DNA of 64,000 bases. Source: Hoyosella levis. GTDB taxonomy: Bacteria; Actinomycetota; Actinomycetes; Mycobacteriales; Mycobacteriaceae. The notes under the pieces are model-generated. The model had not been told where the DNA came from. It saw only the letters and a program-made list of their open reading frames with translations, and made no database searches. Position 1 is the stretch's first letter, and each line of letters opens with the position of its first letter. This document shows, piece after piece, positions 1-64,000 of this stretch. Location: the NCBI RefSeq assembly GCF_026008515.1, contig NZ_BQYM01000001.1:248001-312000 (forward strand). Direction: 5' to 3'. A program made the translations under genes and the position numbers.

Positions 1-828
1 CAGGATCTCCCCGAGGGCGTGCGCGCTGTGCCGGGACTCGCTGACCACCAGGCCCGCGAGGAACGCGCCGAGCGCCACGCTCACCCCGGCCAGCGAGGTC
101 AGGTAGGCGGTGCCGAGCCCGAGCGCGACGACGGTCAGCAGGAACACCTCGGGCGAGCAGGTGCGGGCTACTCGCTCGAGCAGGGGCGGCATGATCTTCC
201 GCGCGATCACCAGCACCAGCACGAGCACGAGGGCAGCCGTTCCGAGCGCGGTCGCTAGCTCACCGAGCGCGCTGCCGCCGTCCTCGTTGGTGCCCGCGCC
301 GAGCAGCGGGACGACGAGCACCATGAGCACCACCGCGAGATCCTGGAAGATCAGCACGCCTAGCGCGGATCGACCCACTGCCTGGGTGGAGCGCCCGGTG
401 GCGGCGAGGACCTTGAGCACGATCGCGGTGGAGGACAGCGCCACGAGCATGCCGGTGAACAACGCAGTGTTCCAGTCGCCGCCGAACGCCATGACCAGGG
501 CCGCGGTGATGCCGGTTGTCAGGAGCACCTGCAGGCCGCCGCCGACGAGGACCAGCGTCTTGATCTCGGCGAGCCGCCCCAGGGAGAACTCCACGCCGAT
601 GGTGAACAGCAGCAGCATCACGCCGATGTCGGCGGCGGCCTCCACTGTCTCGGTGTTGTCGACCAGCCCGAGCTGGTGCGGGCCGATCAGCACCCCGGCG
701 AGCAGGAAGCCCACGATGGGGACGATGCGCAGGCGGATCGACACATACCCCACGAGCCCCGCGGCGACGAGCAGCGCCACCACTGGTCCCAGGTATGCGG
801 GGCTCTCACCCGCGGCCAGCACCATCAT
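1..828 (-). CDS. Kef-type cation/proton antiporter (CPA2), partial
   Basis: The reverse strand from 828 reads as an unbroken hydrophobic protein of 276 codons that leaves the window at base 1. It has about nine membrane segments and the CPA2 features VGFLLAGVLIGPH near residue 40, a GVEFSLGRL segment near 77, and LSSTAIVLKVL near 130, typical of KefB/KefC and Rv3236c-like antiporters that exchange K+ or Na+ for protons. Strong ribosome site GGAGGAGG lies just upstream of the ATG at 828. The C-terminal half, including any TrkA-N domain, is outside the window, so the regulatory type cannot be told. It diverges from the DUF1876 gene at 1056. Confidence 0.85.
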   Translation of the reverse strand, partial: MMVLAAGESPAYLGPVVALLVAAGLVGYVSIRLRIVPIVGFLLAGVLIGPHQLGLVDNTETVEAAADIGVMLLLFTIGVEFSLGRLAEIKTLVLVGGGLQVLLTTGITAALVMAFGGDWNTALFTGMLVALSSTAIVLKVLAATGRSTQAVGRSALGVLIFQDLAVVLMVLVVPLLGAGTNEDGGSALGELATALGTAALVLVLVLVIARKIMPPLLERVARTCSPEVFLLTVVALGLGTAYLTSLAGVSVALGAFLAGLVVSESRHSAHALGEIL

Positions 829-852
829 CGATGTTCCTCCTCCGATCGCGCC

Positions 853-915
853 CCGCGAGAGTGCGAAGAACGACACTCTCAGCGCGGAAACCTGACGTTT
901 ATCGCACTCTCGCGG
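853..915. repeat. 14-bp inverted repeat with alternative inner hairpin
   Basis: CCGCGAGAGTGCGA at 853-866 is the exact reverse complement of 902-915, with a 35-base loop. Inside the loop, CACTCTC at 874-880 can instead pair with GAGAGTG at 857-863, so two mutually exclusive hairpins are possible. It lies between divergent genes rather than after a stop codon, so it is more likely a mobile palindromic repeat or an operator region than a terminator. Confidence 0.6.
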
Positions 916-1055
916 CGAGCACGCACCCCTAGCGGCGTGTGGGCGCCGGCCAACCATGCTCGCACCGTTTTGGAGCCCGGTGCCTATAGACAATCGCACA
1001 CCATCGGCGCAGGGTGGGAGATGGAGCGGGTCCGGCACCGATCCGAGGAGGAATC

Positions 1056-1322
1056 ATGCAGGACAAGCGATGGTGGATCGACATCAAGATCGACGAGCGT
1101 GGCAGCCAGACCCGGGCCGAGGCCAGGTTGCACGCCAACGGCGAGCTGCGGCTGACCGCCACCGGCGAGGCTCGGCGCAATCCGGTTGATCCGGACGTGC
1201 CCAAGATCGGCGATGAGCTTGCTGTCGCGCGAGCCTTGCAGGATATCGCTCACAGCCTCGTCGAGATCTCCGCTACCGACATCGAATCAGTCAGCCACAC
1301 ACAGGTCCAGGCAAACGCCTAG
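1056..1322 (+). CDS. DUF1876 domain protein (Rv2632c-like)
   Basis: An 88-residue soluble protein that fits the DUF1876 family (Rv2632c/Rv1738-like, a dsRBD-like fold of unknown function often linked to dormancy regulons in mycobacteria). Family marks are the N-terminal strand WWIDIKIDE, EARLHANGELR around residues 20-30, and the conserved segment NPVDPDVPKIGDELAVARAL near 40-60. The ATG at 1056 is chosen because GAGGAGG sits at 1045-1052. Its stop codon overlaps the stop of the convergent acetyltransferase gene. Confidence 0.8.
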   Translation: MQDKRWWIDIKIDERGSQTRAEARLHANGELRLTATGEARRNPVDPDVPKIGDELAVARALQDIAHSLVEISATDIESVSHTQVQANA

Positions 1323-2065
1323 GCGCTGGCCACCCGCGGCGTCGAGCACGTCGTCCTGCCGTCCTGCGCGAGAGAGCCCAGCTGCTCCTTCGCGAGCGAG
1401 CGGGCGATGCGCTCGGTGAGGTTGTGCTCCACGGTTGCCCATTCCTCGGCGATGATGGAGAACAGCACGGTATCGCGGACGGTGCCGTCGGGGCGGCGGG
1501 CATAGCGGCGCTGGGTGCCCTCGTAGACCGCGCCGAGGCGGGTGATGGCGAGCTGCGAGCGCGTGTTGCGGGTGTCGGTGCGGATCTCGGCGCGCCCGAC
1601 GTTGAGCGCCTCGAACGCGAGCCGCATCAGCAGCAGCTTGCATTCCGGGTTGACGATGCTTCCCCAGATCTGTGGCGTGTAGAAGGTGCCACCGATCTCG
1701 AGCCGTGCGTCGGCGGGCGAGACGTTGGTGTAGGACGTCGTGCCGATGATGGAGCCCGCGGGCAGGCCCTTGTACTCGCGAGCGAGCCGCACCGTCCATT
1801 GCTGCCAGTTGGACAGTGTGCGGCGCGCGGAGAACAGCGCGTGGAGGTCGGAGGCGCTGCGGGGCCGCTGGACGGGCACGAACGCCCAGACCTGATCGTG
1901 GTCGAGGCACGTGAACAGCGCCTCGGCATCGGTGTCGGGGTCGAGCGGACTGAGCGAGACAGTCGTTCCGGCGAGGGTGGTGCCTGCCGGGATGGGCCAC
2001 TGCATGGTGGGCCAGGGTGTGTCAGTCGGCCGCGGATCGGCCACCGGCACGAAGGGCTGGATCAT
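1319..2065 (-). CDS. GNAT family N-acetyltransferase (RimJ/RimL-like)
   Basis: A 248-residue protein of the RimJ/RimL-type GNAT group (Acetyltransf_3), predicted to use acetyl-CoA to modify an amine on a small molecule or protein. The order LSPLDPDTDAEALF (N-terminal strand/helix), the middle strands LPAGSIIGTTSYTNV and LEIGGTFYTPQIWGS, the CoA-binding region KLLLMRLAFEAL, and TDTRNTRSQLAITRLGAVYEG match the family. The C-terminus is about 25 residues longer than usual. The start at 2065 is the first Met before the domain; the ribosome site is weak, so it could be leaderless. The substrate is unknown. Confidence 0.8.
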   Translation of the reverse strand: MIQPFVPVADPRPTDTPWPTMQWPIPAGTTLAGTTVSLSPLDPDTDAEALFTCLDHDQVWAFVPVQRPRSASDLHALFSARRTLSNWQQWTVRLAREYKGLPAGSIIGTTSYTNVSPADARLEIGGTFYTPQIWGSIVNPECKLLLMRLAFEALNVGRAEIRTDTRNTRSQLAITRLGAVYEGTQRRYARRPDGTVRDTVLFSIIAEEWATVEHNLTERIARSLAKEQLGSLAQDGRTTCSTPRVASA

Positions 2066-2297
2066 GCGCTCAAGTATGCAAGAAGATGCGGCGAAAATCG
2101 CCCCTTCGCAGCGACCTTTTTCGCGTCGCTTCGCGGCACTTGCCGCACCCACTCCCACCTGCATCGTTGATGGACTGCGCACTGCTTGGCGAGGGAGGCG
2201 GCACGCGAGCCGAACCGTCAATTCGGCGCCGGTTTTGCACGGATCTCGGTAGTGTTCACCGCCGGTTCATCCTGCGGTGGAATGGGAGCGCTCGCGC

Positions 2298-4160
2298 ATG
2301 GTTGGTGCATCGGGTATCGATTGGGGCCAGGAGCTCGTCACCAGCATCATCTGGATCCTGCGTGCGTTCGCCATCTCGTCGGTGGCCTTTGGCATCGCGG
2401 CGTTCCTGCTCGCTCGCTACACGCGCTGGGGCCGACAGTTCTGGCGGATCACGGGCCCATACTTCTCGGGCCGGGAAGCCCGCCGCACCCTGCCGTTCGT
2501 GGCCCTGCTTCTCCTGATGATGGTCTTCGGCGTCCGCATGGCCGTGCTGTTCTCCTACCAGGGCAATGACCTCTACACCGCGCTGCAGAACGCGGGCTCG
2601 GCGCTCGCCGGTGGCGACCAGGCAGGCCTCGATGCGGCGATCGAGGCCTTCTGGGACTCGATCATCGTGTTCGGAGTGCTCGCGACGATCCACGTCGTGC
2701 GGGTACTGCTCAACTTCTACATCGGCCAGGCGTTCGATATCCGGTGGCGGTTGTGGCTCAACAAGCACACCATCGATCATTGGCTCGAGGGGGGCGCCTA
2801 CTATCGCAACCGGTTCGTCGATCGCACGATCGACAACCCGGACCAGCGCATCCAGCAGGACATCACCGCGCTCGTGCAGACCTCGCGATCCCTCGCCATC
2901 GGGGCGATCGGGTCGATGGTGACGGTGGTGTCGTTCACGATGATCCTGTGGGATCTCTCGGGGCCGCTGACGATCCTCGGGGTGACCATCCCGCGGGCGA
3001 TGATGTTCCTGGTGCTCGGCTATGTGCTGGTCACGACGGTGGTGGCGTTCTGGATCGGCCGCCCGCTGATCCGGCTGAACTTCATCAACGAGCGGCTCTC
3101 GGCGAACTTCCGTTATTCGCTGGTGCGCTTGCGCGATACCGCCGAGAACGTGGCGTTCTACCGGGGCGAGGGGGTGGAGCGGCGCGGGCTGCTCGCCCGG
3201 TTCGCCGCGGTGATCCGCAACTACTGGGACATCGTCTTCCGGACGCTGAAGTTCGATGGCTGGAACCTGACCGTCAACCAGACGGCCGTGATCTTTCCCA
3301 TCGTGATCCAGGCCCCGCGGTTCTTCTCCGGGCAGATCACGCTGGGCGACCTGACCCAGACCGCGCGGGCGTTCGGCGAGATCCATGACTCGCTGTCGTT
3401 CTTCCGTGAGGCTTATGACATCTTTGCCGACTACCGGGCATCGCTGATCCGGCTCGATGGGCTGCGGATGGCCAACGATCGATCGCGGGAGCTTCCGCGG
3501 CTCGCGGCGAGCGCGACGGGCTCGGTGCTCGCGGTGCGCGGAGTCAGTGTCTCGACCCCGGATGGACGTACCCTCATCGAAGGCCTCGACCTGGATCTCG
3601 AGCCTGGTGATGCCCTTGTGATCAAGGGACCCTCGGGCGCGGGCAAGACCACGTTGCTACGGGCGCTGGCCCGGATCTGGCCGTTCGCCACGGGCGAGGT
3701 GCGCCGCCCCGAGGGCGAGCAGACATTGTTCCTCTCGCAGGTGCCCTACCTCCCCCTCGGTGACCTGCGTTCCGCGGTGGCCTATCCCGCGGATCCGGGA
3801 GGCATCGACGACGAGCGGATCCGCGCGGTGCTGCGCGCGGTGCATCTCGGCCATCTCGCTGAGCGGATCGAGGACGAGGCCGACTGGTCGGCCGTGCTCT
3901 CGCCGGGCGAGCAGCAACGGCTCGGCTTCGCTCGGGTACTGCTGATCCGGCCGGCGGTGGTCTTTCTCGACGAATCGACCTCCGCGATCGACGAGGGCCT
4001 GGAGTTCTCGCTGTATGAGCTCGTGCGATCGGAAGTGCCGGAGACGATCGTGGTGAGCGTGGCGCACCGCAGCACGGTCGATCAGCATCACACGCATCGC
4101 CTCGTGCTCGATGGCGAGGGCGGATGGCAGGTGGATCGGATGGTCGCGGCGCCGCAGTGA
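2298..4160 (+). CDS. BacA/Rv1819c-like ABC transporter, fused permease-ATPase
   Basis: About 620 residues: an SbmA/BacA-type membrane domain (ABC_membrane_2, residues 1-390, with segments near 10-35, 55-80 and 180-250) followed by a nucleotide-binding domain. Walker A GPSGAGKTT is near residue 443, signature LSPGEQQ near 533 and Walker B VVFLDES near 553. The M. tuberculosis relative Rv1819c imports cobalamin and other hydrophilic compounds; a similar role here is inferred from family and length (639 aa in Rv1819c). ATG 2298 has GGGAG at 2284-2288; an in-frame GTG at 2277 is the alternative start. It is transcribed alone. Confidence 0.85.
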   Translation: MVGASGIDWGQELVTSIIWILRAFAISSVAFGIAAFLLARYTRWGRQFWRITGPYFSGREARRTLPFVALLLLMMVFGVRMAVLFSYQGNDLYTALQNAGSALAGGDQAGLDAAIEAFWDSIIVFGVLATIHVVRVLLNFYIGQAFDIRWRLWLNKHTIDHWLEGGAYYRNRFVDRTIDNPDQRIQQDITALVQTSRSLAIGAIGSMVTVVSFTMILWDLSGPLTILGVTIPRAMMFLVLGYVLVTTVVAFWIGRPLIRLNFINERLSANFRYSLVRLRDTAENVAFYRGEGVERRGLLARFAAVIRNYWDIVFRTLKFDGWNLTVNQTAVIFPIVIQAPRFFSGQITLGDLTQTARAFGEIHDSLSFFREAYDIFADYRASLIRLDGLRMANDRSRELPRLAASATGSVLAVRGVSVSTPDGRTLIEGLDLDLEPGDALVIKGPSGAGKTTLLRALARIWPFATGEVRRPEGEQTLFLSQVPYLPLGDLRSAVAYPADPGGIDDERIRAVLRAVHLGHLAERIEDEADWSAVLSPGEQQRLGFARVLLIRPAVVFLDESTSAIDEGLEFSLYELVRSEVPETIVVSVAHRSTVDQHHTHRLVLDGEGGWQVDRMVAAPQ

Positions 4161-4194
4161 CCGGCGGCAGCGCCGGGCCCGGTGGCGGCCAAGA

Positions 4195-4229
4195 ACTGCC
4201 CGGGCTCCGCGCGACGCGGGCCCGGCAGT
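4195..4229 (+). terminator. GC-rich hairpin after the ABC transporter
   Basis: ACTGCC at 4195-4200 and GGCAGT at 4224-4229 bracket a GC-rich stem with one bulge. It lies about 35 bases after the transporter stop and before the next gene's ribosome site. No T-run follows, as is usual in high-GC actinobacteria. Confidence 0.4.
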
Positions 4230-4276
4230 GTGCCATGCTTATGTGACCAGCGCCACACACCTTGATGGAGGCAGTC

Positions 4277-4510
4277 ATGTCCGTCGCACGCCGTATTGCC
4301 ACGATCGCCGCAGGAACCGCTCTCGCGTCGTCGGCGCTGCTCGCCGCGCCCGTCGCGCAGGCCCAGTCCCCCCGCGATCTGCTGCCCGAGCCCACCCCCG
4401 CGCACCTGACTCTTCTGCCGTACTGCGAGGAGTCGAGCCTGCCGTTCTTCGGCCCCATCATCATCTGCCACCTGTTTGTTGGTGACGTCACGTTCTCCCG
4501 CCCCTGGTAG
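4277..4510 (+). CDS. Small secreted protein, LPYCE...CH...PW family, member 1
   Basis: A 77-residue protein I do not recognise. Residues 1-34 form a Sec signal peptide (RR near the start, hydrophobic core AAGTALASSALLAAP, AQA cleavage). The mature part has two cysteines: LPYCE followed by 14 residues, then CHLFVGD, and it ends in a Trp (RPW). The second copy at 7584-7853 shares LPYCE, I-x-CH-x3-GD-x2-F and the terminal PW, so the two are paralogues. The two cysteines could form a disulfide outside the cell (inference). GGAGG at 4266 selects the ATG at 4277. It sits between the ABC transporter and a lipoprotein gene. Confidence 0.75.
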   Translation: MSVARRIATIAAGTALASSALLAAPVAQAQSPRDLLPEPTPAHLTLLPYCEESSLPFFGPIIICHLFVGDVTFSRPW

Positions 4511-4570
4511 CCCCAAGGCAGGCAACACGCTGGCCGATCGAGCTGGATCGCTGGGCTACCCTGGGGCACC

Positions 4571-5065
4571 ATGCGCATCCCGATGACCGCCGTCCCGCTC
4601 GCGGCCAGCGTGGTCGCCGCCACCCTGATCGCTGCCTCGTGCGGCTCCCCCGAGGACAGCGAGGCGCAGGCGGACGCGTCAACGCCTCCTGGCGAGCCCA
4701 CCACGATCGAGCAGGCGCGGGCACTGTGGGCCGAGCGGCGCCCGGACAACTATCAATACACCTTGTCCACGTCGTGCTATTGCCCTGCCGAGATGATCGC
4801 GCCGCGCACCATCACCGTGGAGGGCGATACCGCGACGGTGATCGATCCGCCCTGGGACGAGCGGTGGAGCATCCACCCGCGCGACACGACCATCGATGTG
4901 CTGCTCGACTCCCTGGAGGAGGTCATCGCGACCGCTGATTCCGTGGAGGTCACGTTCGATGCCGAGCGTGGCTTCCCTGTCTCGGTGGAGATCGACAGCA
5001 GCAAGAACGCCCTCGATGACGAGATGGCATACACCATCACGCTGTTCGAACCGATCGCGGAGTAA
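4571..5065 (+). CDS. DUF6174 lipoprotein
   Basis: A 164-residue lipoprotein. Residues 1-23 are a signal peptide ending in the lipobox IAAS-C (lipid-modified Cys24), followed by a Ser/Glu/Asp linker. Residues 50-160 match the DUF6174 family, recognised by ARALWAERRPDNYQYTLS, the CYCP cysteine pair, an ITVEGDTATV strand, TIDVLLDSLEEVIA and VTFDAERGFPVSVEID. Function is unknown; the family is found on cell surfaces of many actinobacteria and proteobacteria. It is 60 bases after the small secreted gene and its TAA stop overlaps the likely -10 element of htpG. Confidence 0.75.
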   Translation: MRIPMTAVPLAASVVAATLIAASCGSPEDSEAQADASTPPGEPTTIEQARALWAERRPDNYQYTLSTSCYCPAEMIAPRTITVEGDTATVIDPPWDERWSIHPRDTTIDVLLDSLEEVIATADSVEVTFDAERGFPVSVEIDSSKNALDDEMAYTITLFEPIAE

Positions 5066-5068
5066 AAT
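5063..5068 (+). promoter_or_regulatory. -10 element of htpG
   Basis: TAAAAT at 5063-5068 is close to the sigma-A -10 consensus and overlaps the lipoprotein stop codon. It would give a leader of about 45 bases before the htpG GTG. No clear -35, CIRCE or HAIR element was seen. Confidence 0.4.
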
Positions 5069-5115
5069 GCCTGCGTTCCCGTGACCGTCCAAGCATGAAA
5101 CGAAAGGAATGATTG

Positions 5116-7035
5116 GTGAGCACCCAGGTTGAGGAGCGCGAGTTCCAGGCCGAGGCACGACAGCTGCTCGAGCTGCTGATCCACTCGGTGTACTCGAACA
5201 AGGACACGTTCCTGCGCGAGCTGATCTCGAATGCCTCCGACGCGCTCGACAAGCTCCGGATCGAGGCGTTCCGGAACAAGGACCTCGTGGTCGACACCGA
5301 CGACCTGCACATCGAGATCGATGCGGACAAGGATGCCCGCACCCTCACCGTGCGCGACAACGGCATCGGCATGACCCGCGACGAGGTCGTGGGCTTGATC
5401 GGCACGCTCGCCAAGTCCGGCACCGCCGAGCTGCGCCGCGCCCTCGCCGAGGCACGCAAGGCCGATGGCGGCGAGGCCCCCAGCGAGCTGATCGGCCAGT
5501 TCGGCGTCGGCTTCTACTCCACCTTCATGGTGGCCGACAAGGTCACCATGGTCACCCGCAAGGCGGGCGAGGCCACTGGCACGCGATGGGAGTCCGAGGG
5601 CACCGGGACCTACACCATCGAGGAGTTTCCCGAGGCGCCGCAGGGCACCGCGATCACCCTGCATCTCAAGGATTCCGACGACGAGGATCACCTCTACGAC
5701 TACACCACCGAGTGGAAGATCCGGGAGATCGTCAAGCGGTACTCCGACTTCATCGCATGGCCCATCCGCATGGAGCAGGAATCCACCGTCGACGGCGAGA
5801 CCACCACCGAGACGGTGACCCTCAACTCGCGCAAGGCCCTGTGGGCGCGCCCCAAGAGCGAGGTCACCGACGAGGAGTACACCGAGTTCTATCGGCACAT
5901 CGGGCATGCCTGGGACGAGCCCCTCGAGGTGATCTCGATGCGGGCCGAGGGCACGTTCGAGTACCAGGCGCTGCTGTTCCTGCCGACCCATGCCCCGCAT
6001 GACATGTTCGCCCGCGACCACAAGCGCGGCGTGCAGCTCTACGTCAAGCGCGTGTTCATCATGGACAACTGCGAGGAGCTGATGCCGGAGTACCTGCGGT
6101 TCGTCAAGGGTGTCGTCGATGCGCAGGACCTGTCGCTCAACGTCTCCCGCGAGATCCTGCAGAAGGACCGGCAGATCGGCCGCATCCAGAAGCGCCTCGT
6201 CAAGAAGGTCCTGTCCACCATCAAGGACCTGCAGGCCAACAGCGCCGACAAGTACCGCGCCTTCTGGGGCGAGTTCGGCCGCGTCATCAAGGAAGGCCTG
6301 CTGTTCGACTTCGACAACCGCGAGACCCTGCTCGAGATCTCGTCCTTCGTCTCCACCCACACCGTCGGCAACGACGACGAGCCCTGGACCACCCTTGCCG
6401 GATACGTCGAGCGCATGCAGGAGGGCCAGGAGCACATCTACTACATGACTGGCGAGTCCCGGCAGCTCGTGGAGAACTCCCCCCATATGGAGGCGTTCAA
6501 GGCCAAGGGGCTCGAGGTGCTCATCCTCACCGATCCGGTCGACGAGATGTGGGTCGATTCGGTGCACGAGTACAACGGCAAGCAGTTCCGCTCCATCGCC
6601 AAGGGCGATATCGACCTCGACACGGACGAGGACAAGGAGAAGAACGAGGAGCAGGACAAGGAGTTCGCCGAGCTGCTCGCCTCGCTGAAGGAAGCTCTGA
6701 GCGACTCGGTGAAGGACGTGCGGCTCTCCCACCGGCTCACCAGCTCGCCCGCGTGCCTGGTCGGGGAGGACTTCGACATCACTCCTACCCTCGAGAAGCT
6801 CTACCGCGCGTCCGGGCAGGAAGTGCCGACGGTCAAGCGGACCCTCGAGCTCAATCCCACCCACCCGCTCGTGGAAGCCCTGCGCGCCAAGCAGTCAGGC
6901 GGCACCGACGCCGAGGCGCTGAAGCCGACGGCGGAGCTGATCTACGGGATGGCATTGCTCGCCGAGGGTGGCGAGCTGACCGACCCGGCGAGGTTCGCGT
7001 CACTGCTCGCTGACGCGCTCGCCCGCACCCTCTGA
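5116..7035 (+). CDS. htpG: Molecular chaperone HtpG (Hsp90)
   Basis: A 639-residue cytoplasmic Hsp90 chaperone, close to the usual bacterial length. The GHKL ATPase domain shows LISNASDALDKLR near residue 40, DNGIGM at 81-86 and GQFGVGFYS at 127-135. The middle domain carries the catalytic-loop region KRGVQLYVKRVFI and DLSLNVSREILQ; the C-terminal dimerisation domain ends the protein. GTG at 5116 follows AAAGGAA at a good distance; a TTG one codon earlier is less likely. A strong bidirectional hairpin follows the stop. Confidence 0.97.
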   Translation: MSTQVEEREFQAEARQLLELLIHSVYSNKDTFLRELISNASDALDKLRIEAFRNKDLVVDTDDLHIEIDADKDARTLTVRDNGIGMTRDEVVGLIGTLAKSGTAELRRALAEARKADGGEAPSELIGQFGVGFYSTFMVADKVTMVTRKAGEATGTRWESEGTGTYTIEEFPEAPQGTAITLHLKDSDDEDHLYDYTTEWKIREIVKRYSDFIAWPIRMEQESTVDGETTTETVTLNSRKALWARPKSEVTDEEYTEFYRHIGHAWDEPLEVISMRAEGTFEYQALLFLPTHAPHDMFARDHKRGVQLYVKRVFIMDNCEELMPEYLRFVKGVVDAQDLSLNVSREILQKDRQIGRIQKRLVKKVLSTIKDLQANSADKYRAFWGEFGRVIKEGLLFDFDNRETLLEISSFVSTHTVGNDDEPWTTLAGYVERMQEGQEHIYYMTGESRQLVENSPHMEAFKAKGLEVLILTDPVDEMWVDSVHEYNGKQFRSIAKGDIDLDTDEDKEKNEEQDKEFAELLASLKEALSDSVKDVRLSHRLTSSPACLVGEDFDITPTLEKLYRASGQEVPTVKRTLELNPTHPLVEALRAKQSGGTDAEALKPTAELIYGMALLAEGGELTDPARFASLLADALARTL

Positions 7036-7050
7036 TCCCAGAGGCTTGAC

Positions 7051-7099
7051 GACGGCGGCCGGGGCGGGGGAAGCAAGATCCCTCGCCCCGGCCCCCGTC
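7051..7099. terminator. Bidirectional terminator between htpG and the hydroxyisourate hydrolase gene
   Basis: A 21-base stem (7051-7071 with 7079-7099, two mismatches) with a 7-base loop lies between the convergent htpG and hydroxyisourate hydrolase genes. The right arm reaches into the TGA stop of the hydrolase gene, so it can serve both directions. Confidence 0.75.
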
Positions 7100-7421
7100 A
7101 GCTGCCCCGGTAGGTCGTGTAGGAAAACGGCGAGACGAGCAGCGGCACGTGGTAGTGCCGGTGCCCACCGAGCACCATCGACACCACTACCTCCGGGTTG
7201 AACGCCTGCACGCCCTTCGTCGAGAAGTACGGGCCGGTCCCGAACACGAGCCGATACACCCCCGTGGGCAGGTCCTCGCCCGAGATGTCGCTGATGCGGC
7301 CATCGCCGTCGGTCACCAGCGAGGCGATCTCGGCCCCGTCCTGCGCCTGCAGCACCACTGTCACCCCCGTTGCGGGCTCGCCGCGGGTGGTATCCAGCAC
7401 ATGAGTGCTCACCGTTGCCAC
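7098..7421 (-). CDS. uraH: 5-hydroxyisourate hydrolase (transthyretin-like)
   Basis: A 107-residue enzyme of the transthyretin-like family that hydrolyses 5-hydroxyisourate to OHCU in urate breakdown. Diagnostic features are the N-terminal STHVLDT with its catalytic His, GEPATGVTVVL, the HRHYHVPLLVSPFSYTTYRGS segment, and the C-terminal YRGS that separates true hydrolases from transthyretin. GTG at 7421 is chosen because GGAGG lies 6 bases upstream. No uricase, OHCU decarboxylase or allantoinase gene is nearby, so the gene is isolated from the rest of its pathway. Confidence 0.93.
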   Translation of the reverse strand: MATVSTHVLDTTRGEPATGVTVVLQAQDGAEIASLVTDGDGRISDISGEDLPTGVYRLVFGTGPYFSTKGVQAFNPEVVVSMVLGGHRHYHVPLLVSPFSYTTYRGS

Positions 7422-7583
7422 TGGCTCCTCCTCCCGGGACCGCTTGAAGGGTCCCCACCGCGAATCCTCGCAGGCCCTGATGGCCTTACTGTAGATCCTG
7501 CGCCACGATCGCGGCCCGCGCACCGGGTTCCGCACCGCCATCGCGATCTGTTCGGCGGCGGGATCCTGTGGCATCGTGAACAT

Positions 7584-7853
7584 ATGGAACCAGCACCAGC
7601 CACCCAAGCACGTCGCCGCGGCGTCGCCCGCGCTGCCACCCTCGCTGGGATCGCCACCGTGGCCGCGCTCTCGCTGCCCGCTACCGCTGCCGCCCACCAG
7701 CCCGGCGAGACCACCCCCGGCATGCCACTGCCCTACTGCGAGCCCCTGCCGATGATCCTGATCTATCCGCCGCCGCCCGCGGTGATCGAGTGCCACACCC
7801 AGCTCGGCGACTTCCGGTTCATGCTGCCGCCCGGCGTCCAGTGGCCCTGGTAG
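7584..7853 (+). CDS. Small secreted protein, LPYCE...CH...PW family, member 2
   Basis: An 89-residue unrecognised protein. It has an Arg-rich N-terminus and a Sec signal peptide ending near TAAAHQ. The mature part has LPYCE, a Pro-rich stretch and I-E-CH-x3-GD-x2-F, and ends in PW. The spacing between the two cysteines is 18 residues against 14 in the copy at 4277-4510; the rest of the mature layout is the same. ATG at 7584 has no clear ribosome site. It diverges from the hydroxyisourate hydrolase gene and is followed by the dispersed hairpin element. Confidence 0.7.
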   Translation: MEPAPATQARRRGVARAATLAGIATVAALSLPATAAAHQPGETTPGMPLPYCEPLPMILIYPPPPAVIECHTQLGDFRFMLPPGVQWPW

Positions 7854-7868
7854 TTTCGGCTCGCCCCT

Positions 7869-7908
7869 AGGCCTCCGCACGACGCTGCCCCGAGGCCTCC
7901 GCACGACG
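7869..7908. repeat. 16-bp direct repeat, 24-bp period
   Basis: AGGCCTCCGCACGACG occurs at 7869-7884 and again at 7893-7908, directly next to hairpin element copy 1. Two units only. Confidence 0.6.
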
Positions 7909-7978
7909 GCAAAAGCACCGGAAACCGTCAAACGCGATAGAAGCGATCCTGCGTTTTCCGTGACTTCTATCGCGTTTG
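7909..7978 (-). repeat. Dispersed hairpin element A, copy 1
   Basis: CAAACGCGATAGAAG at 7929-7943 pairs exactly with 7964-7978 (15-bp arms, 20-base loop). Read on the reverse strand, the hairpin is followed by a conserved tail of about 22 bases (TTTGACG, then GTGCTTTTGC) shared with copies at 32400 and 37517. It lies in a convergent gap, so it could end transcription from both sides, and the conserved tail suggests a mobile repeat. Confidence 0.85.
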
Positions 7979-8031
7979 CGCCCACGGCACAGCGGTGGAC
8001 CAGCTGACCAGGCTCGGCAGCGCCGATCGCA

Positions 8032-8409
8032 TCAGCGCCGCCGCAGCAAGCAATCCTCATCGCTGGGAACGATCCCTCGCAGCATCAGCGGGCACGGTTC
8101 GGCGATCTGTCGCAGCCATGATGCATGGGTCCGGTGGTTGCTGCGCGCATCGTCGAGTCGATAGCGCGCGAGGCGCTCGCTGAGCTCGGCAATATCCGCA
8201 GAGGGCGTGCCTGCGAGATCGTTGACGCAGCCACCGAGGATGGCCGCGATCAGCCGCCGCGGGAACATCCCTTGATAGGCCTCATCGAGGCGCTCGACGC
8301 CACGCGCGCAACCCTGGCAGATCTCGTGGCTCGTCTTCGTCACCCGCTCATTACCGCATGGCTCGCACGTTGCGGGACAGGGGCATTCGTCCCTTCCTCG
8401 TAGGGACCA
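8032..8409 (-). CDS. Hypothetical Cys-rich protein, start uncertain
   Basis: The reverse strand encodes a plausible small protein of about 104-118 residues that I do not recognise. Its N-terminal part has C-x-C-x3-C-x2-C, then TSHEICQGC, a layout suggestive of a zinc-binding knuckle, followed by helices (VERLDEAYQGMFPRRLIAAIL, DIAELSERLARYRL) and an SNHRTHASWLRQIAEPC segment. No ATG opens the Cys-rich part; a GTG at 8343 would drop the first four cysteines. It may be a gene with a non-standard start or a degraded one. GC at third positions is lower than in neighbours, hinting at foreign origin. Confidence 0.4.
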   Translation of the reverse strand, partial: WSLRGRDECPCPATCEPCGNERVTKTSHEICQGCARGVERLDEAYQGMFPRRLIAAILGGCVNDLAGTPSADIAELSERLARYRLDDARSNHRTHASWLRQIAEPCPLMLRGIVPSDEDCLLRRR

Positions 8410-8541
8410 AAGCCAGAGCCGGATGGTATTGGGCTCGCTACCATCTAACTTGCCGCCCCGATCTGCTGGCGCTGCCCCCAGCGCTGGCCCCTCCCAGCAC
8501 CGATTCCCCAGAGTTGCCGAAACCGTGAGGAATGCTCCGCG

Positions 8542-9015
8542 ATGACCGAAGCCAACAACGAGTCGATCCTGCTCTCCCCCGTCGTCCAAGCCCACATGAG
8601 CCGTTTGCGCAACGCGCTCGCTGGCATGGACGACGAGGAACGCGACCGGCTGCTCATGGCCGAGGCGGAACGGGTATGCGAGGCCGTGGCTGCCGCGGAG
8701 GTGGATCTCTCCGACGACCGTGCTGTCGCCAGGGCGATCCGGGTGCGGGATGGCCTGGACGAGGCGGTCGGCTCGACGCCGGCGCCAGCCCGGGAGATGC
8801 CGCGCAACGCCCCGCAGAAGTTTGCTGTCATCCTTGGCGTCGTGGCGCTGGTGTTCGCGGCGATCGTGCCGCTCGCGGGCGTGGTGCTGGGCGTCATCGG
8901 TATCGCCGTCGCATTCCAGCTACCTCGCACCACCGCGGGGCGCGGCTACATGCTCGCCGCCGGCGCCGCCAGTATCGCCGCGCTCATCGCTGGAGCGTGG
9001 CTGCTGCTGTCGTGA
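8542..9015 (+). CDS. Membrane protein of unknown function
   Basis: A 157-residue protein with an acidic, helical cytoplasmic N-terminal half (residues 1-90; ALAGMDDEERDRLLMAEAERV resembles the short helical domains that precede small actinobacterial membrane proteins). Two to three membrane segments follow (FAVILGVVALVFAAIVPLAGVV, about 97-125, and MLAAGAASIAALIAGAWLLL, about 137-157). ATG 8542 has GAGG about 10 bases upstream. Its last 32 bases overlap the convergent amidase gene. No function can be assigned. Confidence 0.7.
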   Translation: MTEANNESILLSPVVQAHMSRLRNALAGMDDEERDRLLMAEAERVCEAVAAAEVDLSDDRAVARAIRVRDGLDEAVGSTPAPAREMPRNAPQKFAVILGVVALVFAAIVPLAGVVLGVIGIAVAFQLPRTTAGRGYMLAAGAASIAALIAGAWLLLS

Positions 9016-10468
9016 GCGAGACCTCCGGCCAGTGGCCGGCCCACGGCTGTGCTTCCTCGAGCTCGGCGGCCAGCGCGAGCAGCATTTCTTCCCCGCCGGG
9101 CGGGCCTACCCACTGCGCCCCCATGGGCAGTCCTTGCGCGGTGCGATGCAGCGGCACTGACATCGCCGGCGCACCGGTCAGGTTGGCCAGCTGGGTGAAC
9201 GGCACCACCTCGAGGTTCTCGCGGACGTGCTGGCGCCAGACATCCAGTGCCGCCAGTCGCTCGACGAGCCCGAGCTTGAGGAGGGGGCGCACTGCCGCGA
9301 CCAGAACTCCAGGTGTGTCGAGCTCGCCGATGCGGGGCGCGGGCCTCGCGACGGTGGGGGTGAGGAAGAGATCGAAGCGGTCGTGGAACTCTGCGAGACC
9401 GCGCGCGTATCCGTGCCAGCGATCGTGGCTGGCATAGAACTCGGGCGCGGTGGTGGCCCGTCCGAGGGCAGCGAGAACGCGGGTATCGAACTCGAACTGG
9501 CCCTCCGTCGCGCCCCACGCCCGCTTCGCCTCATCGATCTGCGCAGCGGCGTAGACGGAGAACGCGGTGATGAAGTCCTCGGCCAGCGCGCGCCCATCGA
9601 TCGCTAGGGATGCTTCCACGACGGTGTGGCCAAGCTCCTCGCACAATGCAGCCGCCCGCTCCACCGCGTCGACCGCCCCTGGCGAGACGTCGCTGCCGGT
9701 CGGCGACGCGGCCGAGTATCCGATGCGCAACCGTCGTGGCCGCGACCGGGTGGCCGCGGTGAACCTGCCCTCGCGGGGGCCGTCCGCCATCACATCGAGC
9801 ATCAGCGCGGAATCCCGCACCGTCCGTGAGACCACCCCATTTACGCTCGCCCCGAAGAGGTACGACTCGTGTGACGGTCCGTCGGGAACCAGGCCCCGGC
9901 CCGGCTTGAGGCCGAACAAGCCGCAGAATGACGCCGGGATGCGGATCGAGCCGCCACCGTCGTTGGCGCCCGCCGCAGGGACCACGCCTGCCGCCACCAG
10001 CGCCGCCGAGCCGCCCGAGGAGCCACCGGGCGTGCGGCCCGGATCCCAGGGATTCCGGCAGGGGCCATGCACGTGCGGCTCGGTCACGCCCTTGAGCCCG
10101 AATTCCGGGGTGCTGGTCTTGCCGAGGATCACCAGGCCAGCTTCGAGCCAGCGGCGCACCACCTCATCATGCTCGGGCGCGCGAGCGTGCTGCAGGGCCC
10201 GTGAGCCGAATCCCGACGGCAGGCCCGCGTAGTCCTGCATCAGGTCCTTGATATAGAACGGCACCCCAGCGAACGGCCCCGACAGCGGGCCCGCCACCTG
10301 GCGCGCCGCCTCGCCGAGCATCGGCCGAGCGATCGCATTGAGCACCGGATCGATCTGCTCGGCGGCGCCGATCGCGCACGCGAGCAACTCCGACGCTGTG
10401 ACCTGCCCATCCGCGACCAACCCAGCCAGTCCGACGCCGTCATGCTCGCGATACTCATCAAGCCTCAT
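8984..10468 (-). CDS. Amidase (amidase-signature family)
   Basis: A 494-residue amidase-signature hydrolase acting on C-N bonds of amides. The Ser-cisSer-Lys triad is visible: Lys74 in FYIKDL, the Gly/Ser-rich PGGSSGGSAAL at 147-156 with the cis-Ser, and the nucleophile Ser174 in DGGGSIRIPAS. It lacks the Asp/Glu-tRNA amidotransferase context of GatA and is probably a free-standing catabolic or detoxifying amidase like M. tuberculosis AmiA-D. ATG 10468 follows GGAGG at 8 bases. Its 3' end overlaps the membrane protein gene on the other strand by 32 bases. Confidence 0.9.
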   Translation of the reverse strand: MRLDEYREHDGVGLAGLVADGQVTASELLACAIGAAEQIDPVLNAIARPMLGEAARQVAGPLSGPFAGVPFYIKDLMQDYAGLPSGFGSRALQHARAPEHDEVVRRWLEAGLVILGKTSTPEFGLKGVTEPHVHGPCRNPWDPGRTPGGSSGGSAALVAAGVVPAAGANDGGGSIRIPASFCGLFGLKPGRGLVPDGPSHESYLFGASVNGVVSRTVRDSALMLDVMADGPREGRFTAATRSRPRRLRIGYSAASPTGSDVSPGAVDAVERAAALCEELGHTVVEASLAIDGRALAEDFITAFSVYAAAQIDEAKRAWGATEGQFEFDTRVLAALGRATTAPEFYASHDRWHGYARGLAEFHDRFDLFLTPTVARPAPRIGELDTPGVLVAAVRPLLKLGLVERLAALDVWRQHVRENLEVVPFTQLANLTGAPAMSVPLHRTAQGLPMGAQWVGPPGGEEMLLALAAELEEAQPWAGHWPEVSLTTAAATLQR

Positions 10469-10519
10469 CACGCACCTCCTGCATCGTGTCCACGATATGC
10501 CACCGTGCCAGGTCGCGCC

Positions 10520-10525
10520 TATGCT
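10520..10525 (+). promoter_or_regulatory. -10 element for a leaderless mRNA
   Basis: TATGCT ends 6 bases before the ATG at 10532, which has no ribosome site. The spacing fits a transcript that starts at the A of the start codon. Confidence 0.4.
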
Positions 10526-10531
10526 CGAACC

Positions 10532-10858
10532 ATGCCAGCAGAAACCGTCTACGACGACGGGCAAGTACGCCTCGACGACACCGGTATCACCATCCGCCGC
10601 TACTACTTCCCCACAGGGGGCGACAAGCACGTCCCCTACGCCAGCATCATCAGGTTCGGGACACGCAAGCTCGACTGGTCGATCAACCGCGCCAGCGTGT
10701 GGGGGACCTTCAGCACCAATACCTGGATGCCCCTCGATATCCGGCGACGCAACAAGCGCACCGCGATCATCCTCGAAACCGGTGCGCTGATCCGGCCCGT
10801 CATCACCCCGGATCGCCCCGACGAGGTGCTCGCCATCCTCCGCGACCGCATCGCTTAG
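10532..10858 (+). CDS. Hypothetical PH-like beta-strand protein
   Basis: A 108-residue soluble protein. The pattern of strands (VRLDDTGITIRRYYFP, KHVPYASIIRFGTRK, WMPLDIRRRNKRTAIILETGALIRPVITP) followed by a C-terminal helix (PDEVLAILRDRIA) resembles bacterial PH-like domains. No catalytic motif is visible. The start lacks a ribosome site and is probably leaderless. It diverges from the amidase gene; function is unknown. Confidence 0.65.
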   Translation: MPAETVYDDGQVRLDDTGITIRRYYFPTGGDKHVPYASIIRFGTRKLDWSINRASVWGTFSTNTWMPLDIRRRNKRTAIILETGALIRPVITPDRPDEVLAILRDRIA

Positions 10859-10980
10859 TCGGCCTGGCCCCGCCTCTGATCCGCAAGGCCAGGTTTGAAT
10901 ACTCCGGCGCGCGGGCATCCCCAACCGGCTATCGCGGTGCGCCTGCGGACTGCGCAGGTCCCGCCGAGGATTGGGGCGAA

Positions 10981-11829
10981 ATGGCTGATCAGCTTTCCGA
11001 GGACCACATCAGCGCGACCGCTGTCGCGGTGGCGTATTTCCGGCATGTGGAGTCGGGCCGCGCTGATGCGCTGATCAGCGATGAGTTCGCGTGGCCGCTC
11101 GTGGAGGCCACCGGTCTGGGAACCCACCTGATCGGGCTTCCGGACGAGAACATGCGCCGCGTCATCGATGGCATCGCCCTGCGTACCCGTTTCATCGATC
11201 AAGCCGTCGAGGATGCGGTCGAGGCGGGGATCCGCCAGATCGTGATCGTCGCTGGTGGCCTAGATGCGCGAGCATTCCGGATGGAACTGCCCGCGGGCAC
11301 GAGCGTCTTCGATATCGATCTCGGGCCGGTGCAGGACCTGAAGCGCGGGTTGCTTGCTGACCACCCCCGCGCGGAGCGGTGGCAACCTGTCGAGGCAGAC
11401 CTCCGGGAGGATTGGGTGGCAGCGCTGCGTGATGCTGGATACGACGACGCCACACCGGCGCTGTGGATCTGCGAGGGAATCCTCTACTACCTGGCGCAGG
11501 AAGAATCTGATCAGCTTGTTGACACGATCACTTCCGCCTCGGCACCGGGGAGCCGACTGGTCGGCGACCATCGCGGGAAGGGAACATTGCTGCCTGGCCA
11601 GCACCAGGTCGTCGCGCAGCGTGTCGCTGACGCGGGCTTCGGGTTCCAGTCGATCATCACCGATCCCACCAGCTGGTTGGCAGGACACGGATGGGCAAGC
11701 GACTCCGCCATAACGCTCAAGACCTTCGGTTTACGGCATGGACGAGACCTCGGCTACAACGAGCAACCCGGCGCCGAGCTCGGATGGCTATACACCGCGC
11801 ATCGCCCAACCCGTACCAGCTACAACTAG
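10981..11829 (+). CDS. SAM-dependent methyltransferase, TIGR00027 family
   Basis: A 282-residue protein of the mycobacterial TIGR00027 / leucine carboxyl methyltransferase-like family (O-methyltransferases of which M. tuberculosis has many copies). Typical features are TAVAVAYFRHVES near residue 15, RTRFIDQAVEDAVEAGIRQIVIVAGGLDARAFR (SAM site, about 68-100), VFDIDLGPVQDLKR, the acidic VEADLREDW, and WICEGILYYL near 155. ATG 10981 follows GGGGCGA. The substrate is unknown; other family members methylate lipids or small metabolites. Confidence 0.85.
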   Translation: MADQLSEDHISATAVAVAYFRHVESGRADALISDEFAWPLVEATGLGTHLIGLPDENMRRVIDGIALRTRFIDQAVEDAVEAGIRQIVIVAGGLDARAFRMELPAGTSVFDIDLGPVQDLKRGLLADHPRAERWQPVEADLREDWVAALRDAGYDDATPALWICEGILYYLAQEESDQLVDTITSASAPGSRLVGDHRGKGTLLPGQHQVVAQRVADAGFGFQSIITDPTSWLAGHGWASDSAITLKTFGLRHGRDLGYNEQPGAELGWLYTAHRPTRTSYN

Positions 11830-11837
11830 CATGCCCG

Positions 11838-12149
11838 CTATGGGCCCGGGCGACGCTGCTTCGACGCGGTCCGCAGCGCCATCCTCGCCCGCCAGGCCCG
11901 AACCCGCTGCCAGGCCAGATCAGCGCCGCTCACCCGCAGCAGCATGAGAACGCCAAGGACGAGCAGGAGCAGCAGCGCGGACACCCAGCCACCCAGCAAG
12001 GTCACCACCGTCACCGCCAGGACGACACCGGCGAGTACGGGGACCGCTCGCGTGATCGGCCCAGTGGGCACGGGCGCCCCCGAGCTCCGGGAAACACCCA
12101 CGCCCAGTGGCATGTGTCCATGCCTGGTGTCAATGTGTGCCCCAACCAC
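11838..12149 (-). CDS. Small membrane protein of unknown function
   Basis: A 103-residue protein with a polar N-terminus of about 30 residues, two adjoining hydrophobic segments (AVPVLAGVVLAVTVVTLL and VSALLLLLVLGVLMLL) and a basic C-terminal tail rich in Arg. GTG 12149 is preferred because GGGGAG precedes it by 5 bases; ATG at 12113 would also work. It is convergent with the methyltransferase gene, 8 bases between stops. No relatives recognised. Confidence 0.5.
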   Translation of the reverse strand: MVGAHIDTRHGHMPLGVGVSRSSGAPVPTGPITRAVPVLAGVVLAVTVVTLLGGWVSALLLLLVLGVLMLLRVSGADLAWQRVRAWRARMALRTASKQRRPGP

Positions 12150-12382
12150 TGCGCTCCCCTTCCCCGCCACGCATCGGTACGCGCCGGGCCACTGGTGACA
12201 TTTCTTGATAGTCCCTTTCCACGCTACGCATGACCTGGGCCAATATCCCGTGACTTAGCTGTGGCGTTGCTGACGAATACCCCTCGGCAGTGACGTGGCC
12301 CAAGGCCCTACGGATTGACCGCGAGCAGCGACAACCTGCTCACTATCCGATCGGCATCGAGCAGCGTCGACCTGCCGCTGAA

Positions 12383-12991
12383 TCAAGACCGTTGTTCCGC
12401 GGGGAGTCCGGACAACCAGTCGAGCATGGCGAGGTATTCATCTGCTCCCCCGCGTCGGACAAGGTCTGCGCGAATGCCGTCCTGATCGATCGTGGACCGT
12501 TGCGCGCTGACTTTTTCTTTCCGTTCGGCACGTGTGATCGCGATCTCGAAGGCAACGATCGCGGGGCGCGCGCGCTCGTAGAAGGCTAGGTCCGTGGGCC
12601 CGATCTTCGCGCGCAGCCGTGGATCGAAGACCTCCACTGAGGCTAGTAGGCTGTCGACGGTTTCGGTGTCGTCCATGACCTGCGGCTCACCGTGCAGCGT
12701 CGCTGTGCAGTAGTTCCAGGTGGGCACGGCTGACTTGACCGCATAGCTCTCGGGACTCACATAAGCGTGCGCGCCATCGATCACGCACACAGTGACTGAC
12801 GGCTCGGCCCAGAGCTTCCAATGCGGGTTCGCTCGCGCGACGTGTCCTGCTACGCAGTCTGTCCCGTCGCGGTGGGTGTAGTAGAGCGGCACCCGCGAGG
12901 TCGCGACCCTGCCGGATTCCAGGCTGACGGTGACAATCTGGCAGAGCGGGTACTGCACGAGCAGTTCGTTCCAGTGCCAGCGGGGACTCAT
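12383..12991 (-). CDS. PaiB-like FMN-binding negative regulator
   Basis: A 202-residue protein of the FMN-binding PaiB family (split-barrel flavoproteins named after a Bacillus repressor of sporulation and protease genes). Hallmarks are VPLYY, the GHVARANPHWK flavin segment near residue 63-73, VCVIDGAHAYVSPESY and SAVPTWNYCTATLHG. The family usually reads WY-S-K-x-VPTWNY, seen here with AVKSAVPTWNY. ATG 12991 has AAAGGA 6 bases upstream. The actual substrate or DNA target is not known. The flanking DNA upstream is AT-richer than the rest of the window. Confidence 0.8.
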   Translation of the reverse strand: MSPRWHWNELLVQYPLCQIVTVSLESGRVATSRVPLYYTHRDGTDCVAGHVARANPHWKLWAEPSVTVCVIDGAHAYVSPESYAVKSAVPTWNYCTATLHGEPQVMDDTETVDSLLASVEVFDPRLRAKIGPTDLAFYERARPAIVAFEIAITRAERKEKVSAQRSTIDQDGIRADLVRRGGADEYLAMLDWLSGLPAEQRS

Positions 12992-13274
12992 GCGATTCCT
13001 TTCGCCTGTGCGCTTGGCCAAGCGGCCGAAGCAAACAGTAGGCGGATCGACCGAGTCTTTGCCAGTGATTATTCTGAGCACGCCTGATTTGTTCGAGATG
13101 TGCGTATTGCGACTTCAAGACTTGGCCTGAACTCGCCACGCAGTGACTCAGGTTGCAAATGCAGTTCATCCAGCGGCACCCGAACTGTCATTCTCAGCCT
13201 CGCCAACAATCGATTCGCCATGCGGACAACCATGCGATCAATGTGGCTTTCGGACAATCACGCGTGCTGAACGA

Positions 13275-13625
13275 TCACTCTTCGCTATTCTCTGGATCTT
13301 CACGGCCAATACGCACATAGGCGTAATTGGTGGGATTAGCTTCACGATCTTCTGGAGCGTCGGCAAAGCTCTTGGCCACGCGCTGCCAGCGCCTGGATTC
13401 CTCGCGCAGCGCGCACGCCGCCCCCTCCCTGTACACCTGGGCCTTGCCAAGCGCCTCGTAATCGCCCGCGACGTTGGGCAGGTTTCGAGCCTCGTGCTCC
13501 AGGGATTCCGCGACGTACCGGACCTGCTCCGCTACCTGCGTGAAAAGCTCAGAGAGCGCCTGTGATTGGGGGGCCGCTTGCTGGACCATCTCAAGCGCCC
13601 GGACCAGCTCTTTACTATGTTTCAT
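13275..13625 (-). CDS. Hypothetical helical protein
   Basis: A 116-residue protein predicted to be almost all helix (KELVRALEMVQQAAPQSQAL, LFTQVAEQVRYVAESLEHEA, YREGAACALREESRRWQRVAKSFAD), with an acidic tail. I do not recognise it. It lies in a lower-GC patch and diverges from the methyltransferase gene. The ATG at 13625 has no good ribosome site. Function unknown; the composition suggests transferred DNA. Confidence 0.55.
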   Translation of the reverse strand: MKHSKELVRALEMVQQAAPQSQALSELFTQVAEQVRYVAESLEHEARNLPNVAGDYEALGKAQVYREGAACALREESRRWQRVAKSFADAPEDREANPTNYAYVRIGREDPENSEE

Positions 13626-13714
13626 GAGTGCATGATTCCACGACGGGGACTGTTGCTCGATCAGGCGCCAACGTTGGTATCCCGCGCGATGGCGAGGCAC
13701 TAGCGTCACTGCTT

Positions 13715-14359
13715 GTGACCGAGTATTCCCCGCAACTTCGTGCGACGGCAGATGCCTACGATGCCGTCGCTACGCGCTATGCCGAACTGGTTCGCGATGA
13801 GCTGGATGGCCTCCCGCTGGATCGCGCGGTGCTGGCGGCGTTCGCCGAGCTTGCTCGCGCCGGCGGTCCCGGACTGGTCGCCGATCTGGGCTGCGGCGAG
13901 GGGCGGGTAACCGCGCACCTGCGGGATCTGGGCCTGGACATCTATGGCATCGACCTATCGCCGGTGATGATCGACCTCGCTCGCGCGACCCACCCTGAGC
14001 TTCGGTTCGAGGTTGGTTCCATGGATGCTCTGGACCTTGCGGAAGGCACGCTGCACGGCATCGTGTCCTGGTACTCGATCATTCACATCCCGCCCGAGGA
14101 GATGACTTCGTGCTTCGCCGAGTTTCACCGGCTGCTCGCGCCAGGTGGCTGTCTCTTGCTCGCCTTCTTCGAGTCGGAGGATGGGCCGATCACGATGTTC
14201 GATCACAAGGTGACAGCGGCCTACCGGTGGCCGATCGATGACCTCGCGCAGCTAGCCAGCGAAGCTGGGTTCGTCGAGATAGGTCGGATGCTGCGCGGGC
14301 CGCGCGAGGATGAGCGCTATCGCCGGGGCCATTTGCTGATGAGTAGCAGGACCGACTAA
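13715..14359 (+). CDS. Class I SAM-dependent methyltransferase
   Basis: About 214 residues with a complete class I SAM fold: motif I VADLGCGEGRVTAHL near residue 54-68, GIDLSPVMIDLAR (ribose-binding acidic residue), GSMDALDL, and the post-motif GGCLLLAFFES. The substrate cannot be told. GTG at 13715 is preceded by a TAGCGT -10-like sequence at 13701-13706 and may be leaderless; an upstream ATG at 13628 would add 29 residues. It precedes the MerR-clamp gene by about 70 bases. Confidence 0.8.
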   Translation: MTEYSPQLRATADAYDAVATRYAELVRDELDGLPLDRAVLAAFAELARAGGPGLVADLGCGEGRVTAHLRDLGLDIYGIDLSPVMIDLARATHPELRFEVGSMDALDLAEGTLHGIVSWYSIIHIPPEEMTSCFAEFHRLLAPGGCLLLAFFESEDGPITMFDHKVTAAYRWPIDDLAQLASEAGFVEIGRMLRGPREDERYRRGHLLMSSRTD

Positions 14360-14390
14360 GGCGAGTCGTTGTTGACGGCTGCTATCGGGG

Positions 14391-14421
14391 TTGACCTTCG
14401 AGCTGGTTGAAGCCGCACAAT
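14391..14421 (+). promoter_or_regulatory. MerR-type promoter with 19-bp spacer
   Basis: TTGACC at 14391-14396 and CACAAT at 14416-14421 are separated by 19 bases; the GTG at 14428 would lie at about +1. A spacer of 19-20 bases rather than 17 is the hallmark of promoters controlled by MerR proteins, which suggests the gene regulates itself. Confidence 0.45.
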
Positions 14422-14427
14422 GTTCGC

Positions 14428-15483
14428 GTGGCTGACCCAGAGTTGATGTCGATCGGCGCGTTCGCCAAAGTCGCCGGCCTGACGGCGAGCGCGTTGCGAT
14501 TCTACGGCGACGCCGGCTTGCTTCGCCCCAAGCAGGTCGACCCGCTGACGAGCTACCGGTTCTACTGCGAGTCGCAGTTGGCGCGTGCAGTGCAGTTGCG
14601 TCAGTTGCGCGAGATAGGGATGCCACTGCCGACGATCGGCCAGTTCTTCGCTGCCACACCAGAGGGGGCCGCACGGCTCATCGACGAGCAGGTGGCCAAG
14701 GTCGCCGCAGAGGCTGCCGGGATTCGACAGACCGCTGCGAGGCTCAAAGCGTCCCTCGACGAGGGCACCTGCCTCCCCCTGTGTGTTCTACCGGGTCCGG
14801 TCCTCGCCGCAGCGGTCGATCAGGTCCTGGCGACGACTATTCACGACCCCGAGATCCCGGTCCTGGCCGGTGTCCGCCTGGAAGTAGACCCCGACGCGAT
14901 CTCACTGACCACGACCGATCGCTACCGCCTTGCCACGCGGACGCTGGTGCCCAGCCAGCCATCTGCGGCCTCGTGGGCCGGAACGCTGGCCGCAGACGAC
15001 CTCCAGAGCACCACCTCCCGCCTCCGGCGCAGTCCGACCGTGACGTTGGAAGCGGGCGAACGGACGCTGGACCTCCGAACGAAAGACGGCACCGTGGCCC
15101 ACTGCCGCCTGCTGACCGAGATCTTCCCTGACTACAGGCTCCTGATCGGGTCGCTTCCCGCGGTAACCCATCGAGCGACGATCGAGACGCATCAGCTCCT
15201 CAAAGCGCTAGAGCAAGCGCCGGAAAAGATCGGCCTGAGGATCGCGGACGGCCAGCCGACTGTCCTGCTACCCGATGCCGCCGTGGCTCTCAACGGCACC
15301 GCGACGGGCCCCGACCTGACCCTCTGGTTCGAGCTGACCACGTTGTACCCCGCGTTGAGCCACGCGCTCGGCAACGACGTAATCGTCGATCTACGCGGAC
15401 CTGACCAGCCAGCTACTGTCCGGTCAGCCGACGACGGCGACCTCACCACGCTCGTCATGCCCTGCCGGACCAATCAGTCCTGA
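14428..15483 (+). CDS. MerR-family regulator fused to DNA sliding-clamp (DnaN-like) domains
   Basis: A 351-residue fusion. Residues 7-75 are a MerR winged helix (MSIGAFAKVAGLTASALRFYGDAGLL, then TSYRFY), 77-112 a coiled dimerisation helix, and 118-347 resemble domains II and III of the DNA polymerase III beta clamp: TTDRYRLATRTL at 162-173, IFPDYRLLI at 232-240, helix HQLLKALEQA, and the C-terminal LVMPCR at 342-347 that mirrors the clamp's terminal MPxRL. Clamp domain I is absent. The clamp part includes the surface that binds clamp-binding motifs, so it could link DNA replication proteins to gene control (inference). GTG 14428 is likely leaderless; ATG 14446 is an alternative. Confidence 0.85.
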   Translation: MADPELMSIGAFAKVAGLTASALRFYGDAGLLRPKQVDPLTSYRFYCESQLARAVQLRQLREIGMPLPTIGQFFAATPEGAARLIDEQVAKVAAEAAGIRQTAARLKASLDEGTCLPLCVLPGPVLAAAVDQVLATTIHDPEIPVLAGVRLEVDPDAISLTTTDRYRLATRTLVPSQPSAASWAGTLAADDLQSTTSRLRRSPTVTLEAGERTLDLRTKDGTVAHCRLLTEIFPDYRLLIGSLPAVTHRATIETHQLLKALEQAPEKIGLRIADGQPTVLLPDAAVALNGTATGPDLTLWFELTTLYPALSHALGNDVIVDLRGPDQPATVRSADDGDLTTLVMPCRTNQS

Positions 15484-15558
15484 CGGACGACCGCACCTTG
15501 AACCACGGCTAGACCGCCTCATCAGCCAACCGAAGACGACAAGGACTGGACCGATCTC

Positions 15559-16068
15559 ATGACAGACACTGCCGCGACTCCCGATCCGACGATGGAGGCG
15601 ATCGGCAACGCCGTGGTCCTCGGACGCGAGGGCGACACCGAGTCGGCTCGGCGCGGCCTGCTCGGCGTCTGGCAGCAGATCGGGCCTGCGGGCGACCCGT
15701 TGCACCGCTGCACGCTCGCTCACTACTTGGCTGACCTCTACGAGGCCCCGGCGGAGGCGCTCATCTGGGACGTCCGCGCCCTCGACGCCGCCGACGCTCT
15801 CACCGATGAACGCGCCCAGCAACATCACGCCAGCCTCCACGTGGCCGGGTTCTACCCGAGCCTGTACCTCAACATCGCCGACAACCTCCGTCGCCTGGGC
15901 GCGTTTGAAGCGGCTGCCGAGCACATCAACCACGCCGAGCAACACACATCCGCGCTGTCCGACGATGCCTACAGCCGCACTATCCGCGCGGCCATCAGCG
16001 AGGTTCGCCAGGCCATCGGCAACCGCGACACCGCACGCCGAGCGTCCGCGCCCGGTGCGGCCCAGTGA
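15559..16068 (+). CDS. Helical (TPR-like) partner of the MerR-clamp gene
   Basis: A 169-residue soluble protein, all helical, with helix pairs (NAVVLGREGDTESARRGLLGVW, DPLHRCTLAHYLADLYEAP, ALDAADALTDERAQ, YLNIADNLRRLGAFEAAAEHI) that read like tetratricopeptide repeats. It starts 75 bases after the MerR-clamp gene on the same strand, so co-transcription is likely. TPR scaffolds bind peptides or proteins; a role as partner of the fusion protein is inferred from position only. Confidence 0.7.
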   Translation: MTDTAATPDPTMEAIGNAVVLGREGDTESARRGLLGVWQQIGPAGDPLHRCTLAHYLADLYEAPAEALIWDVRALDAADALTDERAQQHHASLHVAGFYPSLYLNIADNLRRLGAFEAAAEHINHAEQHTSALSDDAYSRTIRAAISEVRQAIGNRDTARRASAPGAAQ

Positions 16069-16165
16069 CGCGCAAGAACTCACCGCTGGCGGCGGTTGGC
16101 GGATCCGCGATCGACGGATTCTCCCGGCGCGCTCGCACCGAACCGTTCACCGACGCCCGCCACGG

Positions 16166-18961
16166 CTACCCCGTGTTGCGCAGCGCGGTGGCGAGGCCAT
16201 TCATCGTCATGTGGATGGCGCGGCGGACCAGTGGGCTATCGTCGCCGGACCGGTAGCGGCGCAGCAGTTCCACCTGCAAGTGGTTGAGCGGCTCGAGGTA
16301 GGGGAACCGGTTGTGGACGGAGCGCTGGAGGGCGGGGTTGTCGCCGGCGAGATCGTCGTAGCCCGTGATGGCCTTGTACATGGCGATGGTGCGGGCGTGC
16401 TCGTCGCGGAGCTTGCCGTAGACGAGGTCGCGGACGGCGGTGTCGGGGACGAGGCTGGCGTAGCGGGCGGCGAGGCCGATGTCGGACTTGGCGAGCACCA
16501 TCGCCATGTTGGACAGCACGGAGTGGAAGAACGGCCAGCGGCGGTAGAGGTCAGTGAGCTCGGCGAGGCGCTCGTCGTTGTCGCCGACCCACTCACGAAG
16601 AGCGGTGCCGGTGCCGTACCAGCCGGGCAGCATGACGCGGGACTGCGTCCACGACAGCACCCAGGGGATCGCGCGGAGGTCGGCGAGCGAGCTGGTTTGC
16701 TTGCGGCTCGACGGGCGGCTGCCAATGTTGAGGGCGCCGATCTCGGCGAGCGGGGTGGACGTGCGGAAGTACTCGAGGAAGCCGGGCGTGCGTTGCACGA
16801 GGTCGGTGTAGGCATCGCGGGAGCGGTCGGCGATCTCGTCGAGGATGGCGTAGGCGCGCTCGGCGTTGTCGCCGAGGCCCTCTACGTCGAGGAGGGTGGA
16901 TTCGACGGTGGCGGCGAGGAGGCTCTCGAGGTTGCGGCGGGCCATGCCGGGCTCCGCGTACTTCGCGGAGATGACCTCGCCCTGCTCGGTGATGCGGAGC
17001 GAGCCATTGACCGCGCCAGGTGGCTGGGCCAGGATGGCCTCGTAGCTGGGTCCGCCGCCGCGACCGACGGTGCCGCCGCGGCCGTGGAAGAGGCGCAGCC
17101 GGATGCCCGACTCCTGGGCCGCGGCTACCAGTTCGAGCTCAGCGCGGTAGAGCGACCAGTTCGCGGTGAGGTAGCCGCCGTCCTTGTTGGAATCGGAGTA
17201 GCCGAGCATTACCTCGTGCCGGTCCCCCTGGGCGCGGACGAGCTCACGGTAAGCAGGGACGTCGAGGGTGGCGCGGAGGGTTTCCGCTCCGTGGCGCAGG
17301 TCATCGATGGTCTCGAACAACGGCACCACCCGCACGGGGCTAGAGGGCGGGGTGTCGTTGTTTCCGGGGTCGAGGATGCCTGCTTCCTTGAGCAGAACAG
17401 CGGCCTCGAGCATGTCACTCACCGAGGAGCACATGCTGACGATGTAGTGCGGCACCGCATCAGCACCGAGGTCCTCTATCGCCTGCGCGGCGGCGCGGAT
17501 GATGCCGAGCTCTCCGCTCGCGAGGTCGCTGAGGGTGGCGTCGGGGCGCAGGAGGGGCCGCCGGGTGCCGAGCTCGCGGGCGAGCAGTGCCACCCGCTCG
17601 TCCTCGTCGAGGCTCGCGTAGTCCTCCTGGACACCGGCCCAGGCGAGCAGTTCCGCGATGACCTTCTCGTGGGTGTCGGAGTTCTGCCGCATATCAAGAC
17701 CAGAGAGGTGGAAGCCGAAGGCGTGGACGGCTTCGATGAGCGTGGCGAGGCGATCGTCGGCGAGGATTCCATCGCTGTGGCCGCGCAGGGAATCACTGAT
17801 CGCGACAAGGTCGGCCAGCAGCTCGGCGGGCCGGATGTACGGATCGAGCCCGGCCTCGCGGGCCGCGGGCGGGATCTCGTCGAGCACACGCGCGGCGGTG
17901 GCGGTGAGCCTGCCCATGATGCCGTTGATCGCGCGGCGGTAGGGCTCGTCGGACCGGAACGGGGACTCGTCGCCGGAGGCATCGGCGAGCGCGTTGACGG
18001 TGTCGCTGACGGTCACGAGTCGGTCGGACATGGATAGCTCCTGCTTGAGCTGCCCGAGCTCGGCGAGGTAGTAGCCGATCGCGGTGTAGGCGGCGCGGCG
18101 CGTGGCGGTGCGCACCACTTCAGCGGTGACATAGGGATTGCCGTCGCGGTCGCCCCCGATCCAGGAGCCCGTGCGCAGGATCGGTTCGGCGAGCAGCTCG
18201 CTGTTTGGCCAGCGGGTGCGCAGCTCGCGGCGGATCTCTGCGTTGAGCGCGGGGATCACCTCGAACAGCGACATGTCGTAGTAGCGCAGGCCCACGTCGA
18301 TCTCGGTCTCCAGGCGCGGGCGGGTCAGCCGGATGACGGCGGTCTGCCACAGCGTGAGCACCTGGCGGCGCAGCGCGAGATCGATGCGGTCGAGGTCGGC
18401 GTCGTCGACATCGGGGCGGTGGCGCTCCCGCATGAGGTCGGTGATGCGCTTGATCGCCTCGAACACGGTGCGGCGCCGCGTCTCGGTGGGGTGGGCGGTG
18501 ATGACCGGCGAGACGAGCGCGCCGTCGAGCCGCTCGGCCACCGTGCGGGCATCGAGATTGGCGTTCTCGAGCTTGCGGTAGGTCGCGGCGAGGGTGCTGT
18601 CCTGTGGCCCGGCGCCCTCCCGCCGATGGGTGGCGCGGCGTCGCTCGCGGTGCAGGTCCTCGGCTAGGTTGGCGAGCAGCGAGAAGTGGCTGAACGCGCG
18701 GATGACCGGGATCGCGTCGGCGGTGTCGATGCCGTCGAACAATGCCTCGAGCTCGCTGCGCTCGATCTCGGAGCGCCGCAGCCGGAAGGACTCGGTGCGG
18801 GCTTCCTCGACGAGGTCGAACACCCTGCTGCCGGATTGCTCCCGCACGATCTCACCGAGAAGCCCGCCGAGGAGGCGGATGTCCTCGCGGAGCAGTTCCT
18901 CGTCCGCGTCGGTGCGCGGCGCTGCGGGGGTGTTCACGAGTTCGCTGGATGTGGGCACCAT
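16166..18961 (-). CDS. ppc: Phosphoenolpyruvate carboxylase
   Basis: A 931-residue cytoplasmic enzyme that forms oxaloacetate from PEP and bicarbonate, an anaplerotic entry to the TCA cycle. Catalytic His157 lies in [12 protein letters not shown], the second signature is [14 protein letters not shown], and the Gly-rich loop [14 protein letters not shown] is present; the protein ends in NTG as PEPC proteins do. ATG 18961 has GGGGGA almost adjacent and the following GTG 18958 is an equally good start. It is monocistronic, 40 bases from the S4-domain gene. Confidence 0.97.
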
Positions 18962-19001
18962 TCCCCCAGTATCGCTGCCTCCGCGCGGATCTGCTTGCTT
19001 C

Positions 19002-19211
19002 TCAGTGCTTCCCGGCACGCACGCGCGCCTCCGCGCCCTGGAAGGAAACGATGTCGCCGTCGCGCAGCTGGCAGCCTCGTCGCGTCTCGACCGCGCCGTT
19101 GACATGCACGAGACCCTCGGCGATCACGGACTTCGCGTCCGCGCCGGAGTCGATGAGGTTGGCGAGCTTGAGGAACTGCCCGAGCCGGATCACCTCATCG
19201 CGAATGGTCAC
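19002..19211 (-). CDS. S4-domain RNA-binding protein
   Basis: A 69-residue protein consisting of one S4-like RNA-binding domain (YbcJ/YaaA type): [20 protein letters not shown], then [27 protein letters not shown], the alpha-L motif that grips structured RNA. The target RNA is unknown; in some bacteria such proteins associate with ribosomes. The start is GTG 19211. It lies upstream of ppc on the same strand with a 40-base gap. Confidence 0.88.
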
Positions 19212-19261
19212 GTCGTTCAACCCGTTCCCCCTCTCAAGGGTCGTGGTGCGGAAGCGGCAAC

Positions 19262-19308
19262 GGGCAGGGAGCGCGGAGCAGGATCCTGCTGCCCCTCGCT
19301 GCCTGCCC
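19262..19308 (-). terminator. Nested hairpin after the 65-residue small gene
   Basis: GGGCAGGGAGCG at 19262-19273 pairs with 19297-19308 (one mismatch), enclosing a perfect 14-base palindrome AGCAGGATCCTGCT at 19277-19290. It lies downstream of the gene ending at 19366 and upstream of the S4 gene. Confidence 0.6.
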
Positions 19309-19365
19309 GGCCAGTCGAGCGATTCGTCGCGCCGGGGCGGAACAGGACCGACGAAGCGGGAGCTG

Positions 19366-19563
19366 CTAGATGATGCTGGCGCTCGGGAGGGACTCGAGGT
19401 CGTAGTCGAGACCGAAGTCGGCATCCGGCATCGCCTCGGCGCCGTAGGGCACGAGCAGGCTGTTGATCAGGTCGATCTGCTGCTGGGAGAACTGTTCCAG
19501 CCAGATCGGGAGGATCATGCCCATCATGTCGAGCATCGCGAACTCGGGGGGCAGTGCATCCAT
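19366..19563 (-). CDS. Small 65-residue protein without signal peptide
   Basis: A 65-residue protein with no recognised relative. The first half is hydrophobic to amphipathic (MLDMMGMILPIWLEQFSQQQIDLINSLLVPYG), the second half acidic (DADFGLDYDLESLPSASII). It has no signal peptide and no cysteine. A clear ribosome site (AAGGAG, 7 bases before ATG 19563) and a nested terminator after it argue for a real, well-expressed gene. Size and lack of signal peptide recall corynebacterial small porins, as with the gene at 21334. Confidence 0.65.
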   Translation of the reverse strand: MDALPPEFAMLDMMGMILPIWLEQFSQQQIDLINSLLVPYGAEAMPDADFGLDYDLESLPSASII

Positions 19564-19820
19564 GGAGAGCTCCTTCGTGAGGACGGTGGGCTCCCGATAC
19601 CCTATTCGATCGCTCCTGGGGCCGCACGGCGGGAAGCGCGGCCTGTGATGCTCGCGGGATCCGATCGTGGCCGCGGCGCGATGATCGTCTCGTCATTGCG
19701 CGACCCAGCCAGCACACCTGGTACTAGCCTGGATAGGAGCCTGGCTAGTGGCACGGTATCCACGAGCAGGCTTGCCCCCTGCCATTCCAGTGCTGTGGCA
19801 CGCGTCCGCCGAGGAGCCCG

Positions 19821-20711
19821 ATGCGCATCCTGAGAACTCCGGAGGACAGGTTCGCGAATCTGCCCGGTTTCCCGCACACCCCCCAGTACGTGGACCTTGG
19901 GGATGTGCGGATGGCCTACGTCGACGAGGGGCCACGCACCGCGTCACCTGTACTGCTGCTGCACGGGGAGCCCACGTGGGGCTACCTGTACCGGAAGATG
20001 ATCCCGCCCCTGGTGGCCTCGGGACACCGGGTCGTAGTGCCTGACCTGGTCGGATTCGGGCGGTCCGACAAGCCTGAGTCAATCAACGACTACAGCTACG
20101 CCCAGCATGTCGAGTGGGTGACCAACTGGATCGCGGCCCTTGATCTCCGCGATATCACGGTGTTCTGCCAGGACTGGGGTTCACTGATCGGGTTGCGGAT
20201 CGCCGCTGAGCAGCCAGACCGATTCGCTCGGATCGTCGTGGGCAACGGATTCCTGCCGACCGCGCACCGCCCGCCGCCTGCCGCCTTCCGCGCGTGGCGC
20301 GCGTTCGCGCGATGGTCACCGGTCTTCCCGATCGGTCGCATCGTCGACATTGGGACGGTCACCAAGCTGACCGCGGCGGAGCGCGCCGCCTACGACGCGC
20401 CATTTCCCACAAGCCGTCACAAGGCCGGTGCGCGGGCCTTCCCCCGGCTCGTGCCGATAACCGAGCACGACGTGGCGATCCCGGCGAACAGGGCGGCCTG
20501 GGCCGAGCTCGGCGAGTGGCGCAAGCCGTTCCTCACCCTGTTCGGGTCCAAGGACCCCATCCTCGGGCACGCGGACAAGGCCCTCCAAGCGCACGTTCCC
20601 GGCGCGCAGGGCCAGCCACACGATCGGCTGAACGCGGGCCACTTCCTGCAGGAGGACCACGGTCCCGAGCTCGCGCGCCGCATGGACGAGTTCATTCGCG
20701 CGACGAGCTAG
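19821..20711 (+). CDS. Haloalkane dehalogenase
   Basis: A 296-residue alpha/beta hydrolase of the haloalkane dehalogenase type (subfamily HLD-I, like Rv2296/DmbB), which converts halogenated alkanes to alcohols plus halide. The oxyanion/halide segment [13 protein letters not shown] is at 48-60, the nucleophile Asp118 in [11 protein letters not shown], the acid Asp245 in FGSKDP and the base His274 in [12 protein letters not shown] 19821 follows GAGGAG at 4 bases. It is transcribed alone and ends close to the convergent Rieske gene. Confidence 0.92.
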
Positions 20712-20728
20712 CCGCTGCGGGACGCCCC

Positions 20729-21157
20729 TCAGGCGGGAAAGATCGACGTGCCCTCTATGCGGATCGCCCGGGGCGAGAGGCCACTCAGGGCCGGGCCACG
20801 CTGCAACGCGCCATCGAGCTTGAACTCGCTGCCGTGGCACCCGCACACGATCGTCTCGTCCCGCACCTCGCGCACGAGGCAGCTCCGGTGCGGGCACACC
20901 GCCGAGTAGGCGAGGAACTCGCCCGCCACCGGCTGCGTCACCACGAACTGGCGGTCGGCGATGATGAGCCCGCCCCCGACAGGCACATCAGCGGTATCGG
21001 CGAGCGCAACGGGCACGGATTGCCCGTCCGGCGAGTCCTGGCCCGGCGCTGGATCATTCGTGGAGTTCGTCGCGGATGTGCCGCCTCCCCCGCATGCCAC
21101 GACAACGGTGCCCGCGCATGCCACGCATCCTGCCTTGATCGCCTGCCTGCGGTCCAT
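20729..21157 (-). CDS. Tat-exported Rieske [2Fe-2S] lipoprotein
   Basis: A 142-residue protein. RRQAIKAG plus the hydrophobic stretch to VVVAC-Gly is a Tat signal with a lipobox (Cys22). The Rieske fold has box I CPHRSC (C88, H90, C93) and box II CGCHGSEF (C105, C107, H108): C88, H90, C105 and H108 hold the iron-sulfur cluster and C93-C107 is the usual disulfide. It is a stand-alone electron carrier rather than a QcrA subunit, since no cytochrome genes are nearby. TatA and TatC, needed for export, are encoded at 55.9-57.2 kb. Confidence 0.9.
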   Translation of the reverse strand: MDRRQAIKAGCVACAGTVVVACGGGGTSATNSTNDPAPGQDSPDGQSVPVALADTADVPVGGGLIIADRQFVVTQPVAGEFLAYSAVCPHRSCLVREVRDETIVCGCHGSEFKLDGALQRGPALSGLSPRAIRIEGTSIFPA

Positions 21158-21333
21158 GACGCGCTCCCTTCAGGAGTCGGGCCCATCGAGCCGTTCCGGC
21201 CCGTCCGAAACGATGTAGTGCTGGGCCCCACATTAGCCATCTCGAGTGCGCCGCACCACGTCAGGTGTGTTTCAATTGCCTCACCCGCCGCGCACGCGGC
21301 AGCTTGCACGAACTCGAACTCCCAGGAGCCCAC

Positions 21334-21507
21334 ATGCCTGAATTCATCGCCCAGATCCTCGCTGGCAGCCTCGGCGGCACTGCCCTCGGCCTTGGTGGCC
21401 TCGCTCTCGGTATCGCTGGCGCGGTCGCCGGTCCGCAGCTGCTCGAGGCCATCCTCCCGCTCATCGGCGATCTCGACCCAGGGATGCTGGGCAACCTGCT
21501 TCCCTGA
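21334..21507 (+). CDS. 57-residue Gly/Leu-rich small protein (porin-like candidate)
   Basis: A 57-residue hydrophobic, glycine-rich protein (LAGSLGGTALGLGGLALGIAGAVAGPQLLEAILPLIGDLDPGMLGNLLP) with no signal peptide and no basic N-terminus. AGGAG sits 6 bases before ATG 21334 and a perfect 19-bp terminator follows 13 bases after the stop, so it is a free-standing and probably abundant transcript. Length and character recall PorA (45 aa) and PorH (57 aa) of Corynebacterium, mycomembrane porins that lack signal peptides; this is an inference from features, not from clear sequence identity. Confidence 0.7.
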   Translation: MPEFIAQILAGSLGGTALGLGGLALGIAGAVAGPQLLEAILPLIGDLDPGMLGNLLP

Positions 21508-21520
21508 TCACCTGCCGGAC

Positions 21521-21563
21521 AGCGAAGCGGCGTGGACCCTCCTCGGGTCCACGCCGCTTCGCT
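21521..21563. terminator. Perfect 19-bp stem terminator, bidirectional
   Basis: AGCGAAGCGGCGTGGACCC at 21521-21539 is the exact reverse complement of 21545-21563 with a 5-base loop, followed on the plus strand by ATTTCGTT. It ends the 57-residue gene and lies 16 bases from the stop of the convergent DUF5302 gene, so it can serve both. Confidence 0.9.
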
Positions 21564-21579
21564 ATTTCGTTCCTCGTGG

Positions 21580-21759
21580 CTATCCGCTCTTGCGGCGGAA
21601 CATCGAATGCCCGCCCTCGGCGGCGTGCGGGCCATGTGCCTTGCCGCTCGACTTCGGGCTGCCCCGGTGCGGGTCCTTGTTGCTGGACTGCTTGTGGGCG
21701 AGCGCCTCGGCGAAATGCTTGCGCTGCTCGTCGCTGATCTTGCTGCTCTGATCTGCCAT
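21580..21759 (-). CDS. DUF5302 protein
   Basis: A 59-residue hydrophilic protein, MADQSSKISDEQRKHFAEA at its start, followed by LAHKQSS, a Gly/Lys/His-rich middle (GKAHGPHAAEGG) and the C-terminal FRRKSG. This order matches the small actinobacterial DUF5302 family of unknown function. GAAGG lies 7 bases before the ATG at 21759. It is convergent with the 57-residue gene across a shared terminator. Confidence 0.85.
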   Translation of the reverse strand: MADQSSKISDEQRKHFAEALAHKQSSNKDPHRGSPKSSGKAHGPHAAEGGHSMFRRKSG

Positions 21760-21887
21760 GGCGACCTTCTCTCTCGTGGCGGAGCATTAGTCCGCCGTTG
21801 GAATGAGTGTGTCACTCTTCACAGCCCTCGCGCTACTGGTTTTGGCGCGGTGCTAGGCGCGGCTGGCAAGCAAGGAGCCCGCATGAG

Positions 21888-22439
21888 CTAGCCGAGCATT
21901 GCCATGCCCTGCGAGGCGAGGACCGCAGCGATCAGCCCCCAGGCGATGGTGGCGCCACCGATCCAGGCGAATGCGGTGCGGGCGCTCACGCCGAGGCCGA
22001 CAGCCACGATCGCGGATGCCTGGGTGCCGAGGCCGAGTGGTCCAAGGATCGCGAGGGCAGGCATCCCCCAGCGGGTGACGATGGATTCGATGCGGGCGGC
22101 CCGCTTGCCCCGCTTCGCGGCCTCGCGCTCCTGCTGCGCGCTAGCAGGGGCATCGATCCCGGCGGTGGCCCCGCCAGTGGCACTGGCACTGGCGGCGATG
22201 TGACTGGCCCGGGCCGCCGCCTTGCGATCGCGCCGCTCGCGCCACCAGTCGCGCAGGCGCTCGCCGAACCAGGCCGCGATCGCGACCGTGATGAGGTTGC
22301 CGCTCGTGCCCGCGAGGAACGCGACCACGGGGTTCATCCCGGCGACGATCCCGGCGGGGATGACGATGATCGCCTCGAGCCATGGAGCCGCGCCGCCGAT
22401 GAAGACACCGAGCAGTGTTGCTATGCCTGACCAGTCCAT
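21888..22439 (-). CDS. Small multidrug export protein family membrane protein
   Basis: A 183-residue membrane protein of the Sm_multidrug_ex family (PF06695), whose members have four to five membrane segments and an uncertain transport role. The N-terminal APWLEAIIVIPAGIVAGMNPVVAFLAGTSGNLITV segment (about 19-53) and C-terminal RWGMPALAILGPLGLGTQASAIVAVGLGVSARTAFAWI (about 120-160) carry the family pattern. Between them lies a charged, Ala-rich cytoplasmic loop that is longer than usual. GGGAGGCAGGA precedes ATG 22439. Confidence 0.8.
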   Translation of the reverse strand: MDWSGIATLLGVFIGGAAPWLEAIIVIPAGIVAGMNPVVAFLAGTSGNLITVAIAAWFGERLRDWWRERRDRKAAARASHIAASASATGGATAGIDAPASAQQEREAAKRGKRAARIESIVTRWGMPALAILGPLGLGTQASAIVAVGLGVSARTAFAWIGGATIAWGLIAAVLASQGMAMLG

Positions 22440-22514
22440 TTCCTGCCTCCCGTACCCGACCGACTGTACTGTGCCGGGCAGGCCGGGGCCGGGTGGCGTT
22501 GGTCACCCGCGGGC

Positions 22515-24245
22515 TCAGGCGCGGGGCGGCGGCGCCAGCATGTCGGTGCGGTTGCGGCGGGCACGCTCGGACAAGGACGACACCACGGACCGGGTGCGCT
22601 CGAGGACGACGCTCATGGGGCGCGCGGGCGCGGGCGGGGCGCCGCTGAGGGTGATGGGGGTGCGGATCAGCTCGGGTGGCTCGTCGCCGGCCCACCACAC
22701 GGGCTCGGTCATGTGCTTGGCGAGCGGCAGGGTGGCAGCGATGGCGGCGGAGCCCCAGCCGATCGAGCGGTCGATGGCGCTCGAGGAGGCGGCGAGGGTG
22801 AGCGCGGAGAGCGTGGGCCGGAATCGCACGAGGCAGTCGGCGTAGGGGGCGTTGCGCACCATCTGCAGCTGGATCGACTGCGTGATGGGGGCGAGCCAGA
22901 GGTGCTTGGGGTTCCATTGCGGATGGAAGCAGTCCCAGCCGTAGAAGAAGGCGTTGCGGGTGCCGATCTTGCCGTCGCGGACTCGCTTCCAGGCCAGCTC
23001 GATGGGCACGTTGCTCGCGGCGACCCCATCGATGAGCGCACCGACGTCCTTGGTGGCGAGGAGCTCGTCCAGGATGGGCACCATGCGTGGGTCGGAGGTC
23101 TCGTGGTGGAGGACGCCGGGGATCGCGGAGGAGAAGCTCGCGGCGTCGGCGACGTTGAGGTCGGCGGTGAGCTCGTCGGAGCCCAGCACGATCGGCTTGA
23201 CGACGCGGGAGTCGATGAACGCGGCGGCCTGCCACATCCGTCCGGCGACGGAATTGCGGACACCGAGCCGGAAGCGTGGCAGGGTGCGGGTTCGCAGCGC
23301 ATCGAGCTCGGTCCGGCGGAAGCGGGCAGGCAGCCGATCGAAGGACTGCCTGCGCACGCCCGCGACCACGGTCTCGAAAGGGATGTCGAGATCCCGCAGG
23401 CGCATGGGCTCGCCGTCCTCGCGGCGGAACAGCTCGTCGGCGAAGCGGTCGAAGTTCAGCGAGAACAGTCCCGTCAGTCCGTGGCGGCGCCGGAGCTGGG
23501 CTGGGCCGAGAATGCCGCGATAGGTCACGGTCTTCGCCCAGTCGATGTAGTCCTCGACGGGGACGGGAAGCGAGCGGGCGACGACGCTGCCCACGATGGA
23601 GCCGAACGAGGTGGTGATCAGGTAGTCGGGAGCGAGGTCGTTCTCGACCAGCAGCTTCATCCCACCGAGGTAGACATAGCCCGCGCCACCGCCTCCGCCC
23701 ATGATGCAGACGAGCGCCTTGTAGCCGAGCTCGGCATCGAGCTCGCTGGCGCTGAAGCGCTGCTCGTTCCGCTCGATGAGGGCATCCCGGGTGCGATCGA
23801 CGTGGGGCACGAGGTCGGGCAGGACCTGCTTGGCGGCGATGAGCCGCTTCATCGTGTCGGGCTCGGCGCGCAACGGGTCATGCAGGGCCGCGATCACGCG
23901 GGCGCGCAGGTCCTCGGTGTCCGCGGTGACATCGACGTCGCCACGCCCGCAGCGTCGGCCGGGGCCTGCCGCGCCGGGCTCGAAGACCGTCAGGCGGGCG
24001 AGCGAGATGAGGTATCGCAGGCGCCGGAACTCGCGACGGGTGAGCACCTCGGGGTGGTCGAGGTCCGCCCGGGCGAGCGCGGTCTCCATGTGCTGCAGCG
24101 CAAGGATCGGGTTCTTGCTGGGCAGGCTGGCATCCTCGGGGGCCTCGACGATGTCGTCGAGGCCGTCCGGGTCGAAGCCTAGGGGTGGCGGGAACGCCTC
24201 GTCGTTGCTGCCGATGAATCGTTGCACCATGCCGCGCATTGCCAT
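22515..24245 (-). CDS. Patatin-like phospholipase family protein
   Basis: A 576-residue protein with a helical N-terminal domain (DUF3336-like position) and a patatin domain from about residue 178. The Gly-rich oxyanion loop reads MGGGGGAGYVYLGG, the elbow TTSFGS with Ser213, and the Asp motif DGVAAS. The usual elbow is G-x-S-x-G and the usual Asp motif DGG or DGA; here the first Gly is Thr and the Arg of the oxyanion loop is missing. It may still be a lipase on membrane or storage lipids, or may be catalytically weak. It stands alone downstream of the penicillin-binding protein gene. Confidence 0.75.
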   Translation of the reverse strand: MAMRGMVQRFIGSNDEAFPPPLGFDPDGLDDIVEAPEDASLPSKNPILALQHMETALARADLDHPEVLTRREFRRLRYLISLARLTVFEPGAAGPGRRCGRGDVDVTADTEDLRARVIAALHDPLRAEPDTMKRLIAAKQVLPDLVPHVDRTRDALIERNEQRFSASELDAELGYKALVCIMGGGGGAGYVYLGGMKLLVENDLAPDYLITTSFGSIVGSVVARSLPVPVEDYIDWAKTVTYRGILGPAQLRRRHGLTGLFSLNFDRFADELFRREDGEPMRLRDLDIPFETVVAGVRRQSFDRLPARFRRTELDALRTRTLPRFRLGVRNSVAGRMWQAAAFIDSRVVKPIVLGSDELTADLNVADAASFSSAIPGVLHHETSDPRMVPILDELLATKDVGALIDGVAASNVPIELAWKRVRDGKIGTRNAFFYGWDCFHPQWNPKHLWLAPITQSIQLQMVRNAPYADCLVRFRPTLSALTLAASSSAIDRSIGWGSAAIAATLPLAKHMTEPVWWAGDEPPELIRTPITLSGAPPAPARPMSVVLERTRSVVSSLSERARRNRTDMLAPPPRA

Positions 24246-24312
24246 GCGAACCAGTGTGTCGGAGTCACGGGCACCGCGGGGCCGGGTTCCACGAATCCCG
24301 CAGTGGTCGCGG

Positions 24313-26445
24313 CTATCCGACGGGCAACGGGATGCGGATGCCCGGGAAGATCTCTACCTCGCGCAGCTCCGGCAATGGAGGCAGCTCCGGGATGGGGATC
24401 GGCGCTGGGGCCGGGGCCGGGGCCTGTCCGCGCTGTTGCTGCTGCGGCGCGGGGCGCGACGGCTGCGGCGCGACGTAGACGGGCACGCCGGACTGGCCCG
24501 CGATGGGGTCGGGCCACGGGAAGGTCTCGACATCGGTGCCCGACAGGGACGCGTCCATCGTCTGCTTCCAGATCGAGGCGGGCAACGACGATCCATAGAT
24601 GCTGCCGCCCCACAGGTTCAGCAGCGGCTCGGAGTCGTTGGTGCCGAGCCACACGGCGGTGGACAGCGATGGCGTGTAGCCGACCATCCAGGCGTCTTTG
24701 TTCAGGCCGGTATCGCCGAGCTGGGTGGTTCCCGTCTTCGAGGCCGATGGCCTTCCACCTGCAAGCCCATTGCCCCGCGAGTAGGAGGCGATCGGCAGCA
24801 TCGCCTGGGTGGCGTTCTCGGCCACCGCCTTGTCGATCCGCTGCTCGCCCTCGCTCTGGGGCCGCTCGTAGAGGACCTCGCCGTCGGCAGCGACCACCCG
24901 TTGCACGAAGTAGGGCTCGTGGTACACCCCGGACGCGGCGATCGTGGCGTAGGCCGATGCCATATCAATGGGGCGGACGAGGTACTGGCCGAGCACGATG
25001 CCGGTCTGCGGGGACCCGCCGTCCTCGGTGAGGGACACGCCCTCCACGCCGGGGATGTTCTCGGGGATGCCCGCCGCGTGGGCGGCATCAGCGATGCTCT
25101 GCGGGCCATCATCCATGGCGAGGGTCAGCCGGTAGAAGCTTGTGTTGAGCGACCGCTTGAGCGCCTCGGCGATATTGCAGACCCCGCAGGCGGCCCCATC
25201 GACGTTGGTGATGCGCAGGTTGCCGATGGTCACCGGGGAGCTGTCATAGCGGGCCGAGAGCGGGATGCCCTGGTCGAGCGCGGCGAGGAGGCCGAACACC
25301 TTGAACGCAGACCCTGCCTGGAGCGGAGCCTGGGCATAGTCGTAGCCCTGTCCCTGGGGCCCGCCGTAGTAGGCCTGCACGGCGCCCGATCGAGGATCGA
25401 TGGAGACGACCGCCGTGCGCAGGTTCTCCGGCTCCCCGGCCATCACGTTCGCCACGGAATCGATGGCGGCCTGCTGCTTGGTCGGGTCGATCGTGGTGAC
25501 GATCCGGACGCCGCGCGTATCGATGAGCTCCTGGTCGACGCCCACGCGCTCGAGCTCGTCGAGCACCTGGGCGCGGATGAGGCCTTCGGGGCCGGGCGCC
25601 TCATTGGGGTCGGGGACCTGGTCGAACGGGATGACCTGCGGGAACTCCATGGCGCTGCGCTCGGAGGGGCGCAGCACGTTCATCGCGGTCATGCCGTCGA
25701 GCACATAGTTCCAGCGCTCGCGCAGCTGCTCGCTGTCATTGCTGGAATCCAGGCTCGAGGGACGATTGATGACGGCGGCGAGCAGGGCGCCCTCCTCGAG
25801 GGTGAGCTCGCCGACCGGCTTGCCGAAGTACGCCTGGGCCGCGGTGGCGACACCGTAGGCCCCGCGCCCGAAGTAGATGGTGTTGAGGTACGCGGTGAGG
25901 ACGTCGTCCTTGCTCCACTCGCGGGCCATCCGGGCCGCGAGCACGAGCTCGCGCCACTTCCGCGTGTATGTGCGATCGGACCCCACCACGGTGTTCTTGA
26001 CGAACTGCTGGGTGATGGTCGAGCCGCCGCCCGCGTCCTCCTTGCCGGTGAGGTTGTCCCACGCGGCGCGCGTGAAGCCGCGCACCGAGAACCCCGGGTT
26101 GTCGTAGAAGCTACGGTCCTCGGCGGCGAGCACGGCGTCACGGACGTGCGGCGGGACCTGGTCGAGGCTGATGTTGACCCTATTGCCCTCGGGTGGCACC
26201 ACCTGAGCGATGACGCTGGCATCGTCCGCCGCGACGATCGTCGCGATCTGATCGTTGCGCAGGGCCTCGGGCCGCGGCACCTCGGCATTGCGGTAGCTGT
26301 AGGCGAAGTAGCCGACAGGGACGATGATGAGGACCAGAAGCAGGACGAATGCTGCGAGCAGGACGGATCGCAGGCGCGACCGCTTGCGTCGCGCCTTGCC
26401 TCGTCCCGCCGCGGACCGCGACGACCCAGTGTGCTCAGAACCCAC
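24313..26445 (-). CDS. Class A penicillin-binding protein (PonA-type)
   Basis: A 710-residue bifunctional cell-wall synthase. After a basic cytoplasmic tail and one membrane anchor (about 28-50), the glycosyltransferase domain shows AAEDRSFYDNPG (catalytic Glu109) and GGGSTITQQFVKN; the transpeptidase domain has Ser379 in SAFK, SLN at 432-434 and KTGTT at 570. It polymerises and cross-links peptidoglycan outside the membrane. The C-terminus ends in a Pro/Gln-rich tail (APQQQQRG, PAPAPAPIPIP) as in mycobacterial PonA proteins. GTG 26445 has AAGGA at 8 bases; GTG 26451 is too close to it. Confidence 0.92.
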   Translation of the reverse strand: MGSEHTGSSRSAAGRGKARRKRSRLRSVLLAAFVLLLVLIIVPVGYFAYSYRNAEVPRPEALRNDQIATIVAADDASVIAQVVPPEGNRVNISLDQVPPHVRDAVLAAEDRSFYDNPGFSVRGFTRAAWDNLTGKEDAGGGSTITQQFVKNTVVGSDRTYTRKWRELVLAARMAREWSKDDVLTAYLNTIYFGRGAYGVATAAQAYFGKPVGELTLEEGALLAAVINRPSSLDSSNDSEQLRERWNYVLDGMTAMNVLRPSERSAMEFPQVIPFDQVPDPNEAPGPEGLIRAQVLDELERVGVDQELIDTRGVRIVTTIDPTKQQAAIDSVANVMAGEPENLRTAVVSIDPRSGAVQAYYGGPQGQGYDYAQAPLQAGSAFKVFGLLAALDQGIPLSARYDSSPVTIGNLRITNVDGAACGVCNIAEALKRSLNTSFYRLTLAMDDGPQSIADAAHAAGIPENIPGVEGVSLTEDGGSPQTGIVLGQYLVRPIDMASAYATIAASGVYHEPYFVQRVVAADGEVLYERPQSEGEQRIDKAVAENATQAMLPIASYSRGNGLAGGRPSASKTGTTQLGDTGLNKDAWMVGYTPSLSTAVWLGTNDSEPLLNLWGGSIYGSSLPASIWKQTMDASLSGTDVETFPWPDPIAGQSGVPVYVAPQPSRPAPQQQQRGQAPAPAPAPIPIPELPPLPELREVEIFPGIRIPLPVG

Positions 26446-26729
26446 AGTCACATTCCTTCGGAGCCCGGCCTGTATGCCGCTAGCCTCATAGTCCGGCAAC
26501 AACTACGTTGTCTCGTCGCCAAGGGTAGCGCCGACCGCGCCAGCCCCACCACATGTACGCACCAGATCACACGCCCGCGCGAATGCGGGGCCGGCATTCT
26601 TGGCGCGCGGCCCGGGCGGGGTGCTCCGGATAGTGTTCCACAGTGACGCCCGGCGAGCCCGCCCTTGATAGCCTGGGGCCCGCCTCCAGCAGGAAGCACC
26701 CGCTCAGCACGTCCCAAGGAGATCCCCTC

Positions 26730-27485
26730 GTGGCCGCACGAAGCACCGCTGGCTCGAACCCCCCGGCCACGCCGGGGAGCAGGCCCACCGCGCTCGCGGT
26801 GCTGCTGCTCGCCATCGAGGCGGCGCTCGCGATGTGGCTGCTGACCGCCTGGCCCGCGGAGGCCGCGCAGTGGCTCGTGCCCATCGAGCTCGTCACCTAT
26901 GCGCTCGGCCTCGGGGCCCTGCTGTGCGTGCTGTTCGACCAGCTTTGGGCCGCGCACGCGTATGTCGCGATCCGGCTGTTCCTGGTGCTGTGCTATTTGC
27001 TCGACGGCAGCATCATGGGCATCGCCATCTCGGTGGCAGTGCTGGTCCTCGCCACGAGGCTCGCGGTACGGGCACGGGAGCAGCTGGTTCCGCTGGTCGT
27101 CCCGGAGCATCCCGCGCAGGCGCTGCGCATCTGGACGCTCGCCGGATGCCTGCTCGGCGTTGAGCTGCTCCATATCGTCGGCCTGCTTCGGATGGATCCG
27201 GACGCGCGCGACGCGATCATCGGGCTGCTGCCACTGCCGGTGGTCGCTGGGGCAATCGCGGTGGGGCTGGGCGGTCTTCTCGGCGCGGCGCTGCTGCGCT
27301 TTCCCGGCGCTGCGTTCTACGTCGCGTACCGCACCATCGCGGGCATGTACCTCACCGCCGGCCTCGCGTTCGACTCGGTCGCGCCTCCCGAGGTGCTGAT
27401 CTCGGCCTTGCTGATGTTCGTGCTCGCGGAGGTGCTCACCCGGCGCGTGTACCAGTTCTCGGAGGCGCGCCGCGCGATGCTCTAG
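26730..27485 (+). CDS. Multi-pass membrane protein of unknown function
   Basis: A 251-residue integral membrane protein with about seven segments (ALAVLLLAIEAALAMWLLTAW, LVTYALGLGALLCVLF, AYVAIRLFLVLCYLL and later ones), no charged catalytic motif, and a short polar N-terminus. GTG 26730 has AGGAG 8 bases upstream. It is divergent from the penicillin-binding protein gene and 46 bases ahead of the DUF2339 gene, with which it may be co-transcribed. I do not recognise a family. Confidence 0.65.
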   Translation: MAARSTAGSNPPATPGSRPTALAVLLLAIEAALAMWLLTAWPAEAAQWLVPIELVTYALGLGALLCVLFDQLWAAHAYVAIRLFLVLCYLLDGSIMGIAISVAVLVLATRLAVRAREQLVPLVVPEHPAQALRIWTLAGCLLGVELLHIVGLLRMDPDARDAIIGLLPLPVVAGAIAVGLGGLLGAALLRFPGAAFYVAYRTIAGMYLTAGLAFDSVAPPEVLISALLMFVLAEVLTRRVYQFSEARRAML

Positions 27486-27531
27486 GCAACCATCCCGCGC
27501 GGATCGACTGGGATGCGCGGATGATGTAGGC

Positions 27532-29271
27532 GTGGAACACAGAGATTCGCCGGGCAGGGATGTCGCGGATGTCCTCGCGGCCAGGCTGGCCCAGATCAGC
27601 ACGCAGCTCGACTATGCCCGCCACGAGCTTGAGATGCTGCGCGGTAGTGCACGAGGGGCGGCTCCTGCCACTGCTCGAACGCAGGCCGCAGCCGACCATC
27701 GCGCGCCCGGCCAGCCTTCGGCGCGCCCGCTCCCCCCGCGCCCTGCCAAGCCGGTCCGCACGCCGTGGTGGGAGCAAGATGCCACCCTCGGCAGGGTGCT
27801 GGCCACAGCAGGCACCGCCATCACCTTGATCGGCGTGGCGCTGCTACTAGTGCTTGCCATCCAGTCGGGGCTGCTCGGGCCCGTTGGGCGCGTTGTCGCG
27901 GGAGCCCTGCTCGCGGCGAGCCTGCTGGGACTGGCGTTGTGGCGATCGCGGCGCGATGAGGTGAACGCCGGGATCGTGGCGCTGGCCGCGACCGGCATCG
28001 CGGGGCTGTATCTCGATATCGTCGCCGCGACCGCGCTCTATGACCTAGCACCCGTGGTGGTGGGCCTGGCTGTCGCGTTCGGGGTGGCATCCGCAGGAGC
28101 CTTGCTCGCGGTGAGGTGGGATTCCCGCTGGCTCGCGCACATGGTGGTGCTTGGCGCCGCGGCGCTGGCACCGTTCGCGGCCGGGGGTGTCACACCGGCC
28201 GTCGCGGCGTTCCTCGTCGCCCTGATGGCGGCGACCTTCCCGGCGCAGCGTGCCCGGCAATGGCCCTGGCTAATGGCCTCCCGAGTGGGCCCGCCAGTGC
28301 TGGCACTCCTGGTCGCTGTGCATTCGCCTGGTGATCAAGCGGGACTGACCGTTGCCTGGCAGGCCGTGGCTCTCGCGGCCGTCCTGCTCGTGCTCGCAGT
28401 GGGGTCCGGCGTGGTCATGCTGCGCGAGGCTGACCGGGTCGATCAGGGCGCAGTGATGCTGGGGATCGCCGCCGCCTCCCTCCCGGTGTTGTTCGTCCGG
28501 GAACTGCTCGCCGCGGGTCCGTACGCGCTGGTATGCGTGGTTGCCGGGGCCGTGCTGCTGGCCGTGGCCGCGCTCGTCCCGGGCATTCCGGTGGCCTCGC
28601 GCCTGCTCGTCGGTGGGATCGGTGTCCTCACCGGGATCCTGGCCATCACGGCGTGGGCGCCGGGGAGCCGCGCGGAGGTGATCGTGCTGGGGGTCGCCTG
28701 CGCGGTGCTGCTGGGCTGGTCGCGGGCCCGCGGTCCGGTGACGGGGGCTGGTGGTGCTCTGCTCGGGTTCGCGGGCGCCGTCCTGCTCGCCGATGCCGCG
28801 TCGCCTGGGTTGCTGGTGTCCTCGTCGGTGACTACGGAGCGGGCGAGCATGCTGATCGTGGCCGGAGGGGCGCTGCTGGTGGCAGCGGCGGCACTAGTGG
28901 CCAGCGCCGTGGGGATGCCCGTGCTGCTTCGCCTGATCGCGACGACCGCGGCGCTCTATGGGTCAGCGGTCGCGATCGTCGCCCTTGGAGTCCTGGCGTT
29001 CGGGGGCCGGACGGGCTTCGTGGCGGGCCATGCGCTGGTGACGGTGCTGTGGATGGCCGTGGCGATCGCATTGCTGGTGGTTGGCGCGCGGCGGAACGCG
29101 ATGCTCGCGGCAGGGGTGGTCATGGCCGCCGCGACGGTTGCCAAGCTGATGGTGTTCGACCTCGCCGCGCTCGACGGGCTGTACCGCGTGCTGGCATTCC
29201 TGGTGGTAGGCGTCCTGCTCCTGCTCGCGGGGGCGCGGGTCGCTCGGATCCGGGCGACCTCGCCCGAATAG
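27532..29271 (+). CDS. DUF2339 large membrane protein
   Basis: A 579-residue protein with a short coiled N-terminus (VADVLAARLAQISTQLDYARHELEML), a Pro-rich linker, and about 16 to 18 membrane segments from residue 90 on, including GRVLATAGTAITLIGVALLLVLAIQSGLLGP and the C-terminal AKLMVFDLAALDGLYRVLAFLVVGVLLL, which is characteristic of DUF2339. Family function is unknown. GTG 27532 has no strong ribosome site. Its stop lies 11 bases from the stop of a convergent secreted-protein gene. Confidence 0.8.
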   Translation: MEHRDSPGRDVADVLAARLAQISTQLDYARHELEMLRGSARGAAPATARTQAAADHRAPGQPSARPLPPRPAKPVRTPWWEQDATLGRVLATAGTAITLIGVALLLVLAIQSGLLGPVGRVVAGALLAASLLGLALWRSRRDEVNAGIVALAATGIAGLYLDIVAATALYDLAPVVVGLAVAFGVASAGALLAVRWDSRWLAHMVVLGAAALAPFAAGGVTPAVAAFLVALMAATFPAQRARQWPWLMASRVGPPVLALLVAVHSPGDQAGLTVAWQAVALAAVLLVLAVGSGVVMLREADRVDQGAVMLGIAAASLPVLFVRELLAAGPYALVCVVAGAVLLAVAALVPGIPVASRLLVGGIGVLTGILAITAWAPGSRAEVIVLGVACAVLLGWSRARGPVTGAGGALLGFAGAVLLADAASPGLLVSSSVTTERASMLIVAGGALLVAAAALVASAVGMPVLLRLIATTAALYGSAVAIVALGVLAFGGRTGFVAGHALVTVLWMAVAIALLVVGARRNAMLAAGVVMAAATVAKLMVFDLAALDGLYRVLAFLVVGVLLLLAGARVARIRATSPE

Positions 29272-29282
29272 GCCGACGAGGC

Positions 29283-29951
29283 TCAGGCGCCAACCACGAG
29301 GCGCACGGGGGCGGTCTGGCCGGGAAGCACCTCGAAGGAGACTGGTCCTGCGGCCTGGCCGCCCAGCGGGCTCGGCTCGATGACATTCCAGCATCCGGCC
29401 GGAAGCATGGTAGCGATCCGCCCGCTGGGATCGCTGGGATGGGAGACGAGCTCGGCGCCGCTGCCGTCGCAGGGCCGGATCACGATCGGGCGATTGGCGA
29501 TCGGAGTGGTGCCGTCCTCGCCGACCAGGGTGATCATGGCGGCGCCAAGATCATAGGAGCCCTCCATGAAGGGCCGGAACCGCACCGTTGCGATTCCGCT
29601 TGACTCGCCGACCACTGCGGTGACAGGAGTCGCTCTAGCGGGCACATAGTCAACGGGGTGGCGGACCGGTGCCACCGTGTAGCAGCCCGGGGCAACCGGG
29701 ACCGTCGCGGCGCCGGAGTCGCCGAGGTCGATCACTCGGTAGGTGCTGACGGTCGGGTCCGCGCCGCCACAACCACTGGTGATGCTCACCGAGACATCGG
29801 CGACCGGCGATCCGCTGGCGCTGGACGCGGACACACGGAGCTCAGCGGTGTCCTGCGCGTGGGCGGGCACCGCGAGCGGTACAGAGATCAGCGTGGCGGC
29901 CGCCACAAGGACGGTGGCGCGCGGCAGTCTCGCGATCGTGATAGTGCTCAT
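29283..29951 (-). CDS. Secreted protein with Ig-like beta domains
   Basis: A 222-residue protein with a Sec signal peptide (core TVLVAAATLISVPLAVPAHA, cleavage near 32) and a mature part made of beta strands in two similar halves: ELRVSASSASGSPVADVSVSITSGC and GTTPIANRPIVIRPCDGSG are each followed by a Gly-rich turn and an xx-GC-(Y/W)-x-V segment (PGCYTVAPV, AGCWNVIEP). This resembles prealbumin- or SpaA-like Ig folds with one disulfide per half. GGAGG precedes ATG 29951. Not surface-anchored by any visible signal; function unknown. Confidence 0.7.
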   Translation of the reverse strand: MSTITIARLPRATVLVAAATLISVPLAVPAHAQDTAELRVSASSASGSPVADVSVSITSGCGGADPTVSTYRVIDLGDSGAATVPVAPGCYTVAPVRHPVDYVPARATPVTAVVGESSGIATVRFRPFMEGSYDLGAAMITLVGEDGTTPIANRPIVIRPCDGSGAELVSHPSDPSGRIATMLPAGCWNVIEPSPLGGQAAGPVSFEVLPGQTAPVRLVVGA

Positions 29952-30091
29952 GGTTGTTCCTCCGGCTCGCGCACGGGGGCGCGTGCCTTAATAATGCCTC
30001 TTCCTGGCGATCTTGACCAGTCCCAGCGCCCCGTCCATGCCCCCAGGGCTAGGGGCATGCCGTTGGAGGGATGGGCTGGGGCATGCCAGCT

Positions 30092-30976
30092 CTAGGGTCG
30101 CAGCGTGCGGCCGAGGCCTGGGGGCGCGCTCGCGTAGTAGTCGTCGCAATCGGGGAAGCCCAGCCGCCAGCCATCGGGATGGTCCATCGGCGCGGACTCG
30201 ATCGGCGGGATGGGCAGCGCTTGCCCGCCGGGATCCGCTGGCAGCGGGAGCTCGCTGCTCGATGCGATGTGAGCGAGCCCGCGCAACTGGCTCCACGTCG
30301 GTGGCAGCAGGATGGCCTCCCCGCGGCTCCAGGACTCGAGCGCGGCCCGCGGCGCGCGCCAGAAGCACTCGTCGGCCTCCGGTGTCTGGTCATCGGCTTC
30401 CTGGCCCGGCGGGAGCAGCGCGAGGAAGAAGCGGGTGTCGTACCGGCGCGCGTTCCCGGTCGGGGTGATCCAGTTGGCGACGGGGACAAGGAGGTCGGCG
30501 CGAAGCGCGAGGTCATGCTCGCGCAGGAGGTCGGCGAAGGATACGGAGCGGGCAACGAGGTGGTCGCGGGAGTCCCCTAGCGTCCCGGCGATCCACTCGC
30601 CCGTGACGATGCTGCCGTCGAGGTGGCCCGCGAGCAGAACGCCGCATTCCTCGTAGAGCTCGCGGACCGCTGCGACCACCAGTGCTCGTGCCGTCGCTGC
30701 GCTCGTGCTGAAAGCGCTCGCCCAGTACTCGGGCGCGGGGCCATGCCAGGCGAGCGCCGCAGCGCGATCGGTCGCGTCCACCCCGCCGCCGGGGAACACG
30801 GTCATGCCGGGGGCGAAGGGCATGGTCCGGGTGCGGCGCTGCAGGAATACCTCGATCCCGCCGGGACCGTGGTCAGGCGCAACCCTGGAGGCATCGCTGG
30901 GGGCATCACGGACGAGGATGATCGTTGCGGCGTCGCGGATCGGGATGTCGTTCTGGTCCCGGGCAGCTGGGGTCAT
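30092..30976 (-). CDS. NUDIX hydrolase (NUDT19-like)
   Basis: A 294-residue NUDIX family protein of the NUDT19/RP2p-type, hydrolases of CoA derivatives and related nucleoside diphosphates. After an N-terminal strand (AATIILVRDA) and FLQRRTRTMPFAPGMTVFPGGGVD, the NUDIX box is split by an insertion and ends in ALVVAAVRELYEECGVLLA, holding the metal-binding Glu residues. A RYDTRFFLALLPPGQEA strand and ADECFWRAPRAALESW follow, as in that subfamily. ATG 30976 has GGAG upstream. The substrate is inferred from family only. Confidence 0.85.
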   Translation of the reverse strand: MTPAARDQNDIPIRDAATIILVRDAPSDASRVAPDHGPGGIEVFLQRRTRTMPFAPGMTVFPGGGVDATDRAAALAWHGPAPEYWASAFSTSAATARALVVAAVRELYEECGVLLAGHLDGSIVTGEWIAGTLGDSRDHLVARSVSFADLLREHDLALRADLLVPVANWITPTGNARRYDTRFFLALLPPGQEADDQTPEADECFWRAPRAALESWSRGEAILLPPTWSQLRGLAHIASSSELPLPADPGGQALPIPPIESAPMDHPDGWRLGFPDCDDYYASAPPGLGRTLRP

Positions 30977-31050
30977 GCGGGGCTCCTTCTGCGGTGCTGT
31001 CGGTCAACTCGACGATACCCGTGCTTCGCGGCGCTGCGTGTCGCCACCCG

Positions 31051-31072
31051 GGCCGCGCCGCGCGGCGCGGCC
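31051..31072 (-). terminator. Perfect 22-bp GC palindrome at a gene end
   Basis: GGCCGCGCCGC followed by its exact complement lies directly next to the stop codon of the gene at 31074. It could form a hairpin terminator for that gene. Confidence 0.5.
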
Positions 31073-31073
31073 G

Positions 31074-31451
31074 CTAGAAGATCGCGAGCTGGTCGACGCT
31101 GATCGTGCGGCCACGCGCGCTGTCGCGCCGCTGGCCGGTGGCGATGCGGGCCTTGCGGGCGGTGCGGATCTCGGCAGTGCTGATCCCATGCTCGCGGGCC
31201 TGGGTGATGTAAGGCGCGGGATCCACTCCGGCGATGTCGGCGATGGCGATGCGCGTGAGCAGTTGCTGCCTCCACCACGCGGCGCCCTCCCCCGAGTCGC
31301 GGGCATTCCATAGCCGGTGCCACCGTGGCGTGCCGGGAGCGGGCGAGCCAGTCGCGTGCGCGGTGAGCTTGTCGATACAGCGGTCGATGGTGTCGGTCAG
31401 CGTCTCGCCGGCCTCGGCGAGCGCATCATCTGACACTCCTGTCACACGCAC
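31074..31451 (-). CDS. Hypothetical conserved-looking protein
   Basis: About 125 residues, soluble, mostly helical: DDALAEAGETLTDTIDRCIDKL, then a loop, PRWHRLWNARDSGEGAAWWRQQLLTRIAIADIAGVDPAPYITQAREHGISTAEIRTARKARIATG. The last stretch could be a DNA-binding helix-turn-helix but no family is recognised. No ribosome site is seen; TAGTGT lies 7 bases before GTG 31451, which suggests a leaderless start. The start is uncertain by up to five codons. Confidence 0.55.
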   Translation of the reverse strand: MRVTGVSDDALAEAGETLTDTIDRCIDKLTAHATGSPAPGTPRWHRLWNARDSGEGAAWWRQQLLTRIAIADIAGVDPAPYITQAREHGISTAEIRTARKARIATGQRRDSARGRTISVDQLAIF

Positions 31452-31674
31452 GCTTACCACACTAACGCGTATCCGTGGCTCGCGAATGGTGCTCCCGCGA
31501 ATGATCCGCCGTGAATGCGCAGAAAACGACAGGTACTCGCGCTGGGCCTGTCGTATCTCGCACGCTCGCGGCCGGGGGCGAGGACGGCAGTGGCCGCGCC
31601 CGCTCGCATCGTGCCAGCCGCGACGCACCGTTCGCGCGTGGGGAAACACCCTGCTGCCCGTCGCATCCGGGCCG

Positions 31675-31680
31675 TAGACT
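31675..31680 (+). promoter_or_regulatory. -10 element
   Basis: TAGACT fits the TANNNT pattern of actinobacterial -10 sites and would start a transcript near 31687, leaving the ribosome site AAGGATCGG in the leader of the gene at 31718. Confidence 0.3.
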
Positions 31681-31717
31681 AGTGACGAAGCTCACCAACG
31701 AAGGATCGGAAGCGCCC

Positions 31718-32377
31718 ATGGCACCCACAGAGGACCCCACGACCACCACGACCTCGGCGCCCACGGAACGCCTCGACGAGCTGCGCGCGCAGTCGAAGAA
31801 GGATTCGTCAGGCGCCGCCACGCAGGCCTGGGCATGGCTGAAGGAACTACGCGATAGCGAGCTGCGCGAGTACGACCAGGCGGTGACGACCCTCGAGTCG
31901 CTCTTCCGGGCCAGCGCGCCGCCGCGCAAGCTCGAGGGCCAGACCGAGGGCCTGCTCGTCATGACCACCACCATGCCGATCCTCGACCGCACTGTCACGG
32001 CTGTCACCGACCTGTGGATGCCCTGGGAGGGCAAGCGGTTCAACGCTGAGGGCACCGGCGCCAACCGCATCGCCTCGCGCGCCTCGATGCCGCTGCGCCT
32101 GCTGTGGCCGCTGTACTCGATGACCCAGACCGAGGACGGCAAGCTCGCGTTCGACTTCACCACCCACGTCGAGGCGAGCCGTGACAAGGACGGTGGCGAG
32201 CAGGATGTGCTGGTCATCGACTACAAGTCCGTGGAGACAAACCCGAGGCTGCTCATCCGTAGCGTCCGCGACGAGCTCGTGGAGCTCGTTCCCGGCGTCT
32301 ACCTGGGCAAGATCCTGTTCCGAGTCTCCGGCCGCTATCACAAGATCGGGTACTTCGCGCTGCACAACATCGACTAG
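31718..32377 (+). CDS. Hypothetical protein with Thr/Ser-rich N-terminus
   Basis: A 219-residue soluble protein, probably cytoplasmic. After a Thr-rich stretch (DPTTTTTSAPTERLDELRAQ) there is a helix (QAWAWLKELRDSELREYDQAVTTLESLFR) and a beta-rich C-terminal part with VIDYKSVETNPRLLIRSVRDE, VPGVYLGKILFR and YHKIGYFALHN. The C-terminal half resembles uncharacterised proteins of Mycobacteriales that I cannot name. ATG 31718 follows AAGGATCGG. It is followed by hairpin element A in a convergent gap. Confidence 0.65.
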   Translation: MAPTEDPTTTTTSAPTERLDELRAQSKKDSSGAATQAWAWLKELRDSELREYDQAVTTLESLFRASAPPRKLEGQTEGLLVMTTTMPILDRTVTAVTDLWMPWEGKRFNAEGTGANRIASRASMPLRLLWPLYSMTQTEDGKLAFDFTTHVEASRDKDGGEQDVLVIDYKSVETNPRLLIRSVRDELVELVPGVYLGKILFRVSGRYHKIGYFALHNID

Positions 32378-32399
32378 GCAGCGTCACCTAGGCAGACGC

Positions 32400-32480
32400 C
32401 AAACGCGATAGAAGCCGTGGAAGATCCAGGAAGGCTTCTATCGCGTTTGACGTTCTCCGGTGCTCTTGCCTTTCTCTAGC
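32400..32480 (+). repeat. Dispersed hairpin element A, copy 2
   Basis: CAAACGCGATAGAAGCC at 32400-32416 pairs exactly with 32433-32449 (17-bp arms, 16-base loop containing GATCCAGG). The tail TTTGACG, then CCGGTGCTCTTGC, follows at 32446-32470, as in the other copies. It lies between the convergent genes ending at 32377 and 32500. Confidence 0.88.
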
Positions 32481-32499
32481 CGGCTTTCCGGCAGCCCGC

Positions 32500-34053
32500 C
32501 TACCGCCCGGGCAGCAGCGACATCGCCCGCACCGCGTGGGGCAGCACGGCGTTCCAGGCCTTATCGGGCAACCAGGATGGCCCACCGAGGTCGATCAGCC
32601 GCTGCGTGGCCACCGTCTGCGCCTCGGTGTACTTGAGCAATCCGTCCGCGCCGTGACGGCGACCCATGCCCGAGGAGCCCATGCCGCCCATAGGGGCATC
32701 GGTGCTGCCGAACGCCGGGCCGTAGCCCTCGTTGACGTTGACGGTGCCCGCGTGGACCCGGCGCGCGATGGCCTCGCCCTCCTTCGCCGTCGCTGCCCAC
32801 ACGCTGGCGTTGAGGCCATACTCGGTGGAGTTGGCGCGCTCGATCGCCTCATCGACGCTGGCCACCGGATAGATGGAGACGAGCGGCCCGAAGGTCTCCT
32901 CGGCGTAGCAGGTCATGTCCTCGGTGACGCCCGCGAGCACAGTGGGCTCATGGAAGAACGGGCCGAGATCGGGGCGGTGCTGGCCACCAGCCACCACCGT
33001 CGCGCCCTTGTTGAGCGCGTCGCGGACGTGCTCCTGCACGGTATCGAGCTGGGCCTGGGAGACCAGGCTGCCCATGGCGGGGCCGAACTCGTAGCCCGCG
33101 CCGAGCCGCATCGTCGCCACCGCATCAGCGAATGCCTTGGTGAACTCGTCGGCGACGCCATGCTCGACGTAGATGCGCTCGATCGAGATGCACAGCTGCC
33201 CGGCATTGGAGAAGCATGCGCGGGTCGCGGCCTGTGCCACGGCACGCAGATCAGCACCCTCGGCGACGATCATGGCGTTCTTGCCGCCCAGCTCCGCGGA
33301 GAAGCCGATCAGCCGCTCGGCGGCCTGGGTCGCGAGCGTCCGGCCGGTGGCGGTGGAGCCGGTGAACATGACGTAGTCCGAGCCGCGCACGATCTCGCCA
33401 CCCACCACGGCACCGGGACCGGGCACCACCGCGAAGAGCTCGCGCGGCACGCCTGCCTCGTAGAGCAGCTCGACGCAGGCCAGCGCGCAGTACGGGGTGC
33501 TGCTGTCCGGCTTGATCACGACCGCGTTTCCCGCGATCAGGGCAGGAATCGCATCGGAGACCGCGAGGGTCATCGGGTAGTTCCAGGGCGAAATGATTCC
33601 CACGACCCCCTTGGGCACGTGGTTGACGATGGTGCGGGTCAGGCCGGGGAACAGTCCCTGCGCGCGACGGGGGGCGAGCAGCCGGCGAGCGCGGACGGCG
33701 TAGTAACGGGCGTTCAGCGCGATGTCGAGCACTTCCTCCTGCGCCGCGACGCGCGCCTTTCCGGTCTCGGCCTGGGCCATGTCCATCAGCTCGTCGCGAT
33801 GGGCGAGCACGAGCCGGTGGTAGCGGCGGAAGATCGCCGCGCGCTCCTCGACGGGACGGGCCGCCCATTCGCGCTGCGCGGCACGGGCCTTGCTGATCGC
33901 CGCGGCCGCGTCGTCAGCGGTGCCGACGGGGATGGTGGCGAGCTCGCGGCCGGTGAAGACCTCGCGCACGGTGCGCTGCTCGCGCTGCTGCGGCTCCTCG
34001 ATGGCCACGAGCGCGGCGAGCCGGTCGAAAGTTTCCTGGGTGGGTGCGGGCAT
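32500..34053 (-). CDS. gabD2: Succinate-semialdehyde dehydrogenase, GabD2 type
   Basis: A 517-residue NAD(P)-dependent aldehyde dehydrogenase with catalytic Cys288 in SNAGQLCISIER and Glu254 in SAELGGKNA; the FTGSTATGRTL cofactor loop is present. Length and the C-terminal layout (SSGMGRRHGADGLLKYTEAQTVATQR) match GabD2 (Rv1731, 518 aa), which oxidises succinic semialdehyde to succinate. AGGAGCAAGCATC precedes ATG 34053. It is 68 bases after the SDR gene on the same strand, so both are likely one operon. Confidence 0.87.
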   Translation of the reverse strand: MPAPTQETFDRLAALVAIEEPQQREQRTVREVFTGRELATIPVGTADDAAAAISKARAAQREWAARPVEERAAIFRRYHRLVLAHRDELMDMAQAETGKARVAAQEEVLDIALNARYYAVRARRLLAPRRAQGLFPGLTRTIVNHVPKGVVGIISPWNYPMTLAVSDAIPALIAGNAVVIKPDSSTPYCALACVELLYEAGVPRELFAVVPGPGAVVGGEIVRGSDYVMFTGSTATGRTLATQAAERLIGFSAELGGKNAMIVAEGADLRAVAQAATRACFSNAGQLCISIERIYVEHGVADEFTKAFADAVATMRLGAGYEFGPAMGSLVSQAQLDTVQEHVRDALNKGATVVAGGQHRPDLGPFFHEPTVLAGVTEDMTCYAEETFGPLVSIYPVASVDEAIERANSTEYGLNASVWAATAKEGEAIARRVHAGTVNVNEGYGPAFGSTDAPMGGMGSSGMGRRHGADGLLKYTEAQTVATQRLIDLGGPSWLPDKAWNAVLPHAVRAMSLLPGR

Positions 34054-34121
34054 GATGCTTGCTCCTGGTTCGGGATGGTTCTGGCCGTGCTCGATGCGGC
34101 AAGGCTGCCGGGCGGGGGTAG

Positions 34122-34949
34122 CTAGCTGGTGCGGATGCGCTCCTCGTAGCTGCGACGCACTTCCTCATCGATTCCGCTGATGAACATCGTCTCCGCGCCC
34201 AGGGCCCGGCTGATCGCCTGGTAGACGAACGGCGGCAGGTAGTGCTGCGACTGCACGAGCACGCCCGCGAGGCGGGTCACCCGCAGCCGTGGCACGGGCT
34301 TGCGGATCTGACGCTCGATGGCGGCGGCGATCTCCACGGCCTCGGGGACGCGCACGCCGCGGATCCCGGAGGCGCCCGAGCCGAGCTGCGTGTTGGTGAG
34401 GGTGGGCAGCACCGCGCACACGCTGATGCCGTCGCCGGCGACCTCCTTGCGCACCGTGCCGGTGAATCCGAGGACAGCATGCTTGGTGGCGCAGTACGTG
34501 GCGAGTCCCGGGAACTGGTACTCCCCCGCCAGCGAGGCGATGTTGATGATGTGGCCGGAGCGGCGCGGCAGCATGCGCTCGAGGGCAAGCTTGGTGCCCG
34601 TGATGACGCCCAGCACGTTGATGTCCATCATGCGGCGCGCGATATGCTCCGGCTCGTCGATGACTCGTCCCACGGGCATGATGCCCGCGTTGTTGACCAG
34701 CACTGTCAGCGGCCCGGCGTCGCGCTCGACAAGATCAAGGAACGCGGCGAACGAATCCCGGTCGGTCACATCCACGCGGGTGTGCGCGATCGCTCCGGAC
34801 GCTGCCGCAGCACGGGGCAGCTCGGCCTCATCGATGTCGCCGATGACGACCTTCGCGCCGAGGGAGGCGAGGTGGGTGGCGGTGGCCAGCCCGATGCCCC
34901 GCGCTCCGCCGGTGATGGCGACGACGTGCCCGTGCAGTGGCTTGCTCAT
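34122..34949 (-). CDS. Short-chain dehydrogenase/reductase
   Basis: A 275-residue classical SDR: cofactor loop TGGARGIG at 13-20, Asp38/Asp40 after the second strand (VIGDIDE) which favours NAD(H), NNAG at 86-89, catalytic Ser139 and Y152-x3-K156 (TYCATK). It oxidises or reduces an alcohol/ketone; substrate unknown. ATG 34949 has AAGGAG 4 bases upstream. It is the first gene of the presumed operon with the GabD2-type dehydrogenase, divergent from a PucR regulator. Confidence 0.88.
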   Translation of the reverse strand: MSKPLHGHVVAITGGARGIGLATATHLASLGAKVVIGDIDEAELPRAAAASGAIAHTRVDVTDRDSFAAFLDLVERDAGPLTVLVNNAGIMPVGRVIDEPEHIARRMMDINVLGVITGTKLALERMLPRRSGHIINIASLAGEYQFPGLATYCATKHAVLGFTGTVRKEVAGDGISVCAVLPTLTNTQLGSGASGIRGVRVPEAVEIAAAIERQIRKPVPRLRVTRLAGVLVQSQHYLPPFVYQAISRALGAETMFISGIDEEVRRSYEERIRTS

Positions 34950-35045
34950 GGTGCTCCTTGGATCGAGAGTTTTGCTTGTAGGTATCACTGTGCTCCCCGC
35001 GGCGGCTCGACAACTAGGCTTTCCACACCCAATTTCGCGCAATTC

Positions 35046-35064
35046 TTTGTATTGTGGATACAAA
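35046..35064. promoter_or_regulatory. Operator-like inverted repeat between the SDR and PucR genes
   Basis: TTTGTAT-TGTGG-ATACAAA is a perfect 7-5-7 palindrome, 24 bases before the ATG of the PucR-family gene, in a 138-base divergent gap. It is AT-rich against a GC-rich background. The neighbouring regulator is the natural candidate to bind it and control both itself and the dehydrogenase operon. Confidence 0.55.
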
Positions 35065-35087
35065 TCTGGTGGGCGGGAGGACGTGCG

Positions 35088-36323
35088 ATGGCCGAGGATC
35101 AGCTTGCCGATTGGATCTCCCGCCTCACCGCAGAGGCCCTGCGCCCATACGAGCTCGATGCGATGGTCGAGCGCGTCAATGGCGACATCCTCGCCGCTCT
35201 CCCCGCGCTCCGCGATGACGAGGAGCTGCGCCGCGACCTCGACGCCAGCACCCGCGGCCAAGTGCGTGCCTTCATCGCGGCCATCGCCAACGAGCAAGCC
35301 GAGTACCAGCCACCACCAGCAGCGATAGCGCTCGCCCGGACCGTCGCCCGGCGCGGCATGGACGTCAAGGTGCTGCTGCGCGTCTACGGCACCGGGCGCA
35401 CAACCGCGATCAACATCCTCACCGAGATCGTGCAATCCGTGCCCGTGGATGCCGAGCAAAAGATGAGCGCACTCATTAGCTTCTGGGAATCGGCGATCTC
35501 CTGGCTCGAGCTCTCCACGGACGTCCTGCTCGCCGCCTACACCAGCGAGCGCGCCACCCTGGAGCGCGGTGCCACCGCACGACGGGCCGACACCATCCAC
35601 GCCCTGCTCGACGGCACCTCGATCCCCATCGACACCGCTTCCACACGGCTGGATTACCCACTGCGCCCGTGGCACACCGCGATGATCCTGTGGAGCGACA
35701 CCGATGACACCGAAGCCCTCGGGCACCGCGAGAAAGTGATCCGGCAAGCGGCGCAGGCCCTCGATGCCCGTGGGCACGTCATCTCGGTCCCCTCCGGCGC
35801 GCGCGGGCACTGGGCGTGGATCGCCACTGAATCACCTGCGAGCACCGACGTCATTGCCGGAATCGGCGTTCCCGCGGGGACTCGCATCGCTGTTGGTTCG
35901 CCCGCGCGCGGCAGCTCGGGGTTCCGGCAGAGCCATCGCGACGCCGTCGCTGCCCAGCTGATCGCCTCGGTCTCCACCAGCACGCGAGCCTGCACCCTCT
36001 ACCGCGAGGTGGAGCTCCCCTACCTCTTGAGCCGGGACACCGAAGCCCTTCGCGAGTTCCTTGCCCGCGCCCTCGGACCGCTCGCCGAGCCCACCGAGCA
36101 CGCCGCACGCCTGCGCGAGACCGTCGCGGCATACATCAGCACTGGCGGCAGCCCCACTGATGCCGCCCGCCACCTCCAGGTGCACAAGAACACCGTCCGA
36201 TACCGGGTGGAGCAAGCATTCGCCCTCATCGGCACCGCGCATCACGGCGACCACGCCGACCTCGGGCTCGCGCTGCGCTGCATCGACACCCTCGGCATCG
36301 GCTGGTTGCGCGCGCGGGGCTAG
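35088..36323 (+). CDS. PucR-family transcriptional regulator
   Basis: A 411-residue regulator. The N-terminal 150 residues are helical (RsbRD-like, DAMVERVNGDILAALPAL and GMDVKVLLRVYGTGRTTAINIL), the middle resembles the GGDEF-like domain of PucR/CdaR proteins, and the C-terminus holds the PucR HTH_30 (LRETVAAYISTGGSPTDAARHLQVHKNTVRYRVEQAF, about 355-392). Members respond to metabolites and regulate adjacent catabolic genes. GGGAGG lies 7 bases before ATG 35088. The divergent GabD2/SDR operon is the likely target. Confidence 0.88.
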   Translation: MAEDQLADWISRLTAEALRPYELDAMVERVNGDILAALPALRDDEELRRDLDASTRGQVRAFIAAIANEQAEYQPPPAAIALARTVARRGMDVKVLLRVYGTGRTTAINILTEIVQSVPVDAEQKMSALISFWESAISWLELSTDVLLAAYTSERATLERGATARRADTIHALLDGTSIPIDTASTRLDYPLRPWHTAMILWSDTDDTEALGHREKVIRQAAQALDARGHVISVPSGARGHWAWIATESPASTDVIAGIGVPAGTRIAVGSPARGSSGFRQSHRDAVAAQLIASVSTSTRACTLYREVELPYLLSRDTEALREFLARALGPLAEPTEHAARLRETVAAYISTGGSPTDAARHLQVHKNTVRYRVEQAFALIGTAHHGDHADLGLALRCIDTLGIGWLRARG

Positions 36324-36528
36324 CGGTCGCCCGGCCTGGGCACCGGTTGAGCGAGCCCGCGATTCGCTGCTTCTGCGCGCACGCACGCTAGCGGGGGCTG
36401 GACAGCCGCAATTTCGGAAAGAAGTTGGCATTTCATGTCGCTTGCGGTTCCCAGTGTGGAATTTTTAGCTAGCGGTACAGCAGTTCCCCCCTCACTAGAG
36501 ATACCCCCTCATTCGAAGGAGTACCCCC

Positions 36529-37494
36529 ATGCCCGCACCCGCCCGACCACAACCCCGGCGCCCCCTCGCCCTGGCTTCCGCGGCCGCCCTCGCCTCGGCC
36601 GGGCTCGCGCTCGCCATGCCCGGCACCGCCTCCGCCGATGAGGCCTGCACAGGCCAGGGCACCGGCACGATCACCTGCGTCTACAGCTTCGCGGGCGACA
36701 CCGGCGGCACCCACACCTTCACCGTGCCCGCAGGAGTCACCAGCCTCGACATCACTGCCACCGGCGGTGCCGGGGGCGGCGGTTTCGCCAACGGCGCCGA
36801 CACCACCGCTGGACAGGGCGGGCAGGGCGCCCGCGTGCAGGCCGACGCGGTGATGGCCGCCCCCGGCGAGTCGCTCACCGTCACGGTCGCCGGCAACGGA
36901 GTGACCGCGACCGGCGGCGTAGGCGTGGGCGGCGGGTTCGGCGGCGGGGGCGCCAGCTCCTGCGGCGGCTCGGCCAGCGGTGGCGGCGGTGGCGGAGCCT
37001 CCAGCGTGTTGCGCGGGATTGCTCCGGTCGTGGTGGCAGGCGGAGGTGGCGGTGGGGGCGGGGCCCTGAACTTCGGCGGCTCCATGCCCTCGGGCGGAGA
37101 CGGCGGGGCGGCGGGCGCGGCCGGCGGCGACGGCACGAACGGCGGCGGGGGCGGGGCGCCCGGAGTCGGCCTGGTCCCCGGCGCCGGGGGCACGGGCTTC
37201 TACGGCGGAGCCCCCGGTGTGGGGGGCGTCGGCGGGGCAGGCGCCAACGGATCTGTGTGCGGCGGAGGCGGGGGCGGCGGATACGCGGGCGGCGGGGGCG
37301 GCGCGGGCACGGGCAACGCCTACTCGGGCGGCGGCGGAGGAGGCGGCGGCTCGTCCTTCGGCGGCACCCCCACCGTCACCGGCGACACCCCGAGCGTGAC
37401 CATCACCTACACCGAGGCAGCCCCCGGGCCCGACACCTGCGGCGGATTCGACCTCGGGTCGATCTGCCTCGATCCCGGCTCCCTCGGAAACTAG
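36529..37494 (+). CDS. Secreted glycine-rich protein
   Basis: A 321-residue exported protein. Signal peptide residues 1-36 (core ALASAAALASAGLALAMPGTASA), a Cys-containing N-terminal strand region, and the YSFAGDTGGTHTFTVPAGVTSLDITATGGAGGGG entry typical of the Gly_rich_2 fold, then about 200 residues of GGxGG repeats (Gly/Ala, few other residues) holding several Cys, closing with a strand TPSVTITYTE and a short Cys-containing tail. It is not a PE_PGRS protein: there is no PE domain. AAGGAG precedes ATG 36529. Surface or matrix role is inferred. It is convergent with the WxL-like operon. Confidence 0.82.
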   Translation: MPAPARPQPRRPLALASAAALASAGLALAMPGTASADEACTGQGTGTITCVYSFAGDTGGTHTFTVPAGVTSLDITATGGAGGGGFANGADTTAGQGGQGARVQADAVMAAPGESLTVTVAGNGVTATGGVGVGGGFGGGGASSCGGSASGGGGGGASSVLRGIAPVVVAGGGGGGGGALNFGGSMPSGGDGGAAGAAGGDGTNGGGGGAPGVGLVPGAGGTGFYGGAPGVGGVGGAGANGSVCGGGGGGGYAGGGGGAGTGNAYSGGGGGGGGSSFGGTPTVTGDTPSVTITYTEAAPGPDTCGGFDLGSICLDPGSLGN

Positions 37495-37516
37495 CGGCGA
37501 CCGTAAAGACCAGCCG

Positions 37517-37590
37517 CAAACGCGATAGAAGCCGCTGAATGATCCAGGTGGCTTCTATCGCGTTTGACGATTTCCCGTGCTTTTGCGACC
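37517..37590 (+). repeat. Dispersed hairpin element A, copy 3
   Basis: CAAACGCGATAGAAGCC at 37517-37533 pairs exactly with 37550-37566 (17-bp arms, 16-base loop with GATCCAGG). The tail TTTGACG, then CCGTGCTTTTGC, follows. It lies in the convergent gap between the glycine-rich gene and the WxL-like operon. Confidence 0.88.
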
Positions 37591-37629
37591 CAAGCGGTCG
37601 ATATCGAGCCGAACATGCTCCTCGCCGAG

Positions 37630-38721
37630 CTAGTACACCGAGTGCGTGATCGCCGTCGCGTACCTGTCCGCGGCGACCCCCGCGCTGGGGAACACCACCT
37701 CGATATCGGCTACCCAGGTGGCGCTGCAGGGGCCCTCCGCGACCTGCACCTGCACCTCGGCATCGCCGAGCACCTGCCGACCGGTGGACACGCTGCACTC
37801 GGTGTCGCTCGCCTTGTAGCGGACCGCCCGCGGAACCAGCACGGCGCCGGTGGATTCGCCCGAGAATGCAGCCATCGAGGCGAAGGCTGTCCACCCCGGG
37901 CTGCCCGCGCGCGTATCGAGAACCCGCACGCTCAGCGAGCCCCGGCGGACCGCCCCCTCGCCCTGCTGCGCGAGCACCAGATCGCCGGGAACGGTGATGG
38001 TCAGCATCCCCGCCTCGGTCGGCTCCACCTCGGTCGTCTCGTCCTCGGTGGCTTCCTCAGTCGTCTCGCCCTCGGTAGTCGCCTCGTCCTCGGAAGCGGC
38101 TTCCTCGGCGGCTTCCTCGGTCGTGGTCGGAGCCTCCGTCGGATCACCATCCATTGACTCATCGGAGCCCGATTCCTCGGGACCGGGATCGTCGCTTGCA
38201 GCCTCCTCCGGTGGCGCTACCTGTTGCGACGTCTCGTTGACCAATTGCTCGGGCGCGGGCGGCTCCGTCAGCTCGGGCGCCGGAGGCTCAGGCGCGGCGG
38301 GTTCTACCGCTTCAGTGGTCACTGCTTCCTGTGCCGGGGGCTCGGGCATCACAGGTTCAGGGGGGCTCGGGTCCTGGATAGCCGCGGGATCCTCGTTCGA
38401 CGGTGCTTCCAGCTCCTCGGGCGGAGCGTCGGGAACTATCGCGTTCAGTGGCTCCGGTTCCGGCTCGGTTTCTAGCGCCGGCGGCGGGGGTTCTAGTGCC
38501 GGCTCGGGCTCCGGCTCCGGCGCCACCGTCGTCGTGGGCGCGACGGGGGGCGCCGCCGGCTCGCCATCCTCGATCACGCAGTCCTGCGTGTCGGCAACGG
38601 TGGTGCACTCGGGTGTCGCGGGGACGGGTTGCGCGTGGCTCGCCGGGGCGAGCCCGGCGCCAGCGAGAATGCTGGCTCCGCACATCGCCCAGGCCACGGT
38701 GCGGTGTCGATGATTCATCAT
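37630..38721 (-). CDS. Long secreted protein with Pro/Glu/Thr-rich stalk and WxL-like C-terminus
   Basis: A 363-residue exported protein. A signal peptide (cleavage near SHAQ, about 30) is followed by about 170 residues of low-complexity Pro/Glu/Thr stalk (EPEPEPALEPPPPALE, TEEATEDETTEVEPTE) and a C-terminal domain of about 120 residues: LTITVPGDLVLAQQ, DTRAGSPGWTA, and ATWVADIEVVFPSAGVAADRYATAITHSVY. This layout mirrors WxL domains (GW..., W-x-x near the end, final T-x-T-H-S-V-aromatic), though the motifs read W-T-A and W-V-A rather than W-x-L. It begins in a 4-base ATGA overlap with the DUF916-type gene, so the two are translationally coupled. Confidence 0.7.
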   Translation of the reverse strand: MMNHRHRTVAWAMCGASILAGAGLAPASHAQPVPATPECTTVADTQDCVIEDGEPAAPPVAPTTTVAPEPEPEPALEPPPPALETEPEPEPLNAIVPDAPPEELEAPSNEDPAAIQDPSPPEPVMPEPPAQEAVTTEAVEPAAPEPPAPELTEPPAPEQLVNETSQQVAPPEEAASDDPGPEESGSDESMDGDPTEAPTTTEEAAEEAASEDEATTEGETTEEATEDETTEVEPTEAGMLTITVPGDLVLAQQGEGAVRRGSLSVRVLDTRAGSPGWTAFASMAAFSGESTGAVLVPRAVRYKASDTECSVSTGRQVLGDAEVQVQVAEGPCSATWVADIEVVFPSAGVAADRYATAITHSVY

Positions 38722-39710
38722 GTGTTCCGGCGTCGATGGCGGATGAGAAGGATCGCGGCGAGCACGGCCAGCACAGCGAGGACCACAAGGATCCACCACC
38801 AGGTCTGCTGGCTTTCCTGCTCGGCGCCTACAGAGTCCCCGGCTCCCGTGTCAGGGAAGGTCACCTCGGCTGTCGTGGTCCGCTCGAGAAGTCCACTTGC
38901 CAGAGTGACGGTCGCTTGCCAGGGCCCGTTCGGCAAAGTGTCGGAGAGGGCGAACACAACTTGGCCGGGCTCTCCCGCGGGCACGGTGGCCTGGCTGGAG
39001 CGAACGGTGTCGAGACGGATGCCGCCCGGGCCGTCAGCGAGGTCGAGCGACCCGGTGATGTCGACAGCGCGTCCGCCGGTGTTGTCGATGTCGACGACGA
39101 GCTCCGCCACGCCCTCGGAGGTGCGGCGCGGGGTCATGCCGGTGATGGTGAAGTCCGCGGGTAGCGCTTCGGCATCGCCGATGGCGAGGTAGATGCGCAC
39201 GCCGACACGATTGACGGCGATGGCTCCTCCCTCTTCGGGCCGCTCGCTGGTCATCTCGGCCCAGACAACGCCGTAGCGCTCTCCGTCCTCGGCTTCCTCG
39301 GGAACGTCGATGCTGAGGACGATCTCGGCGTTCTCGCGATCCTCGAGCGTGACCTCGCTGGTGTCGAGCTCGGCCCATTCGGTGAGCTCGTTCGCCCCGG
39401 CGCCGTCGGCGACCTTGAAGCCGTCCTGGGCGTCGACGTCGGCGGCTCCGACGTAGAGGTCGACGTCCTGGGTGGCGCCGGTGCGGTTGGAGATCTCGAG
39501 GCGCCGGTCGAAGGAGTCGCCTGCCTCGAGGTTGTCGATGACGTAGACCTGGGCGCGCGGGTCGTCCTGAAGGTGCAGGGGCACTTCCATGAGCCGGATG
39601 CCGAGCCCGGGATTGTCAGTGGGACCGGGCTCCGGTACCGGCTGCGCGTGCACAGCCGACACCGGTGCGAGCAGCGTCGCCGCGATCACGAGTGGGAGGA
39701 GACGACGCAC
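38718..39710 (-). CDS. DUF916-type WxL-interacting membrane protein
   Basis: A 330-residue protein with a Sec signal peptide (to VHAQ, about 23), two beta domains, and a C-terminal membrane anchor (TWWWILVVLAVLAVLAAILLI) closed by RHRRRNT. Residues 35-180 fit the DUF916 family (LQDDPRAQVYVIDNLEAGDSFDRRLEISNRTGATQDVDLYVGAADV, then RYGVVWAEMTSE and AVNRVGVRIYLAIG), known in Firmicutes as the WxL-interacting protein. A second Ig-like domain (VAELVVDIDNTGGRAVDITGSLDL) follows. GTG 39710 starts 28 bases after the preceding gene's stop. It likely holds the two WxL-like proteins at the cell surface. Confidence 0.78.
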   Translation of the reverse strand: MRRLLPLVIAATLLAPVSAVHAQPVPEPGPTDNPGLGIRLMEVPLHLQDDPRAQVYVIDNLEAGDSFDRRLEISNRTGATQDVDLYVGAADVDAQDGFKVADGAGANELTEWAELDTSEVTLEDRENAEIVLSIDVPEEAEDGERYGVVWAEMTSERPEEGGAIAVNRVGVRIYLAIGDAEALPADFTITGMTPRRTSEGVAELVVDIDNTGGRAVDITGSLDLADGPGGIRLDTVRSSQATVPAGEPGQVVFALSDTLPNGPWQATVTLASGLLERTTTAEVTFPDTGAGDSVGAEQESQQTWWWILVVLAVLAVLAAILLIRHRRRNT

Positions 39711-39738
39711 GTCACTATCTCGATTCGCTCGGGGTGGA

Positions 39739-40254
39739 TCAGAATACGGAGTGGGTGAGCGTGGCGGTGTAGACGCCCGCGACCGCGCCCGTGGTGTCGA
39801 GATCGAGGGTGGCGTCCCAGATGGCGGTGTTGGCGCCGGACGCGGTGGCGGTCTGGACGTTCTGGGCGCTATCGATCACGACCGCACCCGAAGGCGTGAC
39901 AGTGACGGAACCGGTAGTGACGGCACTGGCCGGGGTGTAGGTGGTGTTGGCGGCGGGGATCACGTTGGACGAGAGGTCGGTGAAGTCAGTGATCACGGCC
40001 GTGGTGGTCCAGCCGGCGTTGGAGAGCCGAAGGTCGCTGACGGTCACGGCGAGGACCTGGCCGCTGGCGGAGAGCTGGTCGAGCGCGGGCGAAATCACGG
40101 CCGCAGCGGGCGGCACGATGGTCAGCGGTCCGGCGAGGAGCGTAGCGGTGACGAGGGTGGTGCCAGTGTCGAGCTGCGCGTGCGCAAGGCTGCCAGGAAC
40201 GATGACGGTGAGGGCACCGATGGTGGCGATTCCGGCCTTGAGGGATGTACGCAT
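39739..40254 (-). CDS. Small secreted WxL-like protein
   Basis: A 171-residue exported protein: signal peptide (core AGIATIGALTVIVPGSLAHA, about 26) and one WxL-like domain over nearly the whole mature chain. The pattern VTVSDLRLSNAGWTTTAVITDF and SANTAIWDATLDL replaced by GANTAIWDATLDLDTTGAVAGVYTATLTHSVF matches WxL domains in order, but both Trp motifs lack Leu at the third place (W-T-T and W-D-A). The ending THSVF corresponds to THSVY in the long protein at 37630. GGAGAG precedes ATG 40254. First gene of the operon. Confidence 0.72.
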   Translation of the reverse strand: MRTSLKAGIATIGALTVIVPGSLAHAQLDTGTTLVTATLLAGPLTIVPPAAAVISPALDQLSASGQVLAVTVSDLRLSNAGWTTTAVITDFTDLSSNVIPAANTTYTPASAVTTGSVTVTPSGAVVIDSAQNVQTATASGANTAIWDATLDLDTTGAVAGVYTATLTHSVF

Positions 40255-40498
40255 GGATTCTCTCCGGATGCTGGGGCGGGATCATCGATGATCCCGCTGG
40301 TGGGAGCGCGGCCAGTGGTGTGTCCGCCCCACAAGACTAGCGTGATTTGCAACACAAGTTTAGTAATCAACTGTCCCCAATTAGGAGGTCATTTTGCCCG
40401 AATTGCTCGGTGACTTTGGTCCCTAGCGGGCCCCTCCCCCAACGTGCCTCCACTGCCAGCCGGGCCACCCGGTCGGCCGCTACACTAGGCGCGCCGGT

Positions 40499-41716
40499 TC
40501 AGGCGACGACCCTCCGGCGCAGTACCACGGGGATGATCAACAGCGCCAGGACCGCGCCCACGATCGAGAGCAGCGCGTAGCTCGAGGCCGCCACGACCAT
40601 CCCGGAGGCGAATCCGCCGCCCGCCCCTGCCAGGGTGATGGAGAGATCCACGTTGCCCTGCACGGCCGCCCGCTGCCGCAGCGGAGCAGCTTGGGTGATC
40701 AAGGTCGTGCCGCTGATGAGCCCAAGGTTCCAGCCCAGCCCGAGCAGCACCAGGGCGAGGGTCAATCCCGCTATCCCCGTGAAAGCGGCCGCGGATGCCC
40801 CCGCCAGCAGCATCGTCATCGCCGCCGCCAGTGCCACCACACGAGCCCCGAGACGATCGACGAGCATCCCGGACAGCGGTGACGGCAAGTACATCGCCGC
40901 GACGTGGAAGCCGATCACGAGCCCCGCCGCGCCGAGCGAGTGACCGTGATCCTGCATGTGCACGGGCGTCATGGTCATGATCGCGGCCATCACCAGCTGG
41001 GTGACCGTCATGATCGCGGCACCGAGGAGCACTGTCGGACGCCAGTCCGCCACCGTCGCCGCGGGCGAATCACTGCTGGCCACCACGGGTTCGTCGAGTC
41101 GCAGCTCGCGGGCGAGCAGCAGCGGATCCGGTCGCAGCCAGATCCACAGCACCACCGCGGCGATGCCATAGGCGACCGCAGCGAGCAAGAACGGTCCCGC
41201 GAGCGCCGGGATGCCTACCGTGCCGGCCAGGCGCCCGGTCAGGCCGACAGTGTTGGGGCCCACCACTGCCCCCAGCGTCGTGGCGACAAGAACGATGCTG
41301 ACCGCGCTGCCCTTGCGGTGCGCGGGAGCAAGGTCGGCGCCCGCGTAGCGCGCCTGCAGGTTGGTGGCCATGCCTGCCCCGTAGACGAACAAGGAGAGGA
41401 ACAGCAAGGGAGTCGAGGGCAGAGCCGCGGCGACCACGACGCCGATCGCGCCAAGCCCGCCCGCGCCGTAGCCAAGCGCGAGTCCTACCCTTCTACCGTG
41501 CGCCTGCGATGCCCGGCCGACCAGCACGGCCGCGAGCGCCGCGCCGACGGTGAACAGCGCCACCGGCACACCGGCGAGGCTGGTCGAGGAGAGCACATCA
41601 CGGGCGAGCAGCGCGCCGACGGTGATTCCTGCCGCCAGCCCCGCGCCACTGAGCACCTGGGCGATGACCAGGACAGTGAGGGCGCGGCGCTGCGCGGCAG
41701 AAGTATCGATGATCAT
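40499..41716 (-). CDS. MFS transporter
   Basis: A 405-residue major facilitator with twelve predicted membrane segments. The loop 2-3 motif reads LVGRASQAHGRRVGLALG and the second half has GMLVDRLGARVV, a typical pair; ARYAGADLAPAHRKGSAVS follows helix four. The direction and substrate are unknown; the family contains drug exporters and metabolite carriers. ATG 41716 has GGGGC only. It ends 245 bases ahead of the WxL-like operon and is probably transcribed alone. Confidence 0.85.
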   Translation of the reverse strand: MIIDTSAAQRRALTVLVIAQVLSGAGLAAGITVGALLARDVLSSTSLAGVPVALFTVGAALAAVLVGRASQAHGRRVGLALGYGAGGLGAIGVVVAAALPSTPLLFLSLFVYGAGMATNLQARYAGADLAPAHRKGSAVSIVLVATTLGAVVGPNTVGLTGRLAGTVGIPALAGPFLLAAVAYGIAAVVLWIWLRPDPLLLARELRLDEPVVASSDSPAATVADWRPTVLLGAAIMTVTQLVMAAIMTMTPVHMQDHGHSLGAAGLVIGFHVAAMYLPSPLSGMLVDRLGARVVALAAAMTMLLAGASAAAFTGIAGLTLALVLLGLGWNLGLISGTTLITQAAPLRQRAAVQGNVDLSITLAGAGGGFASGMVVAASSYALLSIVGAVLALLIIPVVLRRRVVA

Positions 41717-41799
41717 GCGGGCCCCGGATTCTCCGTCGGTCTACGGATCCGAGCGTAGGCCCTAGGCCCGAGAAGCGGGGGTGCCCCTCGGTGTGGGGA

Positions 41800-42579
41800 T
41801 CACCACTGGCCGTAGCTGGGCTTGAGGATCCGGTTGCGGTCGATGCCCACCCCGTCCACGGAGAGCCGGTCGATCTCGAACTGGTGGATGTGGGCCGCGG
41901 GATGCACGCGTCCGCCCGACCCCCAGTTGTGCATCCAGAAGTAGCGGCCAAGCCCCCGGCCGCGGAGGAACTCGATGGTGGGGTAGTTCGCGTAGACACC
42001 GGTGCGGGCCGCGCCGATGGTGTCCTGCCAGCCCCGGATGTAGCCGGCGACGAGCTCGAGCTCGCTGCTGCTCGGGTTGCTGTCGATGGCCGCGTAGATC
42101 ACCGCGTTCGCGGGGCCGCCCGCGGCGAGGTGCAGTCGCTGCCCGATGGCGGCGTGGCGGATGCCGCCGTTGTAGCCAGCGCGCCAGTCCGAGGTGACGT
42201 CTTTGCCGAACTGGTAGCACGAGACGATCGCGAGGCCCTGGGACTTCATGTCGGCGACCTCGCTGGCCCGCATGGGCTTGCCGATCATCCAGCTCGCGCG
42301 CGGCTCGGACATGTAGCGGATGACGCCGCGGTATCCGGCACGCTTGATCGATGCTGCGGACGGCACTCCCGCGGCATAGTCGATGAGGATCTGACCGGTG
42401 TCATCGCCTCCGGGGGTCGTGGGCACGCTCGGAGAGGTAGGCGTGCCCGGCGAGGTGGGCGCGGGGGGCCGCGAGTTTCCGGGAACGAGATCGCCGAGCG
42501 AGGAGAATGCGCCGCCCGCCTGCATGGCGGCAAGCCCGCCGATAGCGGCGTTGCGGATGAAGTCACGACGGGATGCCAC
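41800..42579 (-). CDS. Tat-exported DUF1906 (glycoside hydrolase-like) protein
   Basis: A 259-residue exported protein. SRRDFIRNAAIGGLAAMQAGGAF is a Tat signal with the RR-x-F motif; a Pro/Thr/Ser linker follows (about 33-60). Residues 60-259 match DUF1906 (Rv2525c family, GH25-like TIM barrel): ILIDYAAGVPSAASIKRAGYRGVIRYMS, then SQGLAIVSCYQFGKD, NAVIYAAIDSNPSSSE, TGVYANYPTIEFL and FWMHNWGS. A cell-wall-active role is inferred from the family. GTG 42579 has AGGAG at 5 bases. Confidence 0.88.
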   Translation of the reverse strand: MASRRDFIRNAAIGGLAAMQAGGAFSSLGDLVPGNSRPPAPTSPGTPTSPSVPTTPGGDDTGQILIDYAAGVPSAASIKRAGYRGVIRYMSEPRASWMIGKPMRASEVADMKSQGLAIVSCYQFGKDVTSDWRAGYNGGIRHAAIGQRLHLAAGGPANAVIYAAIDSNPSSSELELVAGYIRGWQDTIGAARTGVYANYPTIEFLRGRGLGRYFWMHNWGSGGRVHPAAHIHQFEIDRLSVDGVGIDRNRILKPSYGQW

Positions 42580-42692
42580 GGGTTCTCCTGGGATCGGGGA
42601 CGAGCAACGATCCTTATCGTAGGCAAGCACTTCACTCGTGCCGCAGTTTCACCAGAATTCTCAGGATTCACTTCCGCACCACTGGTGCCGCT

Positions 42693-43454
42693 CTACCCGG
42701 TAGCAGGGCGTCGCGCCCCATCAGCCCACGCGGCCGCCTCCGCGACGCTCGTCACCACCCTCACACCCTCGGGCAGGGACGGACGTCGCACCATCACTAC
42801 CGGGACGCCGCGCTCCCGCGCCGCGACCAGCTTGGCCGCTGTGGCCGCTCCCCCGCTGTTCTTGCTGACCAGGAGATCCGCGCCGATGTGCTCCAGCGCC
42901 GCATGCTCCGCCTCGACAGTGAACGGCCCGCGGGCGAGAACGATCTCCCGCACCGAATCCGGGACGGTCGCAGGAGGATCGATCATCCGCGCCACCACGG
43001 TGCCGCGCGGCAGGCCGCCGAACGCCGCGAGCTCCTGCCTGCCCACCGTCAGCAAGGCGCGCGTCGCCCGGCCCGCGCGCAGCAAGCCATCGACAATCCG
43101 CGCGGCATCCGCGACCTCGGCCGCATCGAGCCACTCATCGCCAGGCCCGGGCTGCCAGGCTGGCCGCTGCAGCCGCACGAGCGGCAAGCCCAGCCCGGCG
43201 GTCACGCGTGCCGCGGTGCGGGTCATCGTCTCGGCGAAGGGGTGCGTCGCATCGATCACCGCATCGATCCCGTCCGCACGAAGATGCGCCGCGAATCCGC
43301 TCTCGCCACCGAAGCCCCCCGATCGCACCTCCCCGACCGGCAGCAATGGTTCCCGCACCCGCCCCGCCAGCGACGACACCACGTCATGCCGGCACGCCAG
43401 CAGGCCCGCTAGCTCCCGGGCCTCGCCCGTGCCACCGAGGATCAGGACCCGCAT
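42693..43454 (-). CDS. cobK: Precorrin-6A reductase CobK
   Basis: A 253-residue NADPH-dependent reductase of aerobic cobalamin synthesis, converting precorrin-6A to precorrin-6B. The family is clear from MRVLILGGTGEARELAGLL (nucleotide loop), VIDATHPFAETMTRTA around 65-80 and LLVSKNSGGAATAAKLVAARERGVPVVMV near the C-terminus. Its ATG at 43454 lies 13 bases inside the end of cobM, so the two are translationally coupled. Confidence 0.95.
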   Translation of the reverse strand: MRVLILGGTGEARELAGLLACRHDVVSSLAGRVREPLLPVGEVRSGGFGGESGFAAHLRADGIDAVIDATHPFAETMTRTAARVTAGLGLPLVRLQRPAWQPGPGDEWLDAAEVADAARIVDGLLRAGRATRALLTVGRQELAAFGGLPRGTVVARMIDPPATVPDSVREIVLARGPFTVEAEHAALEHIGADLLVSKNSGGAATAAKLVAARERGVPVVMVRRPSLPEGVRVVTSVAEAAAWADGARRPATG

Positions 43455-44203
43455 GATGGCAACGCCCTCGCCCGCTCCTCCGAGTACAGGTAGCTATCCG
43501 GGAAACCATCGGCGGTGAGCGCGCGGCCCACCAGGATGACGGCGGTCTTGGTGATGCCCTGCTCGGCCATGCGCTCGGCAAGGGTGCCCACCGTGGCGCG
43601 CAGCACCACTTCCTCGGGCCGGCTGGCGAACGCCACGACCGCAGCGGGGCAATCCGTGCCGTAGTGCGGCGCTAGGGCAGCGATCACCTGGTCCATATGG
43701 GCGGCGGCGAGATGCAGCGCGAGGGTCACCCCGGTGCTCGCGAGGCGCTCGAGCTCCTCGCCCGGCGGCATGGAGGTGGCACGGACGGCGATGCGGGTGA
43801 TCAGCAGCGACTGCCCCACCCCCGGCACGGTCAGCTCCCGGCCCAGCGCCGCGGCGGCGGCGGCGAAAGCAGGCACGCCCGGCACGATCTGGTAGTCGAT
43901 GCCGCGCTCGGCGAGCAACCGGATCTGCTCGGCCACGGCGCTGTAGATCGACGGGTCGCCCGAGTGCAGGCGAGCCACGTCCTCGGCGCGCGCATTGGCC
44001 TCGGCCATGATGTCGACGATATCGGGCAGGCGCATGCGAGCAGTGTTGATCACGCGGGCACCCGGGGGGCAATGATCCAGCACCTCCTCGGGCACGAGCG
44101 AGCCCGCGTACAGGCACACCGGGGCCCGCTCGAGGACGCGGATCGCTCGCAGGGTCAGTAGGTCCGGGGCACCTGGCCCGGCGCCCACGAAGAACACGGT
44201 CAC
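43442..44203 (-). CDS. cobM: Precorrin-4 C11-methyltransferase CobM
   Basis: A 253-residue SAM-dependent methyltransferase of the corrin ring: VFFVGAGPGAPDLLTLRA at the N-terminus, the HSGDPSIYSAVAEQ loop near residue 80-95, IVPGVPAFAAAAAALGRELTVP, and TLALHLAAAHM. The GTG at 44203 is preferred: it overlaps the cobL stop as GTGA and has AAAGG upstream; an ATG six codons earlier (44221) is an alternative. Confidence 0.95.
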   Translation of the reverse strand: MTVFFVGAGPGAPDLLTLRAIRVLERAPVCLYAGSLVPEEVLDHCPPGARVINTARMRLPDIVDIMAEANARAEDVARLHSGDPSIYSAVAEQIRLLAERGIDYQIVPGVPAFAAAAAALGRELTVPGVGQSLLITRIAVRATSMPPGEELERLASTGVTLALHLAAAHMDQVIAALAPHYGTDCPAAVVAFASRPEEVVLRATVGTLAERMAEQGITKTAVILVGRALTADGFPDSYLYSEERARALPSCGS

Positions 44204-45450
44204 GGCTTGGTCCCTTTCCATTGGGTCACGGGCAAGTGCGGTCGCCAGGTGGTGAACGCCCCGAGCGGTGCCGCGCGATGCACCTGCAGGCGGCGCAGCA
44301 TCCCCCCGTGCGCGCCGTGCCAGCGCAGCACGAGCGATTCGGATTCCGCGGTCACTGCGTTGACGACGATCCGTCCGCCGGGGCGCAATCGGTCCCAGCA
44401 GGCGTCGAGCAGACCGAGGGTGGTGGCGCCACCGCCGACCATGATCGCATCCGGTACCGCGAGGGACCTGGGCACGTCCGCGAAGGCGGCGGGCGCGGCC
44501 CCCTCCGCATGCAGCGACGGGACGCCCAAGGAATCCGCGTTGCCCCGAAGCCGATCCGCGCGCGCCGGATCCTGCTCGAATGCCACGGCCCGGCAGGAGG
44601 GATGCGCGCGCATCCATTCGATGGCGATGCTGCCCGTGCCCGCGCCCACGTCCCACAGCACCTCGCCCGGCAAAGGGGCGAGCGCCGCGAGGGTCACCGC
44701 CCGCACCTCCTGCTTGGTCAGCTGGCTATCGCCGTACGCCTCGTCCGGCAGCCCGGGCACGAGTCCGTGCTGGTGCTCGGGCCCCGCGTCGCATTCGACG
44801 GCGACGATGTTCAGCGGATCGCCCTCGGGCAGTTCCCATCCGCCCGCGTTGCCCGAGAACGCGTTCTCCCGTGGTCCGCCAAGCTGCTCGAGCACCGTGA
44901 GGCGACTTCCGCCCCAGCCGTGCGCAGCCAGCAAGCCCGCGACCTGCCGCGGGGTGGCCTCGTTCTCGCTGAGCACCAATACCCGGCGGCGCGGAGCCAC
45001 TTCCCGCAGGATCGCCGCGATGGGTTTGTTGACAGCCGATACGACAGGCGTGTCCTGGATGGCCCAGCCGAGCCGCGCGCAGGCCAGCGACACGCTCGAT
45101 GCGTGTGGCAGCACCCGCAGTCGCTCGACGCCCACGAGGCGGGCGAGGGTCGCCCCGATCCCGTGCATCATCGGGTCACCGCTGGCGAGGACGCACATTC
45201 CGCCCGAGCCGTGCTCCTCGATCAGCCCGGGCAAGGCGGGCAGCAAGGGCGAGGGCCAGGCCATGCGCTGTCCGGCTACGTCGTCCGGCAGCAGGGCGAG
45301 CTGGCGGGCCGAGCCGTGGATGGTGCGGGCCGCGCGGATGGCGTCGCGGGCCGGATCGCCGAGCCCCGCCCAGCCATCAGCACCGATGCCCACCACCGCG
45401 ACGCGGGGCCCGCCCGTCACAGCTGCGACAGCAGCGGGGGAACCAGTCAC
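44200..45450 (-). CDS. cobL: Precorrin-6Y C5,15-methyltransferase (decarboxylating) CobL
   Basis: A 416-residue two-domain enzyme. The N-terminal half is a CbiE-type methyltransferase (VAVVGIGADGWAGL, VLASGDPMMHGIGATLARL, VLPHASSVSLACARLGW), the C-terminal half a CbiT-type one (DSQLTKQEVRAVTLAALAPLPGEVLWDVGAGTGSIAIEWMR, then VGGGAT). It methylates C5 and C15 and removes the acetate side chain. GTG 45450 follows GGAGG and overlaps the stop of the SDR gene as GTGA. Confidence 0.95.
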   Translation of the reverse strand: MTGSPAAVAAVTGGPRVAVVGIGADGWAGLGDPARDAIRAARTIHGSARQLALLPDDVAGQRMAWPSPLLPALPGLIEEHGSGGMCVLASGDPMMHGIGATLARLVGVERLRVLPHASSVSLACARLGWAIQDTPVVSAVNKPIAAILREVAPRRRVLVLSENEATPRQVAGLLAAHGWGGSRLTVLEQLGGPRENAFSGNAGGWELPEGDPLNIVAVECDAGPEHQHGLVPGLPDEAYGDSQLTKQEVRAVTLAALAPLPGEVLWDVGAGTGSIAIEWMRAHPSCRAVAFEQDPARADRLRGNADSLGVPSLHAEGAAPAAFADVPRSLAVPDAIMVGGGATTLGLLDACWDRLRPGGRIVVNAVTAESESLVLRWHGAHGGMLRRLQVHRAAPLGAFTTWRPHLPVTQWKGTKP

Positions 45451-46238
45451 CGGGGCATCCTCCGCCACACCCACTGCGGCAGCAAGCGCAACGCCATGAA
45501 CAGCAGCTTCAGCTGGAACGGCACCCACACCACGCGGCGGCGGCGCGCCCCCGCCTCGACCACCGCGTCCGCCACCTGGCCGGGGGTGCTGGGGAACGGT
45601 GCTGGATCCATGCCCTCGGTCATGCGGCCGATCACGAATCCAGGCCGCACGATCAATAGGTGCACGCCCGTTCCGTGCAGGGCATCAGCGAGCCCGCTGG
45701 CGAAGCCGTCGAGACCAGCCTTCGCGGAGCCGTAGACGTAGTTGGCGCGCCGCACCCGGGCACCCGCCACCGACGAGAACACCACGAGCTGCCCGCGGCC
45801 CCGCTGCCTCATGCGCCGCGCAAGGCTCGTCAGCACGCTCGCCTGCGCCACGTAGTCGGTGTGGAGGATCTGCACGGCGTGCGCCGCGTCCTCCTCGGCA
45901 CGGTCTTGATCGCCGAGGATCCCGAAGCACAGGATGACCACGCCGGGCAGGCCCACGCGCGCCTCGAGATCGTCGAGGAACGACTCGTGGGAGGCCGTAT
46001 CGTCGGCATCGAACTCCACCGGCACCACGTCTGTCGCGCCAGCATCCCGAACGATCTGCTGCTCGTTCGCTAGATCCTCGCTGCGCCGGGCCGCGAGCAC
46101 CACGACCCGTCCAGGGGCAAGGCGCTGTGCTACCTCCAGGCCGATCTCGCTGCGACCGCCGAGGATCACCACCGGTCCAGGATCGAACCGATCGGCGAGG
46201 CGCGCGCGGGACGGGGACGGCAAATCTGCATGGCTCAC
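45447..46238 (-). CDS. DprE2-like short-chain dehydrogenase (Rv2073c-like)
   Basis: A 263-residue SDR resembling DprE2 (decaprenylphospho-D-2-ketoribose reductase): GGRSEIG at 27-33, [23 protein letters not shown], catalytic Ser155/156 and Y169-GSA-K173 in [17 protein letters not shown], and the short basic end WRRMPR. In M. tuberculosis the gene at this position is Rv2073c, also an SDR next to cobL. The sequence is closer to DprE2 than to other SDRs, but the job here is unproven. GTG 46238 has no good ribosome site; it is 31 bases from the divergent Rv2074-like gene. Confidence 0.8.
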
Positions 46239-46269
46239 GCTCCTAGTGTGCTCGACTACGGTGAACGCC
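46239..46269. promoter_or_regulatory. 31-base bidirectional promoter
   Basis: Two start codons (46238 reverse, 46270 forward) are separated by 31 bases. TACGGT at 46257-46262 ends 7 bases before ATG 46270, giving a leaderless start; on the other strand CACACT at 46245-46250 is a weaker -10 for the GTG at 46238. Both transcripts must share this stretch. Confidence 0.5.
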
Positions 46270-46674
46270 ATGGCATACACCCCCGATGACCTGACCGACG
46301 ATGCCGCGACGTTCCTCGCGGAGCGGCACCTCGGATCGCTGACCACCCTGCGCGGCAACGGCCTGCCACACGTCGTCGCGGTCGGCTTCACCTGGGACCC
46401 CGAGGCGCGCAAGGCACGGGTGATCACCAGCGAGGGCAGCCAGAAGGTGGTCAACGTGGAACGAGCCGGGCACGCCACGGTGTTCCAGGTGGACCGGGCC
46501 CGCTGGCTCGCCCTCGAGGGCACTGCGACCGTCCGCCGCGAGCCCGAGGTCGTGCGCGAGGCCGAGGAGCGCTATGCCGGCCGATACCGGGTGCCGCGGG
46601 AGAACCCGCGCCGCGTCGTCATCGAGATCACGGTGACCCGCATCCTCGGCTCCCGGTCGTTGCTCGGGAAGTAG
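46270..46674 (+). CDS. F420-dependent FDOR-B protein (Rv2074-like)
   Basis: A 134-residue split-barrel flavin/deazaflavin oxidoreductase. [13 protein letters not shown]-like segment (here [27 protein letters not shown]), [38 protein letters not shown] and [19 protein letters not shown] match Rv2074, which reduces biliverdin with cofactor F420. Position, divergent from the SDR and cob genes, is also the same. Start at ATG 46270 is likely leaderless. Confidence 0.88.
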
Positions 46675-46707
46675 AGCGGCTGCTGCGGGCAGGGCGGCTG
46701 CTGGACA

Positions 46708-46746
46708 GTGGAAACTTTTCCCGCTCGGAGGGGGAAAAGTTTCCAC
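46708..46746. repeat. Hairpin element B, copy 1
   Basis: GTGGAAACTTTTCCC at 46708-46722 pairs exactly with 46732-46746 (15-bp arms, 9-base loop). A degenerate relative lies at 61519-61555 in reverse orientation. It lies 34 bases after the Rv2074-like gene and could end its transcript. Confidence 0.75.
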
Positions 46747-46906
46747 CAATGGGGAAACCGGGCACCGAGGATTCGCGACACGGAATCCACTATCGAACAT
46801 GCGTTCGACGCTGTGCTACGGTTGGCCCGTGGCCGGGCGAGGGAAGCGCCCGGCCACGCCCCGTTCCAGGCATCCTGCGCTCGCTGCTCCCAGCCATTGC
46901 GTGCGC

Positions 46907-46923
46907 ATGTGCGCACATATAAA
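46907..46923 (+). promoter_or_regulatory. Palindromic operator and -10 before the MFS/ArsR operon
   Basis: ATGTGCGCACAT at 46907-46918 is a perfect 12-base palindrome touching TATAAA (46918-46923), 8 bases before the MFS start ATG 46932. A repressor bound here would block the promoter; the downstream ArsR-family protein is the obvious candidate. The -35 is unclear. Confidence 0.5.
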
Positions 46924-46931
46924 ATCGATGT

Positions 46932-48215
46932 ATGGCGCGCACACGCCACTCCATCACTTTGCACGGCGCACTGGGCAATCCGCTCTTTCGCAGGCTGCTC
47001 ACCGCCCAGGTGCTCGCGCTGCTCGGCACAGGGCTGCTCACGATCGCCCTGAGCCTGCTCGCCGTCGACATCGCGGGCAGCAGCGCGGGCGCGGTGCTCG
47101 GCACCGCGTTCACCATCAAGATGGTCGCCTATGTCGGCATCGCGCCCGTGATCTCAGCCCTCGCGCACCGCGTCCCGCGGAAGCTGCTGCTCGTAGCCGC
47201 CGATGCCATCCGCGCCTCCGTGGCTCTCGCCCTCCCGCTCGTCGATGAGGCCTGGCAGATCTACCTGCTCATCGCGGTCCTCCAAGCAGCCTCGGCCACG
47301 TTCACCCCCGCGTTCCAAGCGATCCTCCCGGCCGTGCTCATCGACGAGGATGAGTACACCCAGGGCTTGTCCTGCTCACGGATCGCCTATGACCTCGAAG
47401 CCCTCGCGAGCCCCGTGATCGCGATCGCGCTGCTCGCGGTCTACTCCTACGATTCGCTCTTCCTGGGCACGGCAGCGGGATTCCTGCTGTCCGGCATCAT
47501 CGTGCTGTGGAGCGCGCTCCCGCGCATGCCCACGCCATCCGCGCCCCCACCGTTTCTCGCGCGGATCCTGCAAGGGTCCCGGATCATGCTGCGGCGCAGA
47601 GAGCTCCAGGCGCTGCTGGCCCTTGATATGGTCGTTGCCGCCGCCACCTCGATCGTGCTGGTGAACACCGTCATCCACGTGCAGGCGATGACCAGCGACA
47701 CGGGCACTGGGGTGGCGATCGCGCTGGCCTGCTTCGGCACAGCGTCGGTGCTCGCCGCCGTCCTGGTTCCAGGCGCGCTCCGCCATCGCACCGACCGTAC
47801 CGTGATGCTCGGCGGCGCGATGCTCAGCGTCACCGGCCTTGCTGCGACCACCGCTCTCGTCGCACCCATGACCAGCGTGGCCGCGGGGACCGCGCCGGGG
47901 ATCGCCTGGCTGCCGCTCGTGCTCGCATGGGCAATGATGGGCGCGGGCACGTCAATGATCCTCACGCCGGCTGCCCGGTTGCTGCGGCGGGGCTCCTCGC
48001 CCACTAGCCGGCCCGCTGTCTTCGCGGCCCAGTTCTCGCTGAGCCACGCCTGCTTCCTGCTGACCTACCCGATCGCGGGCTGGCTCGGGCTAGCGGCAGG
48101 CCAGGTCACTGCTACCCTCGTGCTCACGCTTCTCGCTGCTGCGGGGGCGGCCACCGCGGCAGCCGCGTGGCCATCGACCGATCACGCTCCCCGGGTTGAA
48201 ACGAGAGGTGGATAG
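46932..48215 (+). CDS. MFS exporter in a metal-sensor operon
   Basis: A 427-residue transporter with about twelve membrane segments: N-terminal NPLFRRLLTAQVLALLGTGLLTIALSLLAVDI, loop ALAHRVPRKLLLVAADAIRA after segment three, and FTPAFQAILPAVL, as in the MFS_3/enterobactin-exporter-like group. Four bases separate it from an ArsR-type metal sensor, so export of a metal ion or metal complex is inferred. The substrate is unproven. The ATG at 46932 is 8 bases after a -10-like TATAAA, so translation may be leaderless. Confidence 0.85.
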   Translation: MARTRHSITLHGALGNPLFRRLLTAQVLALLGTGLLTIALSLLAVDIAGSSAGAVLGTAFTIKMVAYVGIAPVISALAHRVPRKLLLVAADAIRASVALALPLVDEAWQIYLLIAVLQAASATFTPAFQAILPAVLIDEDEYTQGLSCSRIAYDLEALASPVIAIALLAVYSYDSLFLGTAAGFLLSGIIVLWSALPRMPTPSAPPPFLARILQGSRIMLRRRELQALLALDMVVAAATSIVLVNTVIHVQAMTSDTGTGVAIALACFGTASVLAAVLVPGALRHRTDRTVMLGGAMLSVTGLAATTALVAPMTSVAAGTAPGIAWLPLVLAWAMMGAGTSMILTPAARLLRRGSSPTSRPAVFAAQFSLSHACFLLTYPIAGWLGLAAGQVTATLVLTLLAAAGAATAAAAWPSTDHAPRVETRGG

Positions 48216-48219
48216 CCTC

Positions 48220-48630
48220 GTGACGGCATCGAATCCCCTGCGCCAGCCACTCCCCAGCTCAGGAGCCCCCAGCGCAGGAGCCACCAGCGCAGGACCCCCC
48301 AGCCTCGTCCATGACGCTCCCCCGGACCAGGCGCATCTCGATGCCGCCAGCGATACCTTCCGCATGCTGTCGGATCCCACGCGCCTGCATGTGCTCTGGT
48401 TGCTCGCTCGGAGCGAGGCGGATGTCAGCACCCTCACCGGGGCCACGGGCGCCTCCCGCACCTCGATCAGCCAGCACCTCGCGAAGCTGCGCCTCGGTGG
48501 GATGGTCGATACCCGGCGCGACGGCCGGCGCATTGTCTATCGCATCCGTGACGGCCATCTCGCCAGGCTGGTCCGCGAAGGATTCAACCACGCCGACCAC
48601 CGGTTGACCGGCGAGCCGCCGCATTCCTGA
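48220..48630 (+). CDS. ArsR/SmtB-family repressor with alpha5 metal site
   Basis: A 136-residue winged-helix repressor (ADVSTLTGATGASRTSISQHLAKLRLGGMVDTRRDGRRIVYRI). After an Ala/Ser/Pro-rich lead of 30 residues the C-terminal helix reads D111-x-H113 ... H124-x2-H127, the exact spacing of the alpha5 sites in CzrA and NmtR that sense Zn, Co or Ni across the dimer interface. There is no Cys-based alpha3 site. GTG 48220 is 4 bases after the MFS stop with GAGGTGG upstream. It likely represses its own operon at the palindrome near 46907. Confidence 0.9.
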   Translation: MTASNPLRQPLPSSGAPSAGATSAGPPSLVHDAPPDQAHLDAASDTFRMLSDPTRLHVLWLLARSEADVSTLTGATGASRTSISQHLAKLRLGGMVDTRRDGRRIVYRIRDGHLARLVREGFNHADHRLTGEPPHS

Positions 48631-48642
48631 ACCTGCGCTTGC

Positions 48643-49347
48643 TCAGAGCCCGCGCACGAGCTCGGCGAGCGCCTCGGGGCTCGACGGCACGTAGGTTTCC
48701 CCATTGATCTCGATATGCGGCAGCTCCACTCCGGCGCTGGACCAGGCGGCACTGCTCGCCTCGACGTCCGAAGCATGGTGGCGCTCGGTGATGCATGCCG
48801 TCACTCCGTGCGACGCTCCAGTGGCCTGCGCGATGCGCACGAGTTGTGCGTCGGTGACCAGCGCTGCGCCGCTCACGGTGCCAACGTCGAACATGGCGGA
48901 CCGGAACGCCATCCAGTCCTCGATGGTGTCGTCGGCAACGCACAGCGAGGCATTCGCGAGGCGCATCGCGGCCGCATCGTCACCGAGGGCCACGGGAACA
49001 TGCTCGACGGCGGCGTCGAAGGTGGTCACGAGGGAACGCAGTGCCGCGCGGTACTGCTCGGCGAAGGCCGCGCACGCCTCGCACGTGTAATCCTCGACGA
49101 GGGTGACGACCACGCGCCGCTCCTGCCGCGGATCCCCGTGATCGATGCGCACGACGCGAGAGGCCCCGCTATCGCCGGTGGCCGTGGTGGTGGCAGTGGC
49201 GCTGGCATCCCCGGCACCGGTGGTTTGCTCCTCGCCGCGGGTGAAGATGATCAGGACAACAAGCACGACGAGCACGATGACCAGCAAGGCCCCGATCCGC
49301 CGCACGCGGGGGTAGGACGAGCCCCGTTCCTCCACCACTCTCACCAC
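48643..49347 (-). CDS. Membrane-anchored DsbA-like thioredoxin-fold protein
   Basis: A 234-residue protein: short cytoplasmic tail, one membrane helix (about 19-35), a Thr/Ala-rich linker, and a DsbA/Thioredoxin_4 domain outside the cell. The active site is C89-E-A-C92 in DYTCEACAAF; the cis-Pro region is VELPHIEINGETYV. Such proteins oxidise or isomerise disulfides in exported proteins; potential clients include the Cys-containing secreted proteins in this window. GTG 49347 or 49344 is the start. It is 12 bases from the convergent ArsR stop. Confidence 0.85.
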   Translation of the reverse strand: MVRVVEERGSSYPRVRRIGALLVIVLVVLVVLIIFTRGEEQTTGAGDASATATTTATGDSGASRVVRIDHGDPRQERRVVVTLVEDYTCEACAAFAEQYRAALRSLVTTFDAAVEHVPVALGDDAAAMRLANASLCVADDTIEDWMAFRSAMFDVGTVSGAALVTDAQLVRIAQATGASHGVTACITERHHASDVEASSAAWSSAGVELPHIEINGETYVPSSPEALAELVRGL

Positions 49348-49371
49348 CGTCCGTTCCTCAGCGCTTCGTGA

Positions 49372-50499
49372 TCACCCTGCGAGCACGGTCAGGCCGTGCG
49401 GCTGGCGGTTGACCGGCTCGCATCCATCCGCGGTGAGGATCACGATGTCCTCGATGCGCGCGCCCCACTCGCCCGGGAGATAGATGCCGGGCTCGATGCT
49501 GAACGCCATGCCCTCGCGCAGCACCTGCTCGCCACCCGTCATGATGTAGGGCTCCTCGTGGACCGACAGTCCGATCCCGTGGCCAGTGCGATGCACGAAG
49601 TACTCGCTGAGGCCGTGGGCGGCGAGATGATCGCGCGCGGCCGCGTCGATCTGCCCGGAGGTGGCGCCGGGACGGGCGGTGGCCACGGCGCGCGCTTGTG
49701 CTTCCTCGAGGATGGCGATGCGCTCGGCCGCGGCGGGATCCGGCTCGCCGATGCTGTAGGTGCGGGTGCAGTCGGAGAAGTAGCCCGCGGGCACGGGACC
49801 GCCGATGTCGATGACGACGATGTCGCCGCGCGAGATGACCCGATCGGAGACCTCGTGGTGCGGGTCCGCGCCGTGCGGGCCGGAGCCGACGATGACAAAG
49901 GCTGCCCCGGTGTGCCCCTCCTCGACGATCGCGGCGGTGATGCTCGCGGCAACCTCGGCCTCGGTCCGGCCCGCGCGCAGGAACTCGCCCATCCGGGCAT
50001 GGACGCGATCGATCGCGGCGCCCGCCTCCCGCAACGCGGCCTTCTCCGCCTCATCCTTGATCATCCGTCGCTCGCGCAGCACCTCGGTGGCAAGCATGAG
50101 CGGCTGGCCGAGCCGAGCCTGCAGGGGAATCACATGCAGCGCGGGCGTCGCGTCGGCGATGGCGGCCCGAGCGTCCGCGCCGATCGCCTCGACGATCATG
50201 CCGTGCGGGTCCTCGCCATCTACCCACGGCATGATGGCGACGTCGAGATCGTCGAAGGCCGTGCCCCGCAGGGCCGCGACCTCGAGCCGCGGCACGATCA
50301 TCCGAGGTTGACCCGAGGCGGGGACCACGAGACAGGTGAGCCTCTCGAAGGAGGCCATCGTGGAGCCAGTCAGGTACTGCAGGTCGGGCCCCGGGGTGAT
50401 CAGGAGCGCATCGACGCCCCGCTCGCCCAGCATGCTCGCGGCGGATTCCAGCCGCGCGGCGTAGGTGGCGGACGGGGCTCCGGTATCGGGATCAGCCAT
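49372..50499 (-). CDS. pepE: M24 metallopeptidase (aminopeptidase P / PepE-like)
   Basis: A 375-residue creatinase/aminopeptidase-P family protein: N-terminal substrate domain (LESAASMLGERGVDALLITPGPDLQYLTG), then the pita-bread fold with metal ligands in DIVVIDIGGP, FSDCTRTY, HRTGHGIGL, FSIEPGIYL and ARIEDIV. It should cleave X-Pro dipeptides or N-terminal X-Pro bonds. The corresponding M. tuberculosis gene is Rv2089c (pepE). ATG 50499 follows a GGGGGG-rich ribosome site. It diverges from the exonuclease gene. Confidence 0.93.
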   Translation of the reverse strand: MADPDTGAPSATYAARLESAASMLGERGVDALLITPGPDLQYLTGSTMASFERLTCLVVPASGQPRMIVPRLEVAALRGTAFDDLDVAIMPWVDGEDPHGMIVEAIGADARAAIADATPALHVIPLQARLGQPLMLATEVLRERRMIKDEAEKAALREAGAAIDRVHARMGEFLRAGRTEAEVAASITAAIVEEGHTGAAFVIVGSGPHGADPHHEVSDRVISRGDIVVIDIGGPVPAGYFSDCTRTYSIGEPDPAAAERIAILEEAQARAVATARPGATSGQIDAAARDHLAAHGLSEYFVHRTGHGIGLSVHEEPYIMTGGEQVLREGMAFSIEPGIYLPGEWGARIEDIVILTADGCEPVNRQPHGLTVLAG

Positions 50500-50556
50500 G
50501 CCCCCCAGCCTATCCCGCTGCGAACGAACCGCCACGGCCTGGCATGATACAAGACC

Positions 50557-51504
50557 ATGGATGCACCGGTTGTTCTGCTCGACGGCGCGAGCCTATGGTT
50601 CCGGTCGTTTCACGCGCTGCCCGAGTCGCTGACCGCTCCCGATGGTCGCCCCGTCAACGCAGTGCGCGGTTTCCTCGATACGATCGCCTCGCTGGTCCGC
50701 TCCCACAAGCCATCCCGCCTGGTGGTGTGCCTCGACAACGATTGGCGCCCCGCGTTCCGGGTTGCCGCGATCCCCTCCTACAAGGCGCATCGCGTCGCCG
50801 CGACCGAGGATCCAGCGGGAGGAGCGGAGGATGTCCCGGAGTCGTTGCCCCCGCAGGTGGACATGATCCTCGACGTGCTCGATGCGATCGGCATCGCCAC
50901 CGCGGGCGCGGATGGCTACGAGGCCGATGACGTGCTGGGCACGCTCGCCGCGCGGGAGACGAGCGATCCAGTGATCGTGGTGAGCGGCGACCGTGACCTG
51001 CTGCAAGTCGTCGCTGACGAGCCAGTGCCGGTGCGGGTGCTGTATGTGGGGCGGGGCATGGCCAAGGCGGAGCTGTTCGGCCCGGCCGAGGTCGCCGCGC
51101 GGTTCGGTGTGCCCGGGGATCGCGCTGGCGCGGCCTATGCCGAGCTGGCGCTGCTGCGCGGGGACCCCTCCGACGGACTGCCGGGCGTGGCGGGCGTGGG
51201 CGAGAAGACCGCGTCGCGCCTGCTCCTCGAGCATGGCTCGCTCGCTGCTGTCATGGCGGCCGCGGCGGATCCCGCGAGCAATCTCGCACCGGGAGTACGC
51301 AACAAGCTCACCGCGAGCGTGGACTATGTCGCGGCCGCGGAGAAGGTTGTGCGCGTCGCCACGGATGCCCCGGTCTTGCTGTCGCGGCCGGATGATGTTC
51401 CCCGGGAACCATCCGGCCGGCACAGCCTCGCCGATCTCGGGCACGACTACGGCATCGAGAACGCGCTCGCGCGGCTGCTCGCCGCCCTCGCCGCGAATCC
51501 CTGA
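50557..51504 (+). CDS. 5'-3' exonuclease (Rv2090-like)
   Basis: A 315-residue FEN-type nuclease, homologous to the 5'-nuclease domain of DNA polymerase I but a separate protein, as Rv2090 is. Acid residues for two metals: [17 protein letters not shown] near 67, [13 protein letters not shown] (about 120-130), [12 protein letters not shown]; the H3TH motif is [23 protein letters not shown]. It removes flaps and RNA primers. TACAAG lies just before ATG 50557, so it may be leaderless. Its TGA abuts the convergent dehydrogenase stop. Confidence 0.92.
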
Positions 51505-53073
51505 TCAGGCGAACCGCACGCCCTGGGCGAGCGGCAGCTCCGAGGAATAGTTGATGGTGCTCGTGGATCGCCGCATGTAGTTGCGCCACGCGTCCGAGCC
51601 GGATTCGCGGCCGCCACCGGTGTGCTTCTCGCCGCCGAACGCTCCGCCGATCTCCGCGCCGGAGGTGCCGATGTTGACGTTGGCGATGCCGCAGTCCGAG
51701 CCCTCGGGTCCGAGGAACCGCTCCGCCTCGCGCAGGTCAGTGGTGAAGATCGCCGAGGACAGGCCCTGCGGGACCGCGTTGTGCAGGGCGATGGCCTCGT
51801 CGAGATCGTCGTAGGCGAGCACGTAGAGGATCGGCGCGAACGTCTCCTCCCGAACCACCGGGGCCATGCCGGGCATCCGCACGATCGCCGGCGCGATATA
51901 CACCCCGTCCTCCGCGCCCTCGACGGTGATGCGCTCGCCTCCGCTGACAACGGTGCCGCCTGATTCCGTGGCACGCTCGAGCGCATCGCGCATCGCGTCC
52001 CCGGCTGTGCCCGAGATCAACGGTCCCACCAGCACGTCCTCGCGGAAGGGATCCCCCACGACCAGCGTACCGTACGCCGCCGCGACGCGATCCACCACCT
52101 CGTCGAGGATCGAGCGGTGCACGATGAGGCGCCGCAGCGTGGTGCAGCGCTGCCCCGCGGTGCCCGCCGCCGCGAACACCACCGCGCGCGCCGCGAGATC
52201 GAGGTCCGCGGAGGGAGCGATGATCGCGGCATTGTTGCCACCGAGCTCGAGCAGCGAGCGTCCGAACCGGGCCGCCACCCGTGGCCCGATCTCATGGCCC
52301 ATGCGTACCGAGCCGGTCGCGCTGAGCAGCGAGATGCGCTCATCGTCGACGAGTTGCTCCCCCACGTCCCGGGCCCCGATCACCACCGTGTGCAGGCTCT
52401 CGGGCGCGTCCTGCTCGGCGATCGCGCGGGCGAGCAGCGCATCGCAGGCAAGCGCGGTCATCGGCGTGGACTCCGAGGGCTTCCACACCACCGGGTCGCC
52501 GCATACCAGCGCGATCGCGGTGTTCCACGCCCACACCGCCACGGGGAAGTTGAACGCGGTGATAAGCCCGACCACGCCGAGGGGATGCCAGGTCTCGGCG
52601 AGCCGGTGCCCGGGCCGCTCCGAGGCCATGGTCAAGCCGTAGAGCTGCCGCGACAGTCCCACGGCGAAGTCGCAGATATCGATCATCTCCTGCACCTCGC
52701 CGAGCGCCTCGGAGGTGATCTTGCCCGCCTCGATCGTCACGAGCGTCGCGAGGTCCGCCTTGTGCTCGCGCAGCAGGACGCCCAGTTCGCGCACCACGTC
52801 GCCTCGCCGGGGCGCGGGAACGGAGCGCCACACCGCGAAGGCCTCGGTGGCCCCGGCGATCGCATCATCGACGTCGGCGGGCGAGCTAGCCGTGATCGTC
52901 AGCAGGTCAGCTCCGAGGATCGGTGTGCGAGCGTCGAGTGGCTCGCCCGTTCCCACCGGGAGAATCGTGCCGGTGAACACCGATTCGGGGATGACGTCGG
53001 CCCCGCATGCGTGCAGGGCAGCGATGGCGAGGTCATGCAGCTCCTCGGCCGTGGGCAGGGGGCGGGCGCTCAT
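51505..53073 (-). CDS. ALDH7-family aldehyde dehydrogenase (L-aminoadipate-semialdehyde type)
   Basis: A 522-residue aldehyde dehydrogenase with catalytic Cys310 in GTAGQRCTTLRR and Glu276 in LELGGNN. The end NIGTSGAEIGGAFGGEKHTGGGRESGSDAWRNYMRRSTSTINYS is the ALDH7 signature (antiquitin, AmaB, Pcd), which oxidises alpha-aminoadipic semialdehyde in lysine degradation. The lysine aminotransferase gene is not in the window. Start 53073 is chosen over 53085 because GGGA precedes it. It sits between the exonuclease and helY, where M. tuberculosis has a different gene. Confidence 0.88.
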   Translation of the reverse strand: MSARPLPTAEELHDLAIAALHACGADVIPESVFTGTILPVGTGEPLDARTPILGADLLTITASSPADVDDAIAGATEAFAVWRSVPAPRRGDVVRELGVLLREHKADLATLVTIEAGKITSEALGEVQEMIDICDFAVGLSRQLYGLTMASERPGHRLAETWHPLGVVGLITAFNFPVAVWAWNTAIALVCGDPVVWKPSESTPMTALACDALLARAIAEQDAPESLHTVVIGARDVGEQLVDDERISLLSATGSVRMGHEIGPRVAARFGRSLLELGGNNAAIIAPSADLDLAARAVVFAAAGTAGQRCTTLRRLIVHRSILDEVVDRVAAAYGTLVVGDPFREDVLVGPLISGTAGDAMRDALERATESGGTVVSGGERITVEGAEDGVYIAPAIVRMPGMAPVVREETFAPILYVLAYDDLDEAIALHNAVPQGLSSAIFTTDLREAERFLGPEGSDCGIANVNIGTSGAEIGGAFGGEKHTGGGRESGSDAWRNYMRRSTSTINYSSELPLAQGVRFA

Positions 53074-53147
53074 GGTTCCCATCATGCCGTGCCACGCCGT
53101 GCGCGTCAGCAGTTCCCCGCCACTGCCCGGCTATTGGGCGGCGAGTG

Positions 53148-55889
53148 CTATTCCGTGGTGGCGTCGATCGAGACGACTCCCCGCTTGATCGCCGCGATCG
53201 CCTTGCCCGCGGTGGAACGCACCTGCGGGTCCGGCGCGACGACGCGGAGCTGCTCGAGCAGATCGAGCACCTGGCGGCACCAGCGCACGAAATCACCGGG
53301 CGGGATCTCGTTGGCGGCGAGCAGCGCATCGAGCAGCGGAGCACCCTGCGCCCACACGTGGATGGCGTGCACGAAACCCGTATCAGGCTCCCGGGTTATG
53401 GGCAGCTGGTGGCGGATCTCGTCGGACTGGATCTCCTCCCAGATGCTCTGCGTATCGGCAACGGCCCGGCGCAGTGGCCCGGTCGGCATGGTGCTCGCGA
53501 CCGTGGCGTCGCGGCGCGCCTCGTACACCACGGTGGAGGCAACGGCGGCGAGCTCGGCGGGGCCGAGCCCCTTCCAGATGCCGCGCCGCAGCGCTTCGGC
53601 GATGAGCAGGTCGCTCTCGCTGTAGATGCGGCGCAGCCAGCCGCCCTCCTCGGTGACCACCGGGTCGCCGTCCGGCTCGAGGTAGGCGCGCTCGGCGAGC
53701 AGCTCCACGATCCGGTCGAACGTGCGCGCCAGCGACGAGGATGCCACGTCCATCCGGGTACGCAGCTTCTGCGTCTCCACGGTGAGGCGATGGGACTTCT
53801 CGGCCCAGCGGGCGTGCTCCTCGCGGTCGGGGCAGTCGTGGCAGGGATGCTGCTTGAGCTCGCGGCGCAGCCGGGCGAGCTCGCGGTCGTGGGTCGCTCC
53901 GCGGTTCTTCTTGCCATGCTTGCCGTGCTTGCCCGGCCCTGACGCAGGGGCAAAGCCCTTGTTGCGCAGCGTCGAGCCGATGTCGCGGCGCACCTGGGCG
54001 TCACGGAAGTCGATGTGCCGGGGCAGCCGGATCGAGCCCACCGCGTCCACGGGGTCCGCGAAGTCCTTGGGCGATAGCCTTCCCGACCAGCCACCGGAGG
54101 TCATCACCAGCGGATGCGGGTCAGCGAACTCGCGGTCAGGCTCGAGGACCACCGCTGGACCCGCCCGTCGCCCGGCCGGGACGATGATCACATCACCGCG
54201 CCGCAGCCGCACCAGCGACTCGGCGACCGAGTTGCGCTTCTCCCCGGTGGCGCCGCGCTTGAGCTCGCGCTCCCGCTCGCTGACGGCGCGCCGCAGCTCG
54301 GCGTACTCGGCGAAGTCACCGAGATGGCAGTCGGTGGACCCTGCGAGACGCTGCAGCTCCTGCTCGTTGCGCTCGATGGCGCGCGAGACCCCGACGACGT
54401 TGCGGTCGGTCTGGAACTGCGCGAAGGACCGCTCGAGCAGGGCGCGGGCCTCGTCCGCGGGAAGGTGCCGCAGCAGGTTGACGGCCATGTTGTAGCCGGG
54501 AGCGAAGGAGCTCCGCAGCGGGAACGTGCGTGTCGAGGCGAGGCCCGCCACCATGTCGGGATCCACGCTGGGCTCCCACAGCACCACCGCATGGCCCTCG
54601 ATATCGATGCCGCGCCGCCCGGCCCGGCCGGTGAGCTGCGTGTACTCGCCGGGGGTGAGGTCGGCGTGGGTGTCGCCGTTGAACTTGACCAGCCGCTCGA
54701 GCACCACGCTGCGGGCGGGCATGTTGATGCCCAGGGCGAGGGTCTCGGTCGCGAACACAGCCTTGACGAGGCCGTTGACGAACAGTTCCTCGACGGTGTG
54801 GCGGAAGGCGGGCAGCATGCCCGCGTGGTGGGCGGCGATGCCCCGCTCGAGCGCGGTGCACCACTGGTCGTAGCCGAGGATGCGCAGGTCCGCGCGCGGT
54901 AGCTCGCCGGTATGGCGCTCGATGATCTCGCGCACGCGGGCGGCCTCGTCCTCCGTGGTGAGGGTCAGCCCGGAGCGGACGCACTGGCCGACGGCGGCAT
55001 CGCAGCCCGCGCGGCTGAAGATGAAGGTGATGGCGGGCAGCAGCCCGGCCTTGTCGAGCTGGAGGATCACCTCGGGCCGCGACGGTGGCCGGTAGCGGCT
55101 GGGCGGCCCGCCACGGCCCCGGCGATCGCGGCCCCCGCCTCGGCGATGCGCGGGACGCTCGGCATCCTCGATCGCGAGGCGCTTGCGGATGTGCGCGAGC
55201 AGGTCCGGGTTGAGCTTGCGCTGGCCACGAGCGGGCGGGCCCCCGCTGATGCGGCTGGGGAAGAGGTCGAGGATGCGCCGGCCGACAAGCATGTGCTGCC
55301 ACAGCGGGATGGGGCGGGTCTCGTCGACGATCACGGTGGTATCGCCGCGCACGGTCTCCATCCAGGAACCGAACTCCTCGGCATTGCTCACCGTGGCGGA
55401 CAGGCTCACGAGGGCGACATCCTCGGCGAGGTGGAGGATCACTTCCTCCCACACCGCGCCGCGGAACCTGTCGGCGAGGAAGTGCACCTCGTCCATCACC
55501 ACGTGCGAGAGCCCGCGAAGCCGGTCCGAGCCCGCGTAGAGCATGTTGCGCAGCACCTCGGTGGTCATCACCACGATCGGCGCGTCGGAGTTGATGCTCT
55601 GGTCGCCGGTGAGCAGGCCCACGGTGTCACGGTCATAGCGGGCGACGAGGTCGTGGAACTTCTGGTTCGACAACGCCTTGATGGGCGTGGTGTAGAAGCA
55701 CTTGCGGCCCGCGCTCAGCGCCAGGTGCACGGCGAACTCGCCGACGATGGTCTTGCCCGCCCCGGTGGGCGCGCAGACGAGCACGCCGTGACCGGCCTCG
55801 AGCGCCTCGCAGGCGCTGCGCTGGAACGGGTCGAGCGGGAACGGTAGTTGCGCGGCGAATGCCGCCACCTCAGGGGCAGTAGTGCTCAT
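53148..55889 (-). CDS. helY: Ski2-like DEAD/DEAH RNA helicase HelY
   Basis: A 913-residue helicase. Walker A CAPTGAGKT (about 40-47), motif Ia TPIKALSNQKFHDL, DEVH box VVMDEVHFLADRFRG at 133-136, motif III SLSATVSNAEEFGSW, a helicase-C region with TETLALGINMPARSVVLERLVKFNGD and GRAGRRGIDIEGHAVVLW, then a DSHCT-type C-terminal domain. It belongs to RNA-processing helicases like Mtr4/Ski2. It is the last gene of the pafCBA/tat stretch, 11 bases after tatC. Confidence 0.95.
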   Translation of the reverse strand: MSTTAPEVAAFAAQLPFPLDPFQRSACEALEAGHGVLVCAPTGAGKTIVGEFAVHLALSAGRKCFYTTPIKALSNQKFHDLVARYDRDTVGLLTGDQSINSDAPIVVMTTEVLRNMLYAGSDRLRGLSHVVMDEVHFLADRFRGAVWEEVILHLAEDVALVSLSATVSNAEEFGSWMETVRGDTTVIVDETRPIPLWQHMLVGRRILDLFPSRISGGPPARGQRKLNPDLLAHIRKRLAIEDAERPAHRRGGGRDRRGRGGPPSRYRPPSRPEVILQLDKAGLLPAITFIFSRAGCDAAVGQCVRSGLTLTTEDEAARVREIIERHTGELPRADLRILGYDQWCTALERGIAAHHAGMLPAFRHTVEELFVNGLVKAVFATETLALGINMPARSVVLERLVKFNGDTHADLTPGEYTQLTGRAGRRGIDIEGHAVVLWEPSVDPDMVAGLASTRTFPLRSSFAPGYNMAVNLLRHLPADEARALLERSFAQFQTDRNVVGVSRAIERNEQELQRLAGSTDCHLGDFAEYAELRRAVSERERELKRGATGEKRNSVAESLVRLRRGDVIIVPAGRRAGPAVVLEPDREFADPHPLVMTSGGWSGRLSPKDFADPVDAVGSIRLPRHIDFRDAQVRRDIGSTLRNKGFAPASGPGKHGKHGKKNRGATHDRELARLRRELKQHPCHDCPDREEHARWAEKSHRLTVETQKLRTRMDVASSSLARTFDRIVELLAERAYLEPDGDPVVTEEGGWLRRIYSESDLLIAEALRRGIWKGLGPAELAAVASTVVYEARRDATVASTMPTGPLRRAVADTQSIWEEIQSDEIRHQLPITREPDTGFVHAIHVWAQGAPLLDALLAANEIPPGDFVRWCRQVLDLLEQLRVVAPDPQVRSTAGKAIAAIKRGVVSIDATTE

Positions 55890-55900
55890 CCCGTCCTACG

Positions 55901-56821
55901 TTATCGCTCCTGCTGCCCGGACGTGTCATCGGCGACGGGACCGGGGGCCTCAAGTGGCTCCGACTCATCATCGGCGAGGTGCCCCCACTTGCCAGCGCGG
56001 CGCGCGCGGCGCTTGTCGTTGAGCCGCGCGAACTGGACCGCGAGCTCGAACAGCAGGGTCAGCGTGAGCGCGAGCACGATCATCGAGAACGGATCGTGCG
56101 GGGTGACGAACGCGGCGAAGACGAACAAGGAAAAGATGATGCCGCGGCGCCAGGACTTCAGCTTCTCGTACGGCAGGATGCCCACCACGTTGAGCATCGC
56201 CACGATCAAAGGCAGCTCGAAGCTGACGCCGAAGATGATGATCAGGCTGATGATGAAACCGAAGTACTCCTGCCCGCTCAACGCGGTGACCTGGACGTTG
56301 TCACCAATGCTGAGCAGGAAGTCCAGCGCGAACGCGACGAGGAAGTAGGCCATCACCGCACCCGCGATGAACAGTAGCGCGCCAATCATGACAAAGACCA
56401 GGCCGAAGCGACGCTCGCTGCGGTGCAGGCCCGGCACCACGAAAGCCCACACCTGGTAGAGCCACACTGGGCTGGCCATCACGATCCCAGCAGTGACCGC
56501 GACTTTCAAGCGCAGCATGAATTGCTCGAACGGGCCCGTGGCGAGGAGCCGGCACTCGTCGCTGTCCAGAGTCAGCGAGGCGCGCGCCTCTGGCGGCAGC
56601 TCGCAGTAGGGGCCACGCAGCAGATCACCGAGCGCGGGAATGCCCAGCACCGAGAACGAGTACCACAGGAAGCCGACGATCGTCGTGACGGCTACCGCGG
56701 CGAGAGCGATCAGCAATCGTGTCCGCAGCTCGTGCAGGTGCTCGGTGAGCGGCATGGTGCCGTCGGGGTTCAGCTTGCGCTTCCGGCGCCCAGGCTTCAG
56801 GGATAGTCGCACCGCGGTCAT
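55901..56821 (-). CDS. tatC: Sec-independent protein translocase TatC
   Basis: A 306-residue membrane protein with six segments. Signatures include MPLTEHLHELRTRLLIAL (cytoplasmic loop for twin-arginine binding), ATGPFEQFMLRLKVAVTAGIVMASPVWLYQVWAFVVPGLHRSERRF and FGVSFELPLIVAMLNVVGIL. The hydrophilic C-terminal tail (acidic, about 40 residues) is longer than in E. coli TatC. It forms the twin-arginine receptor with TatB. It lies 82 bases after tatA, separated by a hairpin. Confidence 0.97.
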   Translation of the reverse strand: MTAVRLSLKPGRRKRKLNPDGTMPLTEHLHELRTRLLIALAAVAVTTIVGFLWYSFSVLGIPALGDLLRGPYCELPPEARASLTLDSDECRLLATGPFEQFMLRLKVAVTAGIVMASPVWLYQVWAFVVPGLHRSERRFGLVFVMIGALLFIAGAVMAYFLVAFALDFLLSIGDNVQVTALSGQEYFGFIISLIIIFGVSFELPLIVAMLNVVGILPYEKLKSWRRGIIFSLFVFAAFVTPHDPFSMIVLALTLTLLFELAVQFARLNDKRRARRAGKWGHLADDESEPLEAPGPVADDTSGQQER

Positions 56822-56860
56822 TCTTCTCGCTCACAGGGATAGGGATCCGGCCGGAATGAC

Positions 56861-56891
56861 GCAACGCCAGCCGCTATCGGACTGGCGCTGC
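56861..56891 (-). terminator. Hairpin between tatA and tatC
   Basis: GCAACGCCAG at 56861-56870 pairs with CTGGCGCTGC at 56882-56891 with one mismatch and an 11-base loop, just after the tatA stop. It could reduce tatC expression relative to tatA. Confidence 0.45.
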
Positions 56892-56903
56892 GCAGGCCAC
56901 GCA

Positions 56904-57203
56904 CTATGCGTGCTGATCAGGCTGCTGCTGGGTGCCTTGCTGGGTGAAGTTGCCCTGGGCGCGATTCCCTGCGGCACGCTCGGAGTCGGTGGTCGGTGCC
57001 GCATTGATCTGCGGAGGCGCGGACTGCGGGGCCTGCTGGGCGTTCTCGGTGCCCCCGTCGTTGCCCATCTCCTTGATCTCGCTCTTGAAGATGCGCATCG
57101 AGCGCCCCAGCCCGCGGGCCGCGTCCGGCAGCCGCTTGGAGCCGAACAGCACCACGATGACGAGGATCAGGATCAACCAGTGCCACGGGCTCGTGAATCC
57201 CAT
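56904..57203 (-). CDS. tatA: Sec-independent translocase TatA
   Basis: A 99-residue protein: membrane helix [40 protein letters not shown] with the FGSKRLP hinge and amphipathic helix of TatA, then a Gln/Pro-rich tail. It forms the variable pore for folded Tat substrates. No TatB is seen in the window. It starts 116 bases after pafC ends and probably has its own promoter. Confidence 0.96.
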
Positions 57204-57319
57204 TGTTTTTCAGCCTCCCACATTGACGTCGTCACCGATGCTACCCGAGATCAGGCGGGGGCGGCGGCCCCACGCACCGGCGTTCACCTAGGCTTCATCC
57301 ATCGTCTCGAGCACCACCA

Positions 57320-58348
57320 TCACGGGCGGTGCCGGTAGCGCTCCAGGCCCGCGATCGCCTGCTCGCGCATCCGCTCCGCGAGCCCGGCCGGCTGGACGAC
57401 CGTGATGCTCGCGCCGAACCCCAGCAGCATCCGTGCCATCCACTCGTCGGAGGCGTAGCGCATATCCACCTGCACACGTCCATCAGGGAGGCGCTGCTCG
57501 TTCTCCACGGGGTAGTAGTCGACGAACCATCCAGCCGACGGCTCGATCACCAGCCGGGCCACGCCCAGGTGCTCATGCTCGCTGAACAAGCCATCGGCCT
57601 GGGCGCGCTGGGCATTGGCGGGAACGCGCGCGGGCTCGTCGAGCAACCGGGCGGACTCGATCCGGTCGAGGCGGAACAATCGCACATCCTCGGCCATGCG
57701 GCACCACGCCTGCAGGTAGGCCTGGTCATCGACGAGCAGCATCCCCATCGGGTCGGCCACGCGCTCGCTCACCACATCGCGCGATGCCGAGTAGTACACG
57801 ATGCTCAGGGCGCGCTTGCGACGCACCGCGTCCCGGACCACCGCGAGCCTGGCCCCCGCCGCGAGGTCCTCGGCATCAGGTTCCCCCGATGCTCGAGCGC
57901 CCTCATCCTGGCTGCCCTGATCCTGGCCGCCCTGGCCCGGCGCGTCCTGGCCTATGCCCGATGCCGCGACGCCAGCCGCGGACTCGATCTTCGCGATCGC
58001 TCGCCGCACCGCAGCGGGATCCGCCATCCCTGGCTGGTCGAGCAGCGCGCGAAGCGCCACGAGCAACGCGGTGGCCTCCGGCCCGGCCAGCCGCAGCGGA
58101 CGCTCCATCCCGGCCGCGTAGGTCACCGCCACCGTCTCGCCCTCGAACGAGAGATCGATCAGGTCACCCGGGCCATAGCCCGGCAGCCCGCACATCCACA
58201 GCAGGTTCAGATCATCGATCAGCTCCTTCTGCGTCACGCCCATCTCCCGGGCAAGGTCGGCCTTGGAGATCCCGGGATTGGCCATGACGTACGGCACCAG
58301 GTTGAGCAGGCGCACCAGCTTCACTGACAGCCTCGACGACGCCATCAT
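57320..58348 (-). CDS. pafC: PafC, WYL-domain DNA-damage regulator subunit
   Basis: A 342-residue helix-turn-helix/WYL protein (LVRLLNLVPYVMANPGISKADLAREMGVTQKELIDDLNLLWMCG; WYL-type region RALSIVYYSASRDVVSERVADP and LQAWCRMAEDVRLFRLDRI). With PafB it activates the LexA/RecA-independent DNA-damage response. A Gln/Gly/Asp-rich insert near residues 131-160 (GQDAPGQGGQDQGSQDEG) lengthens the linker. The ATG overlaps the pafB stop as ATGA. Confidence 0.95.
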   Translation of the reverse strand: MMASSRLSVKLVRLLNLVPYVMANPGISKADLAREMGVTQKELIDDLNLLWMCGLPGYGPGDLIDLSFEGETVAVTYAAGMERPLRLAGPEATALLVALRALLDQPGMADPAAVRRAIAKIESAAGVAASGIGQDAPGQGGQDQGSQDEGARASGEPDAEDLAAGARLAVVRDAVRRKRALSIVYYSASRDVVSERVADPMGMLLVDDQAYLQAWCRMAEDVRLFRLDRIESARLLDEPARVPANAQRAQADGLFSEHEHLGVARLVIEPSAGWFVDYYPVENEQRLPDGRVQVDMRYASDEWMARMLLGFGASITVVQPAGLAERMREQAIAGLERYRHRP

Positions 58349-59334
58349 CGATCACCTCCCGCGGCTCGCAGCGCGCCCTCGAGCACCGCGACCACCTCGC
58401 GGACGAGTTCCGGCGGCTCCATCGCCACGGCATCGGGTCCATGCCCGGCTACCGCGCGGGCCAGCCACTCCCACGACGATGCCTCCACCTCCAGCAGATC
58501 CCCATCCGCGTCGTCGAGCACATGCGGGGCCGATGCCGACGCCATGCGCCTGAGCTCATGCACCCGGCCCGACGCCACCCACACGCTCGCGGGCAACCGG
58601 GGCGCCGTGCCGCTCGCGACCGCGCGCGCGATCAGCTCATGGATATCGACGTCCTCGGGCTTGCGCACCATCCCGCGCTTGCCCACGGTGGTCACCTCGC
58701 CCGCGATGCGCGACAGCCGGAACGTGCGCACCGCCTGCTTGTCGCGGTCCCGCCCCACCAGGTACCACCTGCCCCGCCAGGTGCCGATGCCCCACGGCTC
58801 CACCTCGCGGACCAGGAAATCCCCCCCAGCGCTGCCTCGGTGCTCGAACCGCACCGCGGTTCCCGAATCGATCGCCTCGAGCAGCACCCGCACGGCCTGC
58901 TCCGATGTGCGCGCGCGCTGCGGCACCATCGTCACCGGCACGCCCTCGATCACCGGCACCCCGCCCGCGCGCAGCTTCAGCAGCGCGGCCTGCGTGGCCG
59001 CATGCAGCTCCGGCGACTGCCACAGCTGCGCCGCCACGGCGACCGCCGCGGCCTCGTCCTGGTCAAGCTGCACATCTGGCAGCTCGTAGGCATCGCGCCG
59101 GATGCGGTAGCCCTCCGTCGTCGAATGCCACGATGCCCGCCCGGTCTCCAGCGGGATGCCAAGATCCCGCAGCTCTGCCTTGTCCCGCTCGAACATGCGG
59201 TAGTACGCATCGTCGCTGCCATCGCGCGGATAGCCCGCGACCGTCTCCCGGATCTGGTCCGCGGTGAGGAACTGCCGCGTCGACAGCAACGCGATCACCA
59301 GGTTGACAAGTCGTTCCGCTCGTGCCGCCGCCAC
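58345..59334 (-). CDS. pafB: PafB, WYL-domain DNA-damage regulator subunit
   Basis: A 329-residue partner of PafC: N-terminal HTH (ERLVNLVIALLSTRQFLTADQIRETVAGY and FERDKAELRDLGIPLETG) and the WYL domain (GTAVRFEHRGSAGGDFLVREVEPWGIGTWRGRWYLVGRDRDKQAVRTFRLSRI). PafBC regulate repair genes; the genes sit next to pafA in many actinobacteria although they are not part of pupylation itself. GTG 59334 has GGGATGATCGG upstream. Confidence 0.95.
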   Translation of the reverse strand: MAAARAERLVNLVIALLSTRQFLTADQIRETVAGYPRDGSDDAYYRMFERDKAELRDLGIPLETGRASWHSTTEGYRIRRDAYELPDVQLDQDEAAAVAVAAQLWQSPELHAATQAALLKLRAGGVPVIEGVPVTMVPQRARTSEQAVRVLLEAIDSGTAVRFEHRGSAGGDFLVREVEPWGIGTWRGRWYLVGRDRDKQAVRTFRLSRIAGEVTTVGKRGMVRKPEDVDIHELIARAVASGTAPRLPASVWVASGRVHELRRMASASAPHVLDDADGDLLEVEASSWEWLARAVAGHGPDAVAMEPPELVREVVAVLEGALRAAGGDR

Positions 59335-59370
59335 CCGATCATCCCTTCCCGCTGAGCGCTCGCTCCCACG

Positions 59371-60729
59371 TCACATGGCTGCGATGAGCCGTTCCACCCG
59401 CTCATCGACCGACCGGAACGGGTCCTTGCACAGCACGGTCCGCTGCGCCTGATCGTTGAGCTTGAGATGAACCCAGTCAACGGTGAAGTCCCGGCCGCGG
59501 TCCTGCGCGGCCGCGATGAACTCGCCGCGCAAGCGTGCCCGCGTGGTCTGCGGCGGCACGGCCGTGGCCTGCTTGACCTGCTCGTCGGAGGTGACCCGGG
59601 CGACGAGGCCCTTGCGCCGCAGCACGTCGAACACACCGCGGCCCTGCTTGATGTCATGGTAGGCCAGATCGATCTGCGCGATCTTCGGATCACCCAGGGA
59701 CAGGCCGTGCCGTTCCTCGTACCGGGAGAACAGCTTGTGCTTGATCACCCAATCGATCTCGGTATCGACCTTGCTGAAATCCTGCGACTCCACCGCATCG
59801 AGCATCCGCCCCCACAGGTCCACCACTTGATCGAGCTCCTCGCTCGGCTCCCTGGTGGCCAGGTACTCCACGGCCCGCGCGTGGTACTCGCGCTGGATCT
59901 CCAGGGCACTCGCCTGGCGCCCGCCTGCTAGCCGCACCGGCTTGGTGCCCGTGATGTCGTGGCTGATCTCGCGGATCGCCCGGATCGGGTTGTCCAGCGC
60001 GAAATCCCGGAACGGCACGCCCGCCTCGATCATCTCCAGCACGAGCGCCGCCGAGCCGACCTTCAACAGGGTCGTGGTCTCCGCCATGTTCGAATCACCC
60101 ACGATGACATGCAGGCGGCGGAACTTCTCCGCATCCGCATGGGGCTCGTCACGGGTATTGATGATGGGCCGTGACCGCGTCGTCGCCGAGGACACGCCCT
60201 CCCAGATGTGCTCCGCGCGCTGCGAGAGCGTGAAGATCGGCGCCTTGACGGTGTGGAGCACCTTGCCCGCGCCGCAGATCAATTGCCGCGTCACGAGGAA
60301 GGGCAGCAGCACATCGGAGATGCGCGAGAACTCCCCCGTCCGCGAGACCAGGAAGTTCTCGTGGCAGCCATACGAGTTGCCCGCGGAATCCGTGTTGTTC
60401 TTGAACAGATAGATGTCACCCGCGATGCCCTCGTCGGCGAGACGCTGCTCCGCATCGAGCAGCAGTTCCTCGAGGATCATCTCGCCGGCGCGATCATGCG
60501 CGACGAGCTGGCGCAATCCATCGCACTCCGCGGTCGCGTACTCCGGATGGGAGCCCACGTCGAGGTACAAGCGGGCCCCATTGCGCAGGAACACGTTGGA
60601 ACTGCGCCCCCACGACACGACACGCCGGAACAAATACCGCGCCACCTCGTCCGGGCTCAATCGACGATGCCCATGAAACGTGCAGGTGACACCGAATTCC
60701 GTCTCGATACCCATGATTCTTCGCTGCAC
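59371..60729 (-). CDS. pafA: Pup-protein ligase PafA
   Basis: A 452-residue ligase that joins the C-terminal Glu of deamidated Pup to lysines of target proteins, using ATP. The carboxylate-amine ligase-like fold shows [25 protein letters not shown], Asp57 in [41 protein letters not shown], and [35 protein letters not shown] 60729 is chosen because it gives the 452-residue length of the M. tuberculosis enzyme; a GTG three codons earlier also exists. It is divergent from the PAP2 gene. Confidence 0.97.
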
Positions 60730-60807
60730 CCTCGCCACACTACCGCCACCGCCACTGTCGTCAGCGGCGACTACCGCAACAAATCATCACCGATCGTCAC
60801 TTTTGCA

Positions 60808-60835
60808 TTGCATGCACGGCGGCAATGCCTACTCT
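60808..60835 (+). promoter_or_regulatory. Promoter of the PAP2 gene, leaderless
   Basis: TTGCAT at 60808-60813 and TACTCT at 60830-60835 have a 16-base spacer; TACTCT ends 7 bases before ATG 60843, so transcription would start at or next to the start codon. Confidence 0.5.
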
Positions 60836-60842
60836 TGACGAT

Positions 60843-61496
60843 ATGGATGCGCCCGGCTGCGCCGAAACCGGCCCCGCGGAAGAAGCGACTGCCCACGTGG
60901 CAGCCGCTCCGGTGGGGTCCCGCCGCGCCGCGGCCGCCGCTGCGCCCCGTGCCGTGCGCCGCGCGGTCGGTCAAGCAGACCGTCGATTCGTCGCGCGCTC
61001 CGCCCAATGGCGACCCACCCCGATGGATCGCGCCATGATTGCCCTCAGCCGCTCGACGAGCAAGGGCCAGGTCTGGATGGGCGTGGCCGCCATCCTTGTG
61101 GCCTCCGGCGGAAACGCCCGCCGCGGCGCCGTTCGCGGCGCGGTCGTGCTCGGTGCGAGCACCTTTGTCGCGAGCCGACTGCTCAAGCCGCTCTTCCCGC
61201 GCAACCGGCCCCCGGAGAACGCCATTCCTGGGACGCGCCGCCTCGGCAGCTCGCCGTCCACCCCATCGTTCCCCTCGGCGCACTCCGCGCTCGCAGCGGC
61301 GTTCGCCACCGGCGTGGCGATCGAATCGCCGCTCGCGGGCTACCTCATCGCACCCCTTGCCGCCGCCGTGGCCTACTCGCGGGTCCACACCGGAGTGCAC
61401 TGGCCCTCTGATGTCGTCGCCGGAGGTGTCGTCGGGGTTTCCGTGGCACTGCTCACCCGGCGCCTGTGGAGCGCGGATTCCGCCACCGTCGAGTAG
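60843..61496 (+). CDS. PAP2-family phosphatase
   Basis: A 217-residue membrane phosphatase (phosphatidic-acid/undecaprenyl-pyrophosphate phosphatase type). The three motifs are K115-x6-RP in KPLFPRNRP, PSAHS at 144-148, and SR-x5-H-x3-D in SRVHTGVHWPSD at 179-190. Four to five membrane segments. A lipid phosphate is the likely substrate. It lies alone between pafA and the proteasome operon, where M. tuberculosis has PE/PPE genes. Confidence 0.88.
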   Translation: MDAPGCAETGPAEEATAHVAAAPVGSRRAAAAAAPRAVRRAVGQADRRFVARSAQWRPTPMDRAMIALSRSTSKGQVWMGVAAILVASGGNARRGAVRGAVVLGASTFVASRLLKPLFPRNRPPENAIPGTRRLGSSPSTPSFPSAHSALAAAFATGVAIESPLAGYLIAPLAAAVAYSRVHTGVHWPSDVVAGGVVGVSVALLTRRLWSADSATVE

Positions 61497-61518
61497 TGCC
61501 TGGTTCCGCAGGGGCAAG

Positions 61519-61555
61519 TTGAAGTTTTTCCTCCGTGGAGCGGGAGCAGTTTCCA
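61519..61555 (-). repeat. Hairpin element B, copy 2 (degenerate)
   Basis: On the reverse strand AGTGGAAACTGCTCCCGCTC is followed by GGAGGAAAAACTTCAACTT. Against copy 1 at 46708 this shares AGTGGAAACT, TCCCGCTC, GGAGG and AAAA in the same order. The arms pair imperfectly (about 10 of 15). It lies in the convergent gap between the PAP2 gene and prcA. Confidence 0.55.
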
Positions 61556-61604
61556 CTCGCGCGCGCCCATCGGTGGTTTCCGCCCGGCGCGCCCGTCGCC
61601 CCAG

Positions 61605-62312
61605 CTATCCGAGCAGCTCGGCGAGATCGGCGCCACGGATTCGGCGGAAAGCTCGCCGCGGTCGCGTGCTCTCGAGGACTGCCACCTCGAGCCCCGTTGG
61701 ATCCAGCGTGCGGGTGTCGGCCTGCCCTCCGGGCGCGGGTGCCTTCTGCAGCGCCGTGACCGCGGTGCGCAGCGCGTCGGCGAGACCGAGACCCGGCTGG
61801 TAGGTGGTGCGCAGATCCGCAAGGATCGGCTCGGTGGAGCCCCCCATGACCACATAGTTGCGCTCGTCGGCGATGGATCCGTCGTAGGAGATGCGGTAGA
61901 GCTGCGGGGAACGATCCGCCCCCGCCGGGCCCACCTCGGCGACGCACAGCTCGACCTCGTAGGGCTTGGGCTGCTCGGTGAAGATCGTGCCGAGCAGCTG
62001 CGCGTAGGCATTGGCGAGGGCGCGCCCGGTCACGTCACGACGATCATAGGAATAGCCGCGCATGTCGGCGTGCAGAATCCCGGCTCGACGGAGGTTCTCG
62101 AACTCGTTGTACTTGCCGACGGCAGCGAAGCCGAGACGATCATAGAGCTCGCTGATCTTGTGCAGCGCCGTCGAGGGATTCTCCGCGACCAGCAGGATGC
62201 CGTCGGCGTAGGCGAGAACGATGACGCTGCGGCCCCGGCCGATGCCCTTGCGCGCGAGCTCGGAGCGGTCGCGCATCACCTGTTCGGCGGATGCGTAGTA
62301 CGGGAACGTCAC
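61605..62312 (-). CDS. prcA: Proteasome subunit alpha PrcA
   Basis: A 235-residue alpha subunit that forms the outer rings of the 20S core. [35 protein letters not shown] matches the N-terminal gate region and H0 helix; [44 protein letters not shown] and [10 protein letters not shown] follow. GTG 62312 overlaps the prcB stop as GTGA. Confidence 0.97.
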
Positions 62313-63178
62313 GGTTGCTGGTCCTCCCCGGCGGATGCCCTGCGCTGGTTGATGATCTCCTCGGCGATCTGGCTGATCCGCTCCGCGGCAACCGCCTCCG
62401 CCCCGGACCTCGTGATCACGGCCATCGTGGGATACAGCTGGCGGATCGCATCGAAGCCGCCGGTGGCGGTGTCATCATCGGAAGCATCGAACAGTGCCGC
62501 GACCGCCGCGTGCTCGGCCTCCTCGCGCGGGAGCCCCTTGCGGTAGGTCTTCTTCAGCGCGGACCGGGCGAACAGGGATCCCGAGCCCACCGAGTAGTAG
62601 CCGGCGTGCTCCTCGTAGCGCCCGCCCGTGACGTCGAACGACACGATCCGTCCTGCTGCGGCGTCGCTCGCGGCATCCACATCGAAGCCCACGAACAGGG
62701 GCACCACCGCGAGACCCTGCAGGGCCGCGCCCAGGTTGCCGCGCACCATCGTGGCCAGGCGGTTCGCCTTGCCGTCGAGCGTCAGCGCCACGCCCTCGAT
62801 CTTCTCGTAGTGCTCCAGCTCGACCGCGAACAGGCGCACCAGCTCGACCGCGACGCCCGCCGTTCCGGCGATGCCCACCGCGGAATGCTCATCGGTGATG
62901 AACACCTTGTCGATATCGCGGCTCGCTACGATATTTCCCATGGTGGCCCGGCGATCACCCGCGATCAGCACGCCGCCCTCGAACGCGAGCGCGACGATCG
63001 TGGTGCCATGCGGCGCTAGGTCCTCGCTGCCACCACGCCCGTGAAGGTCAGCGGACCGGCTGCCCGGCAGGAGGTCGGGCGCATGGATGCGCAGGTAATC
63101 GCTGAACGATGACAGCTGCGAGTACCGCTGCGCCCCCGCGTCGCGCTGCATCATGCGCCACAGATCCTGCCCCGTCAC
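62309..63178 (-). CDS. prcB: Proteasome subunit beta PrcB
   Basis: A 289-residue catalytic subunit with a 58-residue propeptide that is cut at HG-TTIVAL so that Thr59 becomes the N-terminal nucleophile. [35 protein letters not shown] with catalytic Asp and Lys, and [16 protein letters not shown], are typical of actinobacterial beta subunits. GTG 63178 overlaps the pup stop as GTGA, so pup, prcB and prcA are coupled. Confidence 0.97.
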
Positions 63179-63363
63179 TGTCCGCCCTTCTGCACGTAGG
63201 CGCGCACGAAGTCCTCGGCATTCTCCTCGAGGACGTCATCGATCTCGTCGAGGAGATCGTCTGTGTCCTCGGTGACCTTCTCGACGCGCTCCTGGCCTCC
63301 GGTTCCCTGGGTGGCATCGTCGTCCTCGTTGCCACCGCCCCGCTTGATCTGCTCCTGAGCCAT
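63175..63363 (-). CDS. pup: Prokaryotic ubiquitin-like protein Pup
   Basis: A 62-residue acidic, mostly disordered modifier ([49 protein letters not shown]). The helical C-terminal part binds Mpa; the last residues are Gly-Gly-Gln, so Dop must deamidate Gln62 before PafA can ligate it. M. tuberculosis Pup (64 aa) also ends GGQ. GAGGTGG precedes ATG 63363. Confidence 0.98.
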
Positions 63364-63514
63364 AGCGGCCACCTCCTCGATCGGTGCGTCTCGCCGGGGC
63401 GTCGGATCTCGTTCACCCGGGCGATAATTCAACAGTACCGGGAGACCACGACAACGTCCCGGAATGCCGGTGTTGTTCGCTCGCAGCGCCGGCGCCCCAG
63501 CCCACGCAACGCGC

Positions 63515-64000
63515 CTACTTGCCTAGCTGCTCGACGAGCTCGCGCGCGGACCCCACTGAATCGAGCAGGCCCTGGACATGGCGCTTGGTCCCCCGCAGTG
63601 GCTCCAGCGTCGGTACCCGCACCAGCGACTCCCCGCCCAGGTCGAAGATCACCGAGTCCCAGCTCGCCGCCGCGATATCCGCGCCGAACCGGCGCAGGCA
63701 CTCGCCCCGGAAGTACGCGCGCGTCGTCTCCGGCGGATTCGTCACCGCGCGCATGACCTCTTCCTCGCTGACCATGCGCTTCATCGACCCGCGCGCCACC
63801 AACCGGTTGTACAGGCCCTTGTCGAGCCGCACATCCGAGTACTGCAGGTCCACCAGGTGCAGCCGCGGCGCCGACCAGGCCAGCCCCTCGCGCTTGCGAA
63901 AGCCCTCGAGCAGGCGCAGCTTCGCCGGCCAATCGAGCAGGTCGGCGCAATCCATCGGGTCGCCCTCGAGCTTGCCCAGCACCTCCAGCCAGGTCGCTAC
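63515..64000 (-). CDS. dop: Pup deamidase/depupylase Dop, C-terminal part
   Basis: The reverse strand encodes the last 161 residues of Dop; the N-terminal part lies beyond the right edge. Recognised by [67 protein letters not shown] and [38 protein letters not shown], which differ from PafA at the corresponding places. Dop deamidates Pup and removes it from targets. It is upstream of pup on the same strand with a 151-base gap that may hold the pup promoter. Confidence 0.95.

Follow-up and report, generated by a model that had tools for sequence, protein, structure and literature searches.

The question raised by this locus is whether the WxL system, for which Firmicutes supply over 91% of the known sequences (PMC9772566), has a genuine relative in an actinobacterium, and how such a relative would work at the wall of a host expected to carry mycolates. 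The window, that is, the whole analysed stretch of 64,000 nucleotides, comes from a member of the genus Lolliginicoccus (Hoyosellaceae). On its minus strand three adjacent genes, all verified as open reading frames in the sequence, encode a small WxL-like protein (P0001), a WxLIP-like partner (P0002), and a stalk-type WxL-like protein (P0003).

Layout of the Operon

The features of the locus, with the evidence for each, are as follows.

40341..40356, minus strand: CRP/GlxR-like box TGTGTTGCAAATCACG, likely promoter or operator (upstream alignment of the window, L067, L068, and L069)
40277..40298, no strand: 22-nt perfect palindrome GCGGGATCATCGATGATCCCGC (sequence)
39739..40254, minus strand: small WxL-like secreted protein P0001, 171 aa (PF13731 E 1.1e-4, A3 alignment, AlphaFold model)
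38718..39710, minus strand: WxLIP-like (DUF916-type) protein P0002, 330 aa, GTG start (AlphaFold model, PDB fold matches)
38718..38721, minus strand: ATGA overlap of P0002 stop and P0003 start (sequence)
37630..38721, minus strand: stalk-type large WxL-like protein P0003, 363 aa (actinobacterial WxL profile, phmmer, orthologues in L067-L069)
37633..38016, minus strand: C-terminal WxL-like domain of P0003, about residues 236-363 (profile range)
37517..37566, no strand: 17-bp perfect inverted repeat, arms 37517-37533 and 37550-37566 (sequence and fold)

The gene order, the ATGA overlap of the last two genes, and the ending of both WxL-like proteins in THSV plus an aromatic residue had been described in the first-pass annotation, and all of them are borne out by the verified frames (P0001 ends in TLTHSVF and P0003 in AITHSVY). 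The P0001 and P0002 genes are separated by 28 nt, and for P0003 the longer reading frame of 389 aa begins upstream of the likely ATG. By inspection each of the three products carries a signal peptide ending in HA and followed by Q. In P0001 the signal peptide (ending in AHA) precedes a single WxL-like β-sandwich domain with the C-terminus THSVF, while P0003 consists of a signal peptide, an N-terminal Cys pair, a stalk of about 208 residues, and a C-terminal WxL-like domain with the C-terminus THSVY. The composition of the stalk (residues about 31–238; 22% Glu, 22% Pro, 15% Ala, and 12% Thr) agrees with its earlier description as a long Pro/Glu/Thr stalk. The Cys pair (38560-38640, minus strand), which closely follows the signal peptide, sits at the stalk tip, and is kept in Lolliginicoccus and Hoyosella, could form a small disulfide loop.

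The upstream block surrounding the CRP/GlxR-like box shows conservation across two Lolliginicoccus and Hoyosella, and the box may control the operon. The palindrome lies immediately 5′ of the P0001 ribosome-binding site GGAGAG and is partly kept in relatives. The inverted repeat, nearly intact in L067 and L068, is placed between the P0003 gene and a convergent gene and is a likely bidirectional terminator. The convergent gene (36529-37494, plus strand) encodes a secreted glycine-rich protein with no Pfam match; it was considered as a fourth member of the operon and dropped, a 98% identical copy being present beside the L068 operon and not found beside L067 or L069.

The Partner Protein and Its WxLIP Fold

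The AlphaFold model of P0002 (mean pLDDT 90.4) shows two β-sandwich domains (35-177 and 188-285) and a 28-residue membrane helix at the C-terminus (301-328), which is followed by the basic tail RHRRRNT. According to the model and its fold matches this is the WxLIP layout of two tandem Ig-like domains with a C-terminal transmembrane helix. In a Foldseek comparison against about 350,000 PDB chains the three best matches were the Enterococcus faecium WxLIP structures 9i25_C, solved bound to a long WxL protein, and 9i1y (E 8e-11 to 3e-10); the fold is alike in both domains at an identity of 11-12% (9i1y, 9i25). The second aligner gave Z 16.0 over 240 residues, with an rmsd of 7.8 Å, which is large, for both domains together. 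The nearest folds outside WxLIP were the pilus chaperones YadV, FimC, and Caf1M (Z 13.4 to about 12).

The earlier designation of P0002 as a DUF916-type protein is therefore sustained by its fold, with E. faecium WxLIP as the best PDB match, but not by the domain model, since PF06030 (WxLIP_PGBD) scores P0002 at 14.7 bits against a cut-off of 27.3. Among the relatives of P0002 the same model gives weak matches in 13 of 25 (best E 1.3e-4), and the more distant partners L162, L167, and L169 exceed its cut-off. A PF06030 search of the whole host genome returned no match although the gene is there, so that the result marks the limit of the model. PDB sequence searches with P0002, A1–A4, and canonical-type relatives retrieved no WxL or WxLIP chain, and fold comparison alone found them. 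At the position of the WxLIP N-terminal motif NQIDKxxxYFDLK the A1 and A4 alignments have DDPRAxxYIVDHL instead, where the YFDL/YIVD core is similar. The partner alignments also contain four conserved arginines, R52, R69, R168, and R172.

WxL-Like Domains and the Rewritten Motif

The WxL domain is defined by two Trp-x-Leu motifs, of which the distal one is Yxxx(L/I/V)TWxLxxxP (PMC5817068), and an Asp at W1-8 and an Arg at W1-6 are reported to be structurally conserved in WxL domains (PMC9772566). P0001 contains both the Asp and the Arg, while its motif 1 is W-T-T and its motif 2 is H-S-V, without Trp. The P0003 domain likewise keeps Asp W1-8 and Arg W1-6, has T-A after W1, and terminates in H-S-V-Y. 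Both proteins are secreted and carry the domain at the C-terminus, a position also found in the large relatives.

Motif counts over 106 actinobacterial WxL-like domains extend this pattern to the family. The first Trp is invariant (106/106); the Leu1 position is occupied by Ala in 82 domains and otherwise by Ser, Thr, or Val; the Trp2 position holds His in 84 and Trp in none; and at the Leu2 position Val is found. The distal motif of this branch reads Y-T-G/A-T-V/I/L-T-H-S-V, with Y and T kept, and the chain stops there or a few residues further on. Asp W1-8 is present in 91/106 and Arg W1-6 in 84/106 of the family members, and the dual WxL motif is not found in the branch. The initial statement that both Trp motifs lack Leu was thus right as to Leu and understated the change, because motif 1 is W-T-T or W-T-A and motif 2 contains no Trp at all. 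The variant motif is also not confined to this mycolate host, being the rule across Actinomycetota, including genera without mycolates.

As the defining dual motif is lost, Pfam rarely calls the actinobacterial branch. In the profile search proposed at the outset P0001 fell just short of the PF13731 gathering cut-off of 25 (22.8 bits, E 1.1e-4), P0002 stayed below that of its own model, and P0003 had no Pfam match, whereas the relatives L165 and L162 passed PF13731. L165, which comes from another actinobacterial family, ends in THSV, is matched by the actinobacterial profile at 2.8e-44, and reaches 28.7 bits with PF13731; in the more distant L162 a PF13731 match of 46 bits adjoins a PF06030 match of 47.3 bits in the same gene order. 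The actinobacterial WxL profile recognises P0003 across the whole domain (E 4e-25), phmmer links P0003 to P0001 at E 2e-6, and the two domains match the same profile end to end. Profiles seeded with P0001 retrieve a homologous ORF adjoining the partner in nearly every locus, together with the full domain of P0003. The case for WxL kinship, weak on single sequences, draws its strength from these family-level profile links. The reading of the locus as a WxL/DUF916 system is upheld by the P0001 match to PF13731, by relatives over the cut-off, by the shared domain profile, and by the WxLIP fold of the partner.

By the published dual Trp-x-Leu definition the actinobacterial proteins are not WxL proteins; as judged from sequence they are relatives by descent and context. 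Since the motif definition fails while descent and context fit, the locus is called here a variant of the WxL system and not a member by motif.

Distribution and Gene Linkage

A partner-gene scan of GTDB representative genomes gave 321 relatives. The best 80 of these 321 are actinobacterial (NCBI places one metagenome-assembled genome, titled Rhodococcus, under a cyanobacterium) and include Rhodococcus, Prescottella, Gordonia, Dietzia, Micromonospora, Arthrobacter, Frankia, Streptomyces, Euzebyales, and Acidimicrobiia. In a sample of 296 Actinomycetota genomes a partner-type match was present in 58 and a WxL-like match in 27, with both in 26 of those 27. Among the fetched loci a WxL-like gene stands directly upstream of the partner gene in 82 of 84, and a second, downstream WxL-like gene is found in 22/25 loci of mycolate genera vs 8/59 elsewhere, these being raw counts that ignore shared ancestry. 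This survey of the gene order, suggested for Mycobacteriales in the first-pass annotation, agrees with the three-gene arrangement for the upstream pair and, with the same reserve as to ancestry, for the downstream stalk-type gene in mycolate genera. The homology of the proteins and the linkage of their genes are direct observations, and the WxL-like/partner gene pair is, on the strength of these sequence comparisons, an Actinomycetota-wide branch.

Those downstream proteins that were read over their whole length, in Antrihabitans, Rhodococcus, Prescottella, Gordonia, and Hoyosella, have a stalk-only look and are Thr/Pro- or Glu/Pro-rich. Elsewhere some large relatives have instead fn3, Ig-like, cadherin-like, FG-GAP, or laminin-G modules N-terminal to the C-terminal WxL-like domain, and weak L-type lectin matches also occur. 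Because such varied N-terminal modules precede the same C-terminal domain, the WxL-like domain is plausibly a display anchor.

The sequences closest to the partner belong to Lolliginicoccus suaedae (94%), L. lacisalsi (88%), and Hoyosella rhizosphaerae (60%), and the gene is present in 4/4 searched genomes of the host genus, while in the host family the trait is patchy (37/301 genomes, 9/31 genera). Given its presence in each of the four genus members searched, these orthologues, and a gene order kept across the phylum, the operon is not a chance assembly. The host also possesses a Pks13 gene (2484 bits against a curated cut-off of 2100), and mycolates are therefore expected. In the sister genus Hoyosella early reports of no mycolates were later corrected (PMC5936774), and in view of this correction and of Pks13 the application of those reports to the host was dropped. 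The mycolate outer layer assumed for the host earlier is thus supported at the level of genes and by the sister genus.

Proposed Mechanism and Alternative Explanations

Most probably the operon encodes a diverged actinobacterial WxL-WxLIP complex, in which the membrane-anchored partner would hold the WxL-like domains by strand complementation and the stalk would be displayed through the wall. In such a complex P0002 would be set in the plasma membrane via its C-terminal helix, and its first β-sandwich would lend a strand to the WxL-like domains, whose polypeptides would stop at the end of the last strand, as a pilus chaperone does for a pilin. Held and stabilised at the wall by P0002 would be both P0001 and P0003, and the Pro/Glu stalk of the latter would reach out across the peptidoglycan-arabinogalactan layer in the direction of the mycolate layer. 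The contact between partner and WxL-like domains, the wall target, the binding to the wall, and the outward reach of the stalk are all inferred here.

In AlphaFold complexes of E. faecium WxLIP and WxL a strand of the partner completes the WxL sandwich in parallel (PMC10599100). The AlphaFold model of P0001 is a confident β-sandwich with pLDDT >94 for most of the mature domain, and in the PDB fold comparison its nearest folds were largely pilins with Z 8.3-6.3, a level that a commonly shared arrangement could produce. The fold matches listed for P0001 do not include the long WxL of 9i25, an absence that does not count as evidence for a different fold. Chaperones of the FimC and PapD type complete pilins by donating a strand and hold on to the free carboxy terminus. 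A chain end placed at the last strand suits a chaperone-like grip, for which the conserved arginines R52, R69, R168, and R172 are candidates. The published strand complementation, the chaperone-like fold of the partner, and the pilin-like folds of P0001 taken together favour a membrane-anchored scaffold. Mutual information over 71 WxL-partner pairs gave no clear interface.

A more far-reaching proposal, which we regard as speculative and rather unlikely, is that WxLIP-WxL would correspond, at the cell wall, to the chaperone-pilin pair of pili. Here a membrane-tethered chaperone would keep a pilin-like domain, open at its C-terminus, under permanent strand complementation, the actinobacterial branch would recognise the free H-S-V carboxy end via the four arginines, and in mycolate genera the stalk would span the wall to the mycolate layer.

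Of the other explanations the one that survives best, itself a doubtful one, accepts a true WxL-WxLIP relative and proposes that the WxL-like domains attach directly and unaided to peptidoglycan or arabinogalactan of the wall, the partner merely stabilising them or being an independent surface protein, as proposed for Firmicutes. Non-covalent binding of Firmicute WxL domains to peptidoglycan has been reported (PMC5817068), and a sugar-binding site is predicted in the partner (PMC10599100); however, the motif region that defines the Firmicute domains is rewritten here, and so strict a pairing with the partner gene speaks for a role of the partner beyond occasional stabilisation.

Insertion of the partner helix into a foreign (host) membrane, with the operon as an adhesion device, has been proposed for E. 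faecium WxLIP (PMC10599100) and is very improbable for P0002, whose signal peptide, 28-residue helix, and RHRRRNT tail form the usual type I layout for the cell's own membrane. Many relatives, moreover, come from actinobacterial genera which we take to be free-living or plant-associated. That the likeness to WxL is a shared Ig-like sandwich only, within an unrelated actinobacterial surface system, would accord with the motif failures, the sub-threshold Pfam scores, and the commonness of Ig-like folds, but it is already disfavoured and hardly credible in view of profile links that lead transitively to PF13731 and PF06030 members with the same gene order, the kept Asp/Arg signature positions, and a solved WxLIP as the best match among about 350,000 chains.

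Relation to Known Systems

The preferred reading, a diverged WxL-WxLIP complex, places the locus beside the WxL (Csc) clusters of Enterococcus, Lactobacillus, and Listeria, where, as in the window, three secreted products (small WxL, WxLIP, and large WxL) are encoded in one cluster. Common to both are a single-domain small WxL, a PGBD-HBD-TMH partner, and a large protein that carries its WxL domain C-terminally, and the window follows the order small WxL-like, WxLIP-like, large WxL-like, with diverged members (cluster definition: PMC10599100). Unlike the Firmicute clusters, the window has W-x-A/T and H-S-V in place of the dual WxL, its large protein is stalk-like with no folded head recognised, its host is an actinobacterium expected to bear mycolates, and no further surface-protein gene was recognised in the operon.

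DUF916 proteins of Arthrobacter plasmids belong to the same family as P0002 (37-39% identity) and have the same small gene upstream, in a host genus without mycolates; in RefSeq the partner of this plasmid pair is annotated as DUF916 and the small gene as “hypothetical protein.” The pilus chaperones (FimC, PapD, Caf1M, and YadV) resemble P0002 in its two-sandwich arrangement, and the folds nearest to P0001 are largely those of pilins; in contrast to chaperone-usher systems there is no usher here, the partner is membrane-anchored and not soluble, and identity is 7-14%, so that the likeness is one of mechanism and not of membership.

The kind of system is already known, as is actinobacterial DUF916 in the form of automatic annotation. 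No paper treating actinobacterial WxL or DUF916 was found among the open-access articles searched, nor any description there of the rewritten-motif WxL partner as a phylum-wide component or of the stalk form typical of mycolate genera. WxL systems are described as a Firmicute trait and have been linked to adhesion to gut and host. With its rewritten motif, the Actinomycetota-wide branch suggests that the system can do without the Trp-x-Leu signature, that its constant part is the partner gene, and that common domain models miss most of the branch. The branch offers natural variants for testing the role of the WxL motif and draws attention to a surface-display system, so far uncharacterised, in Rhodococcus, Prescottella, Micromonospora, Arthrobacter, and Lolliginicoccus.

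Additional Actinobacterial Loci

On the Arthrobacter plasmid pA58H3 (L147, 7038-7982) the pair is accompanied by a second, downstream WxL-like ORF, which is missing from the plasmid gene table. A second actinobacterial group (L051, L052, L053, L055, L056, L064, L065, and L169) consists of long proteins with a C-terminal WxL-like domain, which mostly end in LTLTAI or similar and adjoin more distant WxLIP-like genes; the partner of L169 passes PF06030 at 38 bits. In two partner-type genes, G586:C1:2813178-2814266 and G757:C45:257-1375, the halves were matched separately in one frame (603 and 419 aa), possibly owing to an insert between the two domains.
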